Below the pieces are notes generated by a model. It did no database searches. It was not told where the DNA came from and worked only from the letters and a program-made list of their open reading frames with translations. A stretch of DNA of 64,000 nt. Origin: Streptantibioticus cattleyicolor NRRL 8057 = DSM 46488 (GTDB lineage Bacteria > Actinomycetota > Actinomycetes > Streptomycetales > Streptomycetaceae). The stretch's first letter is position 1; each line of letters starts with the position of its first letter. Positions 1 to 64,000 of this stretch are shown here, piece after piece. A program made the position numbers and the translations under genes. The stretch lies in NCBI RefSeq assembly GCF_000240165.1, contig NC_017586.1, positions 2,542,001-2,606,000 on the forward strand. The letters are read 5' to 3'.

Positions 1-151
1 GCGGAAGTTACCGCGCAATCAAGACCGAAAATCCCGCAAGAGATGGCATATGTGATGGAGTTCGCTATCAGCCATGCAATCGTGACTTCGGGGTGCCACA
101 CTCTGACCCGCAACCTGTCGCAGTGAGCTCGACCGCCCAGGAGGTGGACTC
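1..151 (+). promoter_or_regulatory. Upstream region of the abaA/whiJ-like regulatory cluster
   Basis: No gene is seen here. The stretch from about 1 to 110 is clearly less GC-rich than its surroundings, which suits a promoter for the regulator that follows. AGGAGG at about 139-144 is a strong ribosome binding site placed before the GTG at 152. No clear operator palindrome was recognised. Confidence 0.45.
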
Positions 152-1015
152 GTGGCAGCACCAACCGGACCTACCGTCCGGCGGATGCAACTCGGCTGGG
201 AACTCAAACGCTTGCGCGAAAGATGCGGATTCACCCTCGCGGAAGCGGTATCCGGGTTGACGTTCTCCGTCTCCAAACTCCACCGCGTGGAGAACGGCTT
301 GACGGCGCTGCCCAAGGTCGCCGACCTCCGTATGCTTCTGGAGCGCTACGGCGTGGACGACGAGGAAGACATCGCCTTCCTGGTCGAAACGCACCGCGAC
401 TCGCTCAATCGCGGGTGGTGGGCGCAGTATCGATCAACGATGCCGTCGGGCATGGCCATGTACGTCGGCCTGGAAAGCGGCGCCCACTCGATCCGCGCGT
501 GGCAACCCAGCGTTGTGCTGGGGCTGCTGCAAACCGAGCGCTACGCGAGGGAATTGTTCACCACCGCGAAACCGGTCCACGAGACGACGACCGAGTTCGT
601 GGAACGCGGCATCCAACTCCGCATTGAGCGCAAGCAGATCCTCACCCGCCGAGAGAAACCGACCAAGCTGTGGGCCATCCTCGACGAGGCCGTACTGCGA
701 CGTGTCGTAGGCGGTCATGACGTGATGCGGGAGCAGTACGAGGAAATCATCAGGCTTGCCGCCCTCGACCACGTGACCGTGCAGATCCTTCCGCTGGACG
801 CCGTCACGTACCGCTCCGCCAGCAACTTCACGCTCCTGGAGTTCACGACACCGCTACCCACCGTCGTCCAGTCCGACGGCCTGGACGGATCCAACGTCAA
901 CGACAAAGATGTCACCGTCTGGGCCTTCTCACGACAGTTCGACGCCCTGCGGGCCGGCGCTCTGGCGCCGAGCGAGACCCCGAAGTTCCTGCACCGACTA
1001 GCCCGGGAGATGTGA
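152..1015 (+). CDS. XRE-family regulator with C-terminal DUF5753 (WhiJ/AbaA-like)
   Basis: This 287-residue protein has an N-terminal Cro/C1-type helix-turn-helix at about residues 12-70, containing the recognition segment FSVSKLHRVENG. The rest (about 95-275) is a DUF5753-like ligand or partner domain with the typical WQPSVVLGLLQTERYAR start. Such proteins act in the cytoplasm as DNA-binding regulators; WhiJ and AbaA-cluster members influence development and antibiotic production in Streptomyces. The GTG start has AGGAGG eight bases upstream. The next gene, a DUF397 protein, overlaps or abuts its stop codon, the usual pairing for this family, so the two are likely co-translated. The family and role are established knowledge; the actual target genes are unknown. 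Confidence 0.9.
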   Translation: MAAPTGPTVRRMQLGWELKRLRERCGFTLAEAVSGLTFSVSKLHRVENGLTALPKVADLRMLLERYGVDDEEDIAFLVETHRDSLNRGWWAQYRSTMPSGMAMYVGLESGAHSIRAWQPSVVLGLLQTERYARELFTTAKPVHETTTEFVERGIQLRIERKQILTRREKPTKLWAILDEAVLRRVVGGHDVMREQYEEIIRLAALDHVTVQILPLDAVTYRSASNFTLLEFTTPLPTVVQSDGLDGSNVNDKDVTVWAFSRQFDALRAGALAPSETPKFLHRLAREM

Positions 1016-1017
1016 TC

Positions 1018-1248
1018 ATGACCCATCGCACGGCACTCGAAGCCATCCCCGAAAGCTCGTGGTTCAAGTCCTCGTACAGCGAAAACAACGGCACCGCGTG
1101 CGTCGAGGTAGCCGACCTCACCGCCACCCCCCACGCATCCGTCGCCATCCGTGACTCCAAGGATCCCGACGGGCCCGCCCTCCTCGTCCCGCCGGAGGCG
1201 TTCGCCGCGTTCGTCGCCGACGTGCGGGCCGGGGTGTTCGGGGGCTGA
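1018..1248 (+). CDS. DUF397 domain protein, partner of the XRE regulator
   Basis: This is a 76-residue protein made almost entirely of a DUF397 domain. The hallmark WFKSSYSENNGTACVEVA stretch sits near residues 15-32, and IRDSKDPDGP lies in the middle. DUF397 proteins nearly always accompany XRE-DUF5753 regulators in actinomycetes and are thought to work as a pair, sometimes described as toxin-antitoxin-like (Scr1 type). I chose the ATG at 1018 because GGGAG lies about eight bases upstream. A GTG at 1012 overlapping the previous stop would add two residues. The overlap or four-base spacing implies translational coupling. Confidence 0.88.
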   Translation: MTHRTALEAIPESSWFKSSYSENNGTACVEVADLTATPHASVAIRDSKDPDGPALLVPPEAFAAFVADVRAGVFGG

Positions 1249-1314
1249 GCCTGGCGGCGAGCCCGCACCGGTCGGCGATACGTGGCCTCGGCCACACTGC
1301 TCGGGAGGATCGAC

Positions 1315-2322
1315 GTGGAGCGACGGCAGTTCCTGACCGCGACCGCTGCCGTCGGCCTGGCAGCGCTCGACCTCACCGACGCCGAAGCGATCACCCGACG
1401 TGTCAAGCGCCCGGGCCCGGTCAGGGTGGGCATGGGTGAAGTGGCCGCGATCCATTCCATGACCACGGCGCTGGGCGACGCCGCCTCCGAACTCGGCGGC
1501 GGCCACGCACGCCACCTGGCCGTGCGCTACCTCATCGACGACGTCAAGCCCTGGCTAGACGGCGCGTACACCGAGAAGACCGGCCGCGAACTGTTCGCCG
1601 CGACCTCTCAACTCCTCCAGCTCATCGGGTGGATGGCGCGCGATGCCGGGGAACAGGGCCTCGCGCAGCGCTATCACGTCCACTCGTTCAAGCTGGCCGC
1701 GGAGGCCGGAGAGAACGAGCTCGCGGCCACCGCGCTGCGGGGGCTGGCGGACCAGGCCATCGACCTCGGGCACGTCCCCGCCGCCGTCCGGCTCGCCGAG
1801 GCGTGCGAGCATCAGGGCCGCAAGCTGACCAACCCCAAGGCGCTGGCGTACTACCGGAACACCTACGCCCGCGCCGCCGCGGCCGACGGCGACAGCACCA
1901 TCGCCGCGGCGATGCTGACCGCCTCCCAGGCCGCGATCGAACACGCGCCCGCCAAGCCCGGCGCGTCGTGGGCCTCGCATTACAGCCCCGGCCGGTGGGC
2001 GCACGAGTCTGGCATGATCCACGCCTCGCTCGGCGACCTGCCGGCCGCCGAGGAGCATCTGCACCTCGCCCTCGACATTCACGGGCTCGACCGCAAGCGC
2101 ACCCGCGCGATCGTGCTGGCCGACCTCGGTCAGGTACAGCTCAAGCGGGGCGACACCGAGACGGCTCTCGCGACCTGGCACGAGTTCGTGGACTGTGCCG
2201 AGGGCGTGCAGTCGGTCCGGATCAACGACGCGGTCGGCAACATTACGGCCCGCCTGCCCCATCTCCCCGACACCGGCGCCGCCCAGGAGTTGAAGGAACG
2301 GCTCGCCGGTCGAGCCACGTAG
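1315..2322 (+). CDS. TPR-type regulatory protein lacking a DNA-binding domain
   Basis: About 335 residues, all alpha-helical with tetratricopeptide-like repeats (for example AEEHLHLALDIHGLD and QVQLKRGDTETALATWHE towards the C-terminus). The N-terminus, MERRQFLTATAAVGLAALDL, matches the linker that normally follows the helix-turn-helix in Streptomyces XRE-TPR regulators, but no helix-turn-helix precedes it here. GTG 1315 has GGGAGGA six bases upstream; a GTG at 1282 without a clear site would add eleven residues. It lies 66 bases after the DUF397 gene and is probably co-transcribed. It may be a stand-alone sensor module or the surviving part of a larger regulator; the function is not known. 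Confidence 0.75.
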   Translation: MERRQFLTATAAVGLAALDLTDAEAITRRVKRPGPVRVGMGEVAAIHSMTTALGDAASELGGGHARHLAVRYLIDDVKPWLDGAYTEKTGRELFAATSQLLQLIGWMARDAGEQGLAQRYHVHSFKLAAEAGENELAATALRGLADQAIDLGHVPAAVRLAEACEHQGRKLTNPKALAYYRNTYARAAAADGDSTIAAAMLTASQAAIEHAPAKPGASWASHYSPGRWAHESGMIHASLGDLPAAEEHLHLALDIHGLDRKRTRAIVLADLGQVQLKRGDTETALATWHEFVDCAEGVQSVRINDAVGNITARLPHLPDTGAAQELKERLAGRAT

Positions 2323-2509
2323 CCTGCCGGTCGCCTCCAGCGACGGTGATCCCCGCGCTCCGGGAGGAGTTGGAGGTATCCGTGCCCGAGGACCGCGGCC
2401 CGGGGCGGGCCGTCGAAGGCAGGGATGTCGAGGCCGCCCAGGGGCCGTCACACCTTCGCGTGAACGGGGTAATCGCGCGGCTACTTATCGCTACCCTACC
2501 GCCACGTCG

Positions 2510-3016
2510 GTGATGTCTCCTGAGGTGTTCGGGCCGGTAGCCACTGGTGGCTGGGACTGCGCGAGTTTTCGCATCACGGACGTGGCTGCCGCCCGGTCCT
2601 GTCGGCGTAAAGCCCGGTGGATGCTGGAGCAGTGGGGGTTGGCGTCCATCCCCGACCTGGCGGCCGATGTCGAGGTCATCGTCTCGGAGTTGGTGACCAA
2701 CGTCCGTCGGCACGCGGCGGACGCGTATCCCTGGGGGCGGCTCACCCTGGGGCACACGGGCGAACGGCTGGAGCTCTCCGTGCATGGCCGCAACGGCGAC
2801 CGCCACGGACCGTACACGGCCATGCGTCATCAGGTGTCCGGCGAAGCGGAGTCCGGACGGGGGCTGTCCATAGTGCGTGAGCTGGCCGCCGCACACCGCG
2901 GTGATGTCTTCATCAGGCCGGACTGGGACGGAGCGGGCAAGTTCGTGCGGGTGTCCTTGCCGTTGCCGAACGGCGTGCGGTCCACCATCGCGTCACGTTG
3001 CCCGTTCCTGCCGTGA
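2510..3016 (+). CDS. RsbW-like ATP-binding protein (anti-sigma/serine kinase type)
   Basis: This 168-residue protein belongs to the HATPase_c_2 group, which includes RsbW, SpoIIAB and many abaA-cluster proteins. Residues 55-70 carry the N-box (VIVSELVTNVRRHA), and residues about 118-130 carry the G1-like ESGRGLSIV loop that binds ATP. Members phosphorylate anti-anti-sigma factors or sequester sigma factors in the cytoplasm. No sigma factor or STAS partner is adjacent. Tandem GTG-ATG codons at 2510 and 2513 offer two near-identical starts and no strong Shine-Dalgarno sequence is visible. Together with the XRE and DUF397 genes it makes the classic abaA/whiJ-like set. Confidence 0.83.
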   Translation: MMSPEVFGPVATGGWDCASFRITDVAAARSCRRKARWMLEQWGLASIPDLAADVEVIVSELVTNVRRHAADAYPWGRLTLGHTGERLELSVHGRNGDRHGPYTAMRHQVSGEAESGRGLSIVRELAAAHRGDVFIRPDWDGAGKFVRVSLPLPNGVRSTIASRCPFLP

Positions 3017-3085
3017 GATGGCGATCCGGATCGCCCGGAAGGCACCCTTGATTCGAGCGCACTCCAACGGCTTGGCTTGACGGCC

Positions 3086-4069
3086 ATGGAGTATACGCAG
3101 CTCGGACGTACCGGATTGAAGGTCTCCCGACTGGTGCTGGGCACCATGAACTTCGGCCCGCTGACCGAGGAGGCGGAGAGCCACGCGATCATGGACGCCG
3201 CCCTGGAGGCGGGGGTCAACTTCTTCGACACCGCCAACGTCTACGGATGGGGCGAGAACAAGGGGCGCACGGAGGAGATCATCGGGTCGTGGTTCGCCAA
3301 GGGCGGCGGACGGCGGGAGAAGACCGTGCTGGCCACCAAGGTCTACGGGCAGATGGGCGAGTGGCCCAACGAGGGCAGGCTCTCCGCCCTCCACATCCGC
3401 CGCGCCGCCGAGGCGAGCCTGAGGCGGCTCGGCACCGACCACATCGACCTGTACCAGTTCCACCACGTGGACCGCGGGACCCCGTGGGACGAGATCTGGC
3501 AGGCGATCGACGTCCTCGTCCAGCAGGGCAAGGTGCTCTACGCGGGGTCGTCCAACTTCGCCGGTTGGCACATCGCGCGGGCCAACGAGGCCGCGGCGCG
3601 GCGGGGCTCGCTGGGGCTCGTCTCCGAGCAGTGCCTGTACAACCTGGTGGAGCGGCGCGCCGAGATGGAGGTGGTCCCGGCGGCGCAGGAGTACGGGCTC
3701 GGGGTGATCCCGTGGTCGCCGCTGCACGGCGGGCTGCTGGGCGGGGCCATCCGCAAGGAGCGGGAGCGGGCCGGGGGACGTTCCGCCCAGGGGCGCTCGG
3801 CGGACGCGCTGAAGAACGCGTCCCGGCGCGAGCAGATCCAGGCGTACGAGGACCTGTGCGCAGAGCACGGCCACGAGCCCGGCGAGGTGGCGCTGGCCTG
3901 GCTGCTCACCCGGCCCGGGGTCACCGGGCCGATCGTGGGACCGCGGACCGCCGGACAGCTGGAGTCGGCGCTGCGGGCGGTCGAGCTGAAGCCGGCGCCG
4001 GAGTTCCTGACCGCGCTGGAGGAGGTCTTCCCGGGCCCGGGCCCGTCCCCGGAGGCGTTCGCCTGGTGA
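3086..4069 (+). CDS. Aldo/keto reductase
   Basis: A 327-residue cytoplasmic NADPH-dependent oxidoreductase of the aldo/keto reductase superfamily (AKR, TIM barrel). The catalytic tetrad is visible as Asp48 and Tyr53 (FFDTANVYGWG), Lys85 (LATKVYG) and His126 (LYQFHHVD). The cofactor-binding region near the C-terminus contains TGPIVGPRTAGQLESALRA. The first methionine, ATG 3086, gives the usual family N-terminus MEYTQLGRTGLKVS; an in-frame TTG at 3077 is unlikely. No strong ribosome binding site is present. The substrate cannot be deduced. The gene stands alone and converges on the small gene at 4095. Confidence 0.92.
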   Translation: MEYTQLGRTGLKVSRLVLGTMNFGPLTEEAESHAIMDAALEAGVNFFDTANVYGWGENKGRTEEIIGSWFAKGGGRREKTVLATKVYGQMGEWPNEGRLSALHIRRAAEASLRRLGTDHIDLYQFHHVDRGTPWDEIWQAIDVLVQQGKVLYAGSSNFAGWHIARANEAAARRGSLGLVSEQCLYNLVERRAEMEVVPAAQEYGLGVIPWSPLHGGLLGGAIRKERERAGGRSAQGRSADALKNASRREQIQAYEDLCAEHGHEPGEVALAWLLTRPGVTGPIVGPRTAGQLESALRAVELKPAPEFLTALEEVFPGPGPSPEAFAW

Positions 4070-4094
4070 CCGCCACGGCGCGGGCCGGGGTGCC

Positions 4095-4181
4095 TCACTT
4101 CATGGCGGCGGCCACCACCACGACCGCCAGCAGCAGTACCAACGCGGCGGTCATCACTCGGGTACGGGTCTTGGGATCCAC
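4095..4181 (-). CDS. 28-residue single-pass membrane micropeptide
   Basis: A tiny open frame of 28 residues, MDPKTRTRVMTAALVLLLAVVVVAAAMK. It has a short basic N-terminus and one hydrophobic helix (about residues 10-26), so it should sit in the membrane. It starts with GTG at 4181, 23 bases after the stop of the RNA ligase gene and on the same strand as the MFS transporter, so it is the last member of the marR-MFS-thpR unit. Streptomyces genomes carry similarly placed micropeptides, annotated from memory as SGM_5486-type transporter-associated proteins. The link is inferred from position and the MDPK start. No strong Shine-Dalgarno sequence is seen. Confidence 0.55.
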   Translation of the reverse strand: MDPKTRTRVMTAALVLLLAVVVVAAAMK

Positions 4182-4204
4182 CCCATGAGCGTAACCGGAA
4201 GGGG

Positions 4205-4783
4205 TCAGTGACCCAGCGGCCAGGTCCCCAGGGTCTGGTAGCGCGGCCGGGGTCCAGGGGCGCCGGGGGCGGCGGACGCGGGGGCCGGGAGGTTGCTGCG
4301 GATCAGGGCGATCTCCCGGGCCGTCCAGTCGCGGCCGGCGAAGTCGGCGAGCGGTTCGGCGAACGGGCGCAGCCTGGTGTGGCCGCGGTTGCGGGCCAGG
4401 GTCAGGTGGGCGGTGAAGCGGCGCTCCTCGTCCAGGGCGATGCCGGCGTGGCGGGCGGCGGCGTTCACCGAGGCGGCCAGGCGGCCCAGCTCGGGGGTGT
4501 GGCCGGTGACGCCGGCCCACAGCACGCGGTCGCCGAAGCGTCCGCCGCCGGCCAGCCGCAGTCGGGCCGGCGGGTGTCGGCGGGCTGCCCTGGCGAGGCG
4601 TTCGCGCAGGTCGGGCAGGGTGTCCTCGGCCACCTCGCCGAGGAAGGCGAGCGTCAGGTGCCACTGCTCGGGGCCGGTCCAGCGCAACGCGTCGGCGCCG
4701 GGGAGGGCGCGCAGGCCGTCGACCACGTCGCCCAGTTCACGCAGCGCCTCGTCCGGCGGGGCCACCGCCACGAAGAGTCTCAT
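4205..4783 (-). CDS. thpR: RNA 2',3'-cyclic phosphodiesterase (2'-5' RNA ligase family)
   Basis: This 192-residue protein belongs to the 2H phosphoesterase superfamily. Both catalytic HxTx motifs are present: HLTL at residue 42 and HLTL at about residue 126. ThpR-type enzymes hydrolyse or ligate 2',5' and 2',3'-cyclic phosphodiester RNA ends in the cytoplasm. The ATG at 4783 gives MRLFVAVAPPDEA, the standard family start. It lies 38 bases after the MFS transporter and is probably co-transcribed. The C-terminal 20 residues are Ala/Pro/Gly-rich and probably disordered. Confidence 0.9.
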   Translation of the reverse strand: MRLFVAVAPPDEALRELGDVVDGLRALPGADALRWTGPEQWHLTLAFLGEVAEDTLPDLRERLARAARRHPPARLRLAGGGRFGDRVLWAGVTGHTPELGRLAASVNAAARHAGIALDEERRFTAHLTLARNRGHTRLRPFAEPLADFAGRDWTAREIALIRSNLPAPASAAPGAPGPRPRYQTLGTWPLGH

Positions 4784-4821
4784 CGACTCCAGTGTGCCGT
4801 CCCCGGCCGGGGGGGAGGACG

Positions 4822-6180
4822 TCACGCAGCGACCGTGACGTCCTCGGCGGTCCGGCCGCCGTCCCGGGGTACGAACCGTACGTGCGGGCGGCCGGAGCGC
4901 AGCCCGACCTTGAGCCGCAGCCCGCCGACCCGGGCGAGCATCACGGCGATGAAGACCGCGGCGCCCGCGGAGACCAGGCCGCCGCTGAGGAAGCCGATCC
5001 GGGGGCCGTAGGTGTCGGTGACCCAGCCGACCAGCGGACCGCCCAGCGGGGTGCCGCCGGTGAAGACCATCATGAACAAGCTCATCACCCGGCCGCGCAT
5101 CGCCGGATCGGTGCCGAGCTGCACCGAGGAGTTGGCCGTGGTGTTGACGGTGATGCCGAAGACGCCGATCACCACCAGCAGCCCGGTGAAGATCCACAGC
5201 GAGGGCGACAGAGCGGCCACCATCTCCAGCAGGCCGAACGCCATCGCCGCGAAGAGCAGCATCCGCATCCGGGTGGTGGCCCGGCGGGCGGCGAGCAGCG
5301 CGCCGATCAGCGAGCCGATCGCCATGGCGCTGTTGAAGAGCCCGTAGGTGCCGGCGCCGGAGCGGAAGACGCCCTGCGCGAAGGCGGAGAGCCAGATGGC
5401 GAAGTTGAAGCCGAAGGTGCCGATGAAGCCGACCAGCACGATCGTCCACATCAGGTCGGGTCGCCCGGCCACGTACCGCAGGCCCTCCCGTAGCTGGCCC
5501 TTGCCGCGCGGGGCCCGCTGGACCTCGTGGAGCTCGGCGGGGCGCATCAGCAGCAGGCCGATCAGCGGGGCGCCGAACGACAGCCCGTTGATCAGGAAGG
5601 CCCAGCCGCTGCCGACCGCGGTGATCAGCGCGCCGGCGACGGCGGGGCCGATGAGGCGGGCGGTCTGGAAGTTCGCCGAGTTGAGGCTGACCGCGTTGCG
5701 GACGTCCTGGGGGCCGACCATCTCGACCACGAAGGACTGGCGGGTGGGGTTGTCGACCACGGTCACCACGCCGAGCAGGAACGCGATGGCGTACACGTGC
5801 CAGACCTGGACGTGGCCGCTGAGGGTGAGCGCGGCCAGCAGCAGGCCGAGCAGGCCCATGGTGGACTGCGTGACCAGCAGCAGGCGGCGCTTGGGGTAGC
5901 GGTCGGCGATGACGCCGCCGTAGAGCCCGAAGAGCAGCATCGGCAGGAACTGCATGGCGGTGGTGACGCCCACCGCGGTGGAGGAGCCGGTGAGGCTGAG
6001 CACCAGCCAGTCCTGCGCGATGCGGGACATCCAGGTGCCGGTGTTGGATATCACGGCACCGGTGGCGAAGAGCCGGTAGTTGCGGACCTTGAGCGAGCTG
6101 AAGGTGGAGCGCTTGGCCGTGGTCGTCGGGGTGGTGGGGTTCGATCCGGGTGCGGGGTCTGCTCCGGGGGCCGAACTCAA
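4822..6180 (-). CDS. MFS transporter (multidrug efflux type)
   Basis: A 452-residue integral membrane protein of the major facilitator superfamily with about 12 transmembrane segments. The cytoplasmic loop motif GGVIADRYPKRR between TM2 and TM3 is the MFS signature. A hydrophilic, Pro/Thr-rich N-terminal tail of about 25 residues precedes TM1. The start is TTG 6180, chosen because AAGGAG lies eight bases upstream. It follows the MarR gene by 64 bases on the same strand, so MarR probably controls it; marR-MFS pairs usually export antibiotics or toxic metabolites. The substrate is unknown. Confidence 0.9.
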   Translation of the reverse strand: MSSAPGADPAPGSNPTTPTTTAKRSTFSSLKVRNYRLFATGAVISNTGTWMSRIAQDWLVLSLTGSSTAVGVTTAMQFLPMLLFGLYGGVIADRYPKRRLLLVTQSTMGLLGLLLAALTLSGHVQVWHVYAIAFLLGVVTVVDNPTRQSFVVEMVGPQDVRNAVSLNSANFQTARLIGPAVAGALITAVGSGWAFLINGLSFGAPLIGLLLMRPAELHEVQRAPRGKGQLREGLRYVAGRPDLMWTIVLVGFIGTFGFNFAIWLSAFAQGVFRSGAGTYGLFNSAMAIGSLIGALLAARRATTRMRMLLFAAMAFGLLEMVAALSPSLWIFTGLLVVIGVFGITVNTTANSSVQLGTDPAMRGRVMSLFMMVFTGGTPLGGPLVGWVTDTYGPRIGFLSGGLVSAGAAVFIAVMLARVGGLRLKVGLRSGRPHVRFVPRDGGRTAEDVTVAA

Positions 6181-6244
6181 GGGGGTCTCTCCTTAACTGG
6201 CGGGGGCGCCGGGTGTGCGGTTGCCGTTCGTGGTGCGGGCCGGG

Positions 6245-6703
6245 CTAGAGGTGGGCCAGCTTCTCCAGGGTGGGGGCCGCGTCACGCAGCACGGCCCACT
6301 CCTCGTCGGTGAGGCCCTCGGCGAGGCCGGCCAGCCACGCGTTGCGCCGGCGGCGGCTCTCGGCGAGCATCGCCTCGGCCGCCTCGGTGCTGCTGACCAT
6401 GACCTGCCGGCGGTCCTCCGGGTGGGGTTCGCGGCGGACCAGCCCCTTGGCCTCCAGCATCGCCACGATGCGGGTCATCGACGGCGGCTGGACGTGCTCC
6501 TTGCGGGCCAGTTCCCCCGGCGTCGCCGAACCGCAGCGCACCAGCAGGCCCAGGACCGACATCTCGGTGAAGCTGAGCGACTCATCGGGCGCCCCCTGGC
6601 CCACCACATGGGGCACGCCGCGCCGCATCCGGCGGGAGAGCCGCAGGATGGCGGAGCGGAGGGAGTTCACCGCGGCGAGGTCGTCCTCGGACAGTTCGGT
6701 CAC
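6245..6703 (-). CDS. MarR-family transcriptional regulator
   Basis: A 152-residue winged helix-turn-helix protein. The recognition region (GELARKEHVQPPSMTRIVAML, about residues 60-80) and the beta-wing (EPHPEDRRQVMVSST) are both typical of MarR. MarR dimers repress transporter or oxidoreductase genes until a small phenolic or toxic ligand binds. It is the first gene of the operon with the MFS transporter, thpR and the micropeptide. The GTG start at 6703 is only a few bases from an AT-rich stretch (6704-6740) likely to hold its own promoter and operator. Confidence 0.92.
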   Translation of the reverse strand: MTELSEDDLAAVNSLRSAILRLSRRMRRGVPHVVGQGAPDESLSFTEMSVLGLLVRCGSATPGELARKEHVQPPSMTRIVAMLEAKGLVRREPHPEDRRQVMVSSTEAAEAMLAESRRRRNAWLAGLAEGLTDEEWAVLRDAAPTLEKLAHL

Positions 6704-6843
6704 GATCTTTAGCTTACCTCATTACTTTGCCTAACGAAAATGACCTGATCGGGCCAAACGCCAAGCCGACCAATGTCACCCGTACGAGTGAGTTCGACCA
6801 CGAAATGGACGCTTTCCCCCGTGCCGCTCGGGACCGTAGCCCC
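6704..6843. promoter_or_regulatory. Divergent promoter region between marR and the RHH gene
   Basis: The 37 bases next to marR (about 6704-6740) are strikingly AT-rich for this genome. They are bounded by TTAG at 6709 and CTAA at 6731, with TTACCTCA followed directly by TTACTTTG between them. This fits a MarR autoregulatory operator overlapping the promoter, but the symmetry is weak and the assignment is an inference. Confidence 0.4.
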
Positions 6844-7038
6844 ATGGGAGCACGCGCGGAGGCGACGAAGGTGCTGAGCCTGCGGCTGGACGGCGAGCTG
6901 TTCGACCGGCTCGTCCGGCACGCCGCCAAACGCGGAATGAGCGTCCAGGACTATGTCGTCCGGACGCTCATCCGCGATGACTTCGACGAGCGGTTCAAGT
7001 CCGCGGTCGAGGAGACGGAACGGTTCTACGCGGGCTGA
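6844..7038 (+). CDS. Small ribbon-helix-helix (CopG-like) protein
   Basis: A 64-residue protein whose central part (TKVLSLRLDGELFDRLVRHA, then KRGMSVQDYVVRTLIRD) has the beta-strand, helix, helix pattern of ribbon-helix-helix DNA-binding proteins. The C-terminal tail FKSAVEETERFY is helical and acidic. I chose the ATG at 6844 because the longer frame back to a TTG at 6727 runs through promoter-like AT-rich sequence. No toxin gene is adjacent, so it is not an obvious antitoxin. It may regulate itself or the neighbouring marR unit. Confidence 0.7.
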   Translation: MGARAEATKVLSLRLDGELFDRLVRHAAKRGMSVQDYVVRTLIRDDFDERFKSAVEETERFYAG

Positions 7039-7073
7039 CGGCCGCGTACCCCGCCCGGCCAGGTGGAACGCCG

Positions 7074-8531
7074 TCAGGTCAGGTGGAGCGGCGGCATCAG
7101 GTAGTAGAAGGCGAAGACCGCCGAGACCACGTAGAGGGCGACCGGCACCTCACGGCCGCGGCCGGCCACCAGGCGCAGCACGCAGAAGCTGATGAAGCCC
7201 ATGCCGATGCCGTTGGTGATCGAGTAGGTGAACGGCATCATCAGCATCGTCACGAACGCCGGGATGGCGATGGTGAAGTCGCTCCAGTCGATGTCCCGGA
7301 CGCTGCCCGCCAGGATCAGGAAGCCCACCGCGATCAGCGCCGGGGTGGCCGCCTGCGCCGGGACCATGGTGGCCAGCGGGGTCAGGAAGAGCGAGAGCGC
7401 GAACATCAGGCCGGTGACCACGCTGGCCAGGCCGGTACGGGCGCCCTCGCCGACGCCGGTGGTCGACTCCACGAAGCAGGTGTTGGCCGAGCTGGAGGTG
7501 GCGCCGCCGAGCGCGGTGGCGATCCCGTCCACCATCAGCACCCGGTTCATGCCCGGCAGGTCGCCCTTTTCGGTGAGCAGGTGCGCCTCGTCGCTGACGC
7601 CGAGGATGGTGCCCATCGCGTCGAAGAAGCCGGACAGCAGCACGGTGAAGACGAAGAGCACGCCGGTGACGATGCCCACCTCGTGGAAACCGCCGAACAG
7701 GCTCACCTTGCCGACCAGCCCGAAGTCGGGGGTGGAGACCGGGTTGCCGGGCCACTTGGGGACGGTCAGCCCCCAGGAGGCCGCCGGGACCTTGGCCACC
7801 AGGTCCAGGATCACCGCGAGGACGGTCATGGCCACGATGCTGATCAGGATGGCGCCGGGCACCTTGCGGACGATCAGCCCCAAGGTGATCAGCACCCCGA
7901 GCACGAAGACCAGCACCGGCCAGCCGTTGAGGTGGCCGGTGGCCCCGAGCTGCAACGGAACGGTGGTGTGCGCGGCGTCCGGGACGCGGCTGACGAAGCC
8001 GGAGTCGACCAGGCCGATCATGAAGATGAACAGGCCGATGCCGATGGCGATGGCCTTCCGCAGGCCGAGCGGCACCGCGCTCATCACCCGTTCCCGCAGC
8101 CCGGTCGCGACCAGCAGCATGATCGCCAGACCGGCGAGCACCACCATGCCCATCGCGTCCGGCCAGGACATCCTGGGCGCGAGCTGGAGGGCGACCACGC
8201 TGTTGATGCCGAGCCCGGCGGCGAGCGCGATCGGCACGTTGCCGATCACCCCCATCAGCAACGTGGTGAGCGCCGCGGTCAGCACGGTGGCGGTCACCAA
8301 CTGCCCCCCGGCCAGGTGGTGACCGTACTTGTCCACACCGCTGCCGAGGATGATCGGGTTCAGCACGATGATGTACGCCATCGCGAAGAACGTCGCCAGA
8401 CCACCACGGATCTCACGGGAAACGCTCGACCCCCGCTCGGAGATCTTGAAGAAACGGTCCAGCCCGTTCCGGGCGGGTTGCGGGGCCTGCGGCTGGGCGG
8501 AGCCGACCGGGGCGGTGGCCGAGCTGGGCAT
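7074..8531 (-). CDS. NCS2-family purine (guanine/hypoxanthine) permease
   Basis: A 485-residue membrane protein of the nucleobase cation symporter 2 family, AzgA/PbuG-like branch, with about 12-14 hydrophobic segments. Characteristic stretches are GGLATFFAMAYIIVLNP near residue 45, GLGINS near residue 105, and SSSANTCFVESTTGVGEGART near residue 345, which line the substrate path. It takes up guanine, hypoxanthine or adenine by proton symport. AAGGA lies about six bases before the ATG. A long imperfect palindrome stands upstream (8576-8620) and may control it. Confidence 0.9.
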   Translation of the reverse strand: MPSSATAPVGSAQPQAPQPARNGLDRFFKISERGSSVSREIRGGLATFFAMAYIIVLNPIILGSGVDKYGHHLAGGQLVTATVLTAALTTLLMGVIGNVPIALAAGLGINSVVALQLAPRMSWPDAMGMVVLAGLAIMLLVATGLRERVMSAVPLGLRKAIAIGIGLFIFMIGLVDSGFVSRVPDAAHTTVPLQLGATGHLNGWPVLVFVLGVLITLGLIVRKVPGAILISIVAMTVLAVILDLVAKVPAASWGLTVPKWPGNPVSTPDFGLVGKVSLFGGFHEVGIVTGVLFVFTVLLSGFFDAMGTILGVSDEAHLLTEKGDLPGMNRVLMVDGIATALGGATSSSANTCFVESTTGVGEGARTGLASVVTGLMFALSLFLTPLATMVPAQAATPALIAVGFLILAGSVRDIDWSDFTIAIPAFVTMLMMPFTYSITNGIGMGFISFCVLRLVAGRGREVPVALYVVSAVFAFYYLMPPLHLT

Positions 8532-8575
8532 GCGAATCCTTGGGTTCCTCGGGGAAGGGAGGCGGGATTTGTAGC

Positions 8576-8620
8576 TTCATACGAGCCAAACCAGCCGTAG
8601 GCCGGTTGTTTCAGTATGAA
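8576..8620 (-). promoter_or_regulatory. 45-bp imperfect palindrome upstream of the purine permease
   Basis: The outer arms TTCATAC (8576-8582) and GTATGAA (8614-8620) are perfect inverted repeats. The inner arms AAACCAGCC and GGCCGGTT flank a GTA centre. In all, 14 of 21 positions per arm match. It lies 45-90 bases before the permease start codon, suiting either a repressor operator or an RNA hairpin in the leader. It does not match the purine riboswitch consensus that I know. Confidence 0.55.
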
Positions 8621-8779
8621 CCGATGAGGGGATTTAGTGCTATCTCCGCGCGTAGACACAACCCCCACGGTCGCCGCGCCCCGGGTGGCGGCGACCGGTG
8701 GCTACGCGGGTTGACCACCGGTCGACGCGTGGAGTCGGGGCGTACGAAGGCGCCCCGCCACGCCCCTTAGGCTGGCCCC

Positions 8780-9034
8780 ATGAAGTCGAAGTGGACGCCT
8801 CAGCACGAGACGCCTGAGCCGTTGGAAGCGAACGATGTCGCGATCGTCACCGGCGGCACGATCGTCTGGTTCGTCCTCTTCCTGGTCCAGCTCCCGTTCT
8901 ACGGGTGGTTCGCGGACCGGGGGCACGCGTGGTGGATCTGGAGTTGCCTGGCGGGGGCGGGGCTCGGGGTGATCGGTATCTGGTACGTACGCCGTCGGCG
9001 CGCCGCGATCCAAAGGCACCGCGACCGCGCGTGA
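8780..9034 (+). CDS. DUF2530 membrane protein
   Basis: An 84-residue protein with two predicted transmembrane helices (about residues 22-42 and 50-68) and a short basic C-terminus RRRRAAIQRHRDR, matching DUF2530. The hydrophilic N-terminus contains ETPEPLEANDV, conserved in the family. Its role is unknown; it is a conserved neighbour of the NCS2 permease in Streptomyces. A TAGGCT at 8768-8773 ends six bases before the ATG, pointing to a leaderless transcript. Repeat copy A begins two bases after its stop codon. Confidence 0.82.
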   Translation: MKSKWTPQHETPEPLEANDVAIVTGGTIVWFVLFLVQLPFYGWFADRGHAWWIWSCLAGAGLGVIGIWYVRRRRAAIQRHRDRA

Positions 9035-9035
9035 G

Positions 9036-9555
9036 GGTTCGCTCGCGCTGGCGGTCAGCCATTACCTCCTCAGGGTGCCCCCGGTCCCGCTCTCGTCGTG
9101 GCTGACGTCACGGATTGTTTCCCCCCGCCCACCCGTGGCTGTACTCGTCTAGCGCGGGATGCGCGCTGTCTGGCTGGGGTCCGGGAGCCCTCCGGGGTGA
9201 CTCCTCGCTCCACGTTTCGTCGTCGGCTCTCCGCCGGTCCGCCGGGGCGCTGCGGGGACACCCCTGCACGCCCCCGTTCTGCTGCGTTCCGCGCTGCGGC
9301 ACGGAGGGGGTGAGAAGGAGATCGGGGTGACCCCAACCTCCTCACTCACCCTCTCCCGTGAAGAGAGGCACCCGCACGACGGCCGGAGGGGGTGTGCCGG
9401 GGGTGTCCCCGCAGCGACCCAGCGGGGCGGGCGCAACCTTGGAGCGAAACCTGGAGCGAGGAGTCACCCCCGGCGCGCCCCCGACCCCGCACCGGCAGTA
9501 GGCGAAGCCACCGTGCCGAACCAGACCAAAACCCCACCCCACCCACCCGGCGGGC
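9036..9555. repeat. Repeat copy A: L-R palindromic element
   Basis: This gene-free stretch is a copy of the dispersed repeat family. The left end at 9036-9065 is the intact 30-bp terminal sequence (begins GGTTCGCTCGCGCTGGCGGT). The L half follows to a nested hairpin near 9305-9355, then the R half in opposite polarity. The shared internal block GGTGTCCCCGCAGCGACC is at about 9401-9419, and its inverse is at about 9245-9263. The right terminal sequence is degraded; homology fades near 9555. No transposase and no convincing coding sequence are present. Confidence 0.85.
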
Positions 9556-9596
9556 GTCGCGGTGCGGGGGTGGACGCGGCGGGGTGAGGATGAGGC

Positions 9597-12065
9597 GTGG
9601 AGCGAGGAGAGACCCCGCGGCGGGGACGGAGCCGGTGCGAAGGCGGCCACGGTGTCGCCGGATCGGGGGAACCGTCAGCCACGGATTCGCCGGCCCGACC
9701 GCGTAGCGAACCGGCAACCACGGAAACCCCGGGGCTGTCTCCGGAGGAGGTGGCCGCACGGGTGGCTCGGGGGGACGTCAACGACGTTCCGGCGAGGTCG
9801 TCGCGGTCGGTGCGGGAGATCGTCCGGGCCAACGTGTTGACCCGGTTCAACGCCATCCTGGGGGTCCTCTTCCTGATCGTGCTGGTGGTCGGGCCGGTGC
9901 AGGACGGTCTGTTCGGCGTCGTGATCGTGGCGAACACCGCCATCGGGATCGTGCAGGAGGTGCGGGCCAAGCGGACGCTGGACGGGCTGGCGGTGGTCGG
10001 GGAGGCGCGGCCGGTGGTGCGGCGGGACGGGGTGGCCCGGCCGGTGGCGGCGTCGGCGATCGTGCTGGACGACGTGATCGAGCTGGGCCCGGGCGACAAG
10101 TGCGTGGTGGACGGACGGGTCACGGCGGCGGACGGGCTGGAGATCGACGAGTCGCTGCTGACCGGCGAGGCTGACCCGGTGCACAAGCGGCCCGGGGACC
10201 CGGTGCTGTCGGGGAGTTTCGTGGTGGCCGGCAGCGGGGCGTTCACCGCGACCCGGGTCGGCCGCGAGGCGTACGCGGCCCAACTGGCCGAGGAGGCGAG
10301 CCGGTTCACCCTGGTGCGCTCCGAACTGCGGTCGGGGATCAGCGAGATCCTGCGGTACGTGACGTGGATGATGGTCCCGGTGGCCGTCGGGCTGGTGGCG
10401 AGCCAGTTGTACGTGCAGCGTCACGACTGGCGGGAGGCGGTGCGCCGGATGGTCGGCGGCATCGTGCCGATGGTGCCGGAGGGCCTGGTGCTGCTGACGT
10501 CGGTGGCGTTCGCCATCGGGGTGGTGCGGCTGGGCCGGCGGCGGTGCCTGGTGCAGGAGCTGCCGGCGATCGAGGGGCTGGCCCGGGTGGACACGGTGTG
10601 CCTGGACAAGACCGGCACGCTGACCGAGGGCGGCATGGCACTCACCGAGGTGCGGACGGTGGACGACGCGGTGGCCGACGCGGACGTACGGGAGGTGCTC
10701 GCGGCGCTGGGCCGGGCCGAGCCGCGGCCCAACGCCAGCCTCCGGGCGATCGTCGACGGGTGCCCGGACGGTTCCGGGCGGCTGCGGCCGGCGGACGCGT
10801 TGCCGTTCTCCTCGGCCCGCAAGTACAGCGGTGCGCGGCTGTCCGGGCCGGACGGCGGGGACGGCGCGACCTGGCTGCTGGGCGCCCCCGACGTCCTGTT
10901 GCCGCCGGGCGATCCCCGGCTCGCCGAGGCCGACGCGCTCGGGGCGCGCGGGCTGCGGGTGCTGCTGCTCGCCCGCAGCGGACGGGCCCCGCACGACCCG
11001 CGGGTGACGCAGGGGGCGCGGCCGGCCGCGTTGGTGGTGCTGGAGCAGCGGCTGCGCGGCGACGCGGCGGAGACGCTCGCGTACTTCGCCCGGCAGCGGG
11101 TCGCCGCCAAGGTGATCTCGGGCGACAACGCGGTCTCCGTGGGCGCCGTCGCCGCCCGGCTGGGGCTGGCGGGGGCCGACGAGCCGGTGGACGCCCGGGG
11201 GTTGCCCGGCACCCCGGACGCGATGGCCCCGGCGGTCGAACGCGGCACGGTCTTCGGCCGGGTCACCCCGCGGCAGAAGCACGACATGGTCACCGCGCTG
11301 CGTTCGCGCGGCCACGTGGTGGCGATGACCGGGGACGGCGTCAACGACGTGCTGGCGCTGAAGGAGGCCGACATCGGGGTGGCGATGGGGTCGGGGAGCG
11401 CGGCGACCCGCGCGGTGGCGCAGATCGTGCTGCTCGACGACGGGTTCTCGGCGCTGCCGTCGGTGGTCGCCGAGGGCCGCCGGGTGATCGGCAACATCAC
11501 CCGGGTCTCCCGGCTGTTCCTCACCAAGACGGTCTACTCGGTGCTGCTGGCGCTGCTGGTGGTGGTCTCGCGGGTGCCGTACCCGTTCCTGCCGCGCCAT
11601 CTGACGCTGCTGAGCACGCTGACGATCGGGGTGCCCTCGTTCTTCCTGGCGCTGGCGCCGGGCGACGAGCGGGCCCGGCCGCGGTTCGTGCGCCGGGTGA
11701 TGCGGTTCGCGCTGCCGGCCGGGGTGGTGGCGGGTGCGGCGGCGTTCGCGTCGTACGTGATGGCGCGGGCGGTCTACGGCGGGGCGGCGGGGACGCGGGA
11801 GGCGCAGACCAGCGCGGCGACGCTGACGCTCTTCGTGGTGTCGATGTGGGTGCTGACGATCGTGGCGCGGCCGTGGACGTGGTGGCGGGTGCTGCTGGTG
11901 GCGGCAATGGCGGCCGGGTTCGTGGTGGTGCTGGCCGTGCCGGTGCTGCAACGGTTCTTCGCGCTGCGGCTGGTGGGGGCCGAGGCGCCGTGGGGCGCGG
12001 CGGGCATCGGCGCGGTGGCGTGCCTGGTGGTCGAGGCGGTGTGGCGGCGGAACGGGGAGGGGTGA
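9597..12065 (+). CDS. ctpE: CtpE-like cation-transporting P-type ATPase
   Basis: This 822-residue membrane ATPase contains the phosphorylation motif DKTGTLT near residue 336, the actuator LTGEAD loop near 190, GDGVND near 579, and the PEGL sequence in the fourth membrane helix (MVPEGLVLLTS). PEGL is the mark of the CtpE subgroup, linked to calcium uptake in mycobacteria. Hydrophobic segments lie near residues 80-125, 255-310 and 640-820. The start is uncertain. The first roughly 45 residues from GTG 9597 are low-complexity and encoded by sequence bordering repeat copy A. The conserved protein begins at about GLSPEEVAARV (near 9735), with a GTG at 9750 too close to its GGAGGAG. Confidence 0.87.
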   Translation: MERGETPRRGRSRCEGGHGVAGSGEPSATDSPARPRSEPATTETPGLSPEEVAARVARGDVNDVPARSSRSVREIVRANVLTRFNAILGVLFLIVLVVGPVQDGLFGVVIVANTAIGIVQEVRAKRTLDGLAVVGEARPVVRRDGVARPVAASAIVLDDVIELGPGDKCVVDGRVTAADGLEIDESLLTGEADPVHKRPGDPVLSGSFVVAGSGAFTATRVGREAYAAQLAEEASRFTLVRSELRSGISEILRYVTWMMVPVAVGLVASQLYVQRHDWREAVRRMVGGIVPMVPEGLVLLTSVAFAIGVVRLGRRRCLVQELPAIEGLARVDTVCLDKTGTLTEGGMALTEVRTVDDAVADADVREVLAALGRAEPRPNASLRAIVDGCPDGSGRLRPADALPFSSARKYSGARLSGPDGGDGATWLLGAPDVLLPPGDPRLAEADALGARGLRVLLLARSGRAPHDPRVTQGARPAALVVLEQRLRGDAAETLAYFARQRVAAKVISGDNAVSVGAVAARLGLAGADEPVDARGLPGTPDAMAPAVERGTVFGRVTPRQKHDMVTALRSRGHVVAMTGDGVNDVLALKEADIGVAMGSGSAATRAVAQIVLLDDGFSALPSVVAEGRRVIGNITRVSRLFLTKTVYSVLLALLVVVSRVPYPFLPRHLTLLSTLTIGVPSFFLALAPGDERARPRFVRRVMRFALPAGVVAGAAAFASYVMARAVYGGAAGTREAQTSAATLTLFVVSMWVLTIVARPWTWWRVLLVAAMAAGFVVVLAVPVLQRFFALRLVGAEAPWGAAGIGAVACLVVEAVWRRNGEG

Positions 12066-12088
12066 CCGGCGTTCCGCCGCCGGACCGG

Positions 12089-15000
12089 TCAGTCGAACCA
12101 GCGGGCGGTGGCCAGTTCCTCGGCGCGGGAGGGGTCCTCCAGCAGCGCGGCCACCTCGAAGCGGCGCTGCCACTCCCCCGCCGCCCAGGCGAGCCCGGCG
12201 GCCACGCCCTCCAGGGTGGCGGCGTGCAGCACGCCGTCGGCGTAGCGCCAGTCGACCTCGACGCCGTCGGCGACGAGCAGTTCCTCGTGCTCGACGTAGG
12301 AGTCCGGTGCGCCCGGCAGCAGTTCGCGTACCTCGGCGGGGACCTCGTGCGGCTCGCCGGCCGAGACGACCGGGGCCGGGACCGCCTCGCCGAGCCTGGG
12401 TACCTGGAACAGCTCGGCCAGTTCGACGGCGTACCCGGGGCCGGCCGGCAGCAGCGCCCGGCCGGCCGCGAGCGGCAGCAGGTCGGGGGCGTCGGCGACC
12501 AGCGCGTCGGCCGCGTCCACCACCCGTACCTCGCCGTCGACCACGGCCCGCAGCCGTTCGGGCAGGGTCACCTCGGCCGGGTCGAGGGCGGCCAGTTCGG
12601 CGTAGAGCGCGCGCAGTTGGGCCGGGGTGACGGGGCGGTCGGGGTCGGCGAGGCGGGTGAGGAGTTCGGCGGCGCCGCCGGGTTCGGCCAGCAGAGCGGG
12701 CACCGAGGTGCGTACCCCGAGGGCGCGCAGCACCTCGTCGTCGACGGAGGCGGTCTCGGCGTCGTCGTACAACCCGGCGAGCAGCGGGTCGCCGCCGGCC
12801 GCGCGCAGGCCCACCGGGCGGCGGCCGTCGAGCACCGGGTGGTCGCGCAGCCACCAGGCCGCGTAGGGGCGGACGTTGCGGGTGGTGCCGTCCGGCAGCA
12901 GTACCCGCACCGGCGCGGTGATCGCCTCGCGCAGCGGCGGCCGCGCGAGCAGGGCGAGCGCGCGCGGCCAGGCGTCGTCGTCCACCAGGTCGAGGTCGCG
13001 GACGGCGACGAGTTCGGTGGCCACCGGCGGTACGTCGGTGGGCGGCAGCTGGTCGAGGACGTCCTCGCACCACACGTCGACGGCGTCGAGCAGGCCGGGG
13101 TCGTCGGGTTCGGCCCAGTCGGTGTCGCGCGGTTCGAGGTCGTCGGGGTCGAGGACGACGTCGGTGGCGCGGACCAGGGCGAAGGTGGCGAGCACGCCGA
13201 CCGCGGTGAGCGGCTGTCCGCCCCAGCGTTCGGCGAGTTCCGGGTCGCAGCAGGCGAGTTCACCGGGACGGATGACCTGCTCGAAGTCGCTTCCGGGGAG
13301 GACGAGTTCGCTGGCCGGGGTGGGTTCGCCCTCGTCGTCGGGGAGGGCGAGGGCGCCGAGCCAGGGTTCCTCGCCGGGGGTGAGGGCGGCGTCGCGGACC
13401 AGGGTGAGGACGAGTTCGGCGAGTTCCTCGGGGTCGAGGGTGGTGCCGTCCTCGTCCCAGATCTCCTGGGCGTCCATGGAGGCGGCGACGGCAGCGCGGA
13501 CCTGCGGGGTGGTGAGCACGGCGCGCGGGGTGGCCGGGGTGGCGCCGAGCTTCTCCAGCAGCGGATGGGCGGCGTCGGGGTGGGCCACCTTCAGGCCGAG
13601 CCGGGCGAGCCCGGGCGGCAGCGGGCCGTCGGCGGTGGGCAGCAGGATGTGCCGGGGGCCGACGACCGTGCGGTTGTCGGTGAGCGGCACGGGCAGGCCG
13701 CTGAGGCGGTCGGGGTCGGTGCCGGCGAGGGCGTCGTAGAGCCGGTGCCACCAGTCGGCGGGGCGTTCGGCGCCGGCCAGCCGGTCCACGATGTCGCCGA
13801 GCGGCACCCTGGCCACCCCGAGGGCACGCAGTTCGGCCCGGCGTTCCAGCCCGGCGGGGAGCAGGGCCGGGAAGACCTCGCTGAGCACGGTGACGGCGGC
13901 GGCGGAGGCGCCCTCGACGAGTTCGGCGCGGTCCGGGCGCAGCGGGCCGCCGTCCTCGTCCTCCTCGGCGGCGGCGCCGGCCCGGGGCAGGAACGCGGTG
14001 CGGGGCAGCTCCTCCAGCACCCGGTGGCGCAGGTCGGCGTCGAGCCGGCCGGCGCCCAGCGGGCCGGGCACCAGGTCGATGACGCCGGTGGTCACCGGGC
14101 GCCAGTCGCGCAGCAGGGTGACGTAGGCGTCGGCGGCGCGGGCGGTGAGGAAGTCGGCGAGCGGCCCGGGGGCGACGTGCCGGCGGGTCGGGTCGAGCGG
14201 GTACGAGGCGATGAGCAGCGCGGGGAGCCCCAGCGGCTCGTCGGTCGGGGTGGGCGCGTGCACCACGGACGCGGTACGGGGACGGGCCGGCGCCCCGTCG
14301 GTGCCGACCGGCACCGCCCAGGTGACCGACCAGCCGGGCCGCAGCCGTTCCTCGACCGGGCGGTCGGCGAGCAGCGCCGGGTCGAGCACGCCGCCGTCGC
14401 CCACCACCCGCCAGCGGGTGAACTGCCCGGCGCTGTCCTCCACCACGACGTCGCCCTCCAGGAGCTGACGCCTCGTCAGAATCCGGACGGTATCGGCGGT
14501 TTCCACCACGACCTCGGCGAGCCCCGGCAGCGTCAGCAGCAGGGCGTCGTCCACCCCGGCGAGGAGCCGGTGCGCGAGATCCTCGGCGGCGCCGTCGCGC
14601 AACGGCAGCACCACGACGGTGTCGTACCCCTCGGGGGCGGCGCCCTCGGCGGGGAACGGCAGGCGCAGCAGCGGTACGTGGCCGTCGCGGCGGCGCAGCT
14701 CGTCGGCGAGCTCGGGGGCGTCGGCCGCGGTCTCCTCGGCCGCCGCCCGCGCCTCCGCCAGCGACCAGCGCACGCCGCCGGTGCGGCCGATGACGGCGGG
14801 TTCGTCGCTGACCGCGAGGACGGCGGAGAAGCCGACGCCGAAGCGGCCGACGGCGGCTTCGGCGGCGTCGTCGCGCTTGGCGGAGGCGCGCAGCGTCGAC
14901 AACGACTCGACGCCCGCGGCGTCCAGCGGGGCGCCGGTGTTGGCGGCGGCGAGGACGCCCTCGCGGAGCGTCAGACGCAGCCGGCCGGTGGTCCCCGCCC

Positions 15001-15205
15001 GCACCGCCGCGTCGGCGGCGTTCTGCGCCAGCTCCACGACGAGCCGGTCCCGGTAACCGCCGAGGGCGAGGTCCTCCTCGGCGTTGGCGTCCTCCCGGAA
15101 CCGCGCCGCCGACGCCTTCCAGGCATCGAGCACCCCCCTGCGCAACCGGCCCGTTGCGAACGGATCCGCCCCGTCCTGCGGCTCCTGAACGATCGGCTTG
15201 CCCAC
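12089..15205 (-). CDS. Large sacsin-like protein with N-terminal HATPase domain
   Basis: A 1038-residue cytoplasmic protein whose N-terminal 200 residues resemble the sacsin/Hsp90-type ATP-binding fold: VELAQNAADAA forms the N-box, and GRFGVGFSAVLAVSD the glycine loop. The remaining 800 residues are Ala/Leu/Asp-rich with no domain I recognise. Homologues are annotated as sacsin N-terminal ATP-binding-like domain proteins in Streptomyces; their function is unknown, possibly chaperone-like. GTG 15205 is chosen because GGAAGGAC lies just upstream. The reading frame continues open upstream into repeat copy B, which should not be counted. It converges on the ATPase gene, 23 bases away. Confidence 0.83.
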   Translation of the reverse strand: MGKPIVQEPQDGADPFATGRLRRGVLDAWKASAARFREDANAEEDLALGGYRDRLVVELAQNAADAAVRAGTTGRLRLTLREGVLAAANTGAPLDAAGVESLSTLRASAKRDDAAEAAVGRFGVGFSAVLAVSDEPAVIGRTGGVRWSLAEARAAAEETAADAPELADELRRRDGHVPLLRLPFPAEGAAPEGYDTVVVLPLRDGAAEDLAHRLLAGVDDALLLTLPGLAEVVVETADTVRILTRRQLLEGDVVVEDSAGQFTRWRVVGDGGVLDPALLADRPVEERLRPGWSVTWAVPVGTDGAPARPRTASVVHAPTPTDEPLGLPALLIASYPLDPTRRHVAPGPLADFLTARAADAYVTLLRDWRPVTTGVIDLVPGPLGAGRLDADLRHRVLEELPRTAFLPRAGAAAEEDEDGGPLRPDRAELVEGASAAAVTVLSEVFPALLPAGLERRAELRALGVARVPLGDIVDRLAGAERPADWWHRLYDALAGTDPDRLSGLPVPLTDNRTVVGPRHILLPTADGPLPPGLARLGLKVAHPDAAHPLLEKLGATPATPRAVLTTPQVRAAVAASMDAQEIWDEDGTTLDPEELAELVLTLVRDAALTPGEEPWLGALALPDDEGEPTPASELVLPGSDFEQVIRPGELACCDPELAERWGGQPLTAVGVLATFALVRATDVVLDPDDLEPRDTDWAEPDDPGLLDAVDVWCEDVLDQLPPTDVPPVATELVAVRDLDLVDDDAWPRALALLARPPLREAITAPVRVLLPDGTTRNVRPYAAWWLRDHPVLDGRRPVGLRAAGGDPLLAGLYDDAETASVDDEVLRALGVRTSVPALLAEPGGAAELLTRLADPDRPVTPAQLRALYAELAALDPAEVTLPERLRAVVDGEVRVVDAADALVADAPDLLPLAAGRALLPAGPGYAVELAELFQVPRLGEAVPAPVVSAGEPHEVPAEVRELLPGAPDSYVEHEELLVADGVEVDWRYADGVLHAATLEGVAAGLAWAAGEWQRRFEVAALLEDPSRAEELATARWFD

Positions 15206-15253
15206 GTCGGTCCTTCCGGGTGGAGACTGTTTTCGGATGAGGCGCATTGTGGC
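15206..15253. promoter_or_regulatory. Short leader of the sacsin-like gene
   Basis: Only 48 bases separate the start codon from repeat copy B. The Shine-Dalgarno GGAAGGAC lies here. The promoter must lie in this gap or inside the repeat. No clear -10 or -35 was recognised. Confidence 0.3.
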
Positions 15254-15952
15254 GGTTCGCTCGCGCCGGCGGTCAACCACGGACTCCTCCGGGTGCGCCC
15301 GTCCCCCTATCGTCGCGGCTGCCACCGGCCATCACGTCCTCGGGGTAACCGCGTTCCCCTTTCATCGCGACTGACGCCGGCCACGACGTCCTCGGGGTGC
15401 GCCCATTTCCGTTTCGTCGTGGCTGAGGTCACAGATTGTTTCCCCCCGCCCACCCGTGGCTGTATTCGCATAGCGCGGGATGCGCACTGTCTTCCTGGGT
15501 TCCCGGGGGCCCTCCGGGGTGACTCCTCGCTCCGCGTATCCCCCACAGTTGCGCTCCGGCTACTGGGTCGCTGCGGGGACACCCCTGCACGCCCCCGTCC
15601 GGTCTCGTTCCGCGCTGCGGCACGGAGGGGGTGAGAAAAAGACCGGGGTGACCCCAACCTCCTTACTCACCCCCACCCGCGAAGAGAGGCACCCGCACGA
15701 CGGCACAAGGGGGTGTGCCGGGGGTGTCCCCGCAGCGACCCAACGGGGCGGGCGCAACCTTGGAACGAAACCTGGAGCGAGGAGTCACCCCGGCGCGCCC
15801 CCGACCCCGCACCGGCAATAGGCGAACCCACCCCGTGCCGAACCAAACCAAAACCCCACCAACCACCCACCGGACAGGGGCGAAGGGGCCACCCCGGAAC
15901 CCCGAACCGGGCGAACCGGCCACCACGTAATGGCTGACCGCCAGCGCGAGCG
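15254..15952. repeat. Repeat copy B: full L-R palindromic element, about 0.7 kb
   Basis: This is the longest copy. The left end (from 15254) is a degraded terminal sequence, then come three tandem versions of a roughly 52-bp subunit recognisable by CTCCTCGGGGTGCGCCC-like sequence (about 15280-15420). The L half then runs to the central hairpin near 15625-15670. The R half runs to the right terminal sequence at 15927-15952, 26 of 30 bases intact. The inverted core blocks are at about 15567-15585 and 15724-15742. The stop codon of the DUF3027 gene lies five bases beyond. Short open frames inside are not conserved as proteins. Confidence 0.87.
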
Positions 15953-15957
15953 CAGAC

Positions 15958-16857
15958 TCAGGAGTGGCCGAACTCTTCCACGGGGGTGGTTTCCTCGACG
16001 GAGCCGCCGGGGCGGTCGGCGTGGAGGTGGAAGGGCTCGATGGTGGCCTCGTCGAGGACGGGCGGCGCCGGACGCGGCGCCTTCGGCATGACGGCCGCCT
16101 CCGAGTGCCCCCCACACCCGTACGCCAGCGAGACCACCCGCCCGTCCGCCGGCGAGAACTCGTTGGCGCAGATACCGAACGCCTGCCGCGGCGAGCCCGC
16201 GACCGGCAGCAGGAACCCGCAGCTCACGCAGTGCGCGGGGGCCGCCTGGGCCATGGCGGTGCGGGGGCCGAACGCCTCTTCCCAGCGGTCGGCGGCGAGC
16301 CCGAGCCCGTACCGGGAGAGCACCCGGGCGCGGCGCAGGCCGAGTTCCTCGGCGAGCGCGGTGAGCGAGCCGCGTCCGGGGGCGGGAGCGGCGGGGGTGG
16401 CGGTGACCTCCGTGTCCTCGGCCTCGGCGAGGTCGGCGGCGAGCACGGAGTTCGGCGGGACCTCCTCGTCGCCGAGCCAGCCGGGCTCCAGGCGCGGGTC
16501 CTCCGCCTCGGTGGGCAGCAGGTCGCCGGGGCCGAGGTCGCCGGGGCGCAGCCGTTCGCTCCACGGCACCCACTCGGGGGCGAGGAGGGCGTCGGCGTCC
16601 GGGAGCAGGACGGTCTCGTCGAGGGTGACGACCTTGGCGCGCGCGGCGCGGGCCACGGTGACCGCCCAGCGCCAGCCGCGGTAGGCGGGGGCGGCACAGG
16701 CGAAGGAGTGCGTGACGACCCGGTCCCCCTCGGCCACGGCACCCAGGTACGCACCGACGGCGTCCGCCCCGGCGATCTCCTCGGCCGCCGCCTGGGCGAG
16801 CGCGACCGCCTCGGCGCACAGGCGGTCCGGTGTCCGGCTTCGCATCGCAGCACTCAC
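15958..16857 (-). CDS. DUF3027 domain protein
   Basis: A 299-residue protein matching DUF3027 of actinobacteria. The N-terminal half holds the family region (AEGDRVVTHSFACAAPAYRGWRWAVT and PEWVPWSERLRPGDLGPGDLL). The C-terminal half has a CVSCGF segment and a second cysteine pair (ICANEF and YGCGGHSE), consistent with a small metal-binding knuckle. The function is unknown. GTG 16857 gives MSAAMRSRTPD; GGAGAG lies about 13 bases upstream, with a perfect 12-bp palindrome between. It is divergent from the MFS gene. Confidence 0.85.
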   Translation of the reverse strand: MSAAMRSRTPDRLCAEAVALAQAAAEEIAGADAVGAYLGAVAEGDRVVTHSFACAAPAYRGWRWAVTVARAARAKVVTLDETVLLPDADALLAPEWVPWSERLRPGDLGPGDLLPTEAEDPRLEPGWLGDEEVPPNSVLAADLAEAEDTEVTATPAAPAPGRGSLTALAEELGLRRARVLSRYGLGLAADRWEEAFGPRTAMAQAAPAHCVSCGFLLPVAGSPRQAFGICANEFSPADGRVVSLAYGCGGHSEAAVMPKAPRPAPPVLDEATIEPFHLHADRPGGSVEETTPVEEFGHS

Positions 16858-17265
16858 AAGAATCGATTCTCTCCTACGCCGTCTCACGACCGCGCCGACC
16901 TGCGGTCGAGCCGGACGGAGCGGACCTGCGGACCGCGTCGACGTCCTGCCCGTTCGTGCTCGGGCGCACCTGGCCTGTTCGTCTCCATTTTGCTGGATCG
17001 GCCGGTAGCGCGCGTCAAGGCACATGCCATGGGGCGGCGCGTGACGCACGCTACCCGTCCGCGCTCCCCTCGGGAAGTCGGGGGTGTGCCCGGCGGGTGC
17101 GGCGCGCCGTACCAGAACCCCTGGGAAACCGGGGTAAACCGGGCGGACGGCTCGGAAAATCCCTTGCGGCGCGGCGGGAAATCACGCCGCCCGGCGTGGC
17201 CCCGTACGAACGCGCGAAGGTTCCCGGCGGAAGCGGGAAGGATGAGTCGCGTGGGAGGCCGTCGG
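16858..17265. promoter_or_regulatory. Divergent intergenic region with 12-bp palindrome AGAATCGATTCT
   Basis: About 400 bases without a gene. AGAATCGATTCT, a perfect palindrome, occupies 16859-16870, inside the leader of the DUF3027 gene between its ribosome binding site and start codon. The remainder is GC-rich and should hold divergent promoters. Nothing else was recognised apart from the GGGAGG before the MFS gene at about 17253-17258. Confidence 0.4.
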
Positions 17266-18615
17266 ATGTCCGGGTCGGTGCGCCGGGCCGGGCGCGCGGT
17301 GGCCCGCGCGGCGGGGCGGGCCGGGGGCGCGGTGCGGGGGGTGATCCGCCGGCTGACCCACGCGCAGGGCGCCGGCGAGTCGGGGCTGGGGCGGCTGATC
17401 GAGATGCACGCGGTCAACCAGGCCGGCGACATGCTGGTCACGGTGGCGCTGGCGAGCACGGTGTTCTTCTCGGTGCCCACCGGTCAGGCGCGTGGCCGGG
17501 TGGCGTTGTACCTGCTGGTGACGATGGCACCGTTCGCGGTGCTGGCGCCGGTGCTCGGCCCGGTGCTGGACCGGGTGCCGCACGGGCGCCGGGTGGCGAT
17601 GGCGGTGTCGATGGTGGCCCGCGCGGTGCTCGCCTGGGCGATGGCCTCGGTGGTCTCCGCCGCCGGGATCGGGCTGTACCCGGCGGCGCTGGGCGTCCTG
17701 GTGGCCGCCAAGGCGATGGGCGTGGTGCGCAGCGCCGCCGTACCGAGGCTGCTGCCCCCGCGGATCTCGCTGGTGCGGGCGAACTCCCGGATCACCCTGT
17801 CGGGGCTGCTCGCCGGGGCGGTGGCCACCCCAACGGGTGCCCTGCTCCACCTCGCCGGGCCGGCCTGGCCGCTGTACGCGGCGTTCGGCGTCTACTCGGC
17901 CGGGGCCTTCCTGTGCCTGTCGCTGCCGCCCCGCGTCGACTCCCCGGCCGGGGAGACGACGGGGGCGGACCCGCCGTCCGGGGCAGGTGTCACCCGGACG
18001 GCCGGGTGGCCTTGGCCGCCCGGAGGACGGCGGGGCGTCGGTCCGCTGGCGGCCGGCGGCGCGGTGCTGCCCGCGCTGCGCGCCAACTGCGCGCTCAAGG
18101 CGCTGACCGGGCTGCTCACCCTCTTCCTCGCCTTCGTGCTGCGGGAGCATCCGCTGGACGGGCTCGGCGCGGCGTTCTCCCTCGGCCTGCTCGCGGTCGC
18201 GGCGGGCGGCGGCAACGCGCTCGGCAACGTCCTCGGCGCGTGGCTGCGCGCCCGTACCCCGGAACGGATCGTCACCGTGGTCCTGGCGTCGGCGCTGGCC
18301 GTCACCGCCCTGGCCGCGGCCGGCTACGGCGCGGTGACGGTCACCCTGGCCGCCACCGTCGCCGGGCTGACGCAGGCGATGGGCAAACTCGCCCTCGACG
18401 CGCTGATCCAACGGGACGTGCCGGAGGCGGTGCGCACCTCCGCGTTCGCCCGTTCCGAGACCGCGCTCCAACTCGCCTGGGTCTTCGGCGGCGCCCTCGG
18501 CATCGTCCTCCCGCTGAACGGCACCGTGGGCCTCGCGGTGGGCGCCGCCCTGGTGGCCCTCGGCGCGGTGGTCTCGCTGCCCGGCCTGCTGACCGCGGGC
18601 CGCCGCGCCGCATGA
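17266..18615 (+). CDS. MFS transporter
   Basis: A 449-residue membrane protein with about 12 transmembrane helices. A basic N-terminal tail (RRAGRAVARAAGRAGG) precedes TM1 near residue 55. The loop between TM2 and TM3, LGPVLDRVPHGRRVAMA, is the MFS signature, and a Pro/Gly-rich loop (about residues 210-255) separates the two halves. ATG 17266 is preceded by GGGAGG at the ideal distance; ATG 17242 would add eight residues. The substrate is unknown. Homologues sit beside the DUF3027 gene and the lipoprotein that follows. A strong hairpin (18691-18725) follows the gene. Confidence 0.85.
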   Translation: MSGSVRRAGRAVARAAGRAGGAVRGVIRRLTHAQGAGESGLGRLIEMHAVNQAGDMLVTVALASTVFFSVPTGQARGRVALYLLVTMAPFAVLAPVLGPVLDRVPHGRRVAMAVSMVARAVLAWAMASVVSAAGIGLYPAALGVLVAAKAMGVVRSAAVPRLLPPRISLVRANSRITLSGLLAGAVATPTGALLHLAGPAWPLYAAFGVYSAGAFLCLSLPPRVDSPAGETTGADPPSGAGVTRTAGWPWPPGGRRGVGPLAAGGAVLPALRANCALKALTGLLTLFLAFVLREHPLDGLGAAFSLGLLAVAAGGGNALGNVLGAWLRARTPERIVTVVLASALAVTALAAAGYGAVTVTLAATVAGLTQAMGKLALDALIQRDVPEAVRTSAFARSETALQLAWVFGGALGIVLPLNGTVGLAVGAALVALGAVVSLPGLLTAGRRAA

Positions 18616-18690
18616 ACCCCGGGGTCGCCCCGGATCACGCGATCGGGCCCGGGCCCGGGCTCCGGACGGCCGCGTGGCGGCCCGGGGCCA

Positions 18691-18725
18691 CGCGCCCGAC
18701 CCGCGGGGCCCGCGGGTCGGGCGCG
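18691..18725 (+). terminator. GC-rich hairpin after the MFS gene
   Basis: CGCGCCCGACCCGC (18691-18704) pairs perfectly with 18712-18725 around a seven-base loop. It lies 75 bases after the MFS stop and just before the lipoprotein promoter. There is no T-run, as is common for Streptomyces terminators. Confidence 0.6.
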
Positions 18726-18779
18726 GCACGCCGCACCCCCGCGCGGCGCGGAGCGGACCGCCCGGTAGCCTTCAGGACC

Positions 18780-19247
18780 ATGACCATTCGCCGCAGTGCC
18801 GCCGCCGTGGGTGCGGTCGCCGTCGGGCTCCTCGCCCTCTCCGCCTGCTCCAAGCCGACCCCGCTGGCGACCGTCACCGCGGGCTCGTCCTCCGTCCAGT
18901 CGGAGGCCGTCTGCTACAACGACGGCAAGCCGCTGTCCCAGAACGACCTGAAGTCGTGCCTGGCCAAGACGCCGTCGGAGACGATCAAGGTCAAGTCGAC
19001 CGACAAGCTGCACGTCGGGGTGGACCCGGCGATCGCCGACAAGGGGTGGGCGCTGCTGACCGGCAGTGTGCAGCGCACCAACGTGCTGACCAGGCAGACG
19101 TACTACAGCCTGCCGGACGCCGGCGCGCTCTTCACCGACAACCAGACCGGGCAGCGCAGCAAGTCGGTCGAGCTGGCCGTGGTCGAGGTCGCCCCGGGCG
19201 GTGGCACCACGGGTCTGTGGAAGGTCAAGCTGGAGCTGACGGACTGA
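18780..19247 (+). CDS. DUF2771 lipoprotein
   Basis: A 155-residue secreted lipoprotein. The signal peptide (residues 1-22) has RR near the start and the lipobox LSAC with Cys23 as the lipidation site. The mature part matches DUF2771 and is predicted to be beta-rich, anchored to the outer face of the membrane. The function is unknown. TAGCCT at 18766-18771 ends eight bases before ATG 18780, suggesting a leaderless transcript. It precedes mqnB by 14 bases and may be co-transcribed with the menaquinone genes. Confidence 0.83.
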   Translation: MTIRRSAAAVGAVAVGLLALSACSKPTPLATVTAGSSSVQSEAVCYNDGKPLSQNDLKSCLAKTPSETIKVKSTDKLHVGVDPAIADKGWALLTGSVQRTNVLTRQTYYSLPDAGALFTDNQTGQRSKSVELAVVEVAPGGGTTGLWKVKLELTD

Positions 19248-19261
19248 CGGGCGGCCCGGGC

Positions 19262-20053
19262 ATGTCATCGGCCTCCGCGTCACCGCCGCCCCCGGCCGGG
19301 CCGCGGCTGCTGGTGGTGACGGCGGTGGACGCCGAACGCGACGCCGCCGCGCGTGGCCTCGCGCCGTCGGGCACGGCCAACGCGGGTACCCAGGTGCCGT
19401 TGGCGGGCGGGCGTTCGCTGCTGCGCATCCCGCTGGGCGACGGCCGGGCGCGGGGCGGCGCCGACGTGCTGGCCGCCGGGGTCGGCCCGGCGGCAGCCGC
19501 CGCGGCCACCGCCACAGCGCTCGCGGTCGCGGCGACCGGGGGCGAGGGGTACCGGCTGGTGGTCTCGGCCGGGATCGGCGGCGGGTTCGCGCCGGACGCC
19601 CCGGTGGGCTCCCTGGTGGTGGCGGACGCGCTGGTCGCCGCCGACCTGGGCGCCGAGACGCCGGACGGCTTCGTGCCCGTCACCGAGCTGGGCTTCGGCA
19701 CCGTACGGCACACGGCGCCGGCCCGGCTGTCGCGGGCGTGGGCGGCGGCCTGCGACGCGGCGTACGGGACGGTGCTCACCGCGTCCACGGTGACCGGCAG
19801 CGCCGACAGCGCCCGGCGGCTGAAGGAACGTCACCCCACCGCGCTGGTCGAGGCGATGGAGGGGTTCGGGGTGGCCGAGGCCGCCGTGGCACACGGGCTG
19901 CCGGTGCTGGAGGTGCGGGCGGTCTCCAACCCGGTGGGCCCCCGCGACCGGGCGGCCTGGCAGATCGGCCGGGCGCTGGCGCGACTGGAGGAGGGCCTGC
20001 GCGCGCTGGTGCCGGTTCTCGAAGCACATCAGGAGGCTGGATTCGATGACTGA
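19262..20053 (+). CDS. mqnB: Futalosine hydrolase
   Basis: A 263-residue member of the nucleoside phosphorylase/MTAN fold. MqnB cleaves futalosine to dehypoxanthine futalosine and hypoxanthine in the futalosine route to menaquinone. GIGGGF near residue 115, EAMEGFGVAEAA near residue 200 (the purine- and ribose-binding Glu/Met segment) and RAVSNPVGPRD near residue 220 are characteristic. It overlaps mqnD by eight bases, so translation is coupled. An Ala/Pro-rich N-terminal tail of about 12 residues precedes the first beta strand. Confidence 0.93.
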   Translation: MSSASASPPPPAGPRLLVVTAVDAERDAAARGLAPSGTANAGTQVPLAGGRSLLRIPLGDGRARGGADVLAAGVGPAAAAAATATALAVAATGGEGYRLVVSAGIGGGFAPDAPVGSLVVADALVAADLGAETPDGFVPVTELGFGTVRHTAPARLSRAWAAACDAAYGTVLTASTVTGSADSARRLKERHPTALVEAMEGFGVAEAAVAHGLPVLEVRAVSNPVGPRDRAAWQIGRALARLEEGLRALVPVLEAHQEAGFDD

Positions 20054-20930
20054 GGCCACCGGCCCGGCGGCCGGCGCCGACGACCCGCTGCGGATCGCCT
20101 ACTCGCCCTGTCCCAACGACACGTTCGTCTTCCACGCCTGGGCGCACGGGCTGCTGCCGGGGGCGCCGGCGCTCGATGTGACCTTCGCCGACATCGACAT
20201 CACCAACGGCATGGCCGAACGCGGTGAGTTCGACGTCCTCAAGGTCTCCTACGCGGTGCTGCCGTGGGTGCTGGACAAGTACGCGCTGCTGCCGTGCGGC
20301 GGCGCGCTGGGCCGTGGCTGCGGGCCGCTGGTGCTCACCCGCGACGGCGGTACGGCGGCCGGGCTGGCCGGCCGTACGGTGGCGGTGCCCAGTGAACGGT
20401 CCACCGCCTACCTGCTGTTCCGTCTGTGGGCGGCCACCGAGGTACCCGGCGGGGTCGGGCACATCGAGGTGCTGCCGTTCCACGAGATCATGCCGGCCGT
20501 GCGGGACGGGCGGGTGGACGCCGGACTCGTCATCCACGAGGCCCGGTTCACGTACCAGAACTACGGGCTGACCGGCCTCGCCGACATGGGCGAGCACTGG
20601 GAGGCCACCACCGGGCTGCCGATCCCGCTCGGCGCGATCATCGCCCGGCGGTCGCTGGGCGAGGACACGTTGCGCACCCTCGCCGACGCCGCCCGCGCCT
20701 CGGTACGGGCCGCCTGGGACGACCCGGTCGCCTCCCGGGGGTACGTGCTGGAGCACGCGCAGGAGATGGACGAGGCGGTGGCCGACCAGCACATCGGGCT
20801 GTACGTCAACGAGTTCACCGAGGACCTGGGCGAGGACGGCTACGCGGCGGTACGCGGGCTACTGACCCGCGCGGCGGCCGAGGGGCTGGTGCCGCCCCTC
20901 GGCCCGGACGCGCTGCGCTTCCCCGGGTAG
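20046..20930 (+). CDS. mqnD: 1,4-dihydroxy-6-naphthoate synthase
   Basis: A 294-residue enzyme with a periplasmic-binding-protein-like fold. MqnD converts cyclic dehypoxanthine futalosine to 1,4-dihydroxy-6-naphthoate in menaquinone biosynthesis. The N-terminus IAYSPCPNDTFVFHAW is the family signature, and the catalytic His is expected in the VIHEARFTYQNYG segment (about residue 162). The start overlaps the mqnB stop. The other genes of the pathway (mqnA, mqnC, mqnE) are not in this window. Confidence 0.95.
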   Translation: MTEATGPAAGADDPLRIAYSPCPNDTFVFHAWAHGLLPGAPALDVTFADIDITNGMAERGEFDVLKVSYAVLPWVLDKYALLPCGGALGRGCGPLVLTRDGGTAAGLAGRTVAVPSERSTAYLLFRLWAATEVPGGVGHIEVLPFHEIMPAVRDGRVDAGLVIHEARFTYQNYGLTGLADMGEHWEATTGLPIPLGAIIARRSLGEDTLRTLADAARASVRAAWDDPVASRGYVLEHAQEMDEAVADQHIGLYVNEFTEDLGEDGYAAVRGLLTRAAAEGLVPPLGPDALRFPG

Positions 20931-20971
20931 TGGTCACCGTGCCGGAGCCGGGCGGCGCGCCGTCCTCCCCG

Positions 20972-21355
20972 TCAGACGTCGAGCTGGTCGGCGACGGCGC
21001 GCAGCACGCCGGCGATCTTGCGGCCGTGGGCCTTCTCCGGGTACCGGCCGCGTTGCAGGGAGCGGGCCACGTCCTCCAGCAGCGTGGTCACGTCCTGCAC
21101 GATCGGCAGCAGTTCGTCGGGCTTGCGGCGCTGGGCCGCGGCCACCGACGGGGTCGGATCCAGCACGGTGACGGAGAGCGCCTGATCGCCGCGCTGGCCG
21201 GCGACGACACCGAACTCGACCCGCTGGCCGGGCTTGAGGGAATCCATCCCGGCGGGGAGAACGGACGAGTGCACGAAGACGTCACCGCCGTCGTCGCGGG
21301 AGAGGAAGCCGAAGCCCTTCTCGCTGTTGAACCACTTGACCTTGCCGGTTGGCAC
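20972..21355 (-). CDS. Cold-shock domain protein with C-terminal extension
   Basis: A 127-residue protein. Residues 1-65 are a cold-shock domain with both RNA-binding motifs (KGFGFL and VFVHSS). The other 60 residues form a tail predicted to be helical (LLPIVQDVTTLLEDVARSLQRGRYPEK), which ordinary 67-residue Csp proteins lack. It should bind single-stranded nucleic acid and act as an RNA chaperone; the tail may mediate oligomerisation. GTG 21355 gives MPTGKVKWF; GAGG is upstream. It converges on mqnD and keeps this position in related Streptomyces as far as I recall. Confidence 0.88.
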   Translation of the reverse strand: MPTGKVKWFNSEKGFGFLSRDDGGDVFVHSSVLPAGMDSLKPGQRVEFGVVAGQRGDQALSVTVLDPTPSVAAAQRRKPDELLPIVQDVTTLLEDVARSLQRGRYPEKAHGRKIAGVLRAVADQLDV

Positions 21356-21562
21356 GTCCGACCTCGTCCTCGTCACTAAGAAAATCCGTGAGCACCGCTG
21401 GCCACGTACCGGAGCCGCTCCGGCACGCACCGGAATCGCTCCGGACAGCAGCGCAGCGGGCCCCCTGAAGACCCGCCTGTCACCAGGCTAATGGTCCGGG
21501 CGGCGGTGACAAGACGCCCAGGCCGATCCGGCAACCCCTCCCCAGCGGCCTACCCTGGTGCG

Positions 21563-21808
21563 GTGAGCAATGAAACCCGCAGGCCCGGCGACCTGCTCGT
21601 GAGGACCGGGGCCATCGTCTTCATCATCGGCGCCGTGGCCACTGCCGTGACCATCACCCCGCTGTTCATCGGCGGTCATCCGCTGCCGACCGCCGCCTAT
21701 CTCGTCTCGATGCTGATGGGCGTCGGGATGGCGCTGGCCCTCGTCGGGCTGTTGCGGGCGGCGTTGGCGCAGCGCCGGGCGACCCGGGAGGCCGCCGCGG
21801 CGCGGTAG
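21563..21808 (+). CDS. Small two-helix membrane protein
   Basis: An 81-residue protein with two hydrophobic helices (about residues 14-34 and 44-66) and a basic, Ala-rich C-terminus. It begins MSNETRRPGDLLVRTG. No family name is known to me, but similar small proteins are conserved in Streptomyces. TACCCT at 21551-21556 lies six bases before the GTG, matching a leaderless promoter. It converges on the HAD hydrolase gene and is probably monocistronic. Confidence 0.7.
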   Translation: MSNETRRPGDLLVRTGAIVFIIGAVATAVTITPLFIGGHPLPTAAYLVSMLMGVGMALALVGLLRAALAQRRATREAAAAR

Positions 21809-21822
21809 CCGGCCGGCCCCGG

Positions 21823-22458
21823 TCAGGCCGCGCCGGCCTCGACGTACCCGGCGAGCCAGGCCGGGAACTCGGTGAGGTCGGCGAGGATCACGTCGGCGCC
21901 GGCGGCGCGCAGTTCCGCCGCGTCGCACGGCCCGGTGGCGACGGCGACGGAGAGCGCGCCGGCGGTCCGGGCGCCGCGGACGTCGCCGACGTGGTCGCCC
22001 ACGTAGACGGCGGCGCCGTGCGCGCGCAGCGCCTCCCCCTTGGCCTCGGCCCACAGCCGCCCGATCAGGGCGTCGGGGCGGATGCCGAGGTGGTCGAGGT
22101 GGAGCTGCGCGTTGGGCTGGTGCTTGGCGGTGACCACCACGGTCCGCCCGCCGGCCTGCCGTACCGCCGCGATGGCCTCGGCGGCGCCCGGCATGGCCGG
22201 GGTCGACTCGATGGCGTGCGTCACGTACAACTCCCGGTACCGGTCGGCCACCGCCGGGATCTCCTCGGGCGGGAACCAGTTGGCCAACTCGTCGTCGAGC
22301 GGCGGCCCGAGCCGGGTGACCGCGAGCGCCGCGTCGATGTACGTCCCCGTCAGCCGCGACAGCTCCTCGTAGGTGGCCTTGATGCCCGGCCGGCTGTCGA
22401 TCAGGGTCATGTCCAGGTCGAATCCGACCGTCAGAGGGTGCGTGGCCATGGCAGCCAT
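21823..22458 (-). CDS. HAD-family phosphatase
   Basis: A 211-residue haloacid dehalogenase-type phosphatase. Motif I is GFDLDMTLIDSRPG near residues 12-25, with the nucleophilic Asp; motif II is VVTAKHQ near residue 115; motif IV is YVGDHVGDV near residue 158. The cap region resembles phosphoglycolate and pyrophosphate phosphatases, but the substrate is unclear. Two ATG codons (22458 and 22449) are possible; GGGAGA is spaced better for 22458. The following gene on the same strand lies upstream by 70 bases. Confidence 0.85.
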   Translation of the reverse strand: MAAMATHPLTVGFDLDMTLIDSRPGIKATYEELSRLTGTYIDAALAVTRLGPPLDDELANWFPPEEIPAVADRYRELYVTHAIESTPAMPGAAEAIAAVRQAGGRTVVVTAKHQPNAQLHLDHLGIRPDALIGRLWAEAKGEALRAHGAAVYVGDHVGDVRGARTAGALSVAVATGPCDAAELRAAGADVILADLTEFPAWLAGYVEAGAA

Positions 22459-22528
22459 TGTGTCTCCCGCCCGCGCCGGGCCGGCCCCGGCCCGGGCCCC
22501 GGGGAGGCGTGCGCCACACCGGCCGGGG

Positions 22529-23488
22529 TCAGGTCGCGCGGCGGGAGCTTCGGGCGCTGCGCCACAGGAGGAAGGCGGCGGTGGCGAGGGCGGCGATCCG
22601 GATCACCACGGGCAAGTCGCCGGTGATCACGGGGGCGAGGCCGCCGTGCGGGATGGGGGCGCCCCAGCGGCCGGTGACGCGTCCCCAGAGCCAGACGCCG
22701 GTGCCGAGGGCGACGAGGCCGGGGACGCCGAGGGCGGCGAACTTGGCCTCGATACGGGTCAGGCCGCGCGTGGTGTAGGCGAGGAGCCAGCCGATGGCCA
22801 GGGCGAACCAGTTGCCGGTCACGGTGCCGGCCACGAGGGCGAGGGCGGCGAGGAGTTCGAGCGGGCCGACGGGCAGGCCGCGGCGGCGGGCGGCGGGGAC
22901 ACCGGAGGGCTCCGCGGCCCGCCGCGGCCACCAGCGGCGACGCGCCCTGCCCGGCGCCTCGGCGGCCTCCTCGGTCCGCTCCACGCCCTCGCCGGGACGG
23001 TCCCGGGTCCGCCCGGCGCCGTCGTCCTCGTCGTCGTCCTCGATCCCGGGGAGCAGGCCGCCGGTCCAACCGGCCAGGATCTCGTTGGTGCGGGCGCCGG
23101 AGGCCACCGGGTCCAGCGGCGGCGGCCCCTGCCACCACGCGTCGCCGGCCGCCTCCGCCGTCGAGGGCGTCGGAGGCTTCGGAGGCGTCGGAGGCTTCGT
23201 GGCTGCCGGAGGCGCCGTGGGCACCGAGGGCATCGGGGGCGGCTCCGGCGCGGGGCGTTCCCGGGGGCGTTCGGCCGCCGCTGCCGCCACCACCTCGTCC
23301 GGGCTGCCGAGGCGGTCGAGGACGCGGCGGACGGTGGAGGGGCTGTCGGCGGCGCCCCGGTCGCGTTCGATGTCCTGGCGCAGCCGGGCGACGAGTTCGG
23401 CCCGGGCGCGGGCGGGCAGCGCGGTCTGCGCCAGGTCGCCGACCCGGCTCAGGTAGTCGAAGACCAGCCGGTCGCTGTCGTTGCCCAT
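22529..23488 (-). CDS. HAAS-like membrane protein with proline-rich linker
   Basis: A 319-residue protein. The N-terminal 75 residues (VFDYLSRVGDLAQTALPARARAE then VRRVLDRLGSPDEVVAAA) are helical and resemble the HAAS signalling domain that often recruits PadR-type regulators. A long Pro/Ala/acid-rich linker follows (about 80-195), then four predicted transmembrane helices (about 205-310). The function is unknown. It is monocistronic and divergent from the helicase-associated gene. Confidence 0.72.
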   Translation of the reverse strand: MGNDSDRLVFDYLSRVGDLAQTALPARARAELVARLRQDIERDRGAADSPSTVRRVLDRLGSPDEVVAAAAAERPRERPAPEPPPMPSVPTAPPAATKPPTPPKPPTPSTAEAAGDAWWQGPPPLDPVASGARTNEILAGWTGGLLPGIEDDDEDDGAGRTRDRPGEGVERTEEAAEAPGRARRRWWPRRAAEPSGVPAARRRGLPVGPLELLAALALVAGTVTGNWFALAIGWLLAYTTRGLTRIEAKFAALGVPGLVALGTGVWLWGRVTGRWGAPIPHGGLAPVITGDLPVVIRIAALATAAFLLWRSARSSRRAT

Positions 23489-23642
23489 CCGCGCACCACC
23501 ATCAGTGAACCCGCCGTCCGTCTGAACCCGGCCCGGCCGCCGCCGTGTTGACCGTACCCCCCCGGCGCGCGGAGCGGCGAGCGCGCGGGCCCGGCGTCAC
23601 GGGGCGGGCGGGATCGCGACCACAGGGCCTAGTGTGGGACGG

Positions 23643-26186
23643 ATGACCACCCAGCGGAACCGGGAGGCGTTCGTGGGCAACGGCAACGGATCGACGGCCG
23701 CCACCGGTGGCGGCCCGGCGCCGCGTACCCTCGCCGAGGACCTGCGCGGGCGCGACGACGAGGCGCTGGCCGCGCTGTTGCGGGCCCGGCCCGACCTGGT
23801 CACCCCGGTGCCGGGCGACATGACGCAGTTGGCCACCCGGGCCGGTACCCGGGCCTCGGTGGTGCGCGCCCTGGAACACCTCGACCGTTTCGCCCAGCAG
23901 ACCGCCGAGGCGCTGGCGGTCGCCCCCGACCCGTGCCCGTACGGCACGTTGCTGACGCTGATGGCGGGCGAGGAGGGCGATCCGGCGGTGGCCGAGGCGT
24001 TGCCGGCGGCGGTGGCCCAGTTGCGGGGGCGGGCGCTGGTGTGGGGCGGCGACGACCGGTTGCGGCTGGTGCGGGCGGCCCACGACGTGCTGGCGCCGGG
24101 CCCGGGGGCGGTGTCGCCGACCGGGCTGGGCCCGACGGTCGCGGAGGCCACCGCGGGGATGTCGCCGGGCCGGCTCCAGCAGTTGCTGGCCGACGCCGGG
24201 CTGCCGGCGACGCACGACCCGGTGAGCGCGGTCGCCGCCCTCACCGCGCTCTTCGCGGACCCGGCGGGGCTCGCGGCGCTGCTCGCCGGGGCGCCGGAGG
24301 GCACCGAGGCGGTGCTGGAGAAGCTGGTGTGGGGGCCGCCGTACGGGGAGGTGGCGCAGGCGGCGGAAGCGGTGCGGGCGGCCGACGCCCGGACGCCGGT
24401 GCAGTGGCTGCTCGCCCGTGGCCTGCTGCTGCCCGCGGGCGGCCACACCGTGGTGCTCCCCCGCGAGGTGGCGCTGCGGCTGCGCGGCGGACGGGCGCAC
24501 CGTACGCCGGAGCCGGTGCCACCGGCCGTGGCGGCGGTGGCCACGCACGGCGAGGCGGGGGTGGACGCGGCGGCGGCAGGAGCGGCGTTCACCGCGGTGC
24601 GGGTCGTCGAGGAGCTGCTGGCCGGCTGGGAGACCGGCGGGCCGCAGGTGCTGCGGGCGGGGGGCCTGAGCGTGCGCGACCTGAAGCGGACCGCCGCCGC
24701 GCTGGAGACCGGTGAACGCGCCGCCGCCTTCTGGCTGGAGACCGCGTACGCCGCCGGGCTGCTCGCCTCCGACGGCGAGGTGGACGAGGCGTACGCGCCC
24801 ACCCCCCGGTACGACGAGTGGCTGCGGCTGCCCACCGCCGAACGCTGGGCGGAGCTGGCCACCGCGTGGCTGGCGGCGACCCGTACCCCGGGGCTGGTCG
24901 GCGGGCGGGACGCCAAGGGGCGCACGCTGGCCGCGCTCGGCCCGGACCTGGACCGTACGGCGGCGCCGGAGGTACGGCGGCGGACGCTGGAGCTGCTGGC
25001 CGGGCTGCCGGCGGGCGGGGTGCCGGATGCGGCGGCCGTGCGGGCGCGGCTGGACTGGGAACGTCCGCCGGCCGCGCCGCGTACCGGCCAGTCCCGGGCG
25101 CGCGGGGCCGCCGGGGAGGCGGCGGCGCCGTCGGCCCGGGCCCGGCTGGCGGAGTGGACGCTGGAGGAGGCCGAATGGCTCGGGGTCACCGGGCGCGGCG
25201 CGCTCGCCGGGCACGGGCGGGCGCTGCTCGGCCCGGCGGCGGTCGCGGAGGCGGCGGGCCGGCTCGCCCCGCTGCTGCCGGAACCGCTGGACCACGTGCT
25301 GCTCCAGGCCGACCTGACGGCGGTGGCGCCCGGTCCGCTGCGCCGTCCGCTGGCGGAGGTGCTGGGGGTGCTGGCGGACGTGGAGTCCAAGGGCGGTGCG
25401 ACGGTGTACCGGTTCACCCCGGGGTCGGTGCGGCGGGCGCTGGACGCCGGGCACACCGCGGCCGATCTGCACGCGTTCCTGACGGCGCACTCGCGGACCC
25501 CGGTGCCCCAGCCGCTGGCGTACCTGCTGGACGACGTGGCGCGGCGGCACGGCCGGCTGCGGGTGGGCGCGGCGTCGTCGTACGTACGCTGCGACGACGA
25601 CGCGCTCCTGGCCGAGCTGCTGGCCGACCGGCGGACGGCGGGGCTGGGGCTGCGCCGGCTGGCGCCGACCGTGCTGGCCGCCGAGTGCGCCCCGGACACG
25701 CTGCTGGAACGGCTGCGATCGATGGGGCTGGCCCCAGCCGCGGAGTCGGCCACCGGGGACGTGCTGGTGACCCGGCCGGACGCCCGGCGCACCCCGCCGC
25801 GCGCCGCCCCGGTGCCGGTGCCGGAGGGGCCGCCGGTGCCGGACCGTACGCTGCTGGGCGCCGCCGTCAAGGCGATCCGGGCCGGCGACCGGGCGGCCAC
25901 CGCGCCCCGCAAGCCCGCCGACACCCCGCCCCACCGCGCCTCCGGCCCGCCCCGCACCACCTCCGCGGAGACCCTCGCCACCGTCCAGGCCGCCGTCCTG
26001 ACCGGCGAACCCCTGTGGATCGGCTACGTCAACGCCGACGGCGCCGCCAGCCAACGCGTCATCGAACCCGTCCGCGTCGAGGGCGGCTTCGTCACCGCCT
26101 ACGACCACACCTCCGACGAGGTCCGCACCTACGCCCTGCACCGCATCACGGGCGTGGCGGAACTGGCGGAGGAGGGCGCGGGGTAG
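23643..26186 (+). CDS. Helicase-associated domain protein (partner of XPB)
   Basis: A 847-residue Ala/Leu-rich protein of the family annotated as helicase-associated domain (Helicase_C_3) protein. The central and C-terminal regions (for example LLQADLTAVAPGPLRRPLAEVL and GGATVYRFTPGSVRRALDAG) match that domain. The last 60 residues (WIGYVNADGAASQRVIEPVRVEGGFVTAYDH) look like a WYL-type beta domain. It has no Walker motifs and is not itself a helicase. It belongs to the same conserved locus as the XPB helicase 700 bases downstream. TAGTGT at 23630-23635, seven bases before ATG 23643, indicates a leaderless transcript. Confidence 0.83.
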   Translation: MTTQRNREAFVGNGNGSTAATGGGPAPRTLAEDLRGRDDEALAALLRARPDLVTPVPGDMTQLATRAGTRASVVRALEHLDRFAQQTAEALAVAPDPCPYGTLLTLMAGEEGDPAVAEALPAAVAQLRGRALVWGGDDRLRLVRAAHDVLAPGPGAVSPTGLGPTVAEATAGMSPGRLQQLLADAGLPATHDPVSAVAALTALFADPAGLAALLAGAPEGTEAVLEKLVWGPPYGEVAQAAEAVRAADARTPVQWLLARGLLLPAGGHTVVLPREVALRLRGGRAHRTPEPVPPAVAAVATHGEAGVDAAAAGAAFTAVRVVEELLAGWETGGPQVLRAGGLSVRDLKRTAAALETGERAAAFWLETAYAAGLLASDGEVDEAYAPTPRYDEWLRLPTAERWAELATAWLAATRTPGLVGGRDAKGRTLAALGPDLDRTAAPEVRRRTLELLAGLPAGGVPDAAAVRARLDWERPPAAPRTGQSRARGAAGEAAAPSARARLAEWTLEEAEWLGVTGRGALAGHGRALLGPAAVAEAAGRLAPLLPEPLDHVLLQADLTAVAPGPLRRPLAEVLGVLADVESKGGATVYRFTPGSVRRALDAGHTAADLHAFLTAHSRTPVPQPLAYLLDDVARRHGRLRVGAASSYVRCDDDALLAELLADRRTAGLGLRRLAPTVLAAECAPDTLLERLRSMGLAPAAESATGDVLVTRPDARRTPPRAAPVPVPEGPPVPDRTLLGAAVKAIRAGDRAATAPRKPADTPPHRASGPPRTTSAETLATVQAAVLTGEPLWIGYVNADGAASQRVIEPVRVEGGFVTAYDHTSDEVRTYALHRITGVAELAEEGAG

Positions 26187-26192
26187 CCGCGT

Positions 26193-26774
26193 TCAGCGCT
26201 TCTGCCGCACCAGCGTGCCGGGGTCGATCTCCACCGGGAACGGCGTGCCGATCCGCGTCACGGCACCGTCCTCGGCCACCACGCGGTTCACGTAGCGGCC
26301 GTCCTCCAGCTCGGCCGCGATCAGCGTCGGGGAGGGCTCCAGCTCCAGCCGCCACAGGTGCTCGATGCCCGCCTCGGCGTAGTACGGCGGCTTGAGCAGC
26401 CGGTCGACCCGGCGGCCGTTGGAGGAGGGCGAGACGATCTCGACCACGAGCAGCGCCGACTCGGCGTCGAAGGTCACCGGGTCCTTGTCGGCGGCCTCGG
26501 CGCCCACCACGACGATGTCCGGGATGAACAGGCCGTCGGGCAGGATCAGGTTGACCGCTTCCATGACCTCGAAGGGCGCGCCCGCGGCTTGGACGGCGGA
26601 GTCCAGCGACTGGGCCAAGCGGGACAAGGCACGCTGGTGCCCGACCCCCGGCCTCGGCGAGAGCATGAGCGCCTCACCGATCAGTTCCCGCCGCTGACCA
26701 CGGTCCTCCCCCAACGCCAGGACGTCCTCCGACGTCCACGGCCCGTAGCGCTCCTCGTGTGCCGCGACGCCCAC
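26193..26774 (-). CDS. Uma2-family (DUF820) PD-(D/E)XK nuclease-like protein
   Basis: A 193-residue protein of the Uma2/DUF820 family. The restriction-endonuclease-like core is visible in IPDIVVVGAEAADKDP and LVVEIVSPSSNGRRVDR (the D, ExxS pattern), followed by the WRLELEPSPTLIAAEL strand. Uma2 proteins are numerous in Streptomyces; their biological role is unclear. GTG 26774 is chosen because GGGAGG lies eight bases upstream. It is antisense to, and inserted between, two genes of the XPB helicase locus, ending seven bases after the first one. Confidence 0.85.
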   Translation of the reverse strand: MGVAAHEERYGPWTSEDVLALGEDRGQRRELIGEALMLSPRPGVGHQRALSRLAQSLDSAVQAAGAPFEVMEAVNLILPDGLFIPDIVVVGAEAADKDPVTFDAESALLVVEIVSPSSNGRRVDRLLKPPYYAEAGIEHLWRLELEPSPTLIAAELEDGRYVNRVVAEDGAVTRIGTPFPVEIDPGTLVRQKR

Positions 26775-26897
26775 CCTGCCGCCTCCCTCGTCACGAGCGG
26801 TCACGGTCAGTGTGACACCCGCCACCGACAACCGCCCCCGCTTCCCCGCCGATGAGGGACACTGGGTGTTTGGCCCGCACGGAAGGGATGGACGCGC

Positions 26898-28550
26898 GTG
26901 AACGGACCCCTCATCGTCCAGAGCGACAAGACGCTGCTGCTGGAGGTCGACCATCCGCGGGCGGACGAGTGCCGGCGGGCGATCGCGCCGTTCGCGGAGT
27001 TGGAGCGGGCGCCGGAGCACATCCATACGTACCGGGTGACGCCGCTGGGGCTGTGGAACGCGCGGGCGGCCGGGCATGACGCGGAGCAGGTGGTGGACGC
27101 GCTGGTGAGCTTCTCGCGCTACCCGGTGCCGCACGCGCTGCTGGTGGACATCGCCGAGACGATGGACCGGTACGGCAGGCTCACCCTCACCAAGGACCCG
27201 GCGCACGGGCTGGTGCTGGCCACCACCGACCGGGCGGTGCTGGAGGAGGTGCTTCGGTCGAAGAAGATCCAGCCGCTGGTGGGCGCCCGGATCGACCAGG
27301 ACACGGTGGCCGTGCACCCCTCCGAGCGCGGCCAGATCAAGCAGACGTTGCTGAAGCTGGGGTGGCCGGCCGAGGACCTGGCCGGGTACGTGGACGGTGA
27401 GGCCCACTCGATCGAGCTGGAGCAGGACGGCTGGAGCCTGCGCCCGTACCAGCGGCAGGCGGTGGAGAGCTTCTGGCACGGCGGCTCCGGGGTGGTCGTG
27501 CTGCCGTGCGGCGCGGGCAAGACGCTGGTCGGGGCGGGCGCGATGGCCACCGCCAAGTCGACGACGCTGATCCTGGTCACCAACACCGTCTCCGCCCGGC
27601 AGTGGAAGCACGAGCTGGTCAGGCGCACCTCGCTGACCGAGGACGAGATCGGCGAGTACAGCGGGACACGCAAGGAGATCCGTCCGGTCACCATCGCCAC
27701 GTACCAGGTGCTGACCACCAAGCGGAAGGGCGTCTACCCGCACCTGGAGCTGTTCGACTCGCGGGACTGGGGGCTGATCGTCTACGACGAGGTGCACCTG
27801 CTGCCGGCGCCGGTGTTCAAGTTCACCGCCGACCTCCAGGCGCGGCGGCGGCTGGGGCTGACGGCGACGCTGGTGCGCGAGGACGGCCGGGAGTCGGACG
27901 TGTTCTCGCTGATCGGCCCGAAACGGTTCGACGCACCGTGGAAGGAGATCGAGGCGCAGGGGTACATCGCGCCGGCCGACTGCGTCGAGGTGCGGGTCAA
28001 CCTCACCGACGCCGAGCGGCTGGCGTACGCCACCGCCGAGACCGAGGAGAAGTACCGTTACTGCGCCACCACGGAGACCAAGCGCAGGGTCACCGAGGCG
28101 CTGGTGCGGCGGCACAAGGGGCAGCAGACGCTGGTGATCGGCCAGTACATCGACCAGCTCGACGAGCTGGGCGAGCACCTGGACGCCCCGGTGATCAAGG
28201 GTGAGACCAGCAACGCGCAGCGGGAGAAGCTCTTCGACGCGTTCCGCTCCGGCGAGCTGAGCGTGCTGGTGGTGTCGAAGGTGGCCAACTTCTCCATCGA
28301 CCTGCCGGAGGCGACCGTGGCCATCCAGGTGTCGGGGACGTTCGGTTCCCGCCAGGAGGAGGCGCAGCGGCTCGGGCGGGTGCTGCGGCCCAAGGCCGAC
28401 GGGCACGAGGCGCGGTTCTACTCGGTGGTCGCCCGGGACACCGTCGACCAGGACTTCGCCGCCCACCGCCAGCGGTTCCTGGCCGAGCAGGGGTACGCCT
28501 ACCGGATCGTGGACGCCGACGACCTGCTGGCCGGGGACGAGGTGGGCTGA
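26898..28550 (+). CDS. XPB-type DNA repair helicase
   Basis: A 550-residue superfamily 2 helicase. The N-terminal damage-recognition-like domain (1-180) is followed by Walker A PCGAGKT near 205, the DEVH box near 296, the RED motif VREDGRE near 330, and motif VI QRLGRVLRP near 490. Bacterial XPB proteins unwind DNA 3' to 5' and are linked to nucleotide excision repair. GTG 26898 gives MNGPLIVQSDKTLLL. Its stop lies inside the end of the opposite-strand GT87 gene, a 52-base convergent overlap. Confidence 0.95.
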   Translation: MNGPLIVQSDKTLLLEVDHPRADECRRAIAPFAELERAPEHIHTYRVTPLGLWNARAAGHDAEQVVDALVSFSRYPVPHALLVDIAETMDRYGRLTLTKDPAHGLVLATTDRAVLEEVLRSKKIQPLVGARIDQDTVAVHPSERGQIKQTLLKLGWPAEDLAGYVDGEAHSIELEQDGWSLRPYQRQAVESFWHGGSGVVVLPCGAGKTLVGAGAMATAKSTTLILVTNTVSARQWKHELVRRTSLTEDEIGEYSGTRKEIRPVTIATYQVLTTKRKGVYPHLELFDSRDWGLIVYDEVHLLPAPVFKFTADLQARRRLGLTATLVREDGRESDVFSLIGPKRFDAPWKEIEAQGYIAPADCVEVRVNLTDAERLAYATAETEEKYRYCATTETKRRVTEALVRRHKGQQTLVIGQYIDQLDELGEHLDAPVIKGETSNAQREKLFDAFRSGELSVLVVSKVANFSIDLPEATVAIQVSGTFGSRQEEAQRLGRVLRPKADGHEARFYSVVARDTVDQDFAAHRQRFLAEQGYAYRIVDADDLLAGDEVG

Positions 28551-29788
28551 CCCGGCGGCGTCCGGCGGCGTCCGCGTACCCGGAGGTACGCGGACGCGAG
28601 GAACGCCAGTCCCAGCAGCGGGTAGGCGGAGGCCAACGGCTGCTGCCACCACGGCAGGTGGAGGACGTAGCCGCCGGGCCGGTGCACGATCCACATGGTG
28701 CGCGCGGTGAAGGCCACGGCGACCGCGGCCACCGCCGCCCACCGCCAGGGCCGGCGGCGCGCCTCGGCGGCGAGTACGGCGAGCATCGGCACGCAGTACA
28801 CCCAGTGGTGCGACCAGCTGATCGGGCAGATCAGCAGCGCGGTGACCGCGGCGCACAGCACCCCCCAGGTCTCCAGGCCGCGCCGGGAGGCGAGGACGGC
28901 GACGGCGAGGCCGGCGACGGCGGTGAGCGCGTCGGCGACGAGCCAGACCGTGCCGGGGGCGGGGGTGTGCAGCAGCCGGGCGAGGAGCCCCTGGAGGGAC
29001 TGGTTGTCGACGATCCAGACCTTGCCGACCCGTTCGGTCTGGAAGATCCGGTGGGTCCAGAAGTCGCGGCTGGCGTCGGGGAGGACCAGCCAGCCCAGCA
29101 GTACCGTTCCGGCGAACGAGGCCGCCGCGGTGGCCGCCGCACGTACCCGTCCGGACAGCAGCAGGTAGACGGCGAAGAGCCCGGGGGTCAGCTTGATGCC
29201 GGCCGCGATGCCGATGGCGATGCCCTTGCCGCGGGCGCCGTCCGGCCGGCCGAGGTCCCACAGCACCAGGCAGGCGAGGGCAAGGTTGACCTGGCCGAAG
29301 GCGAGCGTCTGGAAGACCGGTTCGAGCCATATGCCGAGGGCGACGGCGAGGATGATGCCGACCGGGCGCAGCGCGGCGCGGCGCGGCCAGCCGGCGAACC
29401 GGAACGACAGGTGGGCCAGGAGCCCCAGCAGCACCGCGTTGGCCTCGGTGACCGCGAGCCGCAGCACGTCCAGCGGCGGCCAGGCGGTCGGGATGAACAG
29501 GATCGCGGCGAACGGCGGGTAGGTGGCGGGCAGCCGCCACTCGGTGACCCGCAGGTCGTACAGGCCGTGGCCGCCGGCCGCGGCCTGGCCCTCGGCCCGG
29601 TAGACCAGCGCGTCGGCGAGCTGGAAGCGCATCGTCAGGCAGACCCCGGCGTACGCGGCGAGCGAGGCCGCCAGCACCACGGTGGCCAGCAGCAGCGGCC
29701 GGCGCGGCGCGGCGGCGAGCGCCACGCGCAGCGTCGACTGACGCTCGGCGGTGTTGCCGCCGTCGCCCACGGCTGTTGTGAAGGTCAC
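28499..29788 (-). CDS. GT87-family (DUF2029) polyprenol-linked glycosyltransferase
   Basis: About 429 residues with ten or more transmembrane helices. LATYPPFAAILF-like sequence (LPATYPPFAAILFIPT near residue 90) and PISWSHHWVYCVPML near residue 320 are hallmarks of the GT87 family, which includes mannosyltransferases that use polyprenyl-phosphate-mannose outside the membrane. GTG 29788 has AAGGGGTGG upstream; ATG 29812 would add eight residues. The basic, Ser/Arg-rich C-terminal tail lies within the overlap with the XPB helicase gene. The acceptor is unknown. Confidence 0.83.
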   Translation of the reverse strand: MTFTTAVGDGGNTAERQSTLRVALAAAPRRPLLLATVVLAASLAAYAGVCLTMRFQLADALVYRAEGQAAAGGHGLYDLRVTEWRLPATYPPFAAILFIPTAWPPLDVLRLAVTEANAVLLGLLAHLSFRFAGWPRRAALRPVGIILAVALGIWLEPVFQTLAFGQVNLALACLVLWDLGRPDGARGKGIAIGIAAGIKLTPGLFAVYLLLSGRVRAAATAAASFAGTVLLGWLVLPDASRDFWTHRIFQTERVGKVWIVDNQSLQGLLARLLHTPAPGTVWLVADALTAVAGLAVAVLASRRGLETWGVLCAAVTALLICPISWSHHWVYCVPMLAVLAAEARRRPWRWAAVAAVAVAFTARTMWIVHRPGGYVLHLPWWQQPLASAYPLLGLAFLASAYLRVRGRRRTPPGQPTSSPASRSSASTIR

Positions 29789-29903
29789 GGCTCCACCCCT
29801 TTGGATCACCATCCGTCCCCGGCGGCGACCCTACCCGGCGGTGGCGTCGCCCCCCATGGAGCGGGCCGGCGGACGGGGTCGTGCCGACGGTGCGCGGGCC
29901 CGG

Positions 29904-30155
29904 TCAGCGCCGGCCGCCGCCGTCGCGGGCGGCCGGGACGCGGGGCGCCTCGGGCTGCCGGGCCGCGTCGGAGGCGTCGGCGCCGAGGACGACGACGCGG
30001 AAGGCGGTGTCGGCGAAGACGGCGATGGCGCGCATGGTGCTGCCGAGCAGGTGCCGGGGGTGGCCGCGCCGGTCGCGGGCCGCGGGGCCGGTGGCGGCGG
30101 CCGGGTCGCCGATGGCGGTGCTGCCCCGGAGCGGGGGAAGTGTCGTGGTTGCCAT
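29904..30155 (-). CDS. Conserved hypothetical small protein
   Basis: An 83-residue protein starting MATTTLPPLRGSTAIGDP. A single amphipathic or weakly hydrophobic segment (TMRAIAVFADTAFRVVVLG, about residues 40-58) is flanked by basic, Ala/Pro-rich ends. GGAGA lies five bases before the ATG. No family is known to me. It is divergent from the HelD-like gene and may share its regulatory region. Confidence 0.62.
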   Translation of the reverse strand: MATTTLPPLRGSTAIGDPAAATGPAARDRRGHPRHLLGSTMRAIAVFADTAFRVVVLGADASDAARQPEAPRVPAARDGGGRR

Positions 30156-30548
30156 GTCTCCACGGTAGGTTTTCACCCCGCTGGCGCACATCGGGCCGCA
30201 GGATGACCAGGCGGTCACCGCGGGTGGTCCCCCGGGCGGGCCGGGCTCCGACCGCAGAGGTAGCGGTCCCCTAGGGGGCGGGCGGGGCGGCCCCGGGGCC
30301 GTGGGCGGGGCGCCGGGAAAAGCGTTGGCGCGATCATCGGGGCGGGCGTAGGATCGCGCGTCTTGCCGCCCGCGCGGCGCCGCCCGTGTCCACCGAGCCG
30401 GGCCGTCGCGGGGACGCCGTCCGGACGGAAACCGGTCGGCACGTGTCGCCAAGCCGCTCAGGTCGCACGGCGGCCCCGCCGTGCGCGCCAACGCGCCGGA
30501 CGGGCCCCGCCGCGCGCCGCCCTGCGTACCGCCGGAGGCATCGTCACC
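30156..30548. promoter_or_regulatory. Divergent upstream region of the HelD-like gene
   Basis: About 390 bases without a gene. It holds GC-rich inverted repeats (for example GGTCCCCTAGGGGGC near 30265) and ends with CCGGAGGCATCG before the GTG. I looked for the rifamycin-associated palindrome found before some helR genes and saw none. Confidence 0.35.
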
Positions 30549-32666
30549 GTGTCCACCACACACCAGTCATCCCCGACCCCGCCGTCCTCGTCCGAGGAGG
30601 CGTCCGGCCCGGACGGACCGCTCGGCCGGGAGCAGGCCCATCTGGCCGCGTCCCGAGCCGCGTTGCGGGCGATGCGGGCCGACGCCGAGGCGCTCGACAT
30701 CGCCGACGTGGCGGCGAACTGGGTCAACGCCGAGGTGCTGCGCGGCCAGCTCGACGCGCGGATCGAGGCGCTGGCCGACCTGGCGGACACCCCGCTGTTC
30801 TTCGGCCGCCTCGACTACCTCACGGCCCCCGGGCTGGAGCGCACGGCGGACGGGACGGACGGCGGCGAGGACGAGCACCGGTTCTACATCGGCCGCCGGC
30901 ACGTCCACGACGCCCAGGGCGACCCGATGGTGATCGACTGGCGGGCGCCGGTCTCCCAGCCGTTCTACCGGGCCTCCCGGGCCGATCCGCAGGACGTGGC
31001 GCTGCGCCGCCGGTTCGGCTACACCGGCGGCGCGCTGACCGCGTACGAGGACGAGCACCTGTCCGACCCCGACGAGGCCGACACCGGCAGCGCGCTGCTG
31101 CAACGGGAGATCGAACGGCCCCGCGTCGGCCCGATGCGGGACATCGTGGCCACCATCCAGCCCGAACAGGACGAGATCGTCCGCTCCGGTGTGGGCGGCA
31201 CCATCTGCGTCCAGGGCGCCCCGGGCACCGGGAAGACCGCGGTGGGCCTGCACCGGGTCGCCTATCTGCTCTACGCGCACCGGGAGCGCCTCGCCCGCAC
31301 CGGCACCCTGGTCGTCGGCCCCAACCGCTCGTTCCTGCACTACATCGAGCAGGTGCTGCCCGCGCTCGGCGAGTTGCACGTGAAACAGACCACGGTGGAC
31401 GACCTGGTGGCGCACGTCCCCGTCAAGGGCACCGACACCGCCGCCGCGGCCCGGCTCAAGGGCGACGCGCGGATGGCCGAGGTGCTGCGGCGCGCGGTGC
31501 GCGACGGCGTACGGATGCCCACCGAGCCGCTGGTGGTGGTCCGCGGCTCCCGCCGCTGGCGCGTCCCGGCGTACGAACTCGAAGAGCTGGTCCGCGAGTT
31601 GACGGCGCGCGACATGCGGTACGGGGCGGCGGCCGAGGCGCTGCCGCAGCGCATCGCGCACGCGGTGCTGGTGCGGATGGAGGCGGCCGGGGAGGCCCCC
31701 GACGACCGGGTGCAGGACGCGGTGGCCCGTTCCCAGCCGGTGAAGGCGGCGGCGAAGGCGATGTGGCCGCCGGTGGACCCGGTGAAGCTGGTGCTGCGGC
31801 TGCTGTCGGAGCCGGAGTTCCTGGCGCGCTGCGCGGACGGGGTGCTCACCGACGACGAGCAGAAGGAGATCCTGTGGGCGAAGCCGGCCCGCGGGGTGAA
31901 GTCGGCGCTCTGGACGGCGGCGGACGCGGTGCTGGTGGACGAGGCGATGGACCTGGTGCACCGCACGCCATCGCTGGGCCACGTGGTGCTGGACGAGGCG
32001 CAGGACCTGTCGCCCATGCAGTACCGGGCGGTGGGGCGGCGCTGCACCACCGGTTCGGCCACGGTCCTGGGCGACCTGGCGCAGGGCACCACGCCGTGGG
32101 CCACCGCGAGCTGGCCGGAGGCCCTGTCCCACCTGGGCAAGCCGGAGGCGCGGGTGGAGGAGCTGACCCGGGGCTTCCGGGTGCCGCGCCAGGTGATCGC
32201 CTACGCCTCCCGGCTGCTCCCCACCATCGCCCCCGGCCTCGCCCCGGCGACCTCGGTGCGGGAGTCCGCCGGTGACCTGGTGGTGCGGCGGGTGGCGCCC
32301 GAGGAGCTGGACGACGCGGTGGTCGCCGCGTGCCGCCGGGCGCTGGAACGGGAGGGTTCCATCGGCCTGATCGCCGCCGACCCCCGGATCCCCGAACTGA
32401 CCCGTACCCTGTCCGCGGCCGGCCTCGCCCACCTCGCCCCCGGCGCGGAGACCTCGGCCGACGCCCGGCTCACCCTCGTCCCCGCGAGCCTCGCCAAGGG
32501 CCTGGAGTACGACTACGTCGTCCTCGACGAACCCGCCGCCCTCGTCGACGCCGAGCCCGACGCCCGCACCGGCCTGCGCCGCCTGTACGTGGCGCTGACG
32601 CGTGCGGTCACCGGGCTGGAGGTGGTGCACGCGGCGGAGCTGCCGGAGGAGTTGGGCGCGGCGTAG
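30549..32666 (+). CDS. HelD-like RNA polymerase-associated ATPase
   Basis: A 705-residue UvrD/Rep-type superfamily 1 protein of the HelD group. Walker A GAPGTGKT is near residue 223, motif II VVLDEAQDLSPMQ near 480, and motif VI LRRLYVALTRAV near 680. The N-terminal 120 residues are helical and correspond to the arm that enters the RNA polymerase secondary channel. HelD proteins release stalled or inactive RNA polymerase using ATP and recycle it; related HelR proteins give rifamycin tolerance. GTG 30549 follows a GGAGG. It could be HelR rather than HelD; the sequence alone does not decide. Confidence 0.86.
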   Translation: MSTTHQSSPTPPSSSEEASGPDGPLGREQAHLAASRAALRAMRADAEALDIADVAANWVNAEVLRGQLDARIEALADLADTPLFFGRLDYLTAPGLERTADGTDGGEDEHRFYIGRRHVHDAQGDPMVIDWRAPVSQPFYRASRADPQDVALRRRFGYTGGALTAYEDEHLSDPDEADTGSALLQREIERPRVGPMRDIVATIQPEQDEIVRSGVGGTICVQGAPGTGKTAVGLHRVAYLLYAHRERLARTGTLVVGPNRSFLHYIEQVLPALGELHVKQTTVDDLVAHVPVKGTDTAAAARLKGDARMAEVLRRAVRDGVRMPTEPLVVVRGSRRWRVPAYELEELVRELTARDMRYGAAAEALPQRIAHAVLVRMEAAGEAPDDRVQDAVARSQPVKAAAKAMWPPVDPVKLVLRLLSEPEFLARCADGVLTDDEQKEILWAKPARGVKSALWTAADAVLVDEAMDLVHRTPSLGHVVLDEAQDLSPMQYRAVGRRCTTGSATVLGDLAQGTTPWATASWPEALSHLGKPEARVEELTRGFRVPRQVIAYASRLLPTIAPGLAPATSVRESAGDLVVRRVAPEELDDAVVAACRRALEREGSIGLIAADPRIPELTRTLSAAGLAHLAPGAETSADARLTLVPASLAKGLEYDYVVLDEPAALVDAEPDARTGLRRLYVALTRAVTGLEVVHAAELPEELGAA

Positions 32667-32726
32667 TCGGCAACGCCGCGCCCGGCGGGGTCGGCCGCGC
32701 GGTGCCGTTCCGTGCCGGCCTCCGGG

Positions 32727-33449
32727 TCAGACCGGTTCGGCCAGGGCGGGGGTGTCGAGGGCGGTGCGCCAGGCGCGGACGGCGGCGGGGTCCACGGGGG
32801 CGTCCCAGCCGCCGGGGCGTACCGCGCCGCCGACGTGGAAGGCGTCGATCCCGGCCGCGCGCAGGGCGGGCAGGTGGTCGGCGCGCAGGCCGCCGCCGAC
32901 GAGGATGCGCGGGCCGTAGCCGGGCTCGGCCGCGGCGCCCCGGGCGGCCTCGGCCACCAGCACCGGCAGCCCCTCGTCGACGCCGGCCGGGTGGCCGGCC
33001 GTGAGGTAGGTGTCGAGCCCCGGCAGTCCGGCGAGCCGGGCGCGCAGCGCCGCGCGGTCGGCGCAGTGGTCGATCGCGCGGTGGAACGTCCAGCGGCAGC
33101 CGTCCAGGACGCCGAGGAGGGCGCGCAGCGCCGCCAGGTCGGGGGCGCCGTCACCGGTGAGGAAGCCGAGGACGAACTCCTCGGCGCCCTCGGCGCGCAG
33201 CGCCTGCGCGGCGGAGCAGAGCGCGTCGACGTCGGCCGCGTCACCGGCCGTGAACCCGTCCGAGGCGCGCAGCATCACGCGCAACGGGATCCGCACCGCG
33301 GCGCGCACCGCGGCGAACGTCGCCCGGCCCGGGGTGAGGCCGTCGGCGGCCATGTCGGTGACCAGTTCGAGGCGGTCCGCCCCTCCGGCCTCGGCGGCGA
33401 TCGCGTCGTCGGCCCCGAGAGCGATCACTTCGAAGATTGGTCTAGACAT
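32727..33449 (-). CDS. cutC: CutC-family (PF03932) TIM-barrel protein
   Basis: A 240-residue TIM-barrel protein named for copper homeostasis. FEVIALGADDAIAAEAGGADRLE near the N-terminus, AADGLTPG, VMLRASDGF and FHRAID are the family signatures. The true biochemical role of CutC is debated; a link to copper is historical, and sugar or nucleotide roles have been suggested. The ATG lies inside a dre-like sequence (33436-33451), which would place the gene under the GlcNAc regulator DasR. It converges on the HelD gene. Confidence 0.9.
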   Translation of the reverse strand: MSRPIFEVIALGADDAIAAEAGGADRLELVTDMAADGLTPGRATFAAVRAAVRIPLRVMLRASDGFTAGDAADVDALCSAAQALRAEGAEEFVLGFLTGDGAPDLAALRALLGVLDGCRWTFHRAIDHCADRAALRARLAGLPGLDTYLTAGHPAGVDEGLPVLVAEAARGAAAEPGYGPRILVGGGLRADHLPALRAAGIDAFHVGGAVRPGGWDAPVDPAAVRAWRTALDTPALAEPV

Positions 33450-33451
33450 GT
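33436..33451 (-). promoter_or_regulatory. dre-like site (DasR) overlapping the cutC start
   Basis: Read on the plus strand the site is ATTGGTCTAGACATGT. It matches about 13 of 16 positions of the DasR consensus as I recall it (ASTGGTCTAGACCAST), including the perfect TGGTCTAGAC core. It covers the start codon of cutC, where bound repressor could block transcription. Confidence 0.5.
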
Positions 33452-33518
33452 ACAGTACCCTGCCATACCGCGCCCGGCTCCCGCCACGCCCTCCCCCGTT
33501 TTGGTCACAATGGCCGCC

Positions 33519-34184
33519 ATGCCGAGCCTGCCTCCCTCGCCGTCCCCGTCCTCGTCCCCGTCCGGTCTGCTCGACCGGTGGTGCGTCCTCCTGCGCCGGG
33601 CCGGCGCCACCGCGGATCCGGTGCCGTACGGGGAGAACCTGATCGCCCGCTGGTCCGAACCGCACCGGCGCCACCACACCACCGACCACCTGCGGACCGT
33701 CCTCGACCACGCCGAGGAACTGGCCGCGCACGCCACCGACCCGGACGCGGTGCTGCTGGCCGGCTGGTTCCACGACGCGGTGTACCGGCCGGAACGCTCC
33801 GAGAACGAGGAACGCAGCGCGGCGCTGGCCGAACGGGCGCTGCGCGAGGCGGGCCTGGCGGGTCCGCTCACCGCGGAGGTCGCCCGGCTCGTCCGGCTCA
33901 CCGCCGACCACGACCCCGCGCCCGGCGACCGCAACGGTGAACTCCTCACCGACGCCGACCTCGCCGACCTCGCCGGCTCCCCCGAGCGCTACGCCGCCTA
34001 CGCCTCTTCCGTCCGGGACGAGTACGCCTTCGTCCCGGACGAGGAGTTCCGCGCCGCGCGGGCCGAGGTGCTGCGTCAACTCCTGTCGCGGCCACGGGTG
34101 TTCCGTACTCCGTACGGTGCCGTGCACTGGGAGCGTGCGGCGCGGCACAACGTGGGGACGGAGCTTGCCCTGTTGTCACCGTGA
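33519..34184 (+). CDS. HD-domain metal-dependent phosphohydrolase
   Basis: A 221-residue protein with a single HD domain. The metal ligands are H in RRHHTTDHL (near residue 50), the HD pair in AGWFHDAVY (near residue 85) and a later D in LLTDADLADL (near residue 150). Such proteins hydrolyse nucleotides or other phosphoesters; this group has no assigned substrate. ATG 33519 is favoured since CACAAT at 33506-33511 would serve as a leaderless -10; ATG 33510 would add three residues. The N-terminus is Pro/Ser-rich. Repeat copy C begins 16 bases after the stop. Confidence 0.83.
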   Translation: MPSLPPSPSPSSSPSGLLDRWCVLLRRAGATADPVPYGENLIARWSEPHRRHHTTDHLRTVLDHAEELAAHATDPDAVLLAGWFHDAVYRPERSENEERSAALAERALREAGLAGPLTAEVARLVRLTADHDPAPGDRNGELLTDADLADLAGSPERYAAYASSVRDEYAFVPDEEFRAARAEVLRQLLSRPRVFRTPYGAVHWERAARHNVGTELALLSP

Positions 34185-34199
34185 CGCCCCGCCCGCGCG

Positions 34200-34552
34200 G
34201 GTTCGCTCGCGCCGGCGGCCAGCCATTACGTGGTGTCCGGTTCGCCCGTTTCAGGGTGCCGGGGTGGCCTCCGGCGGCCCCTGCCCGGTGGGTGGTTGGT
34301 GGGTTTTTGGTTTGGTTCGGCACCGGGTGGGTTCGCCTATTGCCGGTACGGGGTCGGGGGCGCGCCGGGGGTGACTCCTCGCTCCAGGTATCCGCCACAG
34401 CTTGGCTCCGGCTACTGGGTCGCTGCGGGGACACCCCCGGCACACCCCCTTCTGTCCGTTCGCGGGTGCCTCTCTTCGCGGGGGGAGGGGATGTGGGGGT
34501 TGGGGTGGCCCCGATCTTTTCGTTGCCGAGTGCGGGGCGCAGCGCGGAACGG
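34200..34552. repeat. Repeat copy C: single R half (reverse orientation)
   Basis: The outer end at 34200-34229 matches the 30-bp terminal sequence at 28 of 30 positions. The body is the R-type half read in the opposite direction to copies A, B and F, with the core GGTCGCTGCGGGGACACC at about 34419-34436. The centre and a few bases of the L half (GCAGCGCGGAAC, about 34539-34551) follow, then homology stops. The sequence beyond is decayed coding DNA. Confidence 0.83.
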
Positions 34553-34658
34553 GGGTTGGGGCGTTGTTGCGGCCCAGGCGGCGGAGCTGGCCGCCGAGCA
34601 GGTGGCACCACCCAAGGCGACCGGTTACCGGACCCGGCTCGCGGACGGCCGGTCATGA
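34553..34658 (+). pseudogene. C-terminal remnant of an unknown gene
   Basis: Directly after repeat copy C an open frame with no start ends in about 30 residues, finishing PPKATGYRTRLADGRS, then TGA. The last codons overlap an ATG as ATGA at 34655-34658, the typical junction of translationally coupled genes. This suggests the tail of a gene whose front was lost at the repeat. I cannot name the family. Confidence 0.4.
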
Positions 34659-34835
34659 CCGCAGGCCGGGTGGTGCGCGCCGCCGAGGCCGGGCTGCGGT
34701 TCCTGCCGATGCTGGATCGGCTACAACGGCATCGACTCCGGCTTCCAGGGCACACCGGCGGAGATCGCGAGCTACCTCGGGCTCATCGCGCTGCTCACCC
34801 TCACCATCATCCTGCTCGCCCGGCGCGACCGATGA
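34655..34835 (+). pseudogene. Internally deleted membrane-protein gene
   Basis: ATG 34655 opens with MTAGRVVRAAEAGLRFLPML, a plausible N-terminus. After about 20 codons the sensible frame shifts. From 34713 another frame reads WIGYNGIDSGFQGTPAEIAS, then a hydrophobic helix (YLGLIALLTLTIILLA) and RRDR before TGA at 34833-34835. The start and end of a membrane protein seem joined after loss of the middle. The stop overlaps the lipase start as ATGA, as in an operon. Confidence 0.5.
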
Positions 34836-36007
34836 GCCGACGCCGCCGGGCACGGCGGATCCTCAAGTCGGTCGCGTTACTCGCCGCCTTGGCCGCCCTG
34901 GCGGTGGCCACCTCGATCGGCCTGCTCTACGACGAGCACCGCACGGCGCTCACCCTGCCCGCGCCCACCGGGCCGTACCCGGTCGGACGCACCACGTACG
35001 ACTGGGTGGACCACTCCCGCACCGACCCCCTCGCCCCCGACGGCCGACCGCGTGAACTCCCGGTCTGGATCTGGTACCCGGCCGCGCCCGCCGGGGCCTC
35101 CCGCCCGGCCGACTACCTGCCCCCACCCTGGCGGACCGCCCTCACCCGGTACCAGGGCCCGGTGATGCGCACCCTGTTCACCCGCGACCTGTCACTGGTC
35201 CACGCCCACAGCACACAGAACGCGCCGGTCGCGCCCGGCCGTTCCCCCTACCCCGTCGTCCTCCTGCGATCCGGCATCGGCGCCCTGGCCACCGACTACA
35301 CCACCCTCGCCGAGGACCTGGCCAGCCACGGCTACGTCGTGGTGGGGATGGACGCGCCGTACAGCACCACCGTGGTCGTCCTCCCGAACGGCCAGGTGGT
35401 GACCAGGACGACCGTCGGCAACCCCAAACTCATCGCCCTGTGGTCCGCCGACACCTCCTTCGTCCTCGACCAACTCACCCGGCTCGACAACGCCGATCCG
35501 CCCGGGCCCTTCACCCACCGCCTCGACCCCAACGCGGTAGGCATCCTCGGGCGCTCCTTCGGCGGAGCGACCGCGGCCCAGTTCTGCCACGACGACACCC
35601 GCTGCCGCGCGGGCATCGACCTCGACGGCACACTCCACGGCACCGTCCTCCACGACGGCCTCCGCCAACCCTTCCTCTTCCTCACCGCCGCCGACCACGG
35701 CGACCCCACCACCCCCGCCAACCGCGCCGCACTGGCCGACATCCGTTCCGTCTACCGCACCCCCGCCAACCACCGCTTCCGGCTCACCATCCAAGGCACC
35801 GGCCACTTCAACTTCAGCGACCAATCCCTCCTCAAAGACCCCACCCTCTCCCGCCTGGCCCACCTGACCGGCCCCCTCTCCCCCCGCCACGCCCTCACCA
35901 CCGCCCTCCTCCTGCGCTTCTTCGACACCTACCTACGCCACCACCCCGCCCACTTCCCCGGAGACCTCACAGCCCTCCACCCCGCAATACACCCGGTCCA
36001 CCCCTGA
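34832..36007 (+). CDS. PAF-acetylhydrolase-like lipase/esterase
   Basis: A 391-residue alpha/beta-hydrolase resembling platelet-activating factor acetylhydrolase II. Residues 1-30 hold a basic stretch and one hydrophobic helix (signal anchor). The nucleophile elbow is GRSFGG near residue 240, the likely Asp is in GIDLDGT near residue 262, and His in GTGHFNFSD near residue 320. It is expected to act outside the membrane on phospholipid or short esters. The start overlaps the preceding gene remnant. It lies between repeat copies C and D, and copy D starts two bases after its stop. Confidence 0.85.
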   Translation: MSRRRRARRILKSVALLAALAALAVATSIGLLYDEHRTALTLPAPTGPYPVGRTTYDWVDHSRTDPLAPDGRPRELPVWIWYPAAPAGASRPADYLPPPWRTALTRYQGPVMRTLFTRDLSLVHAHSTQNAPVAPGRSPYPVVLLRSGIGALATDYTTLAEDLASHGYVVVGMDAPYSTTVVVLPNGQVVTRTTVGNPKLIALWSADTSFVLDQLTRLDNADPPGPFTHRLDPNAVGILGRSFGGATAAQFCHDDTRCRAGIDLDGTLHGTVLHDGLRQPFLFLTAADHGDPTTPANRAALADIRSVYRTPANHRFRLTIQGTGHFNFSDQSLLKDPTLSRLAHLTGPLSPRHALTTALLLRFFDTYLRHHPAHFPGDLTALHPAIHPVHP

Positions 36008-36009
36008 AA

Positions 36010-36355
36010 CCCCGCTCACCCCGATCTCCTCACCCACCCCCGTGCCGCAGCGCGGAACGAAACCGGACGGGGGCGCGCAGGGGTGTCCCCGCAGCGACCC
36101 AGCAGCCGGAGCGCAACCGTGGCGGATACGCGGAGCGAGGAGACACCCCGGAGGGCCCCCGGAAACCCAGGCAGACAGAGCGCACCCCGCACTGTACGAA
36201 CACAGCCACGGGTGGGCGGGGGGAAACAGTCTGTGACGCCAGCCACGACGAGACGGGGGACCGGGGGCACCCCGAGGAGGCCGGGGCCGAGGGGGAACGC
36301 CCTGTGCGGGGGAACGGGCGTACCCCGAGGAGTCCGACGCCAGCGCGAGCGAACC
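36010..36355. repeat. Repeat copy D: single L half (reverse orientation)
   Basis: Begins two bases after the lipase stop with half of the central hairpin (TCACCCCGATCTCCTCACCC). The L-type half follows in reverse, with GGTGTCCCCGCAGCGACC at about 36083-36100. Two tandem copies of the 52-bp CTCCTCGGGG-type subunit sit near 36265-36335. The outer end keeps the last 20 bases of the terminal sequence (CCAGCGCGAGCGAACC near 36340-36355). Its final base is also the first base of the next gene's stop codon. Confidence 0.85.
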
Positions 36356-36828
36356 TATCGGGTCGCGCCCTCGGGCCACACCACCCTCACCGGAACGCCC
36401 ACCCGTCCCGCATGGGCCACCACGTCGGCCGTCCCTCCGTACCCCCGGGCCGGGAGGCCGTCCCACACGGCCACGAGTTCGTCCACCAGGCCCACGAGCA
36501 TCTCGCTGCCCCGCATGTGCGCGACGGGATCGGATGCGACGAGCCCCGTTTCATGCACCCGCGACGCAGCCCGCAACAACGCGTCGTACGTCGCGTGATG
36601 CCAGCCCGGAAGCGACTCCCGGTACTCACGCGCGGGTACCACCACCTCGACGCGCCCGCCGCGTTCCAGCACCGCCTGCGCGAACCACGCGTCCGGCCCG
36701 TCGGCGATACAGGAGACCCCCACCAAGTCCGCAGCGGGATACCCCCGGACGACGTCTCCGATGGCCACCACGACCGCCTTCGCCACCCCCTCCGGCAGCC
36801 CCCGATGCCCGGTGATCCCGACCCGCAT
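36355..36828 (-). CDS. SLOG-like (YpsA-related) Rossmann-fold protein
   Basis: A 157-residue protein beginning MRVGITGHRGLPEGVAKAV. The ITGHR.L motif and the later Gly-rich and acidic segments are the mark of the SLOG/YpsA group of nucleotide-binding Rossmann folds. Several SLOG proteins sense or make nucleotide signals in defence or regulation. Here it is encoded 18 bases after, and in the same operon as, an XRE-TPR regulator. The pairing is common in Streptomyces, as far as I recall, but the function is unknown. The stop codon overlaps the end of repeat copy D. Confidence 0.7.
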   Translation of the reverse strand: MRVGITGHRGLPEGVAKAVVVAIGDVVRGYPAADLVGVSCIADGPDAWFAQAVLERGGRVEVVVPAREYRESLPGWHHATYDALLRAASRVHETGLVASDPVAHMRGSEMLVGLVDELVAVWDGLPARGYGGTADVVAHAGRVGVPVRVVWPEGATR

Positions 36829-36846
36829 GCCGTACCGTCCTCGCTC

Positions 36847-38070
36847 TCACATGTACACGTCGTGCAGTCGGTCGTCGAACTCCCGGACGATCCTGGGCGG
36901 CGTAGCGGACGAGTACGCGCGGCGGAAGCCACGCGCCCGCTCCACCACGCGCCCGGAGCGGTACCGCAGTCCCGTCTCGACGGCCTGCGTGGCGAGCGTG
37001 TAGGCCGCTTCCACGTGCCCGGCCACGAAATGCCCTGTCGCCACGTCGAGTTGGGCCAGGGCACGTTGCTTGGCGTGAGCGGTCGGCATCACGGCCGCAC
37101 CGTCGTCGCGCGCGCCGAAGACCCACGACGCGAGCCTGAGCCGGGCCCCGCAGGAGATCCGGCAGATGTCCACCTTCCGCTCGTCGAAGGCGAACACCCA
37201 CGGCCATGGCGGCGCATCCTGCCCTGGCATACGTCTCGCCGCCGCGCGGCTACGCGTCAGGGCCCGGTCGCACAGCCGCTCGTCCCCGGCGGTCGCATAC
37301 GCCTGGGCCTCCACCGCGCTCAGCCACGCGTCCGCCACCACGGGGGCGTTCGCGCCGAGTTGCTGTCGTGCCGAACGGATCAGGCGCAACGCCTGGGCAG
37401 CGTTGCCGGTGTCCGCTTCCATCTGAGCCAGACTGCCGATCTGGTAGGCGGCGAGCAGCGGATCACCGGACCGCCGGGCCGCTTTGATCGCCGCGCCGTA
37501 CCAGGTGCGCGCCGAGCCGTGATCAGCCATGTCCCAACTGAGCCAGCCCGCCAGTCCCGCCGCCTCACTGCCCGCCGCGGCCAAGCGAACCCGCCGTTCC
37601 CCTCCCTCCGCCTCCCTCGCGGCGGCCTGAACCAGCCGGAGATGTGCCAGTACGACATCCGACAACTGACGGGACGGCATCGTCCCGTCCAACCGGCGAA
37701 GCGCCGTCGTCGTCGCCCGGAGCATGGCCCCGCGGTCGTCGTCCGCATCCGCCGCTGCGGGCAGTACGGCAAGAGCCGGCGCCACCACCACTGCTGCGGC
37801 CCCTGCCAGAAGTCCTCGACGTTCCACCGGATCGCTTCCGTCCTTCCCCGCTGCCGTGTCGGCGAGGCCGACCAAGCCGGGTGGAATGCCCAGGTAAGCG
37901 GCGGCTCTCGCCAGGATCTCCATGGTGTACGGGCCTCGCCCCCGCGATTCGAGTCTCGAAACAGCCGACTGCGTGAGCCCGCAGGCCCCGCCCAACTGCG
38001 CTTGACTGATCCGCCGCTCAACACGAGCCAACCGGATCACCCGCCCGTAATCCCCCCGCACCCGACGCAT
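36847..38070 (-). CDS. XRE-family regulator with TPR-like sensor domain
   Basis: A 407-residue regulator. Residues 10-65 form a helix-turn-helix (SQAQLGGACGLTQSAVSRLES). After a linker (VERRGLLAGAAAVVVAPAL) about 290 residues of tetratricopeptide-like helices follow (for example YGAAIKAARRSGDPLLAAYQ). This architecture occurs many times in Streptomyces genomes; some members control development or secondary metabolism by sensing small molecules or peptides through the TPR part. It is the first gene of an operon with the SLOG-like protein and is divergent from the gene at 38266. A 17-bp palindrome in the shared promoter region may be its operator. Confidence 0.87.
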   Translation of the reverse strand: MRRVRGDYGRVIRLARVERRISQAQLGGACGLTQSAVSRLESRGRGPYTMEILARAAAYLGIPPGLVGLADTAAGKDGSDPVERRGLLAGAAAVVVAPALAVLPAAADADDDRGAMLRATTTALRRLDGTMPSRQLSDVVLAHLRLVQAAAREAEGGERRVRLAAAGSEAAGLAGWLSWDMADHGSARTWYGAAIKAARRSGDPLLAAYQIGSLAQMEADTGNAAQALRLIRSARQQLGANAPVVADAWLSAVEAQAYATAGDERLCDRALTRSRAAARRMPGQDAPPWPWVFAFDERKVDICRISCGARLRLASWVFGARDDGAAVMPTAHAKQRALAQLDVATGHFVAGHVEAAYTLATQAVETGLRYRSGRVVERARGFRRAYSSATPPRIVREFDDRLHDVYM

Positions 38071-38148
38071 CGAGGATCGCTCGCTTCGACCAGTTCATTC
38101 GTCCCGCTCTCCGGACGGTAGGTCAACGTCCACGGCGACTCGCACCCC

Positions 38149-38165
38149 TATGCGCCGCGCGCATA
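38149..38165. promoter_or_regulatory. 17-bp palindrome between XRE regulator and 38266 gene
   Basis: TATGCGC and GCGCATA are perfect seven-base inverted repeats around CGC. The site lies about 80 bases before the XRE start and 100 before the divergent gene. This is where an autoregulatory XRE operator would be expected. It is an inference from symmetry and position. Confidence 0.45.
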
Positions 38166-38265
38166 CGAACACCCATCACTCGCATCAAGTGTGGCCCAGG
38201 TCACCCGCATCCCGCTTCAGTCCTCGCGAAGAGCACTGCCACGAGTGAGGGAGGCCGTACCGGCG

Positions 38266-39174
38266 ATGAACACCGCCGCCACCGAACCGATGACTTCCCG
38301 GCAACGGCAATCGCCGACCGGGACGCTTCCGCAACCAGGCATCGTGCCGTACATCACCCGATGGAGCGCGGAGCAACCCCCGCCCACCCGCGTCATCGCC
38401 AAGGGCAGGCGCCTCGCCTACGCGGACGAGCGGCCGTACGACCGCGACACATCCGGAGTGTTGTGGACGCGCGTTCCCTCACTGCCGGGCAAGGGGAAGC
38501 CGCGACTTGGCGCGGTACATGCCTTGCGGCAGCGGCGCGCCATGGAGGAATTGCTGTGCCAGGTGTGTGCCGAGCCCTCCGACCGCAACCAGGACGGCGT
38601 GCTCTGGCTGCTCGGCGAAGACCTGGCGGCCCACTCGGCCCACGATCGCTTCGGGCTCACCACGACGCATCCTCCGGTATGCGCGCCCTGCGCTCCACGA
38701 TCGGTACGCGCCTGCCCTCACCTGCGACAAAGGCACGTGACACTCCGCGTCCGCTCCTGCGAACCCGTTGGCGTGCGGGGCGCGCTCTACCGCCCCGGCT
38801 TTCCCGACCCTGCCTTCGTCGATGTGGCAGGCGTGGCATTCACCGACCCCCGCATCCACTGGATCCGAGCCGGTCAACTGATCACGGCCCTCCGCGACTT
38901 CACAGTGCAGGAGCTGCCCCCCCGACCACAACACCGTTTGAACACCGATCACCCCGATCTCCCCTCTCACCCACCCCCGTCCCGCAGCGCGGAACGCAAC
39001 AGAACGGGGGCGCGCAGGGGTGTCCCCGCAGCGACCCAACGCACCGGCGGAAAGCCGACAACGAAACGGGGAGCGAGGAGACACCCCGGAGGGCCCCCGG
39101 ACCCCAGGCAGACAGAGCGCATCCCGCACTGTACGAGTACAGCCACGGGTGGGCGGGCGGGAAAAAGTCCGTGA
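38266..39174 (+). CDS. Hypothetical Cys-rich protein whose C-terminus is encoded by repeat E
   Basis: A 302-residue frame. Residues 1-225 look like a conserved Streptomyces hypothetical protein: YITRWSAEQPP, YADERPYDRDTSGVLWTRVP, LCQVCAEP, GVLWLLGED and VCAPCAPRSV (two cysteine pairs, probably metal-binding). From about residue 227 (nucleotide 38945) the frame enters repeat copy E and gains about 75 low-complexity residues (SAERNRTGARRGVPAATQ). The native stop appears to have been lost. ATG 38266 follows GGGAGG by eleven bases. The protein is usually found near XRE regulators; its function is unknown. Confidence 0.68.
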   Translation: MNTAATEPMTSRQRQSPTGTLPQPGIVPYITRWSAEQPPPTRVIAKGRRLAYADERPYDRDTSGVLWTRVPSLPGKGKPRLGAVHALRQRRAMEELLCQVCAEPSDRNQDGVLWLLGEDLAAHSAHDRFGLTTTHPPVCAPCAPRSVRACPHLRQRHVTLRVRSCEPVGVRGALYRPGFPDPAFVDVAGVAFTDPRIHWIRAGQLITALRDFTVQELPPRPQHRLNTDHPDLPSHPPPSRSAERNRTGARRGVPAATQRTGGKPTTKRGARRHPGGPPDPRQTERIPHCTSTATGGRAGKSP

Positions 39175-39245
39175 CGCCAGCCACGGCGAAGCGGAATCGG
39201 GCGCACCCCGAGGAGGTAATGGCTGACCGCCAGCGCGAGCGAACC
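38945..39245. repeat. Repeat copy E: single L half with perfect 30-bp end
   Basis: Starts with half of the central hairpin (ATCACCCCGATCT), continues as a reversed L half with GGTGTCCCCGCAGCGACC at about 39020-39037, and ends in a perfect copy of the 30-bp terminal sequence (39216-39245). It has one 52-bp subunit. The end is one base away from the stop codon of the gene on the other side. Its first part is translated as the tail of the gene at 38266. Confidence 0.87.
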
Positions 39246-39246
39246 G

Positions 39247-39579
39247 TCAGTGGAGCGCACCCACCGCCGCCGCCACGCCGTGGTTCTCGCAGACCCAACG
39301 CGGATCCTCCCCCAACTCCGGCTCCACGGAGAGGAGTTCGTGGCACGAGGAACAGCACGGCCACCGGGTGCCGTGCTGTTCGAGCAGCGCTTCCTGGACG
39401 TCCTGCGCCACCAGCCCGCAGACGAAGGCGACGCCCTGCGGCCACTGCTCGGCCCACCAGCGCCGGTGGGCGACGGCGTCCTCGACCAGGGAGACGGCGG
39501 CGGCGTCGGCGATGCCGTGGGCGGCCAGGTCGGCGAGGACGTGGGCCCGGGCGGCGTGCAGGGCGGGTTCGAGGTCCAT
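39247..39579 (-). CDS. Hypothetical protein with cysteine pair
   Basis: A 110-residue protein. The first half (LEPALHAARAHVLADLAAHG) is helical. The centre has WPQGVAFVCGLVAQDVQEALLEQHG followed by WPCCSSCHELLSVEPEL and a final VCENHGVAAAVGALH, so the cysteines and histidines could bind a metal. The family is not known to me. ATG 39579 is the natural start. It is divergent from murR, with about 60 bases between the two start codons. Confidence 0.68.
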   Translation of the reverse strand: MDLEPALHAARAHVLADLAAHGIADAAAVSLVEDAVAHRRWWAEQWPQGVAFVCGLVAQDVQEALLEQHGTRWPCCSSCHELLSVEPELGEDPRWVCENHGVAAAVGALH

Positions 39580-39603
39580 GGTCCCATTCTGCCGCGCGCG
39601 CCC

Positions 39604-39638
39604 TTGACGCTCCGTAGCGGTGAAACTACTTTTCAGTT
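39604..39638 (+). promoter_or_regulatory. Leaderless murR promoter with overlapping operator
   Basis: The -35 TTGACG (39604-39609) and -10 TACTTT (39627-39632) are separated by 17 bases; transcription would start at the GTG of murR. TGAAA (39621-39625) and TTTCA (39631-39635) form an inverted repeat over the -10 box, a fitting site for autoregulation by the RpiR-type regulator. The elements are direct sequence observations; the regulation is inferred. Confidence 0.65.
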
Positions 39639-40559
39639 GTGACGCGGAACGCGAAGGTAACTTCCGGGGCTTCCGGGACCGACGGCCGCCCGCTGGCGGC
39701 CAAGGTCCGTAACCTCGCCCCCACCATGACCCGTTCCATGCAGCGGGTCGCCGAGGCGGTGGCGCGGGATCCGGCGGGGTGCGCGCAGCTGACGGTGACC
39801 GCGCTGGCGCAGCGCACCGGCACCAGCGAGGCGACCGTGGTGCGCACCGCGCGGATCCTCGGCTACCCCGGCTACCGGGATCTGCGGCTCGCCCTGGCCG
39901 CGTTCGCCGCACGGCAGGCGGCCGGGGCGCCGCCCGCGGTGACGGCGGACATCGCGGTGGACGACCCGCTGGCCGACGTGGTCGCCAAGCTCGCCCGGGA
40001 CGAGCAGGAGACGCTGGCCGACACCGCGGCCGGGCTCGACGTCGGCCAGCTGGAGGCGGCGGTCGCCGCGCTCGCCGCGGCCCGCCGGGTGGACGTCTAC
40101 GGGATAGGCGCCTCCGCCCTGGTCGGCCAGGACCTGGCGCAGAAGCTGCTGCGGATCGGGGTGATCGCGCACGCCCACAACGATCCGCATCTGGCGGTCA
40201 CCAACGCCGTGCAACTGCGCCAGGGCGACGTCGCCCTGGCGATCACCCACTCCGGGAACACCGTCGACGTCATAGAACCGCTGCGCGTCGCCTTCGACCA
40301 CGGCGCCACCACGGTGGCGATCACCGGCCGTCCGGACGGCGCCGTGGCGCGGTACGCCGACCACGTGCTGACCACGTCCAGATCCCGGGAGAGCGAGCTG
40401 CGGCCGGCCGCGATGGCCAGCCGGACGAGTCAACTGCTCGTGGTGGACTGCCTGTTCATCGGGATCGCGCAGCGTACCTACGAGCGGGCCGCGCCCGCGC
40501 TCTCCGCGTCGTACGAGGCGCTCGCGCACCGGCACACCGCGCGCGGCGCCCGCCCCTGA
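39639..40559 (+). CDS. murR: MurR/RpiR-family regulator with SIS domain
   Basis: A 306-residue regulator. Residues 20-95 are the RpiR-type helix-turn-helix (VTALAQRTGTSEATVVRTARILGYPG). Residues 140-285 are a SIS sugar-phosphate-binding domain, with GIGASALVGQDLAQKL and ALAITHSGNTVDVIEPL carrying the SxS-type loops. It lies 35 bases upstream of murQ and should repress it until MurNAc 6-phosphate or a related sugar phosphate binds. The start is leaderless, with an operator over its -10 box. Confidence 0.92.
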   Translation: MTRNAKVTSGASGTDGRPLAAKVRNLAPTMTRSMQRVAEAVARDPAGCAQLTVTALAQRTGTSEATVVRTARILGYPGYRDLRLALAAFAARQAAGAPPAVTADIAVDDPLADVVAKLARDEQETLADTAAGLDVGQLEAAVAALAAARRVDVYGIGASALVGQDLAQKLLRIGVIAHAHNDPHLAVTNAVQLRQGDVALAITHSGNTVDVIEPLRVAFDHGATTVAITGRPDGAVARYADHVLTTSRSRESELRPAAMASRTSQLLVVDCLFIGIAQRTYERAAPALSASYEALAHRHTARGARP

Positions 40560-40594
40560 CCCCGCCACCACCACCGCCGAGGAAGCCTGGCCGC

Positions 40595-41560
40595 ATGCCC
40601 ACCGACACCCGTTACCAGCAGCTGCGCCGCCAGCTGGAGAGCCTCACCACGGAGGCGTTCCGGCCCGAGCTGGCCGAGATCGACCGGCTGCCCACCGTCG
40701 AGCTCGCGCGGTTGATGAACGCCGAGGACGCCACCGTTCCGGCGGCGGTCGCCGGTCAACTGCCGCGGATCGCCGAGGCGATCGACGGCATCGCGGAGCG
40801 GATGGCGGCCGGCGGGCGGCTGGTGTACGCGGGGGCGGGCACCGCCGGACGGCTCGGGGTGCTGGACGCCAGCGAGTGCCCGCCGACGTTCAACACCTGC
40901 CCCGGGCAGGTCGTCGGGGTGATCGCGGGCGGCCCGGGGGCCATGACGGAGGCGGTCGAGGGCGCCGAGGACAGCGCGCGGCTGGCCGCCGAGGACCTGG
41001 ACGCGATCGGGGTCGGGGAGGCCGACTGCGTGGTCGGCGTCTCGGCCTCCGGCCGCACCCCGTACGCGGTCGGCGCGGTCGAACACGCCGGGCGGCGCGG
41101 CGCGTTGACGGTCGCGGTGGTCTGCAACACCGGCTCCCCGCTGGCCGCCGCCGCACGGCACGCCATCGAGGTGGTGACCGGCCCCGAGCTGCTGACCGGC
41201 TCCACCCGGCTGAAGGCGGGCACCGCGCAGAAACTGGTGCTCAACATGGTCTCGACCATCACCATGATCCGGCTGGGCAAGACCTACGGGAACCTGATGG
41301 TGGACGTGCGCGCCTCCAACGACAAGCTGCGCGCCCGCTCCCGGCGGATCGTCGCGCTGGCCACCGGCGCGCCGGACGAGGAGATCGAGGCGGCGCTGAC
41401 GGCCACCGGCGGCGAGGTGAAGGACGCCATCCTGGTCCTCCTCGGCGGCGTCCAGGCGCAGGAGGCCCGGCACCTGCTGGCCGCCTCCGGCGGACGGCTG
41501 CGGGACGCGCTCCTGGCCGCCCCGGCCGAGGACACCCCCGGCCGGCACCCCGGGGCGTGA
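40595..41560 (+). CDS. murQ: N-acetylmuramic acid 6-phosphate etherase
   Basis: A 321-residue SIS-fold lyase that removes lactate from MurNAc 6-phosphate to give GlcNAc 6-phosphate in cell-wall recycling. AGAGTAGRLGVLDASECPPTF (near residue 75) contains the sugar-phosphate loop and catalytic Glu, and GVSASGRTPY is the second loop. The length is normal for the family. GAGGAAG lies about ten bases before ATG 40595. Its product would feed nagA, which is also present in this window at 53.3 kb. A perfect hairpin follows. Confidence 0.95.
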   Translation: MPTDTRYQQLRRQLESLTTEAFRPELAEIDRLPTVELARLMNAEDATVPAAVAGQLPRIAEAIDGIAERMAAGGRLVYAGAGTAGRLGVLDASECPPTFNTCPGQVVGVIAGGPGAMTEAVEGAEDSARLAAEDLDAIGVGEADCVVGVSASGRTPYAVGAVEHAGRRGALTVAVVCNTGSPLAAAARHAIEVVTGPELLTGSTRLKAGTAQKLVLNMVSTITMIRLGKTYGNLMVDVRASNDKLRARSRRIVALATGAPDEEIEAALTATGGEVKDAILVLLGGVQAQEARHLLAASGGRLRDALLAAPAEDTPGRHPGA

Positions 41561-41566
41561 GAACGC

Positions 41567-41602
41567 CCGAGGGCGGCACCCCCTGCGGGGTGCCGCCCTC
41601 GG
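41567..41602. terminator. Perfect 16-bp hairpin between murQ and groEL
   Basis: CCGAGGGCGGCACCCC (41567-41582) pairs with 41587-41602 around the loop CTGC. It lies between two convergent genes and can end transcription from both sides. Confidence 0.8.
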
Positions 41603-41645
41603 TACCGGTCCGGGCAGAACCGGAAGGGCTTCGATCCGGGACGGA

Positions 41646-43415
<1,770 letters not shown>

Positions 43416-43432
43416 TCACCGACCCGGTCCTT

Positions 43433-43459
43433 CTGTCACTCTCAACGTCAGAGTGCTAA
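43433..43459 (-). promoter_or_regulatory. CIRCE element 2 (promoter-distal)
   Basis: On the minus strand: TTAGCACTC, nine bases, then GAGTGACAG. The first half is perfect against the CIRCE consensus TTAGCACTC-N9-GAGTGCTAA and the second half keeps GAGTG. It lies about 155 bases before groEL. It is a binding site for the HrcA repressor. Confidence 0.8.
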
Positions 43460-43468
43460 CGCCAATGA

Positions 43469-43495
43469 TTAGCACTCCGACCAGTCGAGTGCAAG
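43469..43495 (-). promoter_or_regulatory. CIRCE element 1 with embedded groEL promoter
   Basis: On the minus strand: CTTGCACTC, nine bases, then a perfect GAGTGCTAA. A -35 TTGCAC and a -10 TAATCA separated by 17 bases lie within and just after the element, so HrcA bound here would block RNA polymerase. It is nine bases from CIRCE 2. Confidence 0.82.
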
Positions 43496-43500
43496 CGAAC

Positions 43501-43543
43501 GGCGAAGGGTCCGCGCCCCGGTGTGGGGCGCGGACCCTTCGCC
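43501..43543 (-). terminator. Perfect 19-bp hairpin between csp and groEL promoter
   Basis: GGCGAAGGGTCCGCGCCCC (43501-43519) pairs fully with 43525-43543 around GGTGT. It follows the cold-shock gene stop (43611) in that gene's direction and insulates the groEL promoter. Confidence 0.8.
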
Positions 43544-43610
43544 TCGCTACGTCGGTGTGGTGGTCCGCCGGTGCCGCCGCGGCCTGGCCGGTGCCGTGAG
43601 GCTCAGCCGC

Positions 43611-43814
43611 TTAGGCGGAGACGCGGACCATGTCGGCCTGCGGCCCCTTCTGGCCCTGCGAGATCTCGAACTCGACCCGCTGGCCTTCCTCGAGGGTGCG
43701 GTAGCCGTCCATCTGGATCGCGCTGTAGTGCACGAAGACGTCCGCACCACCGTCGACCGCGATGAAGCCGTACCCCTTCTCCGCGTTGAACCACTTGACG
43801 GTGCCCTGAGCCAT
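43611..43814 (-). CDS. Cold-shock protein (CspA family)
   Basis: A 67-residue single cold-shock domain. The RNA-binding motifs KGYGFIAV and VFVHYSAI are intact. It is a cytoplasmic RNA chaperone that melts secondary structure. ATG 43814 follows GGGGAG seven bases upstream. A possible promoter, -35 TTGCGC (43973-43978, minus strand) and -10 TACATT (43951-43956) with 16 bases between, would give a leader of about 125 bases, as is usual for csp genes. A strong terminator follows. Confidence 0.95.
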
Positions 43815-44471
43815 CCCTAACTCCCCTATTACTGGCCCTTGCACAGGACCGCACTTCGCGGACCCGGGTCAGACCTCACCCCCGGGAACCGCCCGCCGTG
43901 CGGCAGGGGAAACCCAGGAGGCGTGCGCCGGAACGCGTCGACCGCGGCTGAATGTATCTGCACGGACGCCCTGCGCAACAGGTCAATTGGACGAGAATTC
44001 TGCACACAGCCGATCGCCCTTTTACGGGAATACATAAAGAATTCAGGGCAACTCGGACCGGGCATAGCCGACCAACACGACAATTGGCGCCCAGATTTCG
44101 AGCACAACTTGTCGTGTTCTTCACGGACCGGCGGCCGGTACCCCACGGAGGGCGTGCGACACGATCCGGCCCAGCAACTGCGGGCGTACTCGGAGGCGTA
44201 GCTCTTGTGGTGCGGCGGTGCTGACTGCGCTGGCGCCCGGCCCTCCGCGGCGGAACACCGGGAATGACCGGAAACAGGGTTTGGACACCCCGGAGCGATG
44301 CACTTGAACGATCTACCACCGCTTCGACGGTTACTCTACCGCGCCCGGGAGCATGCGCATGCCCCGCCTGCCGCAATGGCAAACGGGGCATTCGCAAGTG
44401 GCCGGAATTATTCGCCGTCCGGCCCCGATCCGTGGCCGGTGCACGGCCGGGAACCGGGGAGAGCGGGGTGG
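43815..44471. promoter_or_regulatory. AT-enriched csp upstream region with long hairpin
   Basis: About 650 bases without a gene. The part from 43940 to 44120 is much richer in A and T than the rest of the window. AACACGACAA (44074-44083) and TTGTCGTGTT (44109-44118) form a perfect ten-base inverted repeat with a 25-base loop. The probable csp promoter lies at 43951-43978. From 44120 to 44471 only weak GC-rich symmetry (GGCC repeats near 44430) is seen, which might end the thiS transcript. Confidence 0.45.
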
Positions 44472-44750
44472 TCAGCAGCCGCCGGCCACCGCCGGGATGA
44501 TCGACACGCCGGCGCCGTCCGGGGTGGCGGTGGCCAGCCCCTCGGCGAACCGGACGTCGTCGTCGTTGACGTAGACGTTGACGAAGCGGCGCAGCTTGCC
44601 CTCGTCGTCCAGGACCCGGGCGGCGATCCCCGGGTGGTTGCGCTCCAGGGAGGCGATCACCTCGGAGAGCGTGCCGCCCTCGGCCGTCACCTCGGCCTGC
44701 CCGCCGGTGTAGGTACGGAGAATGGTCGGGATGCGGACATTCACACTCAT
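44472..44750 (-). CDS. MoaD/ThiS-family sulfur carrier protein
   Basis: A 92-residue beta-grasp protein. NVRIPTILRTYTGGQAEV opens the fold and VYVNDDDVR lies in the middle. The C-terminus reads PAVAGGC: the Gly-Gly needed for thiocarboxylate formation is followed by one extra Cys. Such carriers donate sulfur in cysteine, molybdopterin or thiamine-like pathways after activation by an E1-like enzyme; CysO of mycobacteria ends in Gly-Gly. The start overlaps the stop of thrC (ATGA), so the two are co-translated. Confidence 0.87.
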   Translation of the reverse strand: MSVNVRIPTILRTYTGGQAEVTAEGGTLSEVIASLERNHPGIAARVLDDEGKLRRFVNVYVNDDDVRFAEGLATATPDGAGVSIIPAVAGGC

Positions 44751-46027
44751 GCGAGGCCAGCCTCTCGGAACGAGTCAAGGGTGGGGCGGATGATCGCGGT
44801 GGGACCGGTGGTGGGGGCCACCGCGTCCAGGGTCTTCAGTCCGTCGCCGGTGTTGATGGCGACGGTCTCGGCGGCCGGGTCGAGCTGACCGGTCTCGATC
44901 AGCTTCTTGAGCACGCCGATGGTCACGCCGCCGGCGGTCTCGGCGAAGATGCCCTCGGTGCGGGCGAGCAGCTTGATGGCGTCGACCACCTGCTCGTCGT
45001 CGACCTCCTCGACCGCGCCGCCGGTGCGCCGGGCGATGTCGAGCACGTAGGGGCCGTCCGCCGGGTTGCCGATGGCCAGCGACTTGGCGATGGTGTCCGG
45101 CTTGACCGGCCGCACCACGTCGTGGCCGGCCTTGAAGGCGGCGGCCACCGGGTTGCACCCGGCGGCCTGGGCGCCGTAGATCCGGTAGGGCTTCTCCTCG
45201 ACCAGGCCCAGCTTGATCAGCTCCTGGAGCCCCTTGTCGATCTTGGTGAGCTGGGAGCCGGAGGCGATGGGGATGACGATGTTGTCCGGCAGCCGCCAGC
45301 CGAGCTGCTCGCAGATCTCGTACGCCAGCGTCTTGGAGCCCTCGCCGTAGTAGGGGCGCAGGTTGACGTTGGTGAAGCCCCAGCCCTCGCCGATCGGGTC
45401 GCCGATCAGCTCGCTGCAGAAGCGGTTGACGTCGTCGTAGGTGCCCTCGATGCCGACCAGGTCGCCGCCGTAGACCGCGGCCATGACGACCTTGCCGGAC
45501 TCCAGGTCGTGCGGGATGAAGACGCAGGACTTGAAGCCCGCGCGCACCGCGGCGGCCCCGACGGCGCCGGCCAGGTTGCCGGTGGAGGAGCAGGAGAGCG
45601 TGGTGAGGCCGAAGTTGCGGGCGGCCTCGACGGCGATGGCGACCACCCGGTCCTTGAACGAGTGGGTGGGGTTGCCGGAGTCGTCCTTGATGTGCAGGCC
45701 GCCGGTGACGCCGAGTTCGCGGGCGAGCCGGTCGGCCTTGACCAGCTTGGTGAAGCCGGGGTCCAGGTTGGGTTTGGTGGCCACGTCGGCCGGGACGGGC
45801 AGCAGCGGGGCGTAGCGCCAGATGCTGTGCGGTCCGGCCTCGATGCGCGCCCGCAGCCCCTCGGGGTCGGCGGGGAACTCGTACGCCACTTCCAGCGGTC
45901 CGAAACAGACCGCGCAGGCGAAGACCGGTCCGAGCGGGACGCGCTCGCCGCACTCGCGGCAGGACAAGGCTACGGCGTTGCCGAAGTCGGTCGAGCGGGT
46001 GGCGGGTGCGACGGTTTCAACAGCCAT
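44747..46027 (-). CDS. thrC: Threonine synthase
   Basis: A 426-residue PLP enzyme that converts O-phosphohomoserine to threonine. An N-terminal zinc-ribbon-like segment has cysteines 23, 26, 38 and 41. Lys125 in NPTHSFKDR binds the cofactor, SSTGNLAGAVGAAA (near residue 165) is the phosphate loop, and IASGSQLTKIDKG follows. The other threonine genes are elsewhere. ATG 46027 has GAGAGAGGG about ten bases upstream; earlier in-frame codons look like leader. It overlaps the sulfur carrier gene by four bases. Confidence 0.95.
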   Translation of the reverse strand: MAVETVAPATRSTDFGNAVALSCRECGERVPLGPVFACAVCFGPLEVAYEFPADPEGLRARIEAGPHSIWRYAPLLPVPADVATKPNLDPGFTKLVKADRLARELGVTGGLHIKDDSGNPTHSFKDRVVAIAVEAARNFGLTTLSCSSTGNLAGAVGAAAVRAGFKSCVFIPHDLESGKVVMAAVYGGDLVGIEGTYDDVNRFCSELIGDPIGEGWGFTNVNLRPYYGEGSKTLAYEICEQLGWRLPDNIVIPIASGSQLTKIDKGLQELIKLGLVEEKPYRIYGAQAAGCNPVAAAFKAGHDVVRPVKPDTIAKSLAIGNPADGPYVLDIARRTGGAVEEVDDEQVVDAIKLLARTEGIFAETAGGVTIGVLKKLIETGQLDPAAETVAINTGDGLKTLDAVAPTTGPTAIIRPTLDSFREAGLA

Positions 46028-46419
46028 GTGGCGAGGCCCTCTCTCCTCATCTTCCCCACGGCGCTTCTCGCCGCAGGCCGGAATTGGCACCGTCCCCACC
46101 GTGGCCTCGCTGGTCGTACGCGCCGCGGAGGCGGCGGACGGGCGAGAGCGGCGGGAGGGTTGCCGGGACGTCAACGGGCCGTTCCCTCAGTCCCTCTGGA
46201 TGAGCTCTGTATGGCGCCGGGCCGGACGGCGAACCGCCGTGGACCAGTGCGTTTTTTGGCGCGACGACCCCGGCATGCGGTGGTCGCCCGCGTTGTTCAA
46301 GACTGTATCCGACGGCCAGGACGGTTGAGATAGTCGTCCGAACCGCGAGATGGCTGTGACCTCGGCCACTCGCCGCGGACACGCGGTCCGCGGCGGACGC
46401 GACACAGGGAGACGCACAG
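46028..46419. promoter_or_regulatory. Divergent region between thrC and gpgS
   Basis: About 390 gene-free bases holding both promoters. A possible gpgS start region has GAGATAGT near 46327-46334. The thrC leader is GC-rich; I looked for a riboswitch and recognised none. An A/T-rich patch (GCGTTTTTTGGCGC near 46249-46262) may belong to the thrC promoter. Confidence 0.35.
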
Positions 46420-47388
46420 GTGCTGGAAGAGGTGGAGCGCTGGCTGGAACAGCGGTCCTGGACCGCGGCCGACCGGCCGCTCGACCTGCTGCTCGCGGCG
46501 AAGCGGGCGGCCGGGCCGGCCGGGACGGTCAGCGTGGTGCTCCCCGCGCTCGACGAGGAGGCCACCGTCGGCGCGATCGTCGAGGAGATCCGCGGCGCGC
46601 TGATGACCGAGGCGGTGCCGCTGGTCGACGAGTTGGTGGTGATGGACTCCGGCTCCACCGACGCCACCGCCGAGGTGGCCGCCGCGGCCGGCGCCCGGGT
46701 GGTGCACCGCGACGACGTGCTGCCCAGGGTCCCGGCGGTGCCCGGCAAGGGCGAGGTGCTGTGGCGGTCGCTGCTGGTCACCCGGGGGGAGATCGTCTGC
46801 TTCGTCGACGCCGACCTGCGCGACTTCGACGCGCGCTTCGTCTACGGGATCGTCGGCCCGCTGCTGACCGATCCCGGCATCGCTTTGGTGAAGGCGATGT
46901 ACGACCGTCCGCTGGAGACCGGCGGGGCGGTGGTCGCGCACGGCGGCGGACGCGTCACCGAGCTGGTCGCCCGGCCGCTGCTCAACCTGCACTGGCCGCG
47001 GCTGGCCGGGTTCGTCCAGCCGCTGGGCGGCGAGTACGCGGGCCGCCGGTCGCTGCTGGAACGGCTGCCGTTCCCGGTCGGCTACGGGGTGGAGCTGGGC
47101 ATGCTGGTGGACGCCCTGGAACTGGTGGGGCTGGACGCGCTGGCCCAGGTGGACGTGGGCGTCCGCCGCCACCGCCACCAGGACGGGCCGGCGCTGGGCC
47201 GGATGGCGGCCACCATCTACCGCACCGCCCACGTACGGCTGGCCCGCGGACCGCTGGTGCGTCCGGTGCTGACCCAGTTCGACCGCGCCCCGCACGGCGG
47301 CTTCGAGCCACGGGTGCACGAGGTGCCCGTGGAGGAACGGCCGCCGATGATCACGGTGCCGGAATACCTCCGGCGCAGGGCGGCCTGA
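46420..47388 (+). CDS. gpgS: Glucosyl-3-phosphoglycerate synthase
   Basis: A 322-residue GT-A fold transferase of family GT81. It transfers glucose from a nucleotide sugar to 3-phosphoglycerate, the first step to glucosylglycerate and, in mycobacteria, to methylglucose polysaccharide. VVLPALDEEATVG, DSGSTD near residue 75 and the metal-binding FVDADLRDFD near residue 129 are the family marks. GTG 46420 follows GGGAG by nine bases. No phosphatase gpgP is adjacent. The trehalose genes next door suggest a shared solute or stress role. Confidence 0.93.
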   Translation: MLEEVERWLEQRSWTAADRPLDLLLAAKRAAGPAGTVSVVLPALDEEATVGAIVEEIRGALMTEAVPLVDELVVMDSGSTDATAEVAAAAGARVVHRDDVLPRVPAVPGKGEVLWRSLLVTRGEIVCFVDADLRDFDARFVYGIVGPLLTDPGIALVKAMYDRPLETGGAVVAHGGGRVTELVARPLLNLHWPRLAGFVQPLGGEYAGRRSLLERLPFPVGYGVELGMLVDALELVGLDALAQVDVGVRRHRHQDGPALGRMAATIYRTAHVRLARGPLVRPVLTQFDRAPHGGFEPRVHEVPVEERPPMITVPEYLRRRAA

Positions 47389-47519
47389 GCGCGCCGGAAC
47401 CGACCGCCGGGTACCCGCCGCGAGGTGGCCGATTCACCTCACCGGGGTGATCCCGGCAAGACGTGCCCGGGCCGGGCGGTGGGCGTTTACCCGGCGCGGA
47501 GCGGGGCTAGGCTCGCGGC

Positions 47520-48971
47520 ATGGTCGCAACGCATTCCGCACGGATCCTGGTCGCGTCCAACCGCGGGCCGGTGTCGTACACACGGGACGAGGACGGCTCG
47601 CTGCGCCACAAGCGCGGCGGGGGCGGACTGGTCTCCGGGCTGAGCGCCATAGGGCCGGGTGCGGACGCGGTGTGGGTGTGCGCGGCGATGTCCGACGGCG
47701 ACCGGGCGGCGGTGGCGGCCACCGGCGGCGCCCTCGACCCGGCCGACACCGGCGGACAGCGGGTGCGCATGCTCGACATCGCCCCGGAGGTGTTCCGGGA
47801 CGCCTACAACGGCATCGCCAACTCGGTGCTGTGGTTCGTCCACCACCTGCTCTACCAGACGCCGCTGGAGCCCGCCTTCGACCGGGGGTTCCGCGAGCAG
47901 TGGGCGTCGTACGAGCGGTACAACGCGGCGTTCGCCGAGGCGCTGGCCGAGGAGGCCGCCGAGGGCGCGGTGGTGCTGGTGCAGGACTACCACCTGACGC
48001 TCGCCCCGAGCCTGCTGCGCCGGCTCCGGCCGGATCTGCGCATCGGCCACTTCTCGCACACCCCGTGGGCGCCGCCGGACTACTTCCGGCTGCTCCCCGA
48101 CGACGTCGCCGCCGACGTGCTGCGCGGCGTCCTCGGTGCCGACCGGGCCGGTTTCCTCACCCGGCGCTGGGCCGAGGCGTTCGCCGCCTGCTGCGAGCAG
48201 GTGCTGGGCGCGCGGGTGGCACGCGACGGGGACGAGCTGACCGTCACCCACGACGGGCGCACCACCCGGATCGGGGTGCACGGCCTCGGCGCGGACGCCG
48301 ACTTCCTGCGCGAGCGGGCGCACCGTCCGGACGTGGACGAACGCCTGGCGGAGCTGCGGCGGCAGGTCGGGCCGGACCGGCGCACCGTGGTGCGGGTGGA
48401 CCGCACCGAGCTGTCGAAGAACATCGTGCGCGGGCTGCTGGCCTACCGGGAGCTGCTGGCCACCCGCCCGCAGTGGCGCGGCCGGGTGGTGCACGTGGCC
48501 TTCGCCTACCCGTCCCGCCACGACCTGGCCGTCTACCGCGAGTACACCGCGGCGGTGCGGAAGCTGGCCGACGAGATCAACGCCGAGTACGCCACGGACG
48601 ACTGGCAGCCGTTGATCCTGCACGTCAAGGACGACTTCGCGCGGTCGCTCGCCGCCTACCGGCTGGCCGACGTGGCCCTGGTCAACCCGATCCGCGACGG
48701 GATGAACCTGGTGGCCAAGGAGGTCCCGGTGGTCTCCGAGAACGGCTGCGCCCTGGTGCTCTCCCGGGAGGCCGGCGCCCACGCAGAACTCGCCGAGGAC
48801 GCGATCACCGTCAACCCGTACGACGTCCAGGCCACCGCCGAGGCGCTGCACGAGGCGCTCTCCATGGCCGACGACGAACGCGCGGAGCGCAGCAAGCGCC
48901 TGGCCGCCGCGGCCACCGCCCTGCCGCCGCACCGCTGGTTCCTCGACCAGCTCGCCGCGCTGGGCGGCTGA
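47520..48971 (+). CDS. otsA: Trehalose-6-phosphate synthase
   Basis: A 483-residue GT20 glycosyltransferase that makes trehalose 6-phosphate from UDP- or GDP-glucose and glucose 6-phosphate. SNRGPVSYTRDEDG at the start, QDYHLTLAPSLLRRL near residue 155, HFSHTPWAPPDYFRLLP near residue 178 and VNPIRDGMNLVAKE near residue 390 are diagnostic. TAGGCT (47508-47513) six bases before the ATG indicates a leaderless transcript. The stop is six bases from that of otsB on the other strand. Confidence 0.95.
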   Translation: MVATHSARILVASNRGPVSYTRDEDGSLRHKRGGGGLVSGLSAIGPGADAVWVCAAMSDGDRAAVAATGGALDPADTGGQRVRMLDIAPEVFRDAYNGIANSVLWFVHHLLYQTPLEPAFDRGFREQWASYERYNAAFAEALAEEAAEGAVVLVQDYHLTLAPSLLRRLRPDLRIGHFSHTPWAPPDYFRLLPDDVAADVLRGVLGADRAGFLTRRWAEAFAACCEQVLGARVARDGDELTVTHDGRTTRIGVHGLGADADFLRERAHRPDVDERLAELRRQVGPDRRTVVRVDRTELSKNIVRGLLAYRELLATRPQWRGRVVHVAFAYPSRHDLAVYREYTAAVRKLADEINAEYATDDWQPLILHVKDDFARSLAAYRLADVALVNPIRDGMNLVAKEVPVVSENGCALVLSREAGAHAELAEDAITVNPYDVQATAEALHEALSMADDERAERSKRLAAAATALPPHRWFLDQLAALGG

Positions 48972-48977
48972 GCCGGG

Positions 48978-49838
48978 TCAGCCCTCCAGCGCGTCGGCGA
49001 GGGATTCGAGGAGGCGGACCATGCCGGCCGGGCCGTCGACCACCAGGTCGGCGCGTTCGGCCAGGGCGGTGACCTCGGAGCTGCCGCTGCACACCAGGAC
49101 GCCGGGGACGCCTTCGGCACGCAGCCGGTCGACGGCGTCGAAGGCGGCGAGGTCGCCGAGGTCGTCGCCGCCGTAGAGGACGGCGCTCGCGTCGGCGGCG
49201 CGGACGTGGTCGGCGAGGGCGACGCCCTTGTCCATGCCGGGCGGGCGCAGTTCCAGCACCATGCGGCCGGGTTCGACGATCAGGCCGTGGCGGGTGGCGA
49301 GTTCGGTGAGGGGGCCGCGCAGGGACTCCAGGGCGGCTTCGGGGTCGTCGGTGCGCCGGGTGTGGACGGCGACCGCCCGGCCGCCCTTGTGCTCGATGTG
49401 GGCGGTCTCCACCCAGGTGTGCCGCCAGGCGCCGAGGTTGTCGAGAAAACCGGGGAGTTCGGCGCGGACCGCGAGGACCCCGGGGTCGTCGGCGGGGGCG
49501 CGCAGCTCACCGGTGGCCGCCTCCCAGCGTTCGGCGCCGTAGTGGCCGAGCACGGTGAGGTGTTCGAGCCCCTTGACGCCGGCGAAGCCGCCGTAGCGTA
49601 CGGCGACCCCGGCCGGACGGCCGGTGATCACGACGACCGAGCCGACCCGTGGAGCGAGCCGGGCCAGTGCGGGGACGGCGCCCGGGTGGGCGCGGGCCTG
49701 CTCGGGGTCGGCCACGATGGGGGCCAGCGTGCCGTCGAAGTCGAGGGCCACCACGGCCCGTTCCGGCTCGGCCAGCAGCGCCTCGTACCCGGCCTTGCCC
49801 GCGGGGGTGGTGGCGGTGGGAAGGGAATGGCTGCCCAT
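48978..49838 (-). CDS. otsB: Trehalose-6-phosphate phosphatase
   Basis: A 286-residue HAD-family phosphatase that releases trehalose from trehalose 6-phosphate. Motif I is ALDFDGTLAPI near residue 33, ITGRPAG near residue 70 is motif II, and YGGDDLGDLAAFDAV near residue 225 is motif IV. It works with otsA, which converges on it, an uncommon layout since the two are often in one operon. ATG 49838 gives MGSHSLPTATT. The protein is cytoplasmic. Confidence 0.94.
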   Translation of the reverse strand: MGSHSLPTATTPAGKAGYEALLAEPERAVVALDFDGTLAPIVADPEQARAHPGAVPALARLAPRVGSVVVITGRPAGVAVRYGGFAGVKGLEHLTVLGHYGAERWEAATGELRAPADDPGVLAVRAELPGFLDNLGAWRHTWVETAHIEHKGGRAVAVHTRRTDDPEAALESLRGPLTELATRHGLIVEPGRMVLELRPPGMDKGVALADHVRAADASAVLYGGDDLGDLAAFDAVDRLRAEGVPGVLVCSGSSEVTALAERADLVVDGPAGMVRLLESLADALEG

Positions 49839-49891
49839 GGGACGACCCTATCGGGCGGCGGGGCGTGGCGTACGGCGGTCCGCCGGGTGCG

Positions 49892-50200
49892 TCAGCGGTT
49901 GCGGCGGCGGGCGGCGCGGGCGGCGCGCAGCCGTTTGACGGTGGCCGGGGCGTGGGCCATCGCCCGCGGGTCGTCGAGCAGGGCGTTGAGCAGCTGGTAG
50001 TAGCGGGTGGACGACATCCCCAGGCGTTCGCGGACGGCGCGTTCCCGGGCCCCGACGGAGGGCCAGGAGGCGGCGGCGACGGCGAGGACGGCGCGGGAGC
50101 GTTCGTCGAGCGCCGGCTCCGGGCCGGGCGCGTCGTCGGCGCCGGGCGGCCCCGTGGGGGGCCGCTCGTCGTCGGGGTGGGGTGCCGCGCCGTCCGTCAT
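49892..50200 (-). CDS. DUF3263 helix-turn-helix protein
   Basis: A 102-residue protein. The first 40 residues are Pro/Asp/Gly-rich and probably disordered. The rest, LDERSRAVLAVAAASWPSVG then ERLGMSSTRYYQLLNALLDD, is a DUF3263 helix-turn-helix, and the C-terminus is very basic (RLRAARAARRRNR). It should bind DNA, but its targets are unknown. It starts 14 bases after the stop of the solute-binding protein and is likely in that operon. Confidence 0.85.
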   Translation of the reverse strand: MTDGAAPHPDDERPPTGPPGADDAPGPEPALDERSRAVLAVAAASWPSVGARERAVRERLGMSSTRYYQLLNALLDDPRAMAHAPATVKRLRAARAARRRNR

Positions 50201-50214
50201 GGTCCGTTCCGCCG

Positions 50215-51504
50215 TTACTGCCTGGCCTTGGCGCTGTTGTCCGCCGCTTCGGCGGTGCGCTGGAGGGAGGTGAGCACGCCGGTGGGGTCGTGGGTGGCGG
50301 CGCGGCCGATGACCTGCTTCAGACGCGCGTTGACCGGGCCCCACGAGGTCTTGTTGTCCGGGTAGAACTGGGCGCTGGGCAGCTCGTCGATGAACGGCCA
50401 CAGCTGCTTGACCGAGGTGTCCGAGCGCATCGCGTCGGAGGCGGAGACGGTCACCGGCAGCAGGTCGTACTGCTTGAGGAACTGCAGCGTGTTCTGCTGG
50501 CCGTAGGCGAACTGGAGGAACTTGCCGATCTGCTGGCGGTGGCCGTGCTGCTTGAAGGCCATCATCCAGTCGGCGACGCCCACCGTGGAGCCGAGCGGGC
50601 CGTTCTTGCCGGGGATCTTGGCGATGCCGAAGTCGACGTGGGCCTTGGCGGCCTGCTGGAGCAGGGTGGGGTGGCCGTTGAGCATGCCGACCTGCCCCTT
50701 GCAGAAGGCGTCGAAGACGTCCTGGCGGTTGGTGACCGCGGGGTCGGTGCCGGTGAGCCCGGGGTCCACCAGGTTGGACTTGATCCACTTGAACGTGTCG
50801 ATGTTCTGCGGGGAGTCGATGGTGTAGCTGCCGAGCTGGTCGGTGTAGCCGCTGCCGCCGCCGAGCATCCATATCAGGGTCTCCGCGGCCGGCTCCTCCG
50901 GGCCGAACGGCAGCCCGAACGGGTCCTTCACACCGACCGACTTGAGCTTGGCGGCGTCCGCCTTCAGCTCGTCCCACGAGGTGGGCGGCTTCGCTGAGCC
51001 GTCGGGGTTGACGATGCCGGCCTTGCGGAAGAGCGCCTTGTTGTAGAAGAGCATGCGGGTGCTGGAGACGAACGGCATGCCGTACTGGGTGCGGTTGACC
51101 TCGCCGGCGCTCTCCATCGAGGTGATGAAGTCGGCCTGGGCGGGGATGGAGAGCAGGTCGTCGACGCTGTAGAGCTGGTTCTTCGCCGCGTAGTCGGCGT
51201 AGGCGCCGATCTGGGCGATGTCGGGGGCGTTGCCCGCCGCCACCATGTCGGCGACCTTCTTGTCGACGTCGTTCCAGCTGTAGACCTTGACGTCCACCTT
51301 GATGCCGGGGTTCTTCTTCTGGAACTCCGAGGCGACGCCGTCCCAGTACGCCTGGGAGGAGTTGGCGGCGCTGTCGCCGTAGTCCGCCGCGACCATGGTG
51401 ATGGTGGTGGGGCCACCTACCCCGGCGCCGGTACCGCACGCCGAGAGCGTGAAGGCCGCCGCGAGGCCCGCTCCCGCCAGACCCAGGATCCGCCGCCGAT
51501 GCAC
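50215..51504 (-). CDS. ABC-type sugar-binding lipoprotein
   Basis: A 429-residue extracellular solute-binding protein (family 1). The signal peptide HRRRILGLAGAGLAAAFTLSAC gives the lipobox LSAC with Cys at about residue 23. The mature part has the typical ITMVAADYG, FQKKNPGIKVDVKVYSW and YNKALFRKAGI segments. No permease or ATPase is adjacent, so it must share components encoded elsewhere (for example with MsiK). GTG 51504 is chosen; GTG 51525 is possible. The nearby nagKA genes and a dre-like site suggest an amino sugar ligand. Confidence 0.88.
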   Translation of the reverse strand: MHRRRILGLAGAGLAAAFTLSACGTGAGVGGPTTITMVAADYGDSAANSSQAYWDGVASEFQKKNPGIKVDVKVYSWNDVDKKVADMVAAGNAPDIAQIGAYADYAAKNQLYSVDDLLSIPAQADFITSMESAGEVNRTQYGMPFVSSTRMLFYNKALFRKAGIVNPDGSAKPPTSWDELKADAAKLKSVGVKDPFGLPFGPEEPAAETLIWMLGGGSGYTDQLGSYTIDSPQNIDTFKWIKSNLVDPGLTGTDPAVTNRQDVFDAFCKGQVGMLNGHPTLLQQAAKAHVDFGIAKIPGKNGPLGSTVGVADWMMAFKQHGHRQQIGKFLQFAYGQQNTLQFLKQYDLLPVTVSASDAMRSDTSVKQLWPFIDELPSAQFYPDNKTSWGPVNARLKQVIGRAATHDPTGVLTSLQRTAEAADNSAKARQ

Positions 51505-51582
51505 CTGACTTACCGCCTTCTCCACTGTCCCCGGACGCCCCCGGAAAACCTCCGGAACGGCGAGTTTCCCCGTCGCCGGCCT

Positions 51583-51604
51583 CAAGGTCTACACCACGTG
51601 TGGT
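51583..51604 (-). promoter_or_regulatory. Partial dre-like site and ACCAC-GT-GTGGT palindrome
   Basis: Upstream of the binding-protein gene, GGTCTACACCAC (51586-51597) matches about 11 of 16 positions of the DasR consensus. Overlapping it, ACCAC (51593-51597) and GTGGT (51600-51604) form a perfect inverted repeat. Either could be an operator for sugar control of the transporter gene. Confidence 0.4.
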
Positions 51605-51649
51605 ATCGCTTCGGCAACGGGGGCGTGTCCTACGGTATTACGACTCACG

Positions 51650-52326
51650 TCGCCGTCAGCCCCGGACTCCTCGGGGTGCGCACCGTTCCCCGTCTCGTCG
51701 TGGCTGGCGTCACGGATGTTTCCCCCCGCCCACCCGTGGCTGTACGCGTATAGCGCGGGGGGCGCACTGTCTGCCTGGGTTTCCGGGGGCCCTCCGGGGT
51801 GACTCCTCGCTCCACGTATCGTCTTCGGCTCTCCGCCGCCCCGCTGGGTCGCTGCGGGGACACCCCTGCACGCCCCCGTCCGGTCTCGTTCCGCGCTGCG
51901 GCACGGGGTGGGTGAGAAGGAGATCGGGGTGACCCCAACCTCCTTACTCACCCCTTCCCGCGAAGAGAGGCACCCGCCAACCGGACAGAAGGGGGTGTGC
52001 CGGGGGTGTCCCCGCAGCGACCCAGCGGACCGGCCGCAACCTTGGAACGAAACCTGGAGCGAGGAGTCACCCCCGGCGCGCCCCCGACCCCGCACCGGCA
52101 GTAGGCGAAGCCCACCCGTGCCGAACCGAACCAAAACCCCACCAACCACCCACCGGGCGGAGGTGAAGGGGTGCGCCCAGCCGTGGGTCACGGGGATCCG
52201 GGGGTACCCCCGCCATCACGGGGCCGCCGGGGCAACCCCGGAAACCTGAAACGGGCGGACCCGACCACGGAGTAATGGCTGACCGCCAGCGCGAGCGAAC
52301 CCGCTGGCCACCAGCGTGAGCGAACC
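51650..52326. repeat. Repeat copy F: full L-R palindrome with doubled right end
   Basis: The best-preserved complete copy. GGGTGACTCCTCGCTCCA (51797-51814) recurs inverted at 52055-52072, and the core GGTCGCTGCGGGGACACC (51847-51864) recurs inverted at about 52005-52022; both pairs are exact. The centre is a nested hairpin at 51910-51953 (GGGTGAG/CTCACCC, AAGGAG/CTCCTT, GGGGT/ACCCC). The left terminal sequence is decayed. The right one is perfect at 52272-52301 and followed by a second, diverged copy to 52326, which touches the nagK dre site. Confidence 0.9.
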
Positions 52327-52342
52327 GGTGGACTAGACCTTT
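52327..52342 (+). promoter_or_regulatory. dre-like DasR site before nagK
   Basis: GGTGGACTAGACCTTT matches about 12 of 16 positions of ASTGGTCTAGACCAST. It lies 27-42 bases before the GTG of nagK, over the expected -35. A CAGACT at 52357-52362, six bases before the GTG, would be the -10 of a leaderless transcript. DasR control of nagKA is known in S. coelicolor. Confidence 0.65.
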
Positions 52343-52368
52343 CCTTTCCGCCGCGTCAGACTGTCCCC

Positions 52369-53301
52369 GTGAGACACGTCATCGCCCTCGATGTTGGCGG
52401 CACCGGCATGAAGGGCGCCCTGGTCGGTCCGGACGGCGAGCCGTTGCACGAGGAGCGGCGGCCGACGGAGCGGGGGCGCGGGCCGGGGGCCGTGGTGGAC
52501 TCGGTGCTGGAGTTCGCCGCCGCGCTGCGGGAGCGCGGGATGCGCGACCACGGGGAGCCGGCCGCCGCGGCCGGGGTCGCGGTGCCGGGGGTGGTGGACG
52601 ACGCCGCCGGGGTCGCGGTGTACTCCGCGAACATCGGCTGGCGTGACGTGCCGATGCGCGCGCTCCTCGCCGAGCGGCTCGGCGGCGTTCCCGTCGCCCT
52701 CGGCCACGACCTGCGCTGCGGCGGCCTCGCCGAGGGCCGGCTGGGCGCCGGGCGCGGCCAGGACCGTTTCCTGTTCCTGGCGCTCGGCACCGGTATCGCC
52801 GCCGCGATCGGCATCGACGGCCGGATCGAGGCCGGCGCCCACGGCTACGCGGGCGAGATCGGCCACATCGTGGTCCGTCCGGGCGGGCGTGGCTGCCCGT
52901 GCGGCCAGAACGGGTGCCTGGAGACGGAGTCCTCCGCGTCCGCGGTCGCCCGCGACTGGGCCGAGGCCAGTGGTGACCCCGAGGCCACCGCGGCGGGGTG
53001 CGCGCACGCCGTCGCGGAGGGCGATCCGCGCGCGCTGGCGGTGTGGCGCAACGCCGTGGACACGCTGGCCGCGGGTCTGGTGACCGGGCTGACCCTGCTG
53101 GACCCGCGGGTGATCGTGATCGGCGGCGGGCTGGCCGAGGCCGGGGAGACGCTCTTCGGCCCGTTGCGGACGGCGGTCGCGGAGCGGGTGACGTTCCAGA
53201 AGCTGCCCCTGATCGTTCCGGCGGCCCTCGGGGACGCTGCCGGGTGCCTGGGCGCGGGGCTCCTCGCCTGGGACCGACTCTCCATGGAGGTAACCGCCTG
53301 A
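52369..53301 (+). CDS. nagK: ROK-family sugar kinase, probably N-acetylglucosamine kinase
   Basis: A 310-residue kinase. DVGGTGMKGAL near residue 8 is the ATP-binding motif. AGEIGHIVVRPGGRGC and CPCGQNGCLE near residue 175 form the ROK zinc-binding signature, and VIVIGGGLAEAG is near residue 250. It phosphorylates GlcNAc in the cytoplasm to GlcNAc 6-phosphate. Its TGA overlaps the nagA ATG by one base, so the pair is coupled. The start is probably leaderless with a dre-like operator upstream. Confidence 0.9.
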   Translation: MRHVIALDVGGTGMKGALVGPDGEPLHEERRPTERGRGPGAVVDSVLEFAAALRERGMRDHGEPAAAAGVAVPGVVDDAAGVAVYSANIGWRDVPMRALLAERLGGVPVALGHDLRCGGLAEGRLGAGRGQDRFLFLALGTGIAAAIGIDGRIEAGAHGYAGEIGHIVVRPGGRGCPCGQNGCLETESSASAVARDWAEASGDPEATAAGCAHAVAEGDPRALAVWRNAVDTLAAGLVTGLTLLDPRVIVIGGGLAEAGETLFGPLRTAVAERVTFQKLPLIVPAALGDAAGCLGAGLLAWDRLSMEVTA

Positions 53302-54464
53302 TGTCCGCTGAGCCCAACACTTCCGGCCGCGAGGTGCTGACCGGCGCCCGCGTGGTGCTGCCCACCGGGGTCGCCGAGGTGCCGCTGGCGATCGAGGGCG
53401 GCCGGATCGCCGGATCCGGCGCGGCGGCCGGGGTCGGCTCGGTCGACCTTTCCGGCCACTGGATCGTGCCGGGCTTCGTCGACGTGCACGTACACGGCGG
53501 CGGCGGGGCCTCGTTCTCCTCCGGTACCGCCGAGGAGGCGCTGACCGCGATCGCCACGCACCGCGCGCACGGCACCACCACCATGGTGGCCTCCACCGTC
53601 ACCGGTGCCCTGGACGACCTGGCCCGCCAGGTGGACGTCCTGGCGGCCCTGACCGAGCAGGGCGAGCTGGCCGGGGTGCACTTCGAGGGGCCGTTCATCT
53701 CGCCGCACCGGTGCGGGGCGCACCAGCCGTCGCTGCTGCGCGACCCGGACCCGGCGGACGTACGCAAGCTGCTGGACGCGGCGCGCGGCAGCGCCCGGAT
53801 GATGACGCTGGCGCCGGAGCTGCCGGGCGGCCTCGACTCGGTGCGCCTCCTCGTCGAGCACGGGGTGATCGCGGCGGTGGGCCACACCGACGCGGCCTAC
53901 GAGGCGACGCTGGAGGCGGTGGAGGCGGGGGCCACCGTGGCCACCCACCTGTTCAACGCGATGCCGGCGCTGCACCACCGGACGCCGGGGCCGATCGCGG
54001 CGCTGCTGGAGGACGAGCGGGTCACCGTCGAGCTGATCAACGACGGTACGCATCTGCACCCGGCCATGCTGGAGCTGGCGTTCCGGGCCGCGGGGGCCGG
54101 GCGGGTGGCGTTCATCACCGACGCGATGGGCGCGGCCGGGATGAGCGACGGGCGGTATCCGCTGGGCCCGATGGAGGTCGAGGTCAAGGACGGGGTGGCG
54201 CGGCTGGTGGAGGGCGGTTCGATCGCCGGTTCCACGCTGACGCTGGACACCGCGTTCCGGCGGGCGGTGACCGTGGACCGGCTGCCGGTGGAGCAGGTGG
54301 TCGAGGCGATCTCGGTCAACCCGGCACGGCTGCTGGGGGTCTACGACCGGGTGGGTTCGCTGGAGCCGGGCAAGGACGCCGATCTGGTGGTCCTCGACGA
54401 GACGTTCGAACTGGCGGGTGTGATGCGCAAGGGCGAGTGGCTCGTTCGTCCGGCGGGCAGATAG
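53301..54464 (+). CDS. nagA: N-acetylglucosamine-6-phosphate deacetylase
   Basis: A 387-residue amidohydrolase that removes acetate from GlcNAc 6-phosphate (or GalNAc 6-phosphate). FVDVHVHGGGG near residue 60 holds metal ligands, HFEGPFISPHRCGAHQP near residue 128, VGHTDAAYEAT near residue 195, and FITDAMGAAGM near residue 275 holds the catalytic Asp. The C-terminus PGKDADLVVLDE closes the beta sandwich. It receives product from nagK and, indirectly, from murQ at 40.6 kb. A terminator follows. Confidence 0.95.
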   Translation: MSAEPNTSGREVLTGARVVLPTGVAEVPLAIEGGRIAGSGAAAGVGSVDLSGHWIVPGFVDVHVHGGGGASFSSGTAEEALTAIATHRAHGTTTMVASTVTGALDDLARQVDVLAALTEQGELAGVHFEGPFISPHRCGAHQPSLLRDPDPADVRKLLDAARGSARMMTLAPELPGGLDSVRLLVEHGVIAAVGHTDAAYEATLEAVEAGATVATHLFNAMPALHHRTPGPIAALLEDERVTVELINDGTHLHPAMLELAFRAAGAGRVAFITDAMGAAGMSDGRYPLGPMEVEVKDGVARLVEGGSIAGSTLTLDTAFRRAVTVDRLPVEQVVEAISVNPARLLGVYDRVGSLEPGKDADLVVLDETFELAGVMRKGEWLVRPAGR

Positions 54465-54510
54465 TCAGCAGAGGCGTAACCAGGTAAACGTAAATACGAC
54501 AAAGCTGTAC

Positions 54511-54540
54511 GGCGGCCGGTCCAGCCCTGGGCCGACCGCC
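54511..54540 (+). terminator. Intrinsic terminator after nagKA
   Basis: Positions 54511-54524 pair with 54527-54540 (14 bp with one mismatch and one wobble), followed by CAACTTTTGG. It ends the nagKA transcript before the PfkB kinase gene, so the two blocks are separately transcribed. Confidence 0.75.
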
Positions 54541-54591
54541 CAACTTTTGGCATGATCGCTCGCGAATCGGCTTCGGAGAGGGGTGTTCGCG

Positions 54592-55524
54592 GTGATCCTC
54601 ACGGTCACGCTCAACGCTGCCCTCGATGTGACGTACCAGGTGTCCCGGCTGGTCCCGCACACCACGCACCGGGTGGGCGAGGTCGTCGAGCGGCCCGGCG
54701 GCAAGGGGCTCAACGTCTCGTGCGTGCTGGCCGCGCTGGGCGTGCCGACCACCGTCACCGGGCTGGTCGGCGGACGTACCGGTGCCGCGTTGCGGGCCCG
54801 GCTGGCGCAGGCCGCGCCGCACGCCACCGACGCGCTGGTGCCGGTGGCCGGTACGACCCGGCGCACGGTCGCCGTGGTGGACGCCTCGACCGGGGACACC
54901 ACGATGTTCAACGAGCCGGGGCCGGCCGTCTCCACCGAGGAGTGGCTGCGTTTCTTCGACGTCTACCGCGAGCTGCTGGACGGTGCGCGGGCGGTGGCGT
55001 TGTGCGGGTCCTTGCCGCCGGGGCTGCCGGTGGGCAGTTACGCGGACCTGGTGCGGGCGGCGCGGGCGGCCGGGGTGCCGGTGCTGCTGGACACCAGCGG
55101 GGAGCCGCTGCGCCGGGGCATCGCGGCCCGGCCGGACCTGGTCAAGCCCAACGCCGAGGAGCTGGCGCAGCTGACCGGGATGGCCGATCCGACCCGGGCG
55201 GCGCACGAGGCGCGGCGGCGCGGCGGCCGGGCGGTGGTCGCCTCCAGCGGTCCGGGCGGGCTGCTGGCGGTGACCGGGCAGGGCGTCTGGCGGGCGGTGC
55301 CGCCGGAGCGGCTGGCGGGCAATCCGACCGGCGCCGGTGACTCGGCGGTGGCCGGGCTGCTGTCGGCGCTGGTGGAGGGTGCCCCCTGGCCGCAGCGGCT
55401 GGCGCGCGCGGTGGCGCTGTCGGCGGCGACGGTACGGGCGGCGACGGCCGGGTCGTTCGACCGGGCCACCTATGAGGCGCTGTTGCCGCGGGTCGTGGTG
55501 ACCGAAGAGAACAAGGCAGCCTGA
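54592..55524 (+). CDS. PfkB-family hexose-phosphate kinase (1-phosphofructokinase/tagatose-6-phosphate kinase type)
   Basis: A 310-residue ribokinase-like kinase. TLNAALDVTY opens the protein, RPGGKGLNVSCVLAALG near residue 42 is signature 1, and NPTGAGDSAVAGLLSAL near residue 245 contains the catalytic Asp and anion hole of signature 2. It would phosphorylate fructose 1-phosphate or tagatose 6-phosphate to the bisphosphate. The next gene, 29 bases on, is a class II aldolase able to split that product. GTG 54592 has GGAGAGG eight bases upstream. Confidence 0.9.
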   Translation: MILTVTLNAALDVTYQVSRLVPHTTHRVGEVVERPGGKGLNVSCVLAALGVPTTVTGLVGGRTGAALRARLAQAAPHATDALVPVAGTTRRTVAVVDASTGDTTMFNEPGPAVSTEEWLRFFDVYRELLDGARAVALCGSLPPGLPVGSYADLVRAARAAGVPVLLDTSGEPLRRGIAARPDLVKPNAEELAQLTGMADPTRAAHEARRRGGRAVVASSGPGGLLAVTGQGVWRAVPPERLAGNPTGAGDSAVAGLLSALVEGAPWPQRLARAVALSAATVRAATAGSFDRATYEALLPRVVVTEENKAA

Positions 55525-55553
55525 ACCACCGCCGTCGCTCCGAGGGGGCCGCC

Positions 55554-56405
55554 ATGCCGCTCGTCACCACCGCCGAACTCGTCCGGGAGGCCCGCGCGGC
55601 CGGGCACGGGGTCGCCGCGTTCAACGTGATCACGCTGGAGCACGCGGAGGCGGTCGCGGCGGGCGCGGAGGCGGCGGGGCGGCCGGCGGTGGTGCAGATC
55701 AGCCAGAACGCGGTGCGGTTCCACGGCGGGCGGCTCGCCCCGGTCGCGGCGGCGACGGCCGAGGTGTGTCGCGCGTCGTCGGCCCGGCTCGCCCTCCACC
55801 TCGACCACGTGGACAGCGTGGAGCTGCTGCACGCGGCCCACCGTTGCGGGTTCTCCTCGGTGATGTTCGACGCGTCGAAGCTGCCGTACGCCGACAACGT
55901 GAAGGCGACGGCGCGGGCGGTGCGCTGGGGGCACGAGCGGGAGATCTGGGTCGAGGCGGAGCTGGGCGCGGTCGGCGGCAAGGCGGGGGACGCGCACACC
56001 CCCGGGGTGCGGACCGATCCGGTGGAGGCGGCCGGGTTCACGGCGGCGACCGGGGTGGACGCGCTGGCGGTGGCGGTGGGCAGTTCGCACGCGATGACCG
56101 AGCGCACCGCGACGCTGGACGTGGAGCTGATCGCCCGGCTGCGTCAGGCGGTGCCGGTGCCGCTGGTGCTGCACGGTTCGTCGGGGGTGCCGGACGGGCA
56201 GCTGCGGCGGGCGGTGGCGGCCGGGATGGTGAAGGTCAACGTCGGTACGGCGTTGAACGTCGCGTTCACCGGGCGGGTACGGGAGCTGCTGGCGGCGGAC
56301 CAGGCGGTGGTGGACCCGCGGCGTTATCTGCGCGGGGCGCGGGAGGCGATGGCCGCGACCGTCGCCCGGTTCCTGGCGGTCGTGGGCGACGGCGCGGCGG
56401 GGTGA
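55554..56405 (+). CDS. Class II ketose-bisphosphate aldolase
   Basis: A 283-residue zinc aldolase like fructose- or tagatose-bisphosphate aldolase (FbaA/KbaY/GatY). AFNVITLEHAEAV, LHLDHVDSVE near residue 82 (catalytic Asp and zinc His), EAELGAVGGKAGD near residue 140, and VLHGSSGVPDGQLR near residue 208 are typical. It cleaves the bisphosphate to dihydroxyacetone phosphate and glyceraldehyde 3-phosphate. Placed after a PfkB kinase and nagKA it suggests an amino-sugar route through tagatose. The start has GAGG about eleven bases upstream. Confidence 0.9.
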   Translation: MPLVTTAELVREARAAGHGVAAFNVITLEHAEAVAAGAEAAGRPAVVQISQNAVRFHGGRLAPVAAATAEVCRASSARLALHLDHVDSVELLHAAHRCGFSSVMFDASKLPYADNVKATARAVRWGHEREIWVEAELGAVGGKAGDAHTPGVRTDPVEAAGFTAATGVDALAVAVGSSHAMTERTATLDVELIARLRQAVPVPLVLHGSSGVPDGQLRRAVAAGMVKVNVGTALNVAFTGRVRELLAADQAVVDPRRYLRGAREAMAATVARFLAVVGDGAAG

Positions 56406-56414
56406 CCGGCCGCG

Positions 56415-57290
56415 TCAGCCGCGGCTGAGCCAGAGCTGGTCGAGGTCGAAGGCGCACTGGTTCCCCTGCTGGCAGGAGATCACCACGGTGTTGGCGCCCT
56501 TGTTGAGCTGGACCAGGGACCAGGTGTGCGTCCACGCCTGGGCCGGGTCGGACTGCTTGGTGAAGTTGTCGAGGTTTATCGGCCGGGACTGGGCCTGGCC
56601 GTTGACGGTGAGGGTGGCGGTCGCGGGGGCGCCGGCGTTGCCGTAGCCGAGGTTGAGCTTGTACTGGCCGGCGTCGGGCGCGGTGAGCGTCCAGGTGGCG
56701 GAGGCGCCGACCTTGTTCATGGTCACGTAGGAGCCGTTGGGGCCCTTGGCGCCCTTGTCGGTGGTGGCCACGGTGGCGCCGCCGTTCAGGGTGAGGCTGG
56801 CGCCGTTCTGCTTGGGCAGGTCGGCGGGCGGGGTGGAGGCGGCGGAGGGCGACTGGGACTGGGCGGTGGTCGGCGGGGCGCTGGTGCCGCCGTTGGCGTC
56901 GGTCTTGCCGTTCTTGTCGTCGCTGCTGGTGGTGGCCATCACCACGCCGATGGCGATGGCGACCACGGCGACCACGCCGATCGCGCCGTAGAGCAGTCCG
57001 CGGCGGCCGGAGCCGCGGGGGGCGCCGCCGTGGCCCTGCGGCCGGCCCTGGGGCTGCCCCGGCGGGGGCTGGGCGCCGTACGGCTGCTGGGGCTGCTGGG
57101 CCGGGTGGCCGTAGCCGCCCTGGGGGTGCCCGGGGCGCCGTTCGCCGACCCGGCTGACCTGGTGGTACGAGGTACGCGGCACGCCGGTGGTGGGCCGGTC
57201 CGCCGGGGCGCTGCCGTTCTCCCCGCGGTACAGGTAGGCGAACGGGTCGTCGTTCTCGGGCTCTGGCGTGCCGTTGTTGCCGGCCGTCAT
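56415..57290 (-). CDS. Membrane-anchored CBM35-like carbohydrate-binding protein
   Basis: A 291-residue protein. An N-terminal Pro/Gln/Gly-rich cytoplasmic part (1-100) leads to one transmembrane helix (LLYGAIGVVAVVAIAIGVVM, near residues 103-122). A Ser/Thr/Pro linker and a C-terminal beta-sandwich of about 125 residues follow (NGGATVATTDKGAKGPNGSY and later KGANTVVISCQQGNQCAFDLD), like CBM6/35 modules. It should bind sugars at the cell surface. ATG 57290 follows GGAG; ATG 57335 would add 15 residues. It is next to cdgB. Confidence 0.8.
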   Translation of the reverse strand: MTAGNNGTPEPENDDPFAYLYRGENGSAPADRPTTGVPRTSYHQVSRVGERRPGHPQGGYGHPAQQPQQPYGAQPPPGQPQGRPQGHGGAPRGSGRRGLLYGAIGVVAVVAIAIGVVMATTSSDDKNGKTDANGGTSAPPTTAQSQSPSAASTPPADLPKQNGASLTLNGGATVATTDKGAKGPNGSYVTMNKVGASATWTLTAPDAGQYKLNLGYGNAGAPATATLTVNGQAQSRPINLDNFTKQSDPAQAWTHTWSLVQLNKGANTVVISCQQGNQCAFDLDQLWLSRG

Positions 57291-57413
57291 CCGCTGCTCA
57301 CTCCCCACTGCGTCCGGTCGGCGCGGACCGGACATGACTGGACGCGCGCGAGCCTACCCCGATCCGGTGACCCGACGCGTCGCGGCGGGTGGTACGGGGC
57401 CGGGCCGGCGGGG

Positions 57414-59051
57414 TCAGCCGGCCCGGCGGTGGGTCTTGGCGCGGGAGCGTTTCTCGACGTACATCCGCTGGTCGGCGGAGTGCAGCACCTCTTCCACGGT
57501 CATCCCGCAGCCGGCCCAGCCGATGCCGAAGCTGGCGCCGACCCGGACCGCGCGGCCGTCCACCCGGATCGGCGGGAGGATGGCGTTGCGCAGCCGTACC
57601 GCCAGGTCCTGGGCGCCGTCGCGGTCGAGGCCGTCGGCGAGCACCACGAATTCGTCGCCGCCGAGCCGGGCGACGGTGTCGCCGTCGCGGACCACGCTGG
57701 TGAGCCGCCGGGCGACCTCGATGAGCACGGCGTCGCCGGTGTGGTGGCCGAACCGGTCGTTGATCGACTTGAAGCCGTCGAGGTCGCAGAAGAGCACGGC
57801 GATCCCCTTGCCGCCGCCGGACGGGTCGGTCTCGTCGGGCTCGTAGGCGTGCACGTGGTGGTCGAGCGGGGCCAGCGGCGGGGCGGGCGGCGGGAAGGGG
57901 TAGCCGAAGTCGTCGGCGTCGGGGAAGTAGGCGGTGGCGTCGGCGGTGCGGCCGTCCGGGAGCTGCGGGGTGGCGCAGAGCCGGGCGCTGAGCCGGGCGC
58001 GCAGTTCGGCGCTGTTGGGCAGGCCGGTGAGGGAGTCGTGGCTGGCGCGGTGGGCGAGGGCGAGTTCGTGGCGCTTGCGTTCCTCGATGTCCTCGACGTG
58101 GGTGAGCAGGAAGCGCGGTCCGTCGGTGGTGTCGGCGACCACCGAGTTGCGCAGGCTGACCCACAGGTAGCTGCCGTCGCGGCGGGCGAGGCGCAGTTCG
58201 GCCCGGCCGCCCTCGGCGGAGGTGCGCAGCAGCACCCCGTGGTCCTCGGGGTGGACGAGGTCGCTGAAGGAGTAGCGGCGCATCATGGAGGCGGGGCGGC
58301 CCAGCATGCGGCACAGGGCGTCGTTGGCCCGCAGCAGCTTGCCGTGCTCCTCGCCGCCCATCTCGGCGATGGCCATGCCGCTGGGGGCGTACTCGAAGGC
58401 CTGCCGGAAGCTCTCCTCGCTGGCCCGCAGCGCCTGCTGCTCGCGTTCGAGGCGGACCAGGGCGCGCTGCATGTTGGCGCGCAGCCGGGCGTTGCTGATG
58501 GCGATGGCGGCCTGCGAGGAGTACATCTGGAGCGCCTCGCGGGCCCAGGCGCCGGGCCGGCGGCCGTTGCGCGGCTGGTCGATGGAGATCACGCCGAGCA
58601 GTTCGCCGCCGCCGGCCACCGGGGCGTACATCGGGGCGAGCAGCCGGTCGTCGGGGTGCCATTCGTCGCACGAGGTGGGTTCGGGGCCGTCGTGGCGCCA
58701 CACCGGCACGTCGTCACCGTCGAGTTCGCGCCCCTCGTCGTGCGGGATGAACCGCAGGGTGCCCCAGCGGTGGCCCATGGCCAGCCGCCGCTCCCAGGAG
58801 GCGCGGGAGCCGACCCGGCCGGCCAGCAGGGCCTCGGCGCCCGGGCTGCCGGCGACCGCGGCGACCACGAGATCGCCGTCCGGGCGCACCAGATTGACCG
58901 CGGCCAGTTCGTAGCCCAGACCGCCGACCACGCCGTCGGCGACCGCTTGCAGGGTGTCGGCCAGACTGCGCGCGGTGTTGAGATCCGCCACCACCTGGTG
59001 GAGCTGCCGTAGCGTCGCCAGACGGACGTACGGCTCCGACTCGGTGTCCAT
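57414..59051 (-). CDS. cdgB: GAF-PAS-GGDEF diguanylate cyclase (CdgB-like)
   Basis: A 545-residue cytoplasmic enzyme making cyclic di-GMP, the signal that controls Streptomyces development through BldD and RsiG. A GAF domain covers about 25-190, a PAS domain 215-335 (HPEDHGVLLRTS) and a GGDEF domain 345-545. The active site LGGDEF is intact near residue 463. An inhibitory RDGD (RxxD) I-site lies five residues before it. A Pro/Asp-rich insertion sits in the GGDEF domain (380-420). ATG 59051 follows GGGGAG by seven bases. A BldD-like box lies upstream. Confidence 0.92.
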   Translation of the reverse strand: MDTESEPYVRLATLRQLHQVVADLNTARSLADTLQAVADGVVGGLGYELAAVNLVRPDGDLVVAAVAGSPGAEALLAGRVGSRASWERRLAMGHRWGTLRFIPHDEGRELDGDDVPVWRHDGPEPTSCDEWHPDDRLLAPMYAPVAGGGELLGVISIDQPRNGRRPGAWAREALQMYSSQAAIAISNARLRANMQRALVRLEREQQALRASEESFRQAFEYAPSGMAIAEMGGEEHGKLLRANDALCRMLGRPASMMRRYSFSDLVHPEDHGVLLRTSAEGGRAELRLARRDGSYLWVSLRNSVVADTTDGPRFLLTHVEDIEERKRHELALAHRASHDSLTGLPNSAELRARLSARLCATPQLPDGRTADATAYFPDADDFGYPFPPPAPPLAPLDHHVHAYEPDETDPSGGGKGIAVLFCDLDGFKSINDRFGHHTGDAVLIEVARRLTSVVRDGDTVARLGGDEFVVLADGLDRDGAQDLAVRLRNAILPPIRVDGRAVRVGASFGIGWAGCGMTVEEVLHSADQRMYVEKRSRAKTHRRAG

Positions 59052-59379
59052 GTCGTTCTCCCCCGAGCCCTCGTCGGTTGACTCCTGAGTGTCTCTTCGA
59101 GTCCTTCGAGATTTCGTGTCGTCCGATTGCCACGGCAACTGAATCACAGGGAGCAGCCCGACCGGTACACAGGGTCAACAATTACGTCTCCTTGTGACTG
59201 ACCTCACATGGGCCACAAAGAAGTCCCCTACGCACAGTGGTTTCGTACGGAAAGCTTCTGCTCGGTCGGTTCCGCCCCGGCGCGGACGGGTGCGCCGGGG
59301 CGCCGTTCCGTGGTCCTAGGACCCGTCTCGGCCCCGGGCCCCATGCGCGCGGTGCGCCGGGGTGGCTACGGTGCCGTGC
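59052..59379. promoter_or_regulatory. Divergent region between cdgB and flavin reductase, with BldD-like box
   Basis: About 330 bases without a gene. TGTGA (59193-59197) and TCACA (59204-59208) form an inverted repeat with six bases between. This fits the BldD pattern GTGA-N-TCAC, and cdgB is a known BldD target in S. coelicolor. TACGGT (59367-59372) is the leaderless -10 of the flavin reductase gene. Confidence 0.5.
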
Positions 59380-59970
59380 ATGGCCCCCGTTGAGCAGACC
59401 GCCGTCTCCGTCCCGCATGCTGGTGTGGTGCGACCGGAACCCGAAACCAGCAGTGAGGCCGAGCGGCGGGCGAGCCCGGAGGAGTTCCGGGCGGCGCTGG
59501 CCCGGCTGGCGGCCGGGGTCAGCCTGGTCACCGCGCACGACCCGGAGGAGGGGGCGCGCGGCGAGGACGTGGGGATGACCGCCACCGCGTTCATATCGGT
59601 CTCGCTGGAGCCGCCGCTGGTGCTGGTCAGCCTGCGTGAGGACTCCCGGATGGACGAGCTGCTCTCCCGCCGGGACCACTGGGCGGTCTCGGTGCTCAGC
59701 GAGAGCCAGCGGCACATCGCCGGGCGGTTCGCGATGCGCGGCCGCATCAGCGACCGGCTGCTCTTCGAGGACGTCGCCTACCGGCGCGGCGCGGCCACCG
59801 GCGCCCCGCTGCTCGGCGGCGCGCTGGCCACCTTGGAGTGCCGCACCACGCAGCGGGTGCCGGCCGGTGACCACACGCTGGTGATCGGGCTGGTGCTGGA
59901 CGCGCGGACGCCGAGCGCGAGCGGCCGTCCGCTGACGTACTTCCGGGGGCGTTACCACCAGTTGGGGTGA
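59380..59970 (+). CDS. Flavin reductase-like protein
   Basis: A 196-residue protein of the flavin reductase-like FMN-binding split barrel family. FRAALARLAAGVSLVTAHDPEE begins the domain, GMTATAFISVSLEPPLVLVSL near residue 65 binds FMN, and the end is LTYFRGRYHQLG. Such enzymes supply reduced flavin to monooxygenases; no partner is nearby. The N-terminal 35 residues are variable. TACGGT seven bases before ATG 59380 indicates a leaderless transcript. It converges on arfB with a 13-base gap. Confidence 0.87.
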   Translation: MAPVEQTAVSVPHAGVVRPEPETSSEAERRASPEEFRAALARLAAGVSLVTAHDPEEGARGEDVGMTATAFISVSLEPPLVLVSLREDSRMDELLSRRDHWAVSVLSESQRHIAGRFAMRGRISDRLLFEDVAYRRGAATGAPLLGGALATLECRTTQRVPAGDHTLVIGLVLDARTPSASGRPLTYFRGRYHQLG

Positions 59971-59983
59971 GGCCGGGTCCGGC

Positions 59984-60412
59984 TCACTCCCAACGGCGCG
60001 GATCCCGGCCGCGTTTGGCCTCGGAGCGGGCGCGCTTGTCGCGCAGGCGGCGCTCGTTGATGCCCTTGGGTATGCGGGTGGGCCGGCGGGGCCTGGGCGG
60101 GGGCGCGGTGGCCTCGGCGAGCAGGGCGGTCAGCCGGGCGGCGGCGGCCTCCCGGTTGCGCCACTGCGAGCGGTGCTCCTGGGCGCGGACGACGAGGGTG
60201 CCGCCGACCAGCCGGCCGGCCAGCCGGTCGAGCGCGCGCTCCTTCCACACCGGCGGCAGCGAGGCCGTGCCGGCCAGGTCGAAGCGGAGCTCCACCGAGG
60301 TGTCGGTGGTGTTGACGTGCTGGCCACCGGGGCCGGACGAGCGGGAGAAACGCCACGTCAGCTCGGCCTCCGGGATGGCGACCGAGCCGCGGACGGGAAG
60401 GGGTCCGGACAT
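59984..60412 (-). CDS. arfB: Peptidyl-tRNA hydrolase ArfB (ribosome rescue)
   Basis: A 142-residue release-factor-like protein. The catalytic GGQ is within SRSSGPGGQHVNTTDT near residue 28-43. The basic C-terminal tail (RPRRPTRIPKGINERRLRDKRARSEAKR) enters the mRNA channel of stalled ribosomes. It releases the nascent chain when there is no stop codon, backing up tmRNA. ATG 60412 follows a GGGGG stretch. The gene is monocistronic. Confidence 0.94.
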   Translation of the reverse strand: MSGPLPVRGSVAIPEAELTWRFSRSSGPGGQHVNTTDTSVELRFDLAGTASLPPVWKERALDRLAGRLVGGTLVVRAQEHRSQWRNREAAAARLTALLAEATAPPPRPRRPTRIPKGINERRLRDKRARSEAKRGRDPRRWE

Positions 60413-60565
60413 ACCCCCATGATCCCGCGTGCCGGGCGGCCCGTCACACCGTTTTGCCCGGGGCCGCCCGGGGTGCGGAACCATCCGGCCGGCCGGGGGC
60501 GTTGAACGGTTACCCGGGCCGCCGAGGCGCCGGTCCGGGCACCGAGCGAACCGGAGGAACGTCCC

Positions 60566-61141
60566 ATGCCTGTAAGCCTGTCCAAGGGCGGCAACATCTC
60601 GCTGACCAAGGAGGCCCCCGGCCTGACCGCGGTCACCGTCGGCCTGGGCTGGGACGTGCGCACCACCACCGGCACCGACTTCGACCTCGACGCCAGCGCG
60701 ATCGCGGTCGACGCCACCGGGCGGGTCCACTCCGACCAGCACTTCGTCTTCTTCAACAACCGCTCCACGCCGGACCGCACCATCGTGCACAGCGGCGACA
60801 ACCTCACCGGCGCCGGCGACGGCGACGACGAGGAGATCAAGGTCGACCTGGCCGGGCTGCCGGCCGCCGTGGCCAAGGTGGTCTTCCCGGTCTCCATCTA
60901 CGACGCCGGCTCCCGCGGGCAGAACTTCGGCCAGGTCCGCAACGCCTACATACGCGTGGTCAACCAGGCCGACGGCGCCGAGATCGCCCGCTACGACCTC
61001 AGCGAGGACGCCGCCACCGAGACCGCGATGGTCTTCGGCGAGCTGTACCGCAACGGCGCCGAGTGGAAGTTCCGCGCCGTCGGCCAGGGTTACGCCTCAG
61101 GGCTCGCCGGGATCGCCCAGGACTTCGGGGTCAACGTGTGA
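60566..61141 (+). CDS. TerD-family tellurium resistance/stress protein
   Basis: A 191-residue TerD-domain protein. It begins [18 protein letters not shown] and has the calcium-binding [11 protein letters not shown] near residue 35 and [18 protein letters not shown] near residue 75. TerD proteins bind calcium and are linked to tellurite and stress resistance, and to differentiation in Streptomyces, where several paralogues exist. GGAGGAAC lies about eight bases before ATG 60566. It stands alone here, without other ter genes. Confidence 0.93.
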
Positions 61142-61162
61142 CGTCCGCCGCCGGGCGCCCGG

Positions 61163-61192
61163 TTGACCTCAAGCGCGGTTGAGGTCGCAGGG
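61163..61192 (+). promoter_or_regulatory. SoxR box inside the promoter of the quinone oxidoreductase gene
   Basis: CCTCAAGCGCGGTTGAGG (61167-61184) matches the SoxR consensus CCTCAAG-N4-CTTGAGG at 13 of 14 fixed positions. It sits between a -35 TTGACC (61163-61168) and a -10-like CAGGGT (61187-61192), the long-spacer layout of MerR-family activated promoters. Confidence 0.75.
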
Positions 61193-61243
61193 TTGTCCAC
61201 GGACGGCCGGGAAGCGCCCGGCCCGCGGTGATCTGGAGTCCTT

Positions 61244-62212
61244 GTGCACGCGATCGTCCTGCACCGGTTCGGCCCGGCCGGCAACCTTCGTCACGAGCGG
61301 GTCGAGGACCCGGAGCCCGGCACCGGCCAGGTGCGTATCGCGGTGCGGGCGGCCGGGGTGCACCTGGTGGACACCCGGCTGCGGGAGGGGGTGGCCGGCG
61401 GTCCGCTGCCGTTGCCCGAGCTGCCGACCGTGCCCGGCCGCGAGGTGGCCGGGGTGGTGGACGCGGTCGGCCCGGACACCGATCCGGGGTGGGTCGGCCG
61501 CCGGGTGGTGGCCCACCTCGGCGCGGTCCCCGGCGGCTACGCCGAGCTGGCGGTGACCGGTACGGAACGGCTGCACGCCGTCCCGGACGGGCTCGACGAG
61601 GCGGCGGCGGTCGCCATGATCGGCACCGGCCGCACGGCCATGGGGCTGCTGCGCCCGGCCCGGCTGACCGCCGGGGACGTGGTGCTGGTCACCGCCGCGG
61701 CGGGCGGCATCGGCACCCTGCTGACGCAGTCCGCGCTGCGGCGCGGCGCCACCGTGGTCGGCCTGGCCGGCGGCGCGGCCAAGACGGCCCGGGTGCGGGA
61801 GCTGGGGGCGGCGGCGGTGGACTACCGGGAGCCCGGCTGGCCGCGGCGGGTACGGGAGGTGCTGGACGGGCGGACGGCGAGCGTGGTCTTCGACGCGGTG
61901 GGCGGCGCCACCGGCCGGGCCGCGGTGGAGCTGCTGGGCGAGGGCGGCCGGCACATCCCGTACGGCTGGTTCGACGAGGGGCCGGTGGCGCTCGGCGAGG
62001 AGGAGCTGGCGCGGCGCGGTATCACCTCGTACTCCCCGCTCGGTGCCCCGATGATGGCCGTCCTGCGCGAGCTGGAGGAGGAGGCGCTGGCCGAGGCCGC
62101 GGCGGGCCGGCTGGTGCCCGCGGTGCGGTCGTTCCCGCTGGCCGAGGCCGCCGAGGCACACCGCGCGCTGGAGTCCCGGGCAACGATGGGCAAGGTGGTG
62201 CTGTGTCCGTAA
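61244..62212 (+). CDS. Zinc-binding dehydrogenase / quinone oxidoreductase
   Basis: A 322-residue medium-chain dehydrogenase-like NADPH:quinone reductase. The N-terminal GroES-like part ends in PTVPGREVAGVVDAVG (near residue 65). The Rossmann part has VVLVTAAAGGIGTLLTQSA near residue 145 for NADPH. The catalytic-zinc ligands of alcohol dehydrogenases are missing, as in quinone reductases. GTG 61244 has GGAG before it. A SoxR box in its promoter predicts induction by redox-cycling compounds such as actinorhodin-type quinones. In S. coelicolor the SoxR target SCO4266 is described as an oxidoreductase. Confidence 0.9.
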   Translation: MHAIVLHRFGPAGNLRHERVEDPEPGTGQVRIAVRAAGVHLVDTRLREGVAGGPLPLPELPTVPGREVAGVVDAVGPDTDPGWVGRRVVAHLGAVPGGYAELAVTGTERLHAVPDGLDEAAAVAMIGTGRTAMGLLRPARLTAGDVVLVTAAAGGIGTLLTQSALRRGATVVGLAGGAAKTARVRELGAAAVDYREPGWPRRVREVLDGRTASVVFDAVGGATGRAAVELLGEGGRHIPYGWFDEGPVALGEEELARRGITSYSPLGAPMMAVLRELEEEALAEAAAGRLVPAVRSFPLAEAAEAHRALESRATMGKVVLCP

Positions 62213-62250
62213 GGGCAGGGCGGGGTCCCTGCAGGCTCTAGGATTCCGGC

Positions 62251-62739
62251 GTGATCGACCTCGGCTACGCCTTGTCCCGGCGCTTTCCGGATCCTCCGCA
62301 GACCGATTACCGGCAGGCGGACGTCCGGGCGCTGCGCCATGACCTGTTCTGCGGTGATGTGTACATCGCCGAGGGTGAGCGGGAGTTGTCCACAGCCTGG
62401 GGATGGGTCCCGGTGCTGGACTTCGCGTGGGCGCTGTGCGACATCGTCGAGCGGCTCGACCAGGATCCGATGGGCAGCCGGGCGTCGCGTCCGCAGCGGG
62501 CGGAGCTGGACTTCACGCAGTCCACCGAGCGGCTGCGGTTCACCCGGCGCTTCGGCTGGGTGGAGATCACCGCGGACTGGGCGGAGGACGAGTCGGCGCT
62601 CACCGTCCCCCACGCCGAACTGCGCCGGGAGGCACGGGACTTCCTGCACGACGTGGTCGCGGACCTGGCCGACATGCACGACGGGGTGTCGGACAATCCG
62701 GTCATCTGGAACCTGATGGCCAGGTTTCCCCGTGTATAG
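62251..62739 (+). CDS. Conserved hypothetical protein
   Basis: A 162-residue soluble protein, rich in acidic and aromatic residues, starting MIDLGYALSRRFPDPPQTDY. LSTAWGWVPVLDFAWALCDIVERL near residue 52 and FGWVEITADWAEDESALTV near residue 105 stand out. The C-terminus (LHDVVADLADMHDGVSDNPVIWNLMARFP) is helical. The family is not known to me. TAGGAT (62239-62244) six bases before the GTG indicates a leaderless transcript. Confidence 0.77.
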   Translation: MIDLGYALSRRFPDPPQTDYRQADVRALRHDLFCGDVYIAEGERELSTAWGWVPVLDFAWALCDIVERLDQDPMGSRASRPQRAELDFTQSTERLRFTRRFGWVEITADWAEDESALTVPHAELRREARDFLHDVVADLADMHDGVSDNPVIWNLMARFPRV

Positions 62740-62797
62740 AGGGGACGCTCCCGCACCTTCGGGGGCAACATCGACATCCCACAACGGTGGCGCATAC

Positions 62798-63403
62798 ATG
62801 GATACAGAACCGGACCACTCCGGCAGGAAGCGCCGCGGGTGCCTGGTACGGGCGGTCGTCGCCGCCGTCGTGGTGATCGCCGCCGCCCTCGGGGTCACCT
62901 GGCTGCTGACCAGGCCGCCCGCGCTGCCGGTGATCCCGGCGCAGTACCTGCCCACGATCCGGTCGGCCGCCGCCCGCTGCCCGGAGATCAGCGTTCCGCT
63001 GCTGGCCGCGCAGATCGACGCGGAGAGCCACTGGAACCCGCAGGCCGACTCCGGCAAGGCGCAGGGGATAGCGCAGTTCGACCCCGACACCTGGGCGGAG
63101 TGGGGGCGCGACCACGACGGGGACGGCAAGGCCGACGTGTGGGACCCCAAGGACGCCATACCGTCCCAGGCGGACTACATGTGCGAGCTGTACAAGGAGG
63201 TCCGCCACATCCCGGGCGACCCCACCCAGCTCGCGCTGGCCGCCTACAACGCCGGCCCCAACGCGGTTTTCCAGGCGAACGGCATCCCGCAGATCGACGA
63301 GACCGTCACCTACGTGCAGCGGATCGAGAAGCTGGTGCCGCAGTACGCGCAGACCTACGCCAAGCAGATCGGCGCCTCGGCGAGCCCGTCGGCGAGCCGC
63401 TGA
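62798..63403 (+). CDS. Membrane-anchored lytic transglycosylase (SLT-like)
   Basis: A 201-residue protein. One transmembrane segment (VVAAVVVIAAALGVTWLL, near residues 20-38) anchors it, and the rest is a lysozyme-like SLT domain outside. Glu76 in QIDAESHWNP is the expected catalytic residue, followed by GKAQGIAQFDPDTW and LALAAYNAGPNAV, all family hallmarks. An embedded DHDGDGKADVWDPKDA segment looks like a calcium loop. It would cleave peptidoglycan. ATG 62798 is the likely start. A perfect hairpin terminator follows. Confidence 0.9.
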   Translation: MDTEPDHSGRKRRGCLVRAVVAAVVVIAAALGVTWLLTRPPALPVIPAQYLPTIRSAAARCPEISVPLLAAQIDAESHWNPQADSGKAQGIAQFDPDTWAEWGRDHDGDGKADVWDPKDAIPSQADYMCELYKEVRHIPGDPTQLALAAYNAGPNAVFQANGIPQIDETVTYVQRIEKLVPQYAQTYAKQIGASASPSASR

Positions 63404-63423
63404 GCCCGGCCGGGCGGGCCGGT

Positions 63424-63470
63424 ACGACGACGGGCGGAGGGCGCCTCACGCGCCCTCCGCCCGTCGTCGT
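63424..63470. terminator. Perfect 21-bp hairpin terminator
   Basis: Positions 63424-63444 (ACGACGACGGGCGGAGGGCG, then C) pair with 63450-63470 around a five-base loop (CTCAC). It lies between the convergent transglycosylase and esterase genes and can serve both. Confidence 0.82.
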
Positions 63471-63487
63471 TCACGACCGCGCCGGTG

Positions 63488-64000
63488 TCACACCGACGGT
63501 CCCTGCATGTGCTCGCTGATCCACTGTATGGTGCCTTCGTCCATGCCCCGGGTGTAGCTGCGGGCGTTGTGCTCGCCGCCGGAGATGACCTGGAGGCGGC
63601 AGTTGACCGCGCCGTGGCAGTAGTCCTTGATGAAGGACTTGACCTTCACCATGTCGCTGCGTTCGGTGGTGCCGACCTGGAAGCCCAGGTAGACCTTGGG
63701 GCCGCCCTTCCTGGTGATCTGCTTGGCCAGCCACTCGGGGTTGTTGGCCCGCATCGCCGCCTGGTTGCCGTGCCACAGCGGGGAGTCGGGGACGATGTCG
63801 GGGCCGGAGGGGATGGCCGCCTTGAAGGTCTCGGGGTACTGCAGCACGCTCTTCAGGCCGCAGAAGCCGCCCGACGAGGAGCCCATGAAGCCCCAGCCGT
63901 TGCGGGTCTTGAGGGTGCGGAAGTTCTGCCGGACGAAGTCGGGGACGTCCTTCGTCAGCCAGGTGCCCATCTTCTGCGACCCGGGGATGTCACTGCAGTC
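63488..64000 (-). CDS. Esterase-family protein (partial, N-terminus beyond window)
   Basis: The last 171 residues of an alpha/beta-hydrolase of the putative esterase family (PF00756, like mycobacterial antigen 85 and esterase D). GFMGSSSGGFCGLKSVLQYPETF carries the nucleophilic serine in GSSSGG. GGEHNARSYTRGM near the end should hold the catalytic histidine. Two cysteines (DYCHGAVNC) may form a disulfide, fitting an exported enzyme. The reading frame stays open to base 64000, so the start is outside the window. Confidence 0.85.
   Translation of the reverse strand, partial: DCSDIPGSQKMGTWLTKDVPDFVRQNFRTLKTRNGWGFMGSSSGGFCGLKSVLQYPETFKAAIPSGPDIVPDSPLWHGNQAAMRANNPEWLAKQITRKGGPKVYLGFQVGTTERSDMVKVKSFIKDYCHGAVNCRLQVISGGEHNARSYTRGMDEGTIQWISEHMQGPSV

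Follow-up and report, generated by a model that had tools for sequence, protein, structure and literature searches.

Repeats of the REP type are intergenic, present in many copies and hairpin-forming, and the attC site of integrons is a folded recombination site. The described systems closest to the locus considered here are the MITE-bounded composites, exemplified by the TIME-COMPs (PMC13367494) and by a MITE-flanked blaPER-1 region (PMC3934969), the gene-cassette arrays of integrons, whose parts are named in PMC6856922, and REP and other intergenic palindromic repeats, as outlined in PMC1525189. Palindrome hairpins are also cut by SbcCD/Mre11-Rad50 and can trigger rearrangements (PMC3315005, PMC6265447), a process that we put forward, by analogy with those accounts, as a possible cause of what we describe. 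In Streptantibioticus cattleyicolor NRRL 8057 we find three gene islands that have single arms of a palindromic repeat at their borders or inside them, and that probably represent a new variant among gene islands bounded by repeats.

The window, by which we mean the whole stretch of 64,000 nucleotides that was analysed (contig NC_017586.1, positions 2,542,001 to 2,606,000), contains copies of an element of ~600 bp that is an imperfect near-palindrome, with two arms (P5 and P3), a hairpin tip in mid-element and terminal inverted repeats of ~30 bp; in the orientation of copy A, the order is terminal repeat, P5 arm, hairpin tip, P3 arm and inverted terminal repeat. The repeat is lineage-specific, lies in short intergenic gaps and has no recognised gene; mechanical reading frames of up to 200 aa overlap copy F. 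As single-stranded DNA, copies F and B each form a long hairpin (z -10.3 with 20 shuffles and z -7.0 with 100 shuffles, respectively); the folding of the solo arm E is unremarkable (z -0.8 as DNA, -1.4 as RNA). The element has the MITE traits of shortness, many copies and terminal inverted repeats, and it resembles the REP-type repeats in being intergenic, multi-copy and hairpin-forming; it differs from them in its length, in its terminal inverted repeats, in its confinement to one lineage as far as searched, in having no Y1 transposase and in its link to gene islands.

Searching the 8.1-Mb genome with signatures of the two arms (the P3 signature is 31 nt, and for both signatures up to 3 mismatches were allowed, so more diverged copies would escape) gave 42 matches for P3 and 48 for P5, against 0 and 0 in reversed controls, which places the two arms that had drawn attention to this locus, D and C, far above chance. 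None of these matches lies on the smaller contig (C1, 1.8 Mb); they all fall on C2, in the range 0.3-5.55 Mb. Judged by coordinates, 40 P5/P3 signature pairs are full copies. Eight P5 matches are unpaired: L033 is a full copy whose P3 has diverged, L034 is a copy with an internal deletion, and the others are the six solo arms C, E, X1, X2, X3 and Y. The two unpaired P3 matches are the internally deleted copy L035 and D. Among signature matches there are thus 41 full copies versus 6 P5 halves and 1 P3 half, and because the halves are so rare and are found only in islands, the suggestion that D and C are two independent half insertions is disfavoured. Among the 31 of 41 full copies that were aligned, mean identity is 88% in P5 and 85% in P3; an earlier whole-element search had yielded 178 candidates, 40 of which were scored.

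BLAST against 150 genomes of the family, with three candidates scored in each, recovered the repeat in the source genome and weak matches to its centre in two genomes of one other genus. In these (L096-L099, from G012 and G025) a diverged repeat of the other genus matches the centre of the element, with a profile match in 3 of 4 loci, and forms tandem and inverted copies of its own. An exact 30-mer of the repeat found nothing in the named genome collection, where the source genome may be excluded, the plasmid and phage collections gave no match, and the literature, judged by titles and abstract openings, gave no description of the repeat. With a recognisable family in one genome only, as far as searched, no intermediate states are seen. 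Above the gathering score, Rfam has no match to the repeat in the window, its sole match there being a SAM riboswitch (RF00162, 46044-46206, minus strand, 65 bits).

All 54 matches to the terminal repeat (up to 3 mismatches, a limit at which a partner with more diverged ends would escape) have an arm signature no more than 514 bp away, and therefore no autonomous partner with these ends is visible. The integron integrase model TIGR02249 gave five weak matches in the source genome, none over the cut-off, and the 14 control genomes likewise match below it; the Y1 REP-associated transposase family PF01797 has no match in the source genome, with control matches in 5 of the 14 genomes. Nor was a target-site duplication seen in the copy flanks inspected by eye.

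The island in the window (island 1), its parts and flanks, and the cargo-free copies of the window are as follows:

9025..9579, plus strand: full copy A, an insertion without cargo (profile match, synteny)
15236..15953, plus strand: full copy B, without cargo, plus an additional outer P5 fragment at 15236-15322 (profile match, synteny)
33519..34184, plus strand: left conserved flank, HD-domain gene (PF01966, E 2e-4)
34190..39250: whole of island 1, 5.06 kb, with D and E as its ends, absent from relatives (synteny)
34199..34551, minus strand: D, comprising the P3 arm, the outer terminal repeat, the entire central hairpin and ~43 nt of inner P5 (profile match, model 345-696)
34563..34658, plus strand: 3' remnant of a regulator gene, presumably of PadR type, cut off by D (83% DNA identity to G034 from 34569)
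34655..34835, plus strand: remnant of a small membrane-protein gene ("membrane" being our own reading) with an internal deletion (match to G034, L104, in two pieces, 7246-7386 and 7551-7609)
34832..36007, plus strand: lipase / PAF-acetylhydrolase-like gene, open frame (PF03403, E 4e-21)
36016..36355, minus strand: C, solo P5 arm (profile match, model 116-390, at 36016-36290; outer repeat end 36355)
36355..36828, minus strand: gene labelled SLOG in the preliminary description (homologue near that of HYP in S. lushanensis, L117)
36847..38070, minus strand: XRE-type regulator (HTH_31/HTH_3, Pfam)
38266..38949, plus strand: hypothetical gene (HYP), whose frame continues into E (seven Streptomyces homologues)
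38949..39249, minus strand: E, solo P5 arm with its inner end at the hairpin tip (profile match, model 89-391)
39247..39912, minus strand: right conserved flank gene, convergent with the HD gene (next conserved DNA after the HD gene in 7/7 relatives)
51637..52300, plus strand: full copy F, without cargo (profile match, synteny)

D and C do stand where the preliminary description put them, arranged like a full element read on the minus strand; their outer terminal inverted repeats are at 34199 and 36355. The lipase gene and the remnants of a decayed operon that it placed between them are real as well, as borne out by the PF03403 match and by the same gene order in G034. It had also put part of the central hairpin on each side; D in fact keeps both hairpin arms and ~43 nt of P5, and C ends at the tip, such that the two share 46 profile columns and a simple split of one element is unsupported. 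The SLOG name has no Pfam family behind it, and we take that identity to be plausible only from the start motif of the gene; the right flank gene likewise has no match in Pfam. The outer terminal repeat of D starts 14 bp past the HD stop codon and its inner junction abuts the truncated padR, C has its inner end at the hairpin tip 8 bp beyond the lipase stop and an outer end that overlaps the stop of the "SLOG" gene, and at E the outer terminal repeat runs to 39245, beside the stop of the conserved flank gene. Six of the seven HYP homologues align to query residue 217-219 of 229, the other being cut at residue 176 near a contig end.

For comparison with relatives, 10 regions picked among the best HD-gene matches were fetched, 7 of which hold the HD gene, giving seven genomes in four genera; 52 of 61 genomes, the source genome counted, have a match to this gene with an E-value of 1e-30 or lower. 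In all seven, synteny stops at 34135-34191 and restarts at 39253-39378, a result repeated with longer stretches of G027 and G015, and the genes flanking D and E are adjacent or almost so. Because these breakpoints fall at D and E, the insertion comprises all 5.06 kb between D and E, not 1.5 kb, and the earlier proposal that arms bracket the cargo holds at that larger scale, with E rather than C as the partner of D. The interval corresponding to D to E is 330-460 bp in five relatives and ~1.4 kb in two; the two larger gaps contain what we take to be an MFS-type gene (this and the other family names for gap genes are our presumptive readings), one smaller gap contains its remnant, and the other four contain a short gene missing from this place in the window. 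Since gap content differs among the relatives, the site between the HD and right flank genes varies between genera.

The cargo has counterparts elsewhere. The nearest match of the lipase is in G034, of another genus (73% over residues 194-391), where the padR, membrane and lipase genes have the same order, read across the ends of two overlapping contigs, and where the lipase itself is without its first part; the HD gene is on a different contig, and the ~8 kb read to each side of the operon showed no repeat. In S. lushanensis, homologues of the "SLOG" and HYP genes are 1.7 kb apart, with no repeat near them by profile scan (the scan of relatives covered 44 loci and left out L106 and L174-L178).

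It had been proposed that the arms might form a composite unit able to carry genes, and this genome does contain two further arm-cargo-arm sets, each with different cargo:

Island 2 (L031, which begins at position 2,302,500 of its contig): full copy - (unknown gene, regulator-like gene, flavoprotein) - X1 - (CYTH gene) - X2 - (SDR, quinone oxidoreductase, TetR) - X3
Island 3 (L032): Y - (SDR, XRE, aldo-keto reductase, alpha/beta hydrolase) - P5 fragments - full copy

Pfam backs the flavoprotein, CYTH and TetR names in island 2 and has no match for the regulator-like gene; the SDR, reductase and hydrolase names are our reading of the translations. For both islands the relatives are 8 of ten genomes searched. 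Island 2 is absent from all eight, with synteny stopping at 1772-1874 (the outer end of P3) and restarting at 8785-8786, just beyond the solo arm X3. Island 3, which spans from the solo arm Y to the P3 end, is absent from 7 of the 8 (synteny stops at 2701-2746 and restarts at 7610-7617); in the eighth (L159) synteny restarts only at 9402. At the island 3 site in G016, which is of another genus and one of these seven relatives, there is an XRE gene (L162:11207-12079) with 42% aa identity to the cargo XRE, and a profile scan found no repeat beside it, so part of the island 3 cargo could predate the arms.

The outermost arms coincide with synteny breakpoints in all three islands. All six solo P5 arms found with the signature lie in islands, in one orientation and on the P5 side of the P3-bearing copy, an arrangement with a probability of ~(1/4)^6 under independent random placement, although arms within an island are hardly independent. 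If D is a full copy minus most of its P5, the three islands fit the formula (P5-cargo)n-P5-P3, with n = 2, 3 and 1. The five full copies checked (A, B, F and two in L033) have no cargo, whereas cargo accompanied every solo arm found. Of these copies, A, B and F sit in 160-660 bp gaps of otherwise collinear DNA (A and B were compared with three relatives and F with two, the G012 stretch ending at the HD gene), and in L033 two full copies separated by 8 kb have conserved, collinear DNA between them. Of the two gaps in L033, the right-hand one is present in 5/5 relatives and the left-hand one in 2/5; for the remaining relatives, the contig ends on the left side in two and the left-hand DNA of G015 has no match. 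The single arms at island borders and inside islands suggest that the element marks or aids the entry of foreign genes. The original observation is thus confirmed and its interpretation partly supported, and the finding grows to a 5-kb island that is one of three.

The repeat is most likely a recombination and breakage hotspot at which foreign DNA was captured, by a mechanism that we infer. We give an even chance to a course of events in which a resident repeat became a site of gain at three places, giving (P5-cargo)n-P5-P3. Blocks of DNA, each bringing its own P5 arm, would enter next to a resident copy, on its P5 side, and in island 1 (n = 2) this would produce E - (HYP, XRE, "SLOG") - C - (lipase, membrane, padR) - P5-P3, from which a late deletion may have removed most of the last P5 and the start of padR, leaving D. 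Breakage at the tip of the hairpin, together with recombination among copies, would join arms to cargo in place of a dedicated recombinase.

The positions of the arm ends and the relationships among copies bear on this scheme. The tip lies near profile columns 347-349, and the inner ends of C, E and X2 are at columns 349, 350 and 348; by profile, X1 and X3 end before the tip (331 and 338) and Y after it (421). Pairwise identity in P5 is nearly independent of that in P3 (r 0.11, n 465). Four of the 465 copy pairs differ in identity across the tip at the Bonferroni level, and a fifth narrowly misses; in the pair L003/L008 there is 1 mismatch in 199 on one side versus 19 in 200 on the other. The more similar side of the four mosaic pairs is P5 in two and P3 in two, and a faster-changing P3 alone is therefore no explanation. 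Mosaic pairs and low linkage point to exchange between copies, and low linkage of the arms could also come from a star-like burst of copies. Taken together with the solo arms C, E and X2 that end at the tip, the mosaic pairs favour breakage and recombination at the palindrome. Islands 2 and 3 weaken this view: they have an intact P5-P3 copy, so breakage of that copy alone is insufficient, and the extra P5 arms must have had another copy or the incoming cargo as their source. The arm nearest to X2 is X3, of the same island (149 shared columns), a closeness that local duplication fits as well and that also weakens the breakage and recombination view. D and E have the same two nearest full copies, but true pairs were no better than mismatched pairs in a control; as the test of common descent is thus without power, the similarity of the D and E arms is not used. 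A narrower proposal, in which the P5 arm is itself the joining site of gene blocks that stack on the P5 side, with the tip as exchange point and no integrase encoded beside it, seems to us distinctly improbable.

Several other histories could be imagined for these loci. The islands might have formed first by other means, full elements inserting later and losing P3 by palindrome deletion, with the solo arms as decay products. We consider this rather unlikely: full copies do occupy intergenic gaps, copies L034 and L035 do have internal deletions, and G016 has its XRE gene at the island 3 site without repeats, but the solo arms found are confined to islands (6/6) at a constant orientation and side, the outermost arms are at the breakpoints of all three islands, and the arm that is lost is P3 in six cases and P5 in one (D, partly). 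Least credible is the reading advanced at the outset, that D and C are one full element split by 1.5 kb of lipase cargo. Their order and orientation are correct for it, and D is the only P3 signature match placed without an adjoining P5 arm; against this stand the 46 columns that D and C have in common, the breakpoint in relatives at E instead of C, and an inner end of C that stops at the tip just as those of E and X2 do. Islands 2 and 3 contradict the split too, with an intact P5-P3 copy at the P3 end and extra P5 arms past each cargo block. As a candidate, one split copy made of D and C was rejected on the column overlap and synteny.

The two known architectures that the islands most recall fare no better than improbable. 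In a cassette-like system, P5 would be a recombination site brought in by each cargo block, and a recombinase would act on the folded hairpin; this is improbable, but it accounts for the shared orientation of the arms, for inner arm ends that lie 8-27 bp past a stop codon at C, X1, X2 and X3, and for the distance between C and E (rank 32 and 19 of 36), which is expected if each came with its own block. The likeness to integron arrays, with the parts named in PMC6856922, lies in gene blocks that alternate with related, palindrome-derived sites of uniform orientation. In contrast to such arrays, no IntI exceeds the curated cut-off in this genome, no attI is recognised, and the solo arm E is without unusual folding. 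The arms are uniformly oriented, but the blocks are multi-gene and their directions vary, the cargo genes of island 3 being reversed and starting beside Y, and X2 is nearest to X3 in its own island. A composite transposon, with the inverted repeats at the ends of an island recognised by a transposase in trans so that the island moves as a unit, is very improbable as an account, although the outer ends of D and E do carry terminal repeats in opposite orientation. The MITE-bounded composites, as outlined in the two reports, likewise have a block of passenger genes bounded by short elements with terminal inverted repeats. In the present islands, by contrast, single arms as well as whole copies stand between the blocks, in direct orientation, and no partner transposase was found; every terminal-repeat match is close to an arm signature, the PF01797 search found no Y1 transposase, and no target duplication was seen in the flanks inspected. 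None of the islands has complete copies on both sides of its cargo, as MITE composites do: island 1 has only arms, and in islands 2 and 3 just one end is a full copy. Inner solo arms would be left unexplained by such a transposon.

If, as the preferred scheme of capture at a resident repeat would have it, the arms help to join cargo, then a short repeat would account for the places and the manner in which genes are gained in the otherwise collinear core of this genome, and its signature of solo arms in one orientation at island borders could be sought in other genomes. If the arms play no joining part, the islands are still a clear case of solo repeat arms marking recent gene gain.

Some copies have further P5 material beside them. 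Truncated outer P5 fragments stand in tandem ahead of the P5 end of full copies, on the P5 side in those inspected; they occur in the left flanks of L020, L022, L023, L027 and L030, at L032:6687-6983, at L033:2580-2749 and 11507-11681, and at 15236-15322 in the window. In 5 of 30 copies the fragment has an identical endpoint, CCGGGGTGA, adjoining the following terminal repeat. In several copies the outer terminal repeat is flush with a gene stop codon, TGACGG or TGAGGG preceding TTCGC, as at position 39245 of the window, L032:2794-2800 and L032:6700-6710. The element may provide a stop codon to an adjoining gene; the hydrolase gene of island 3 has its last codons and its TAA stop inside the repeat.
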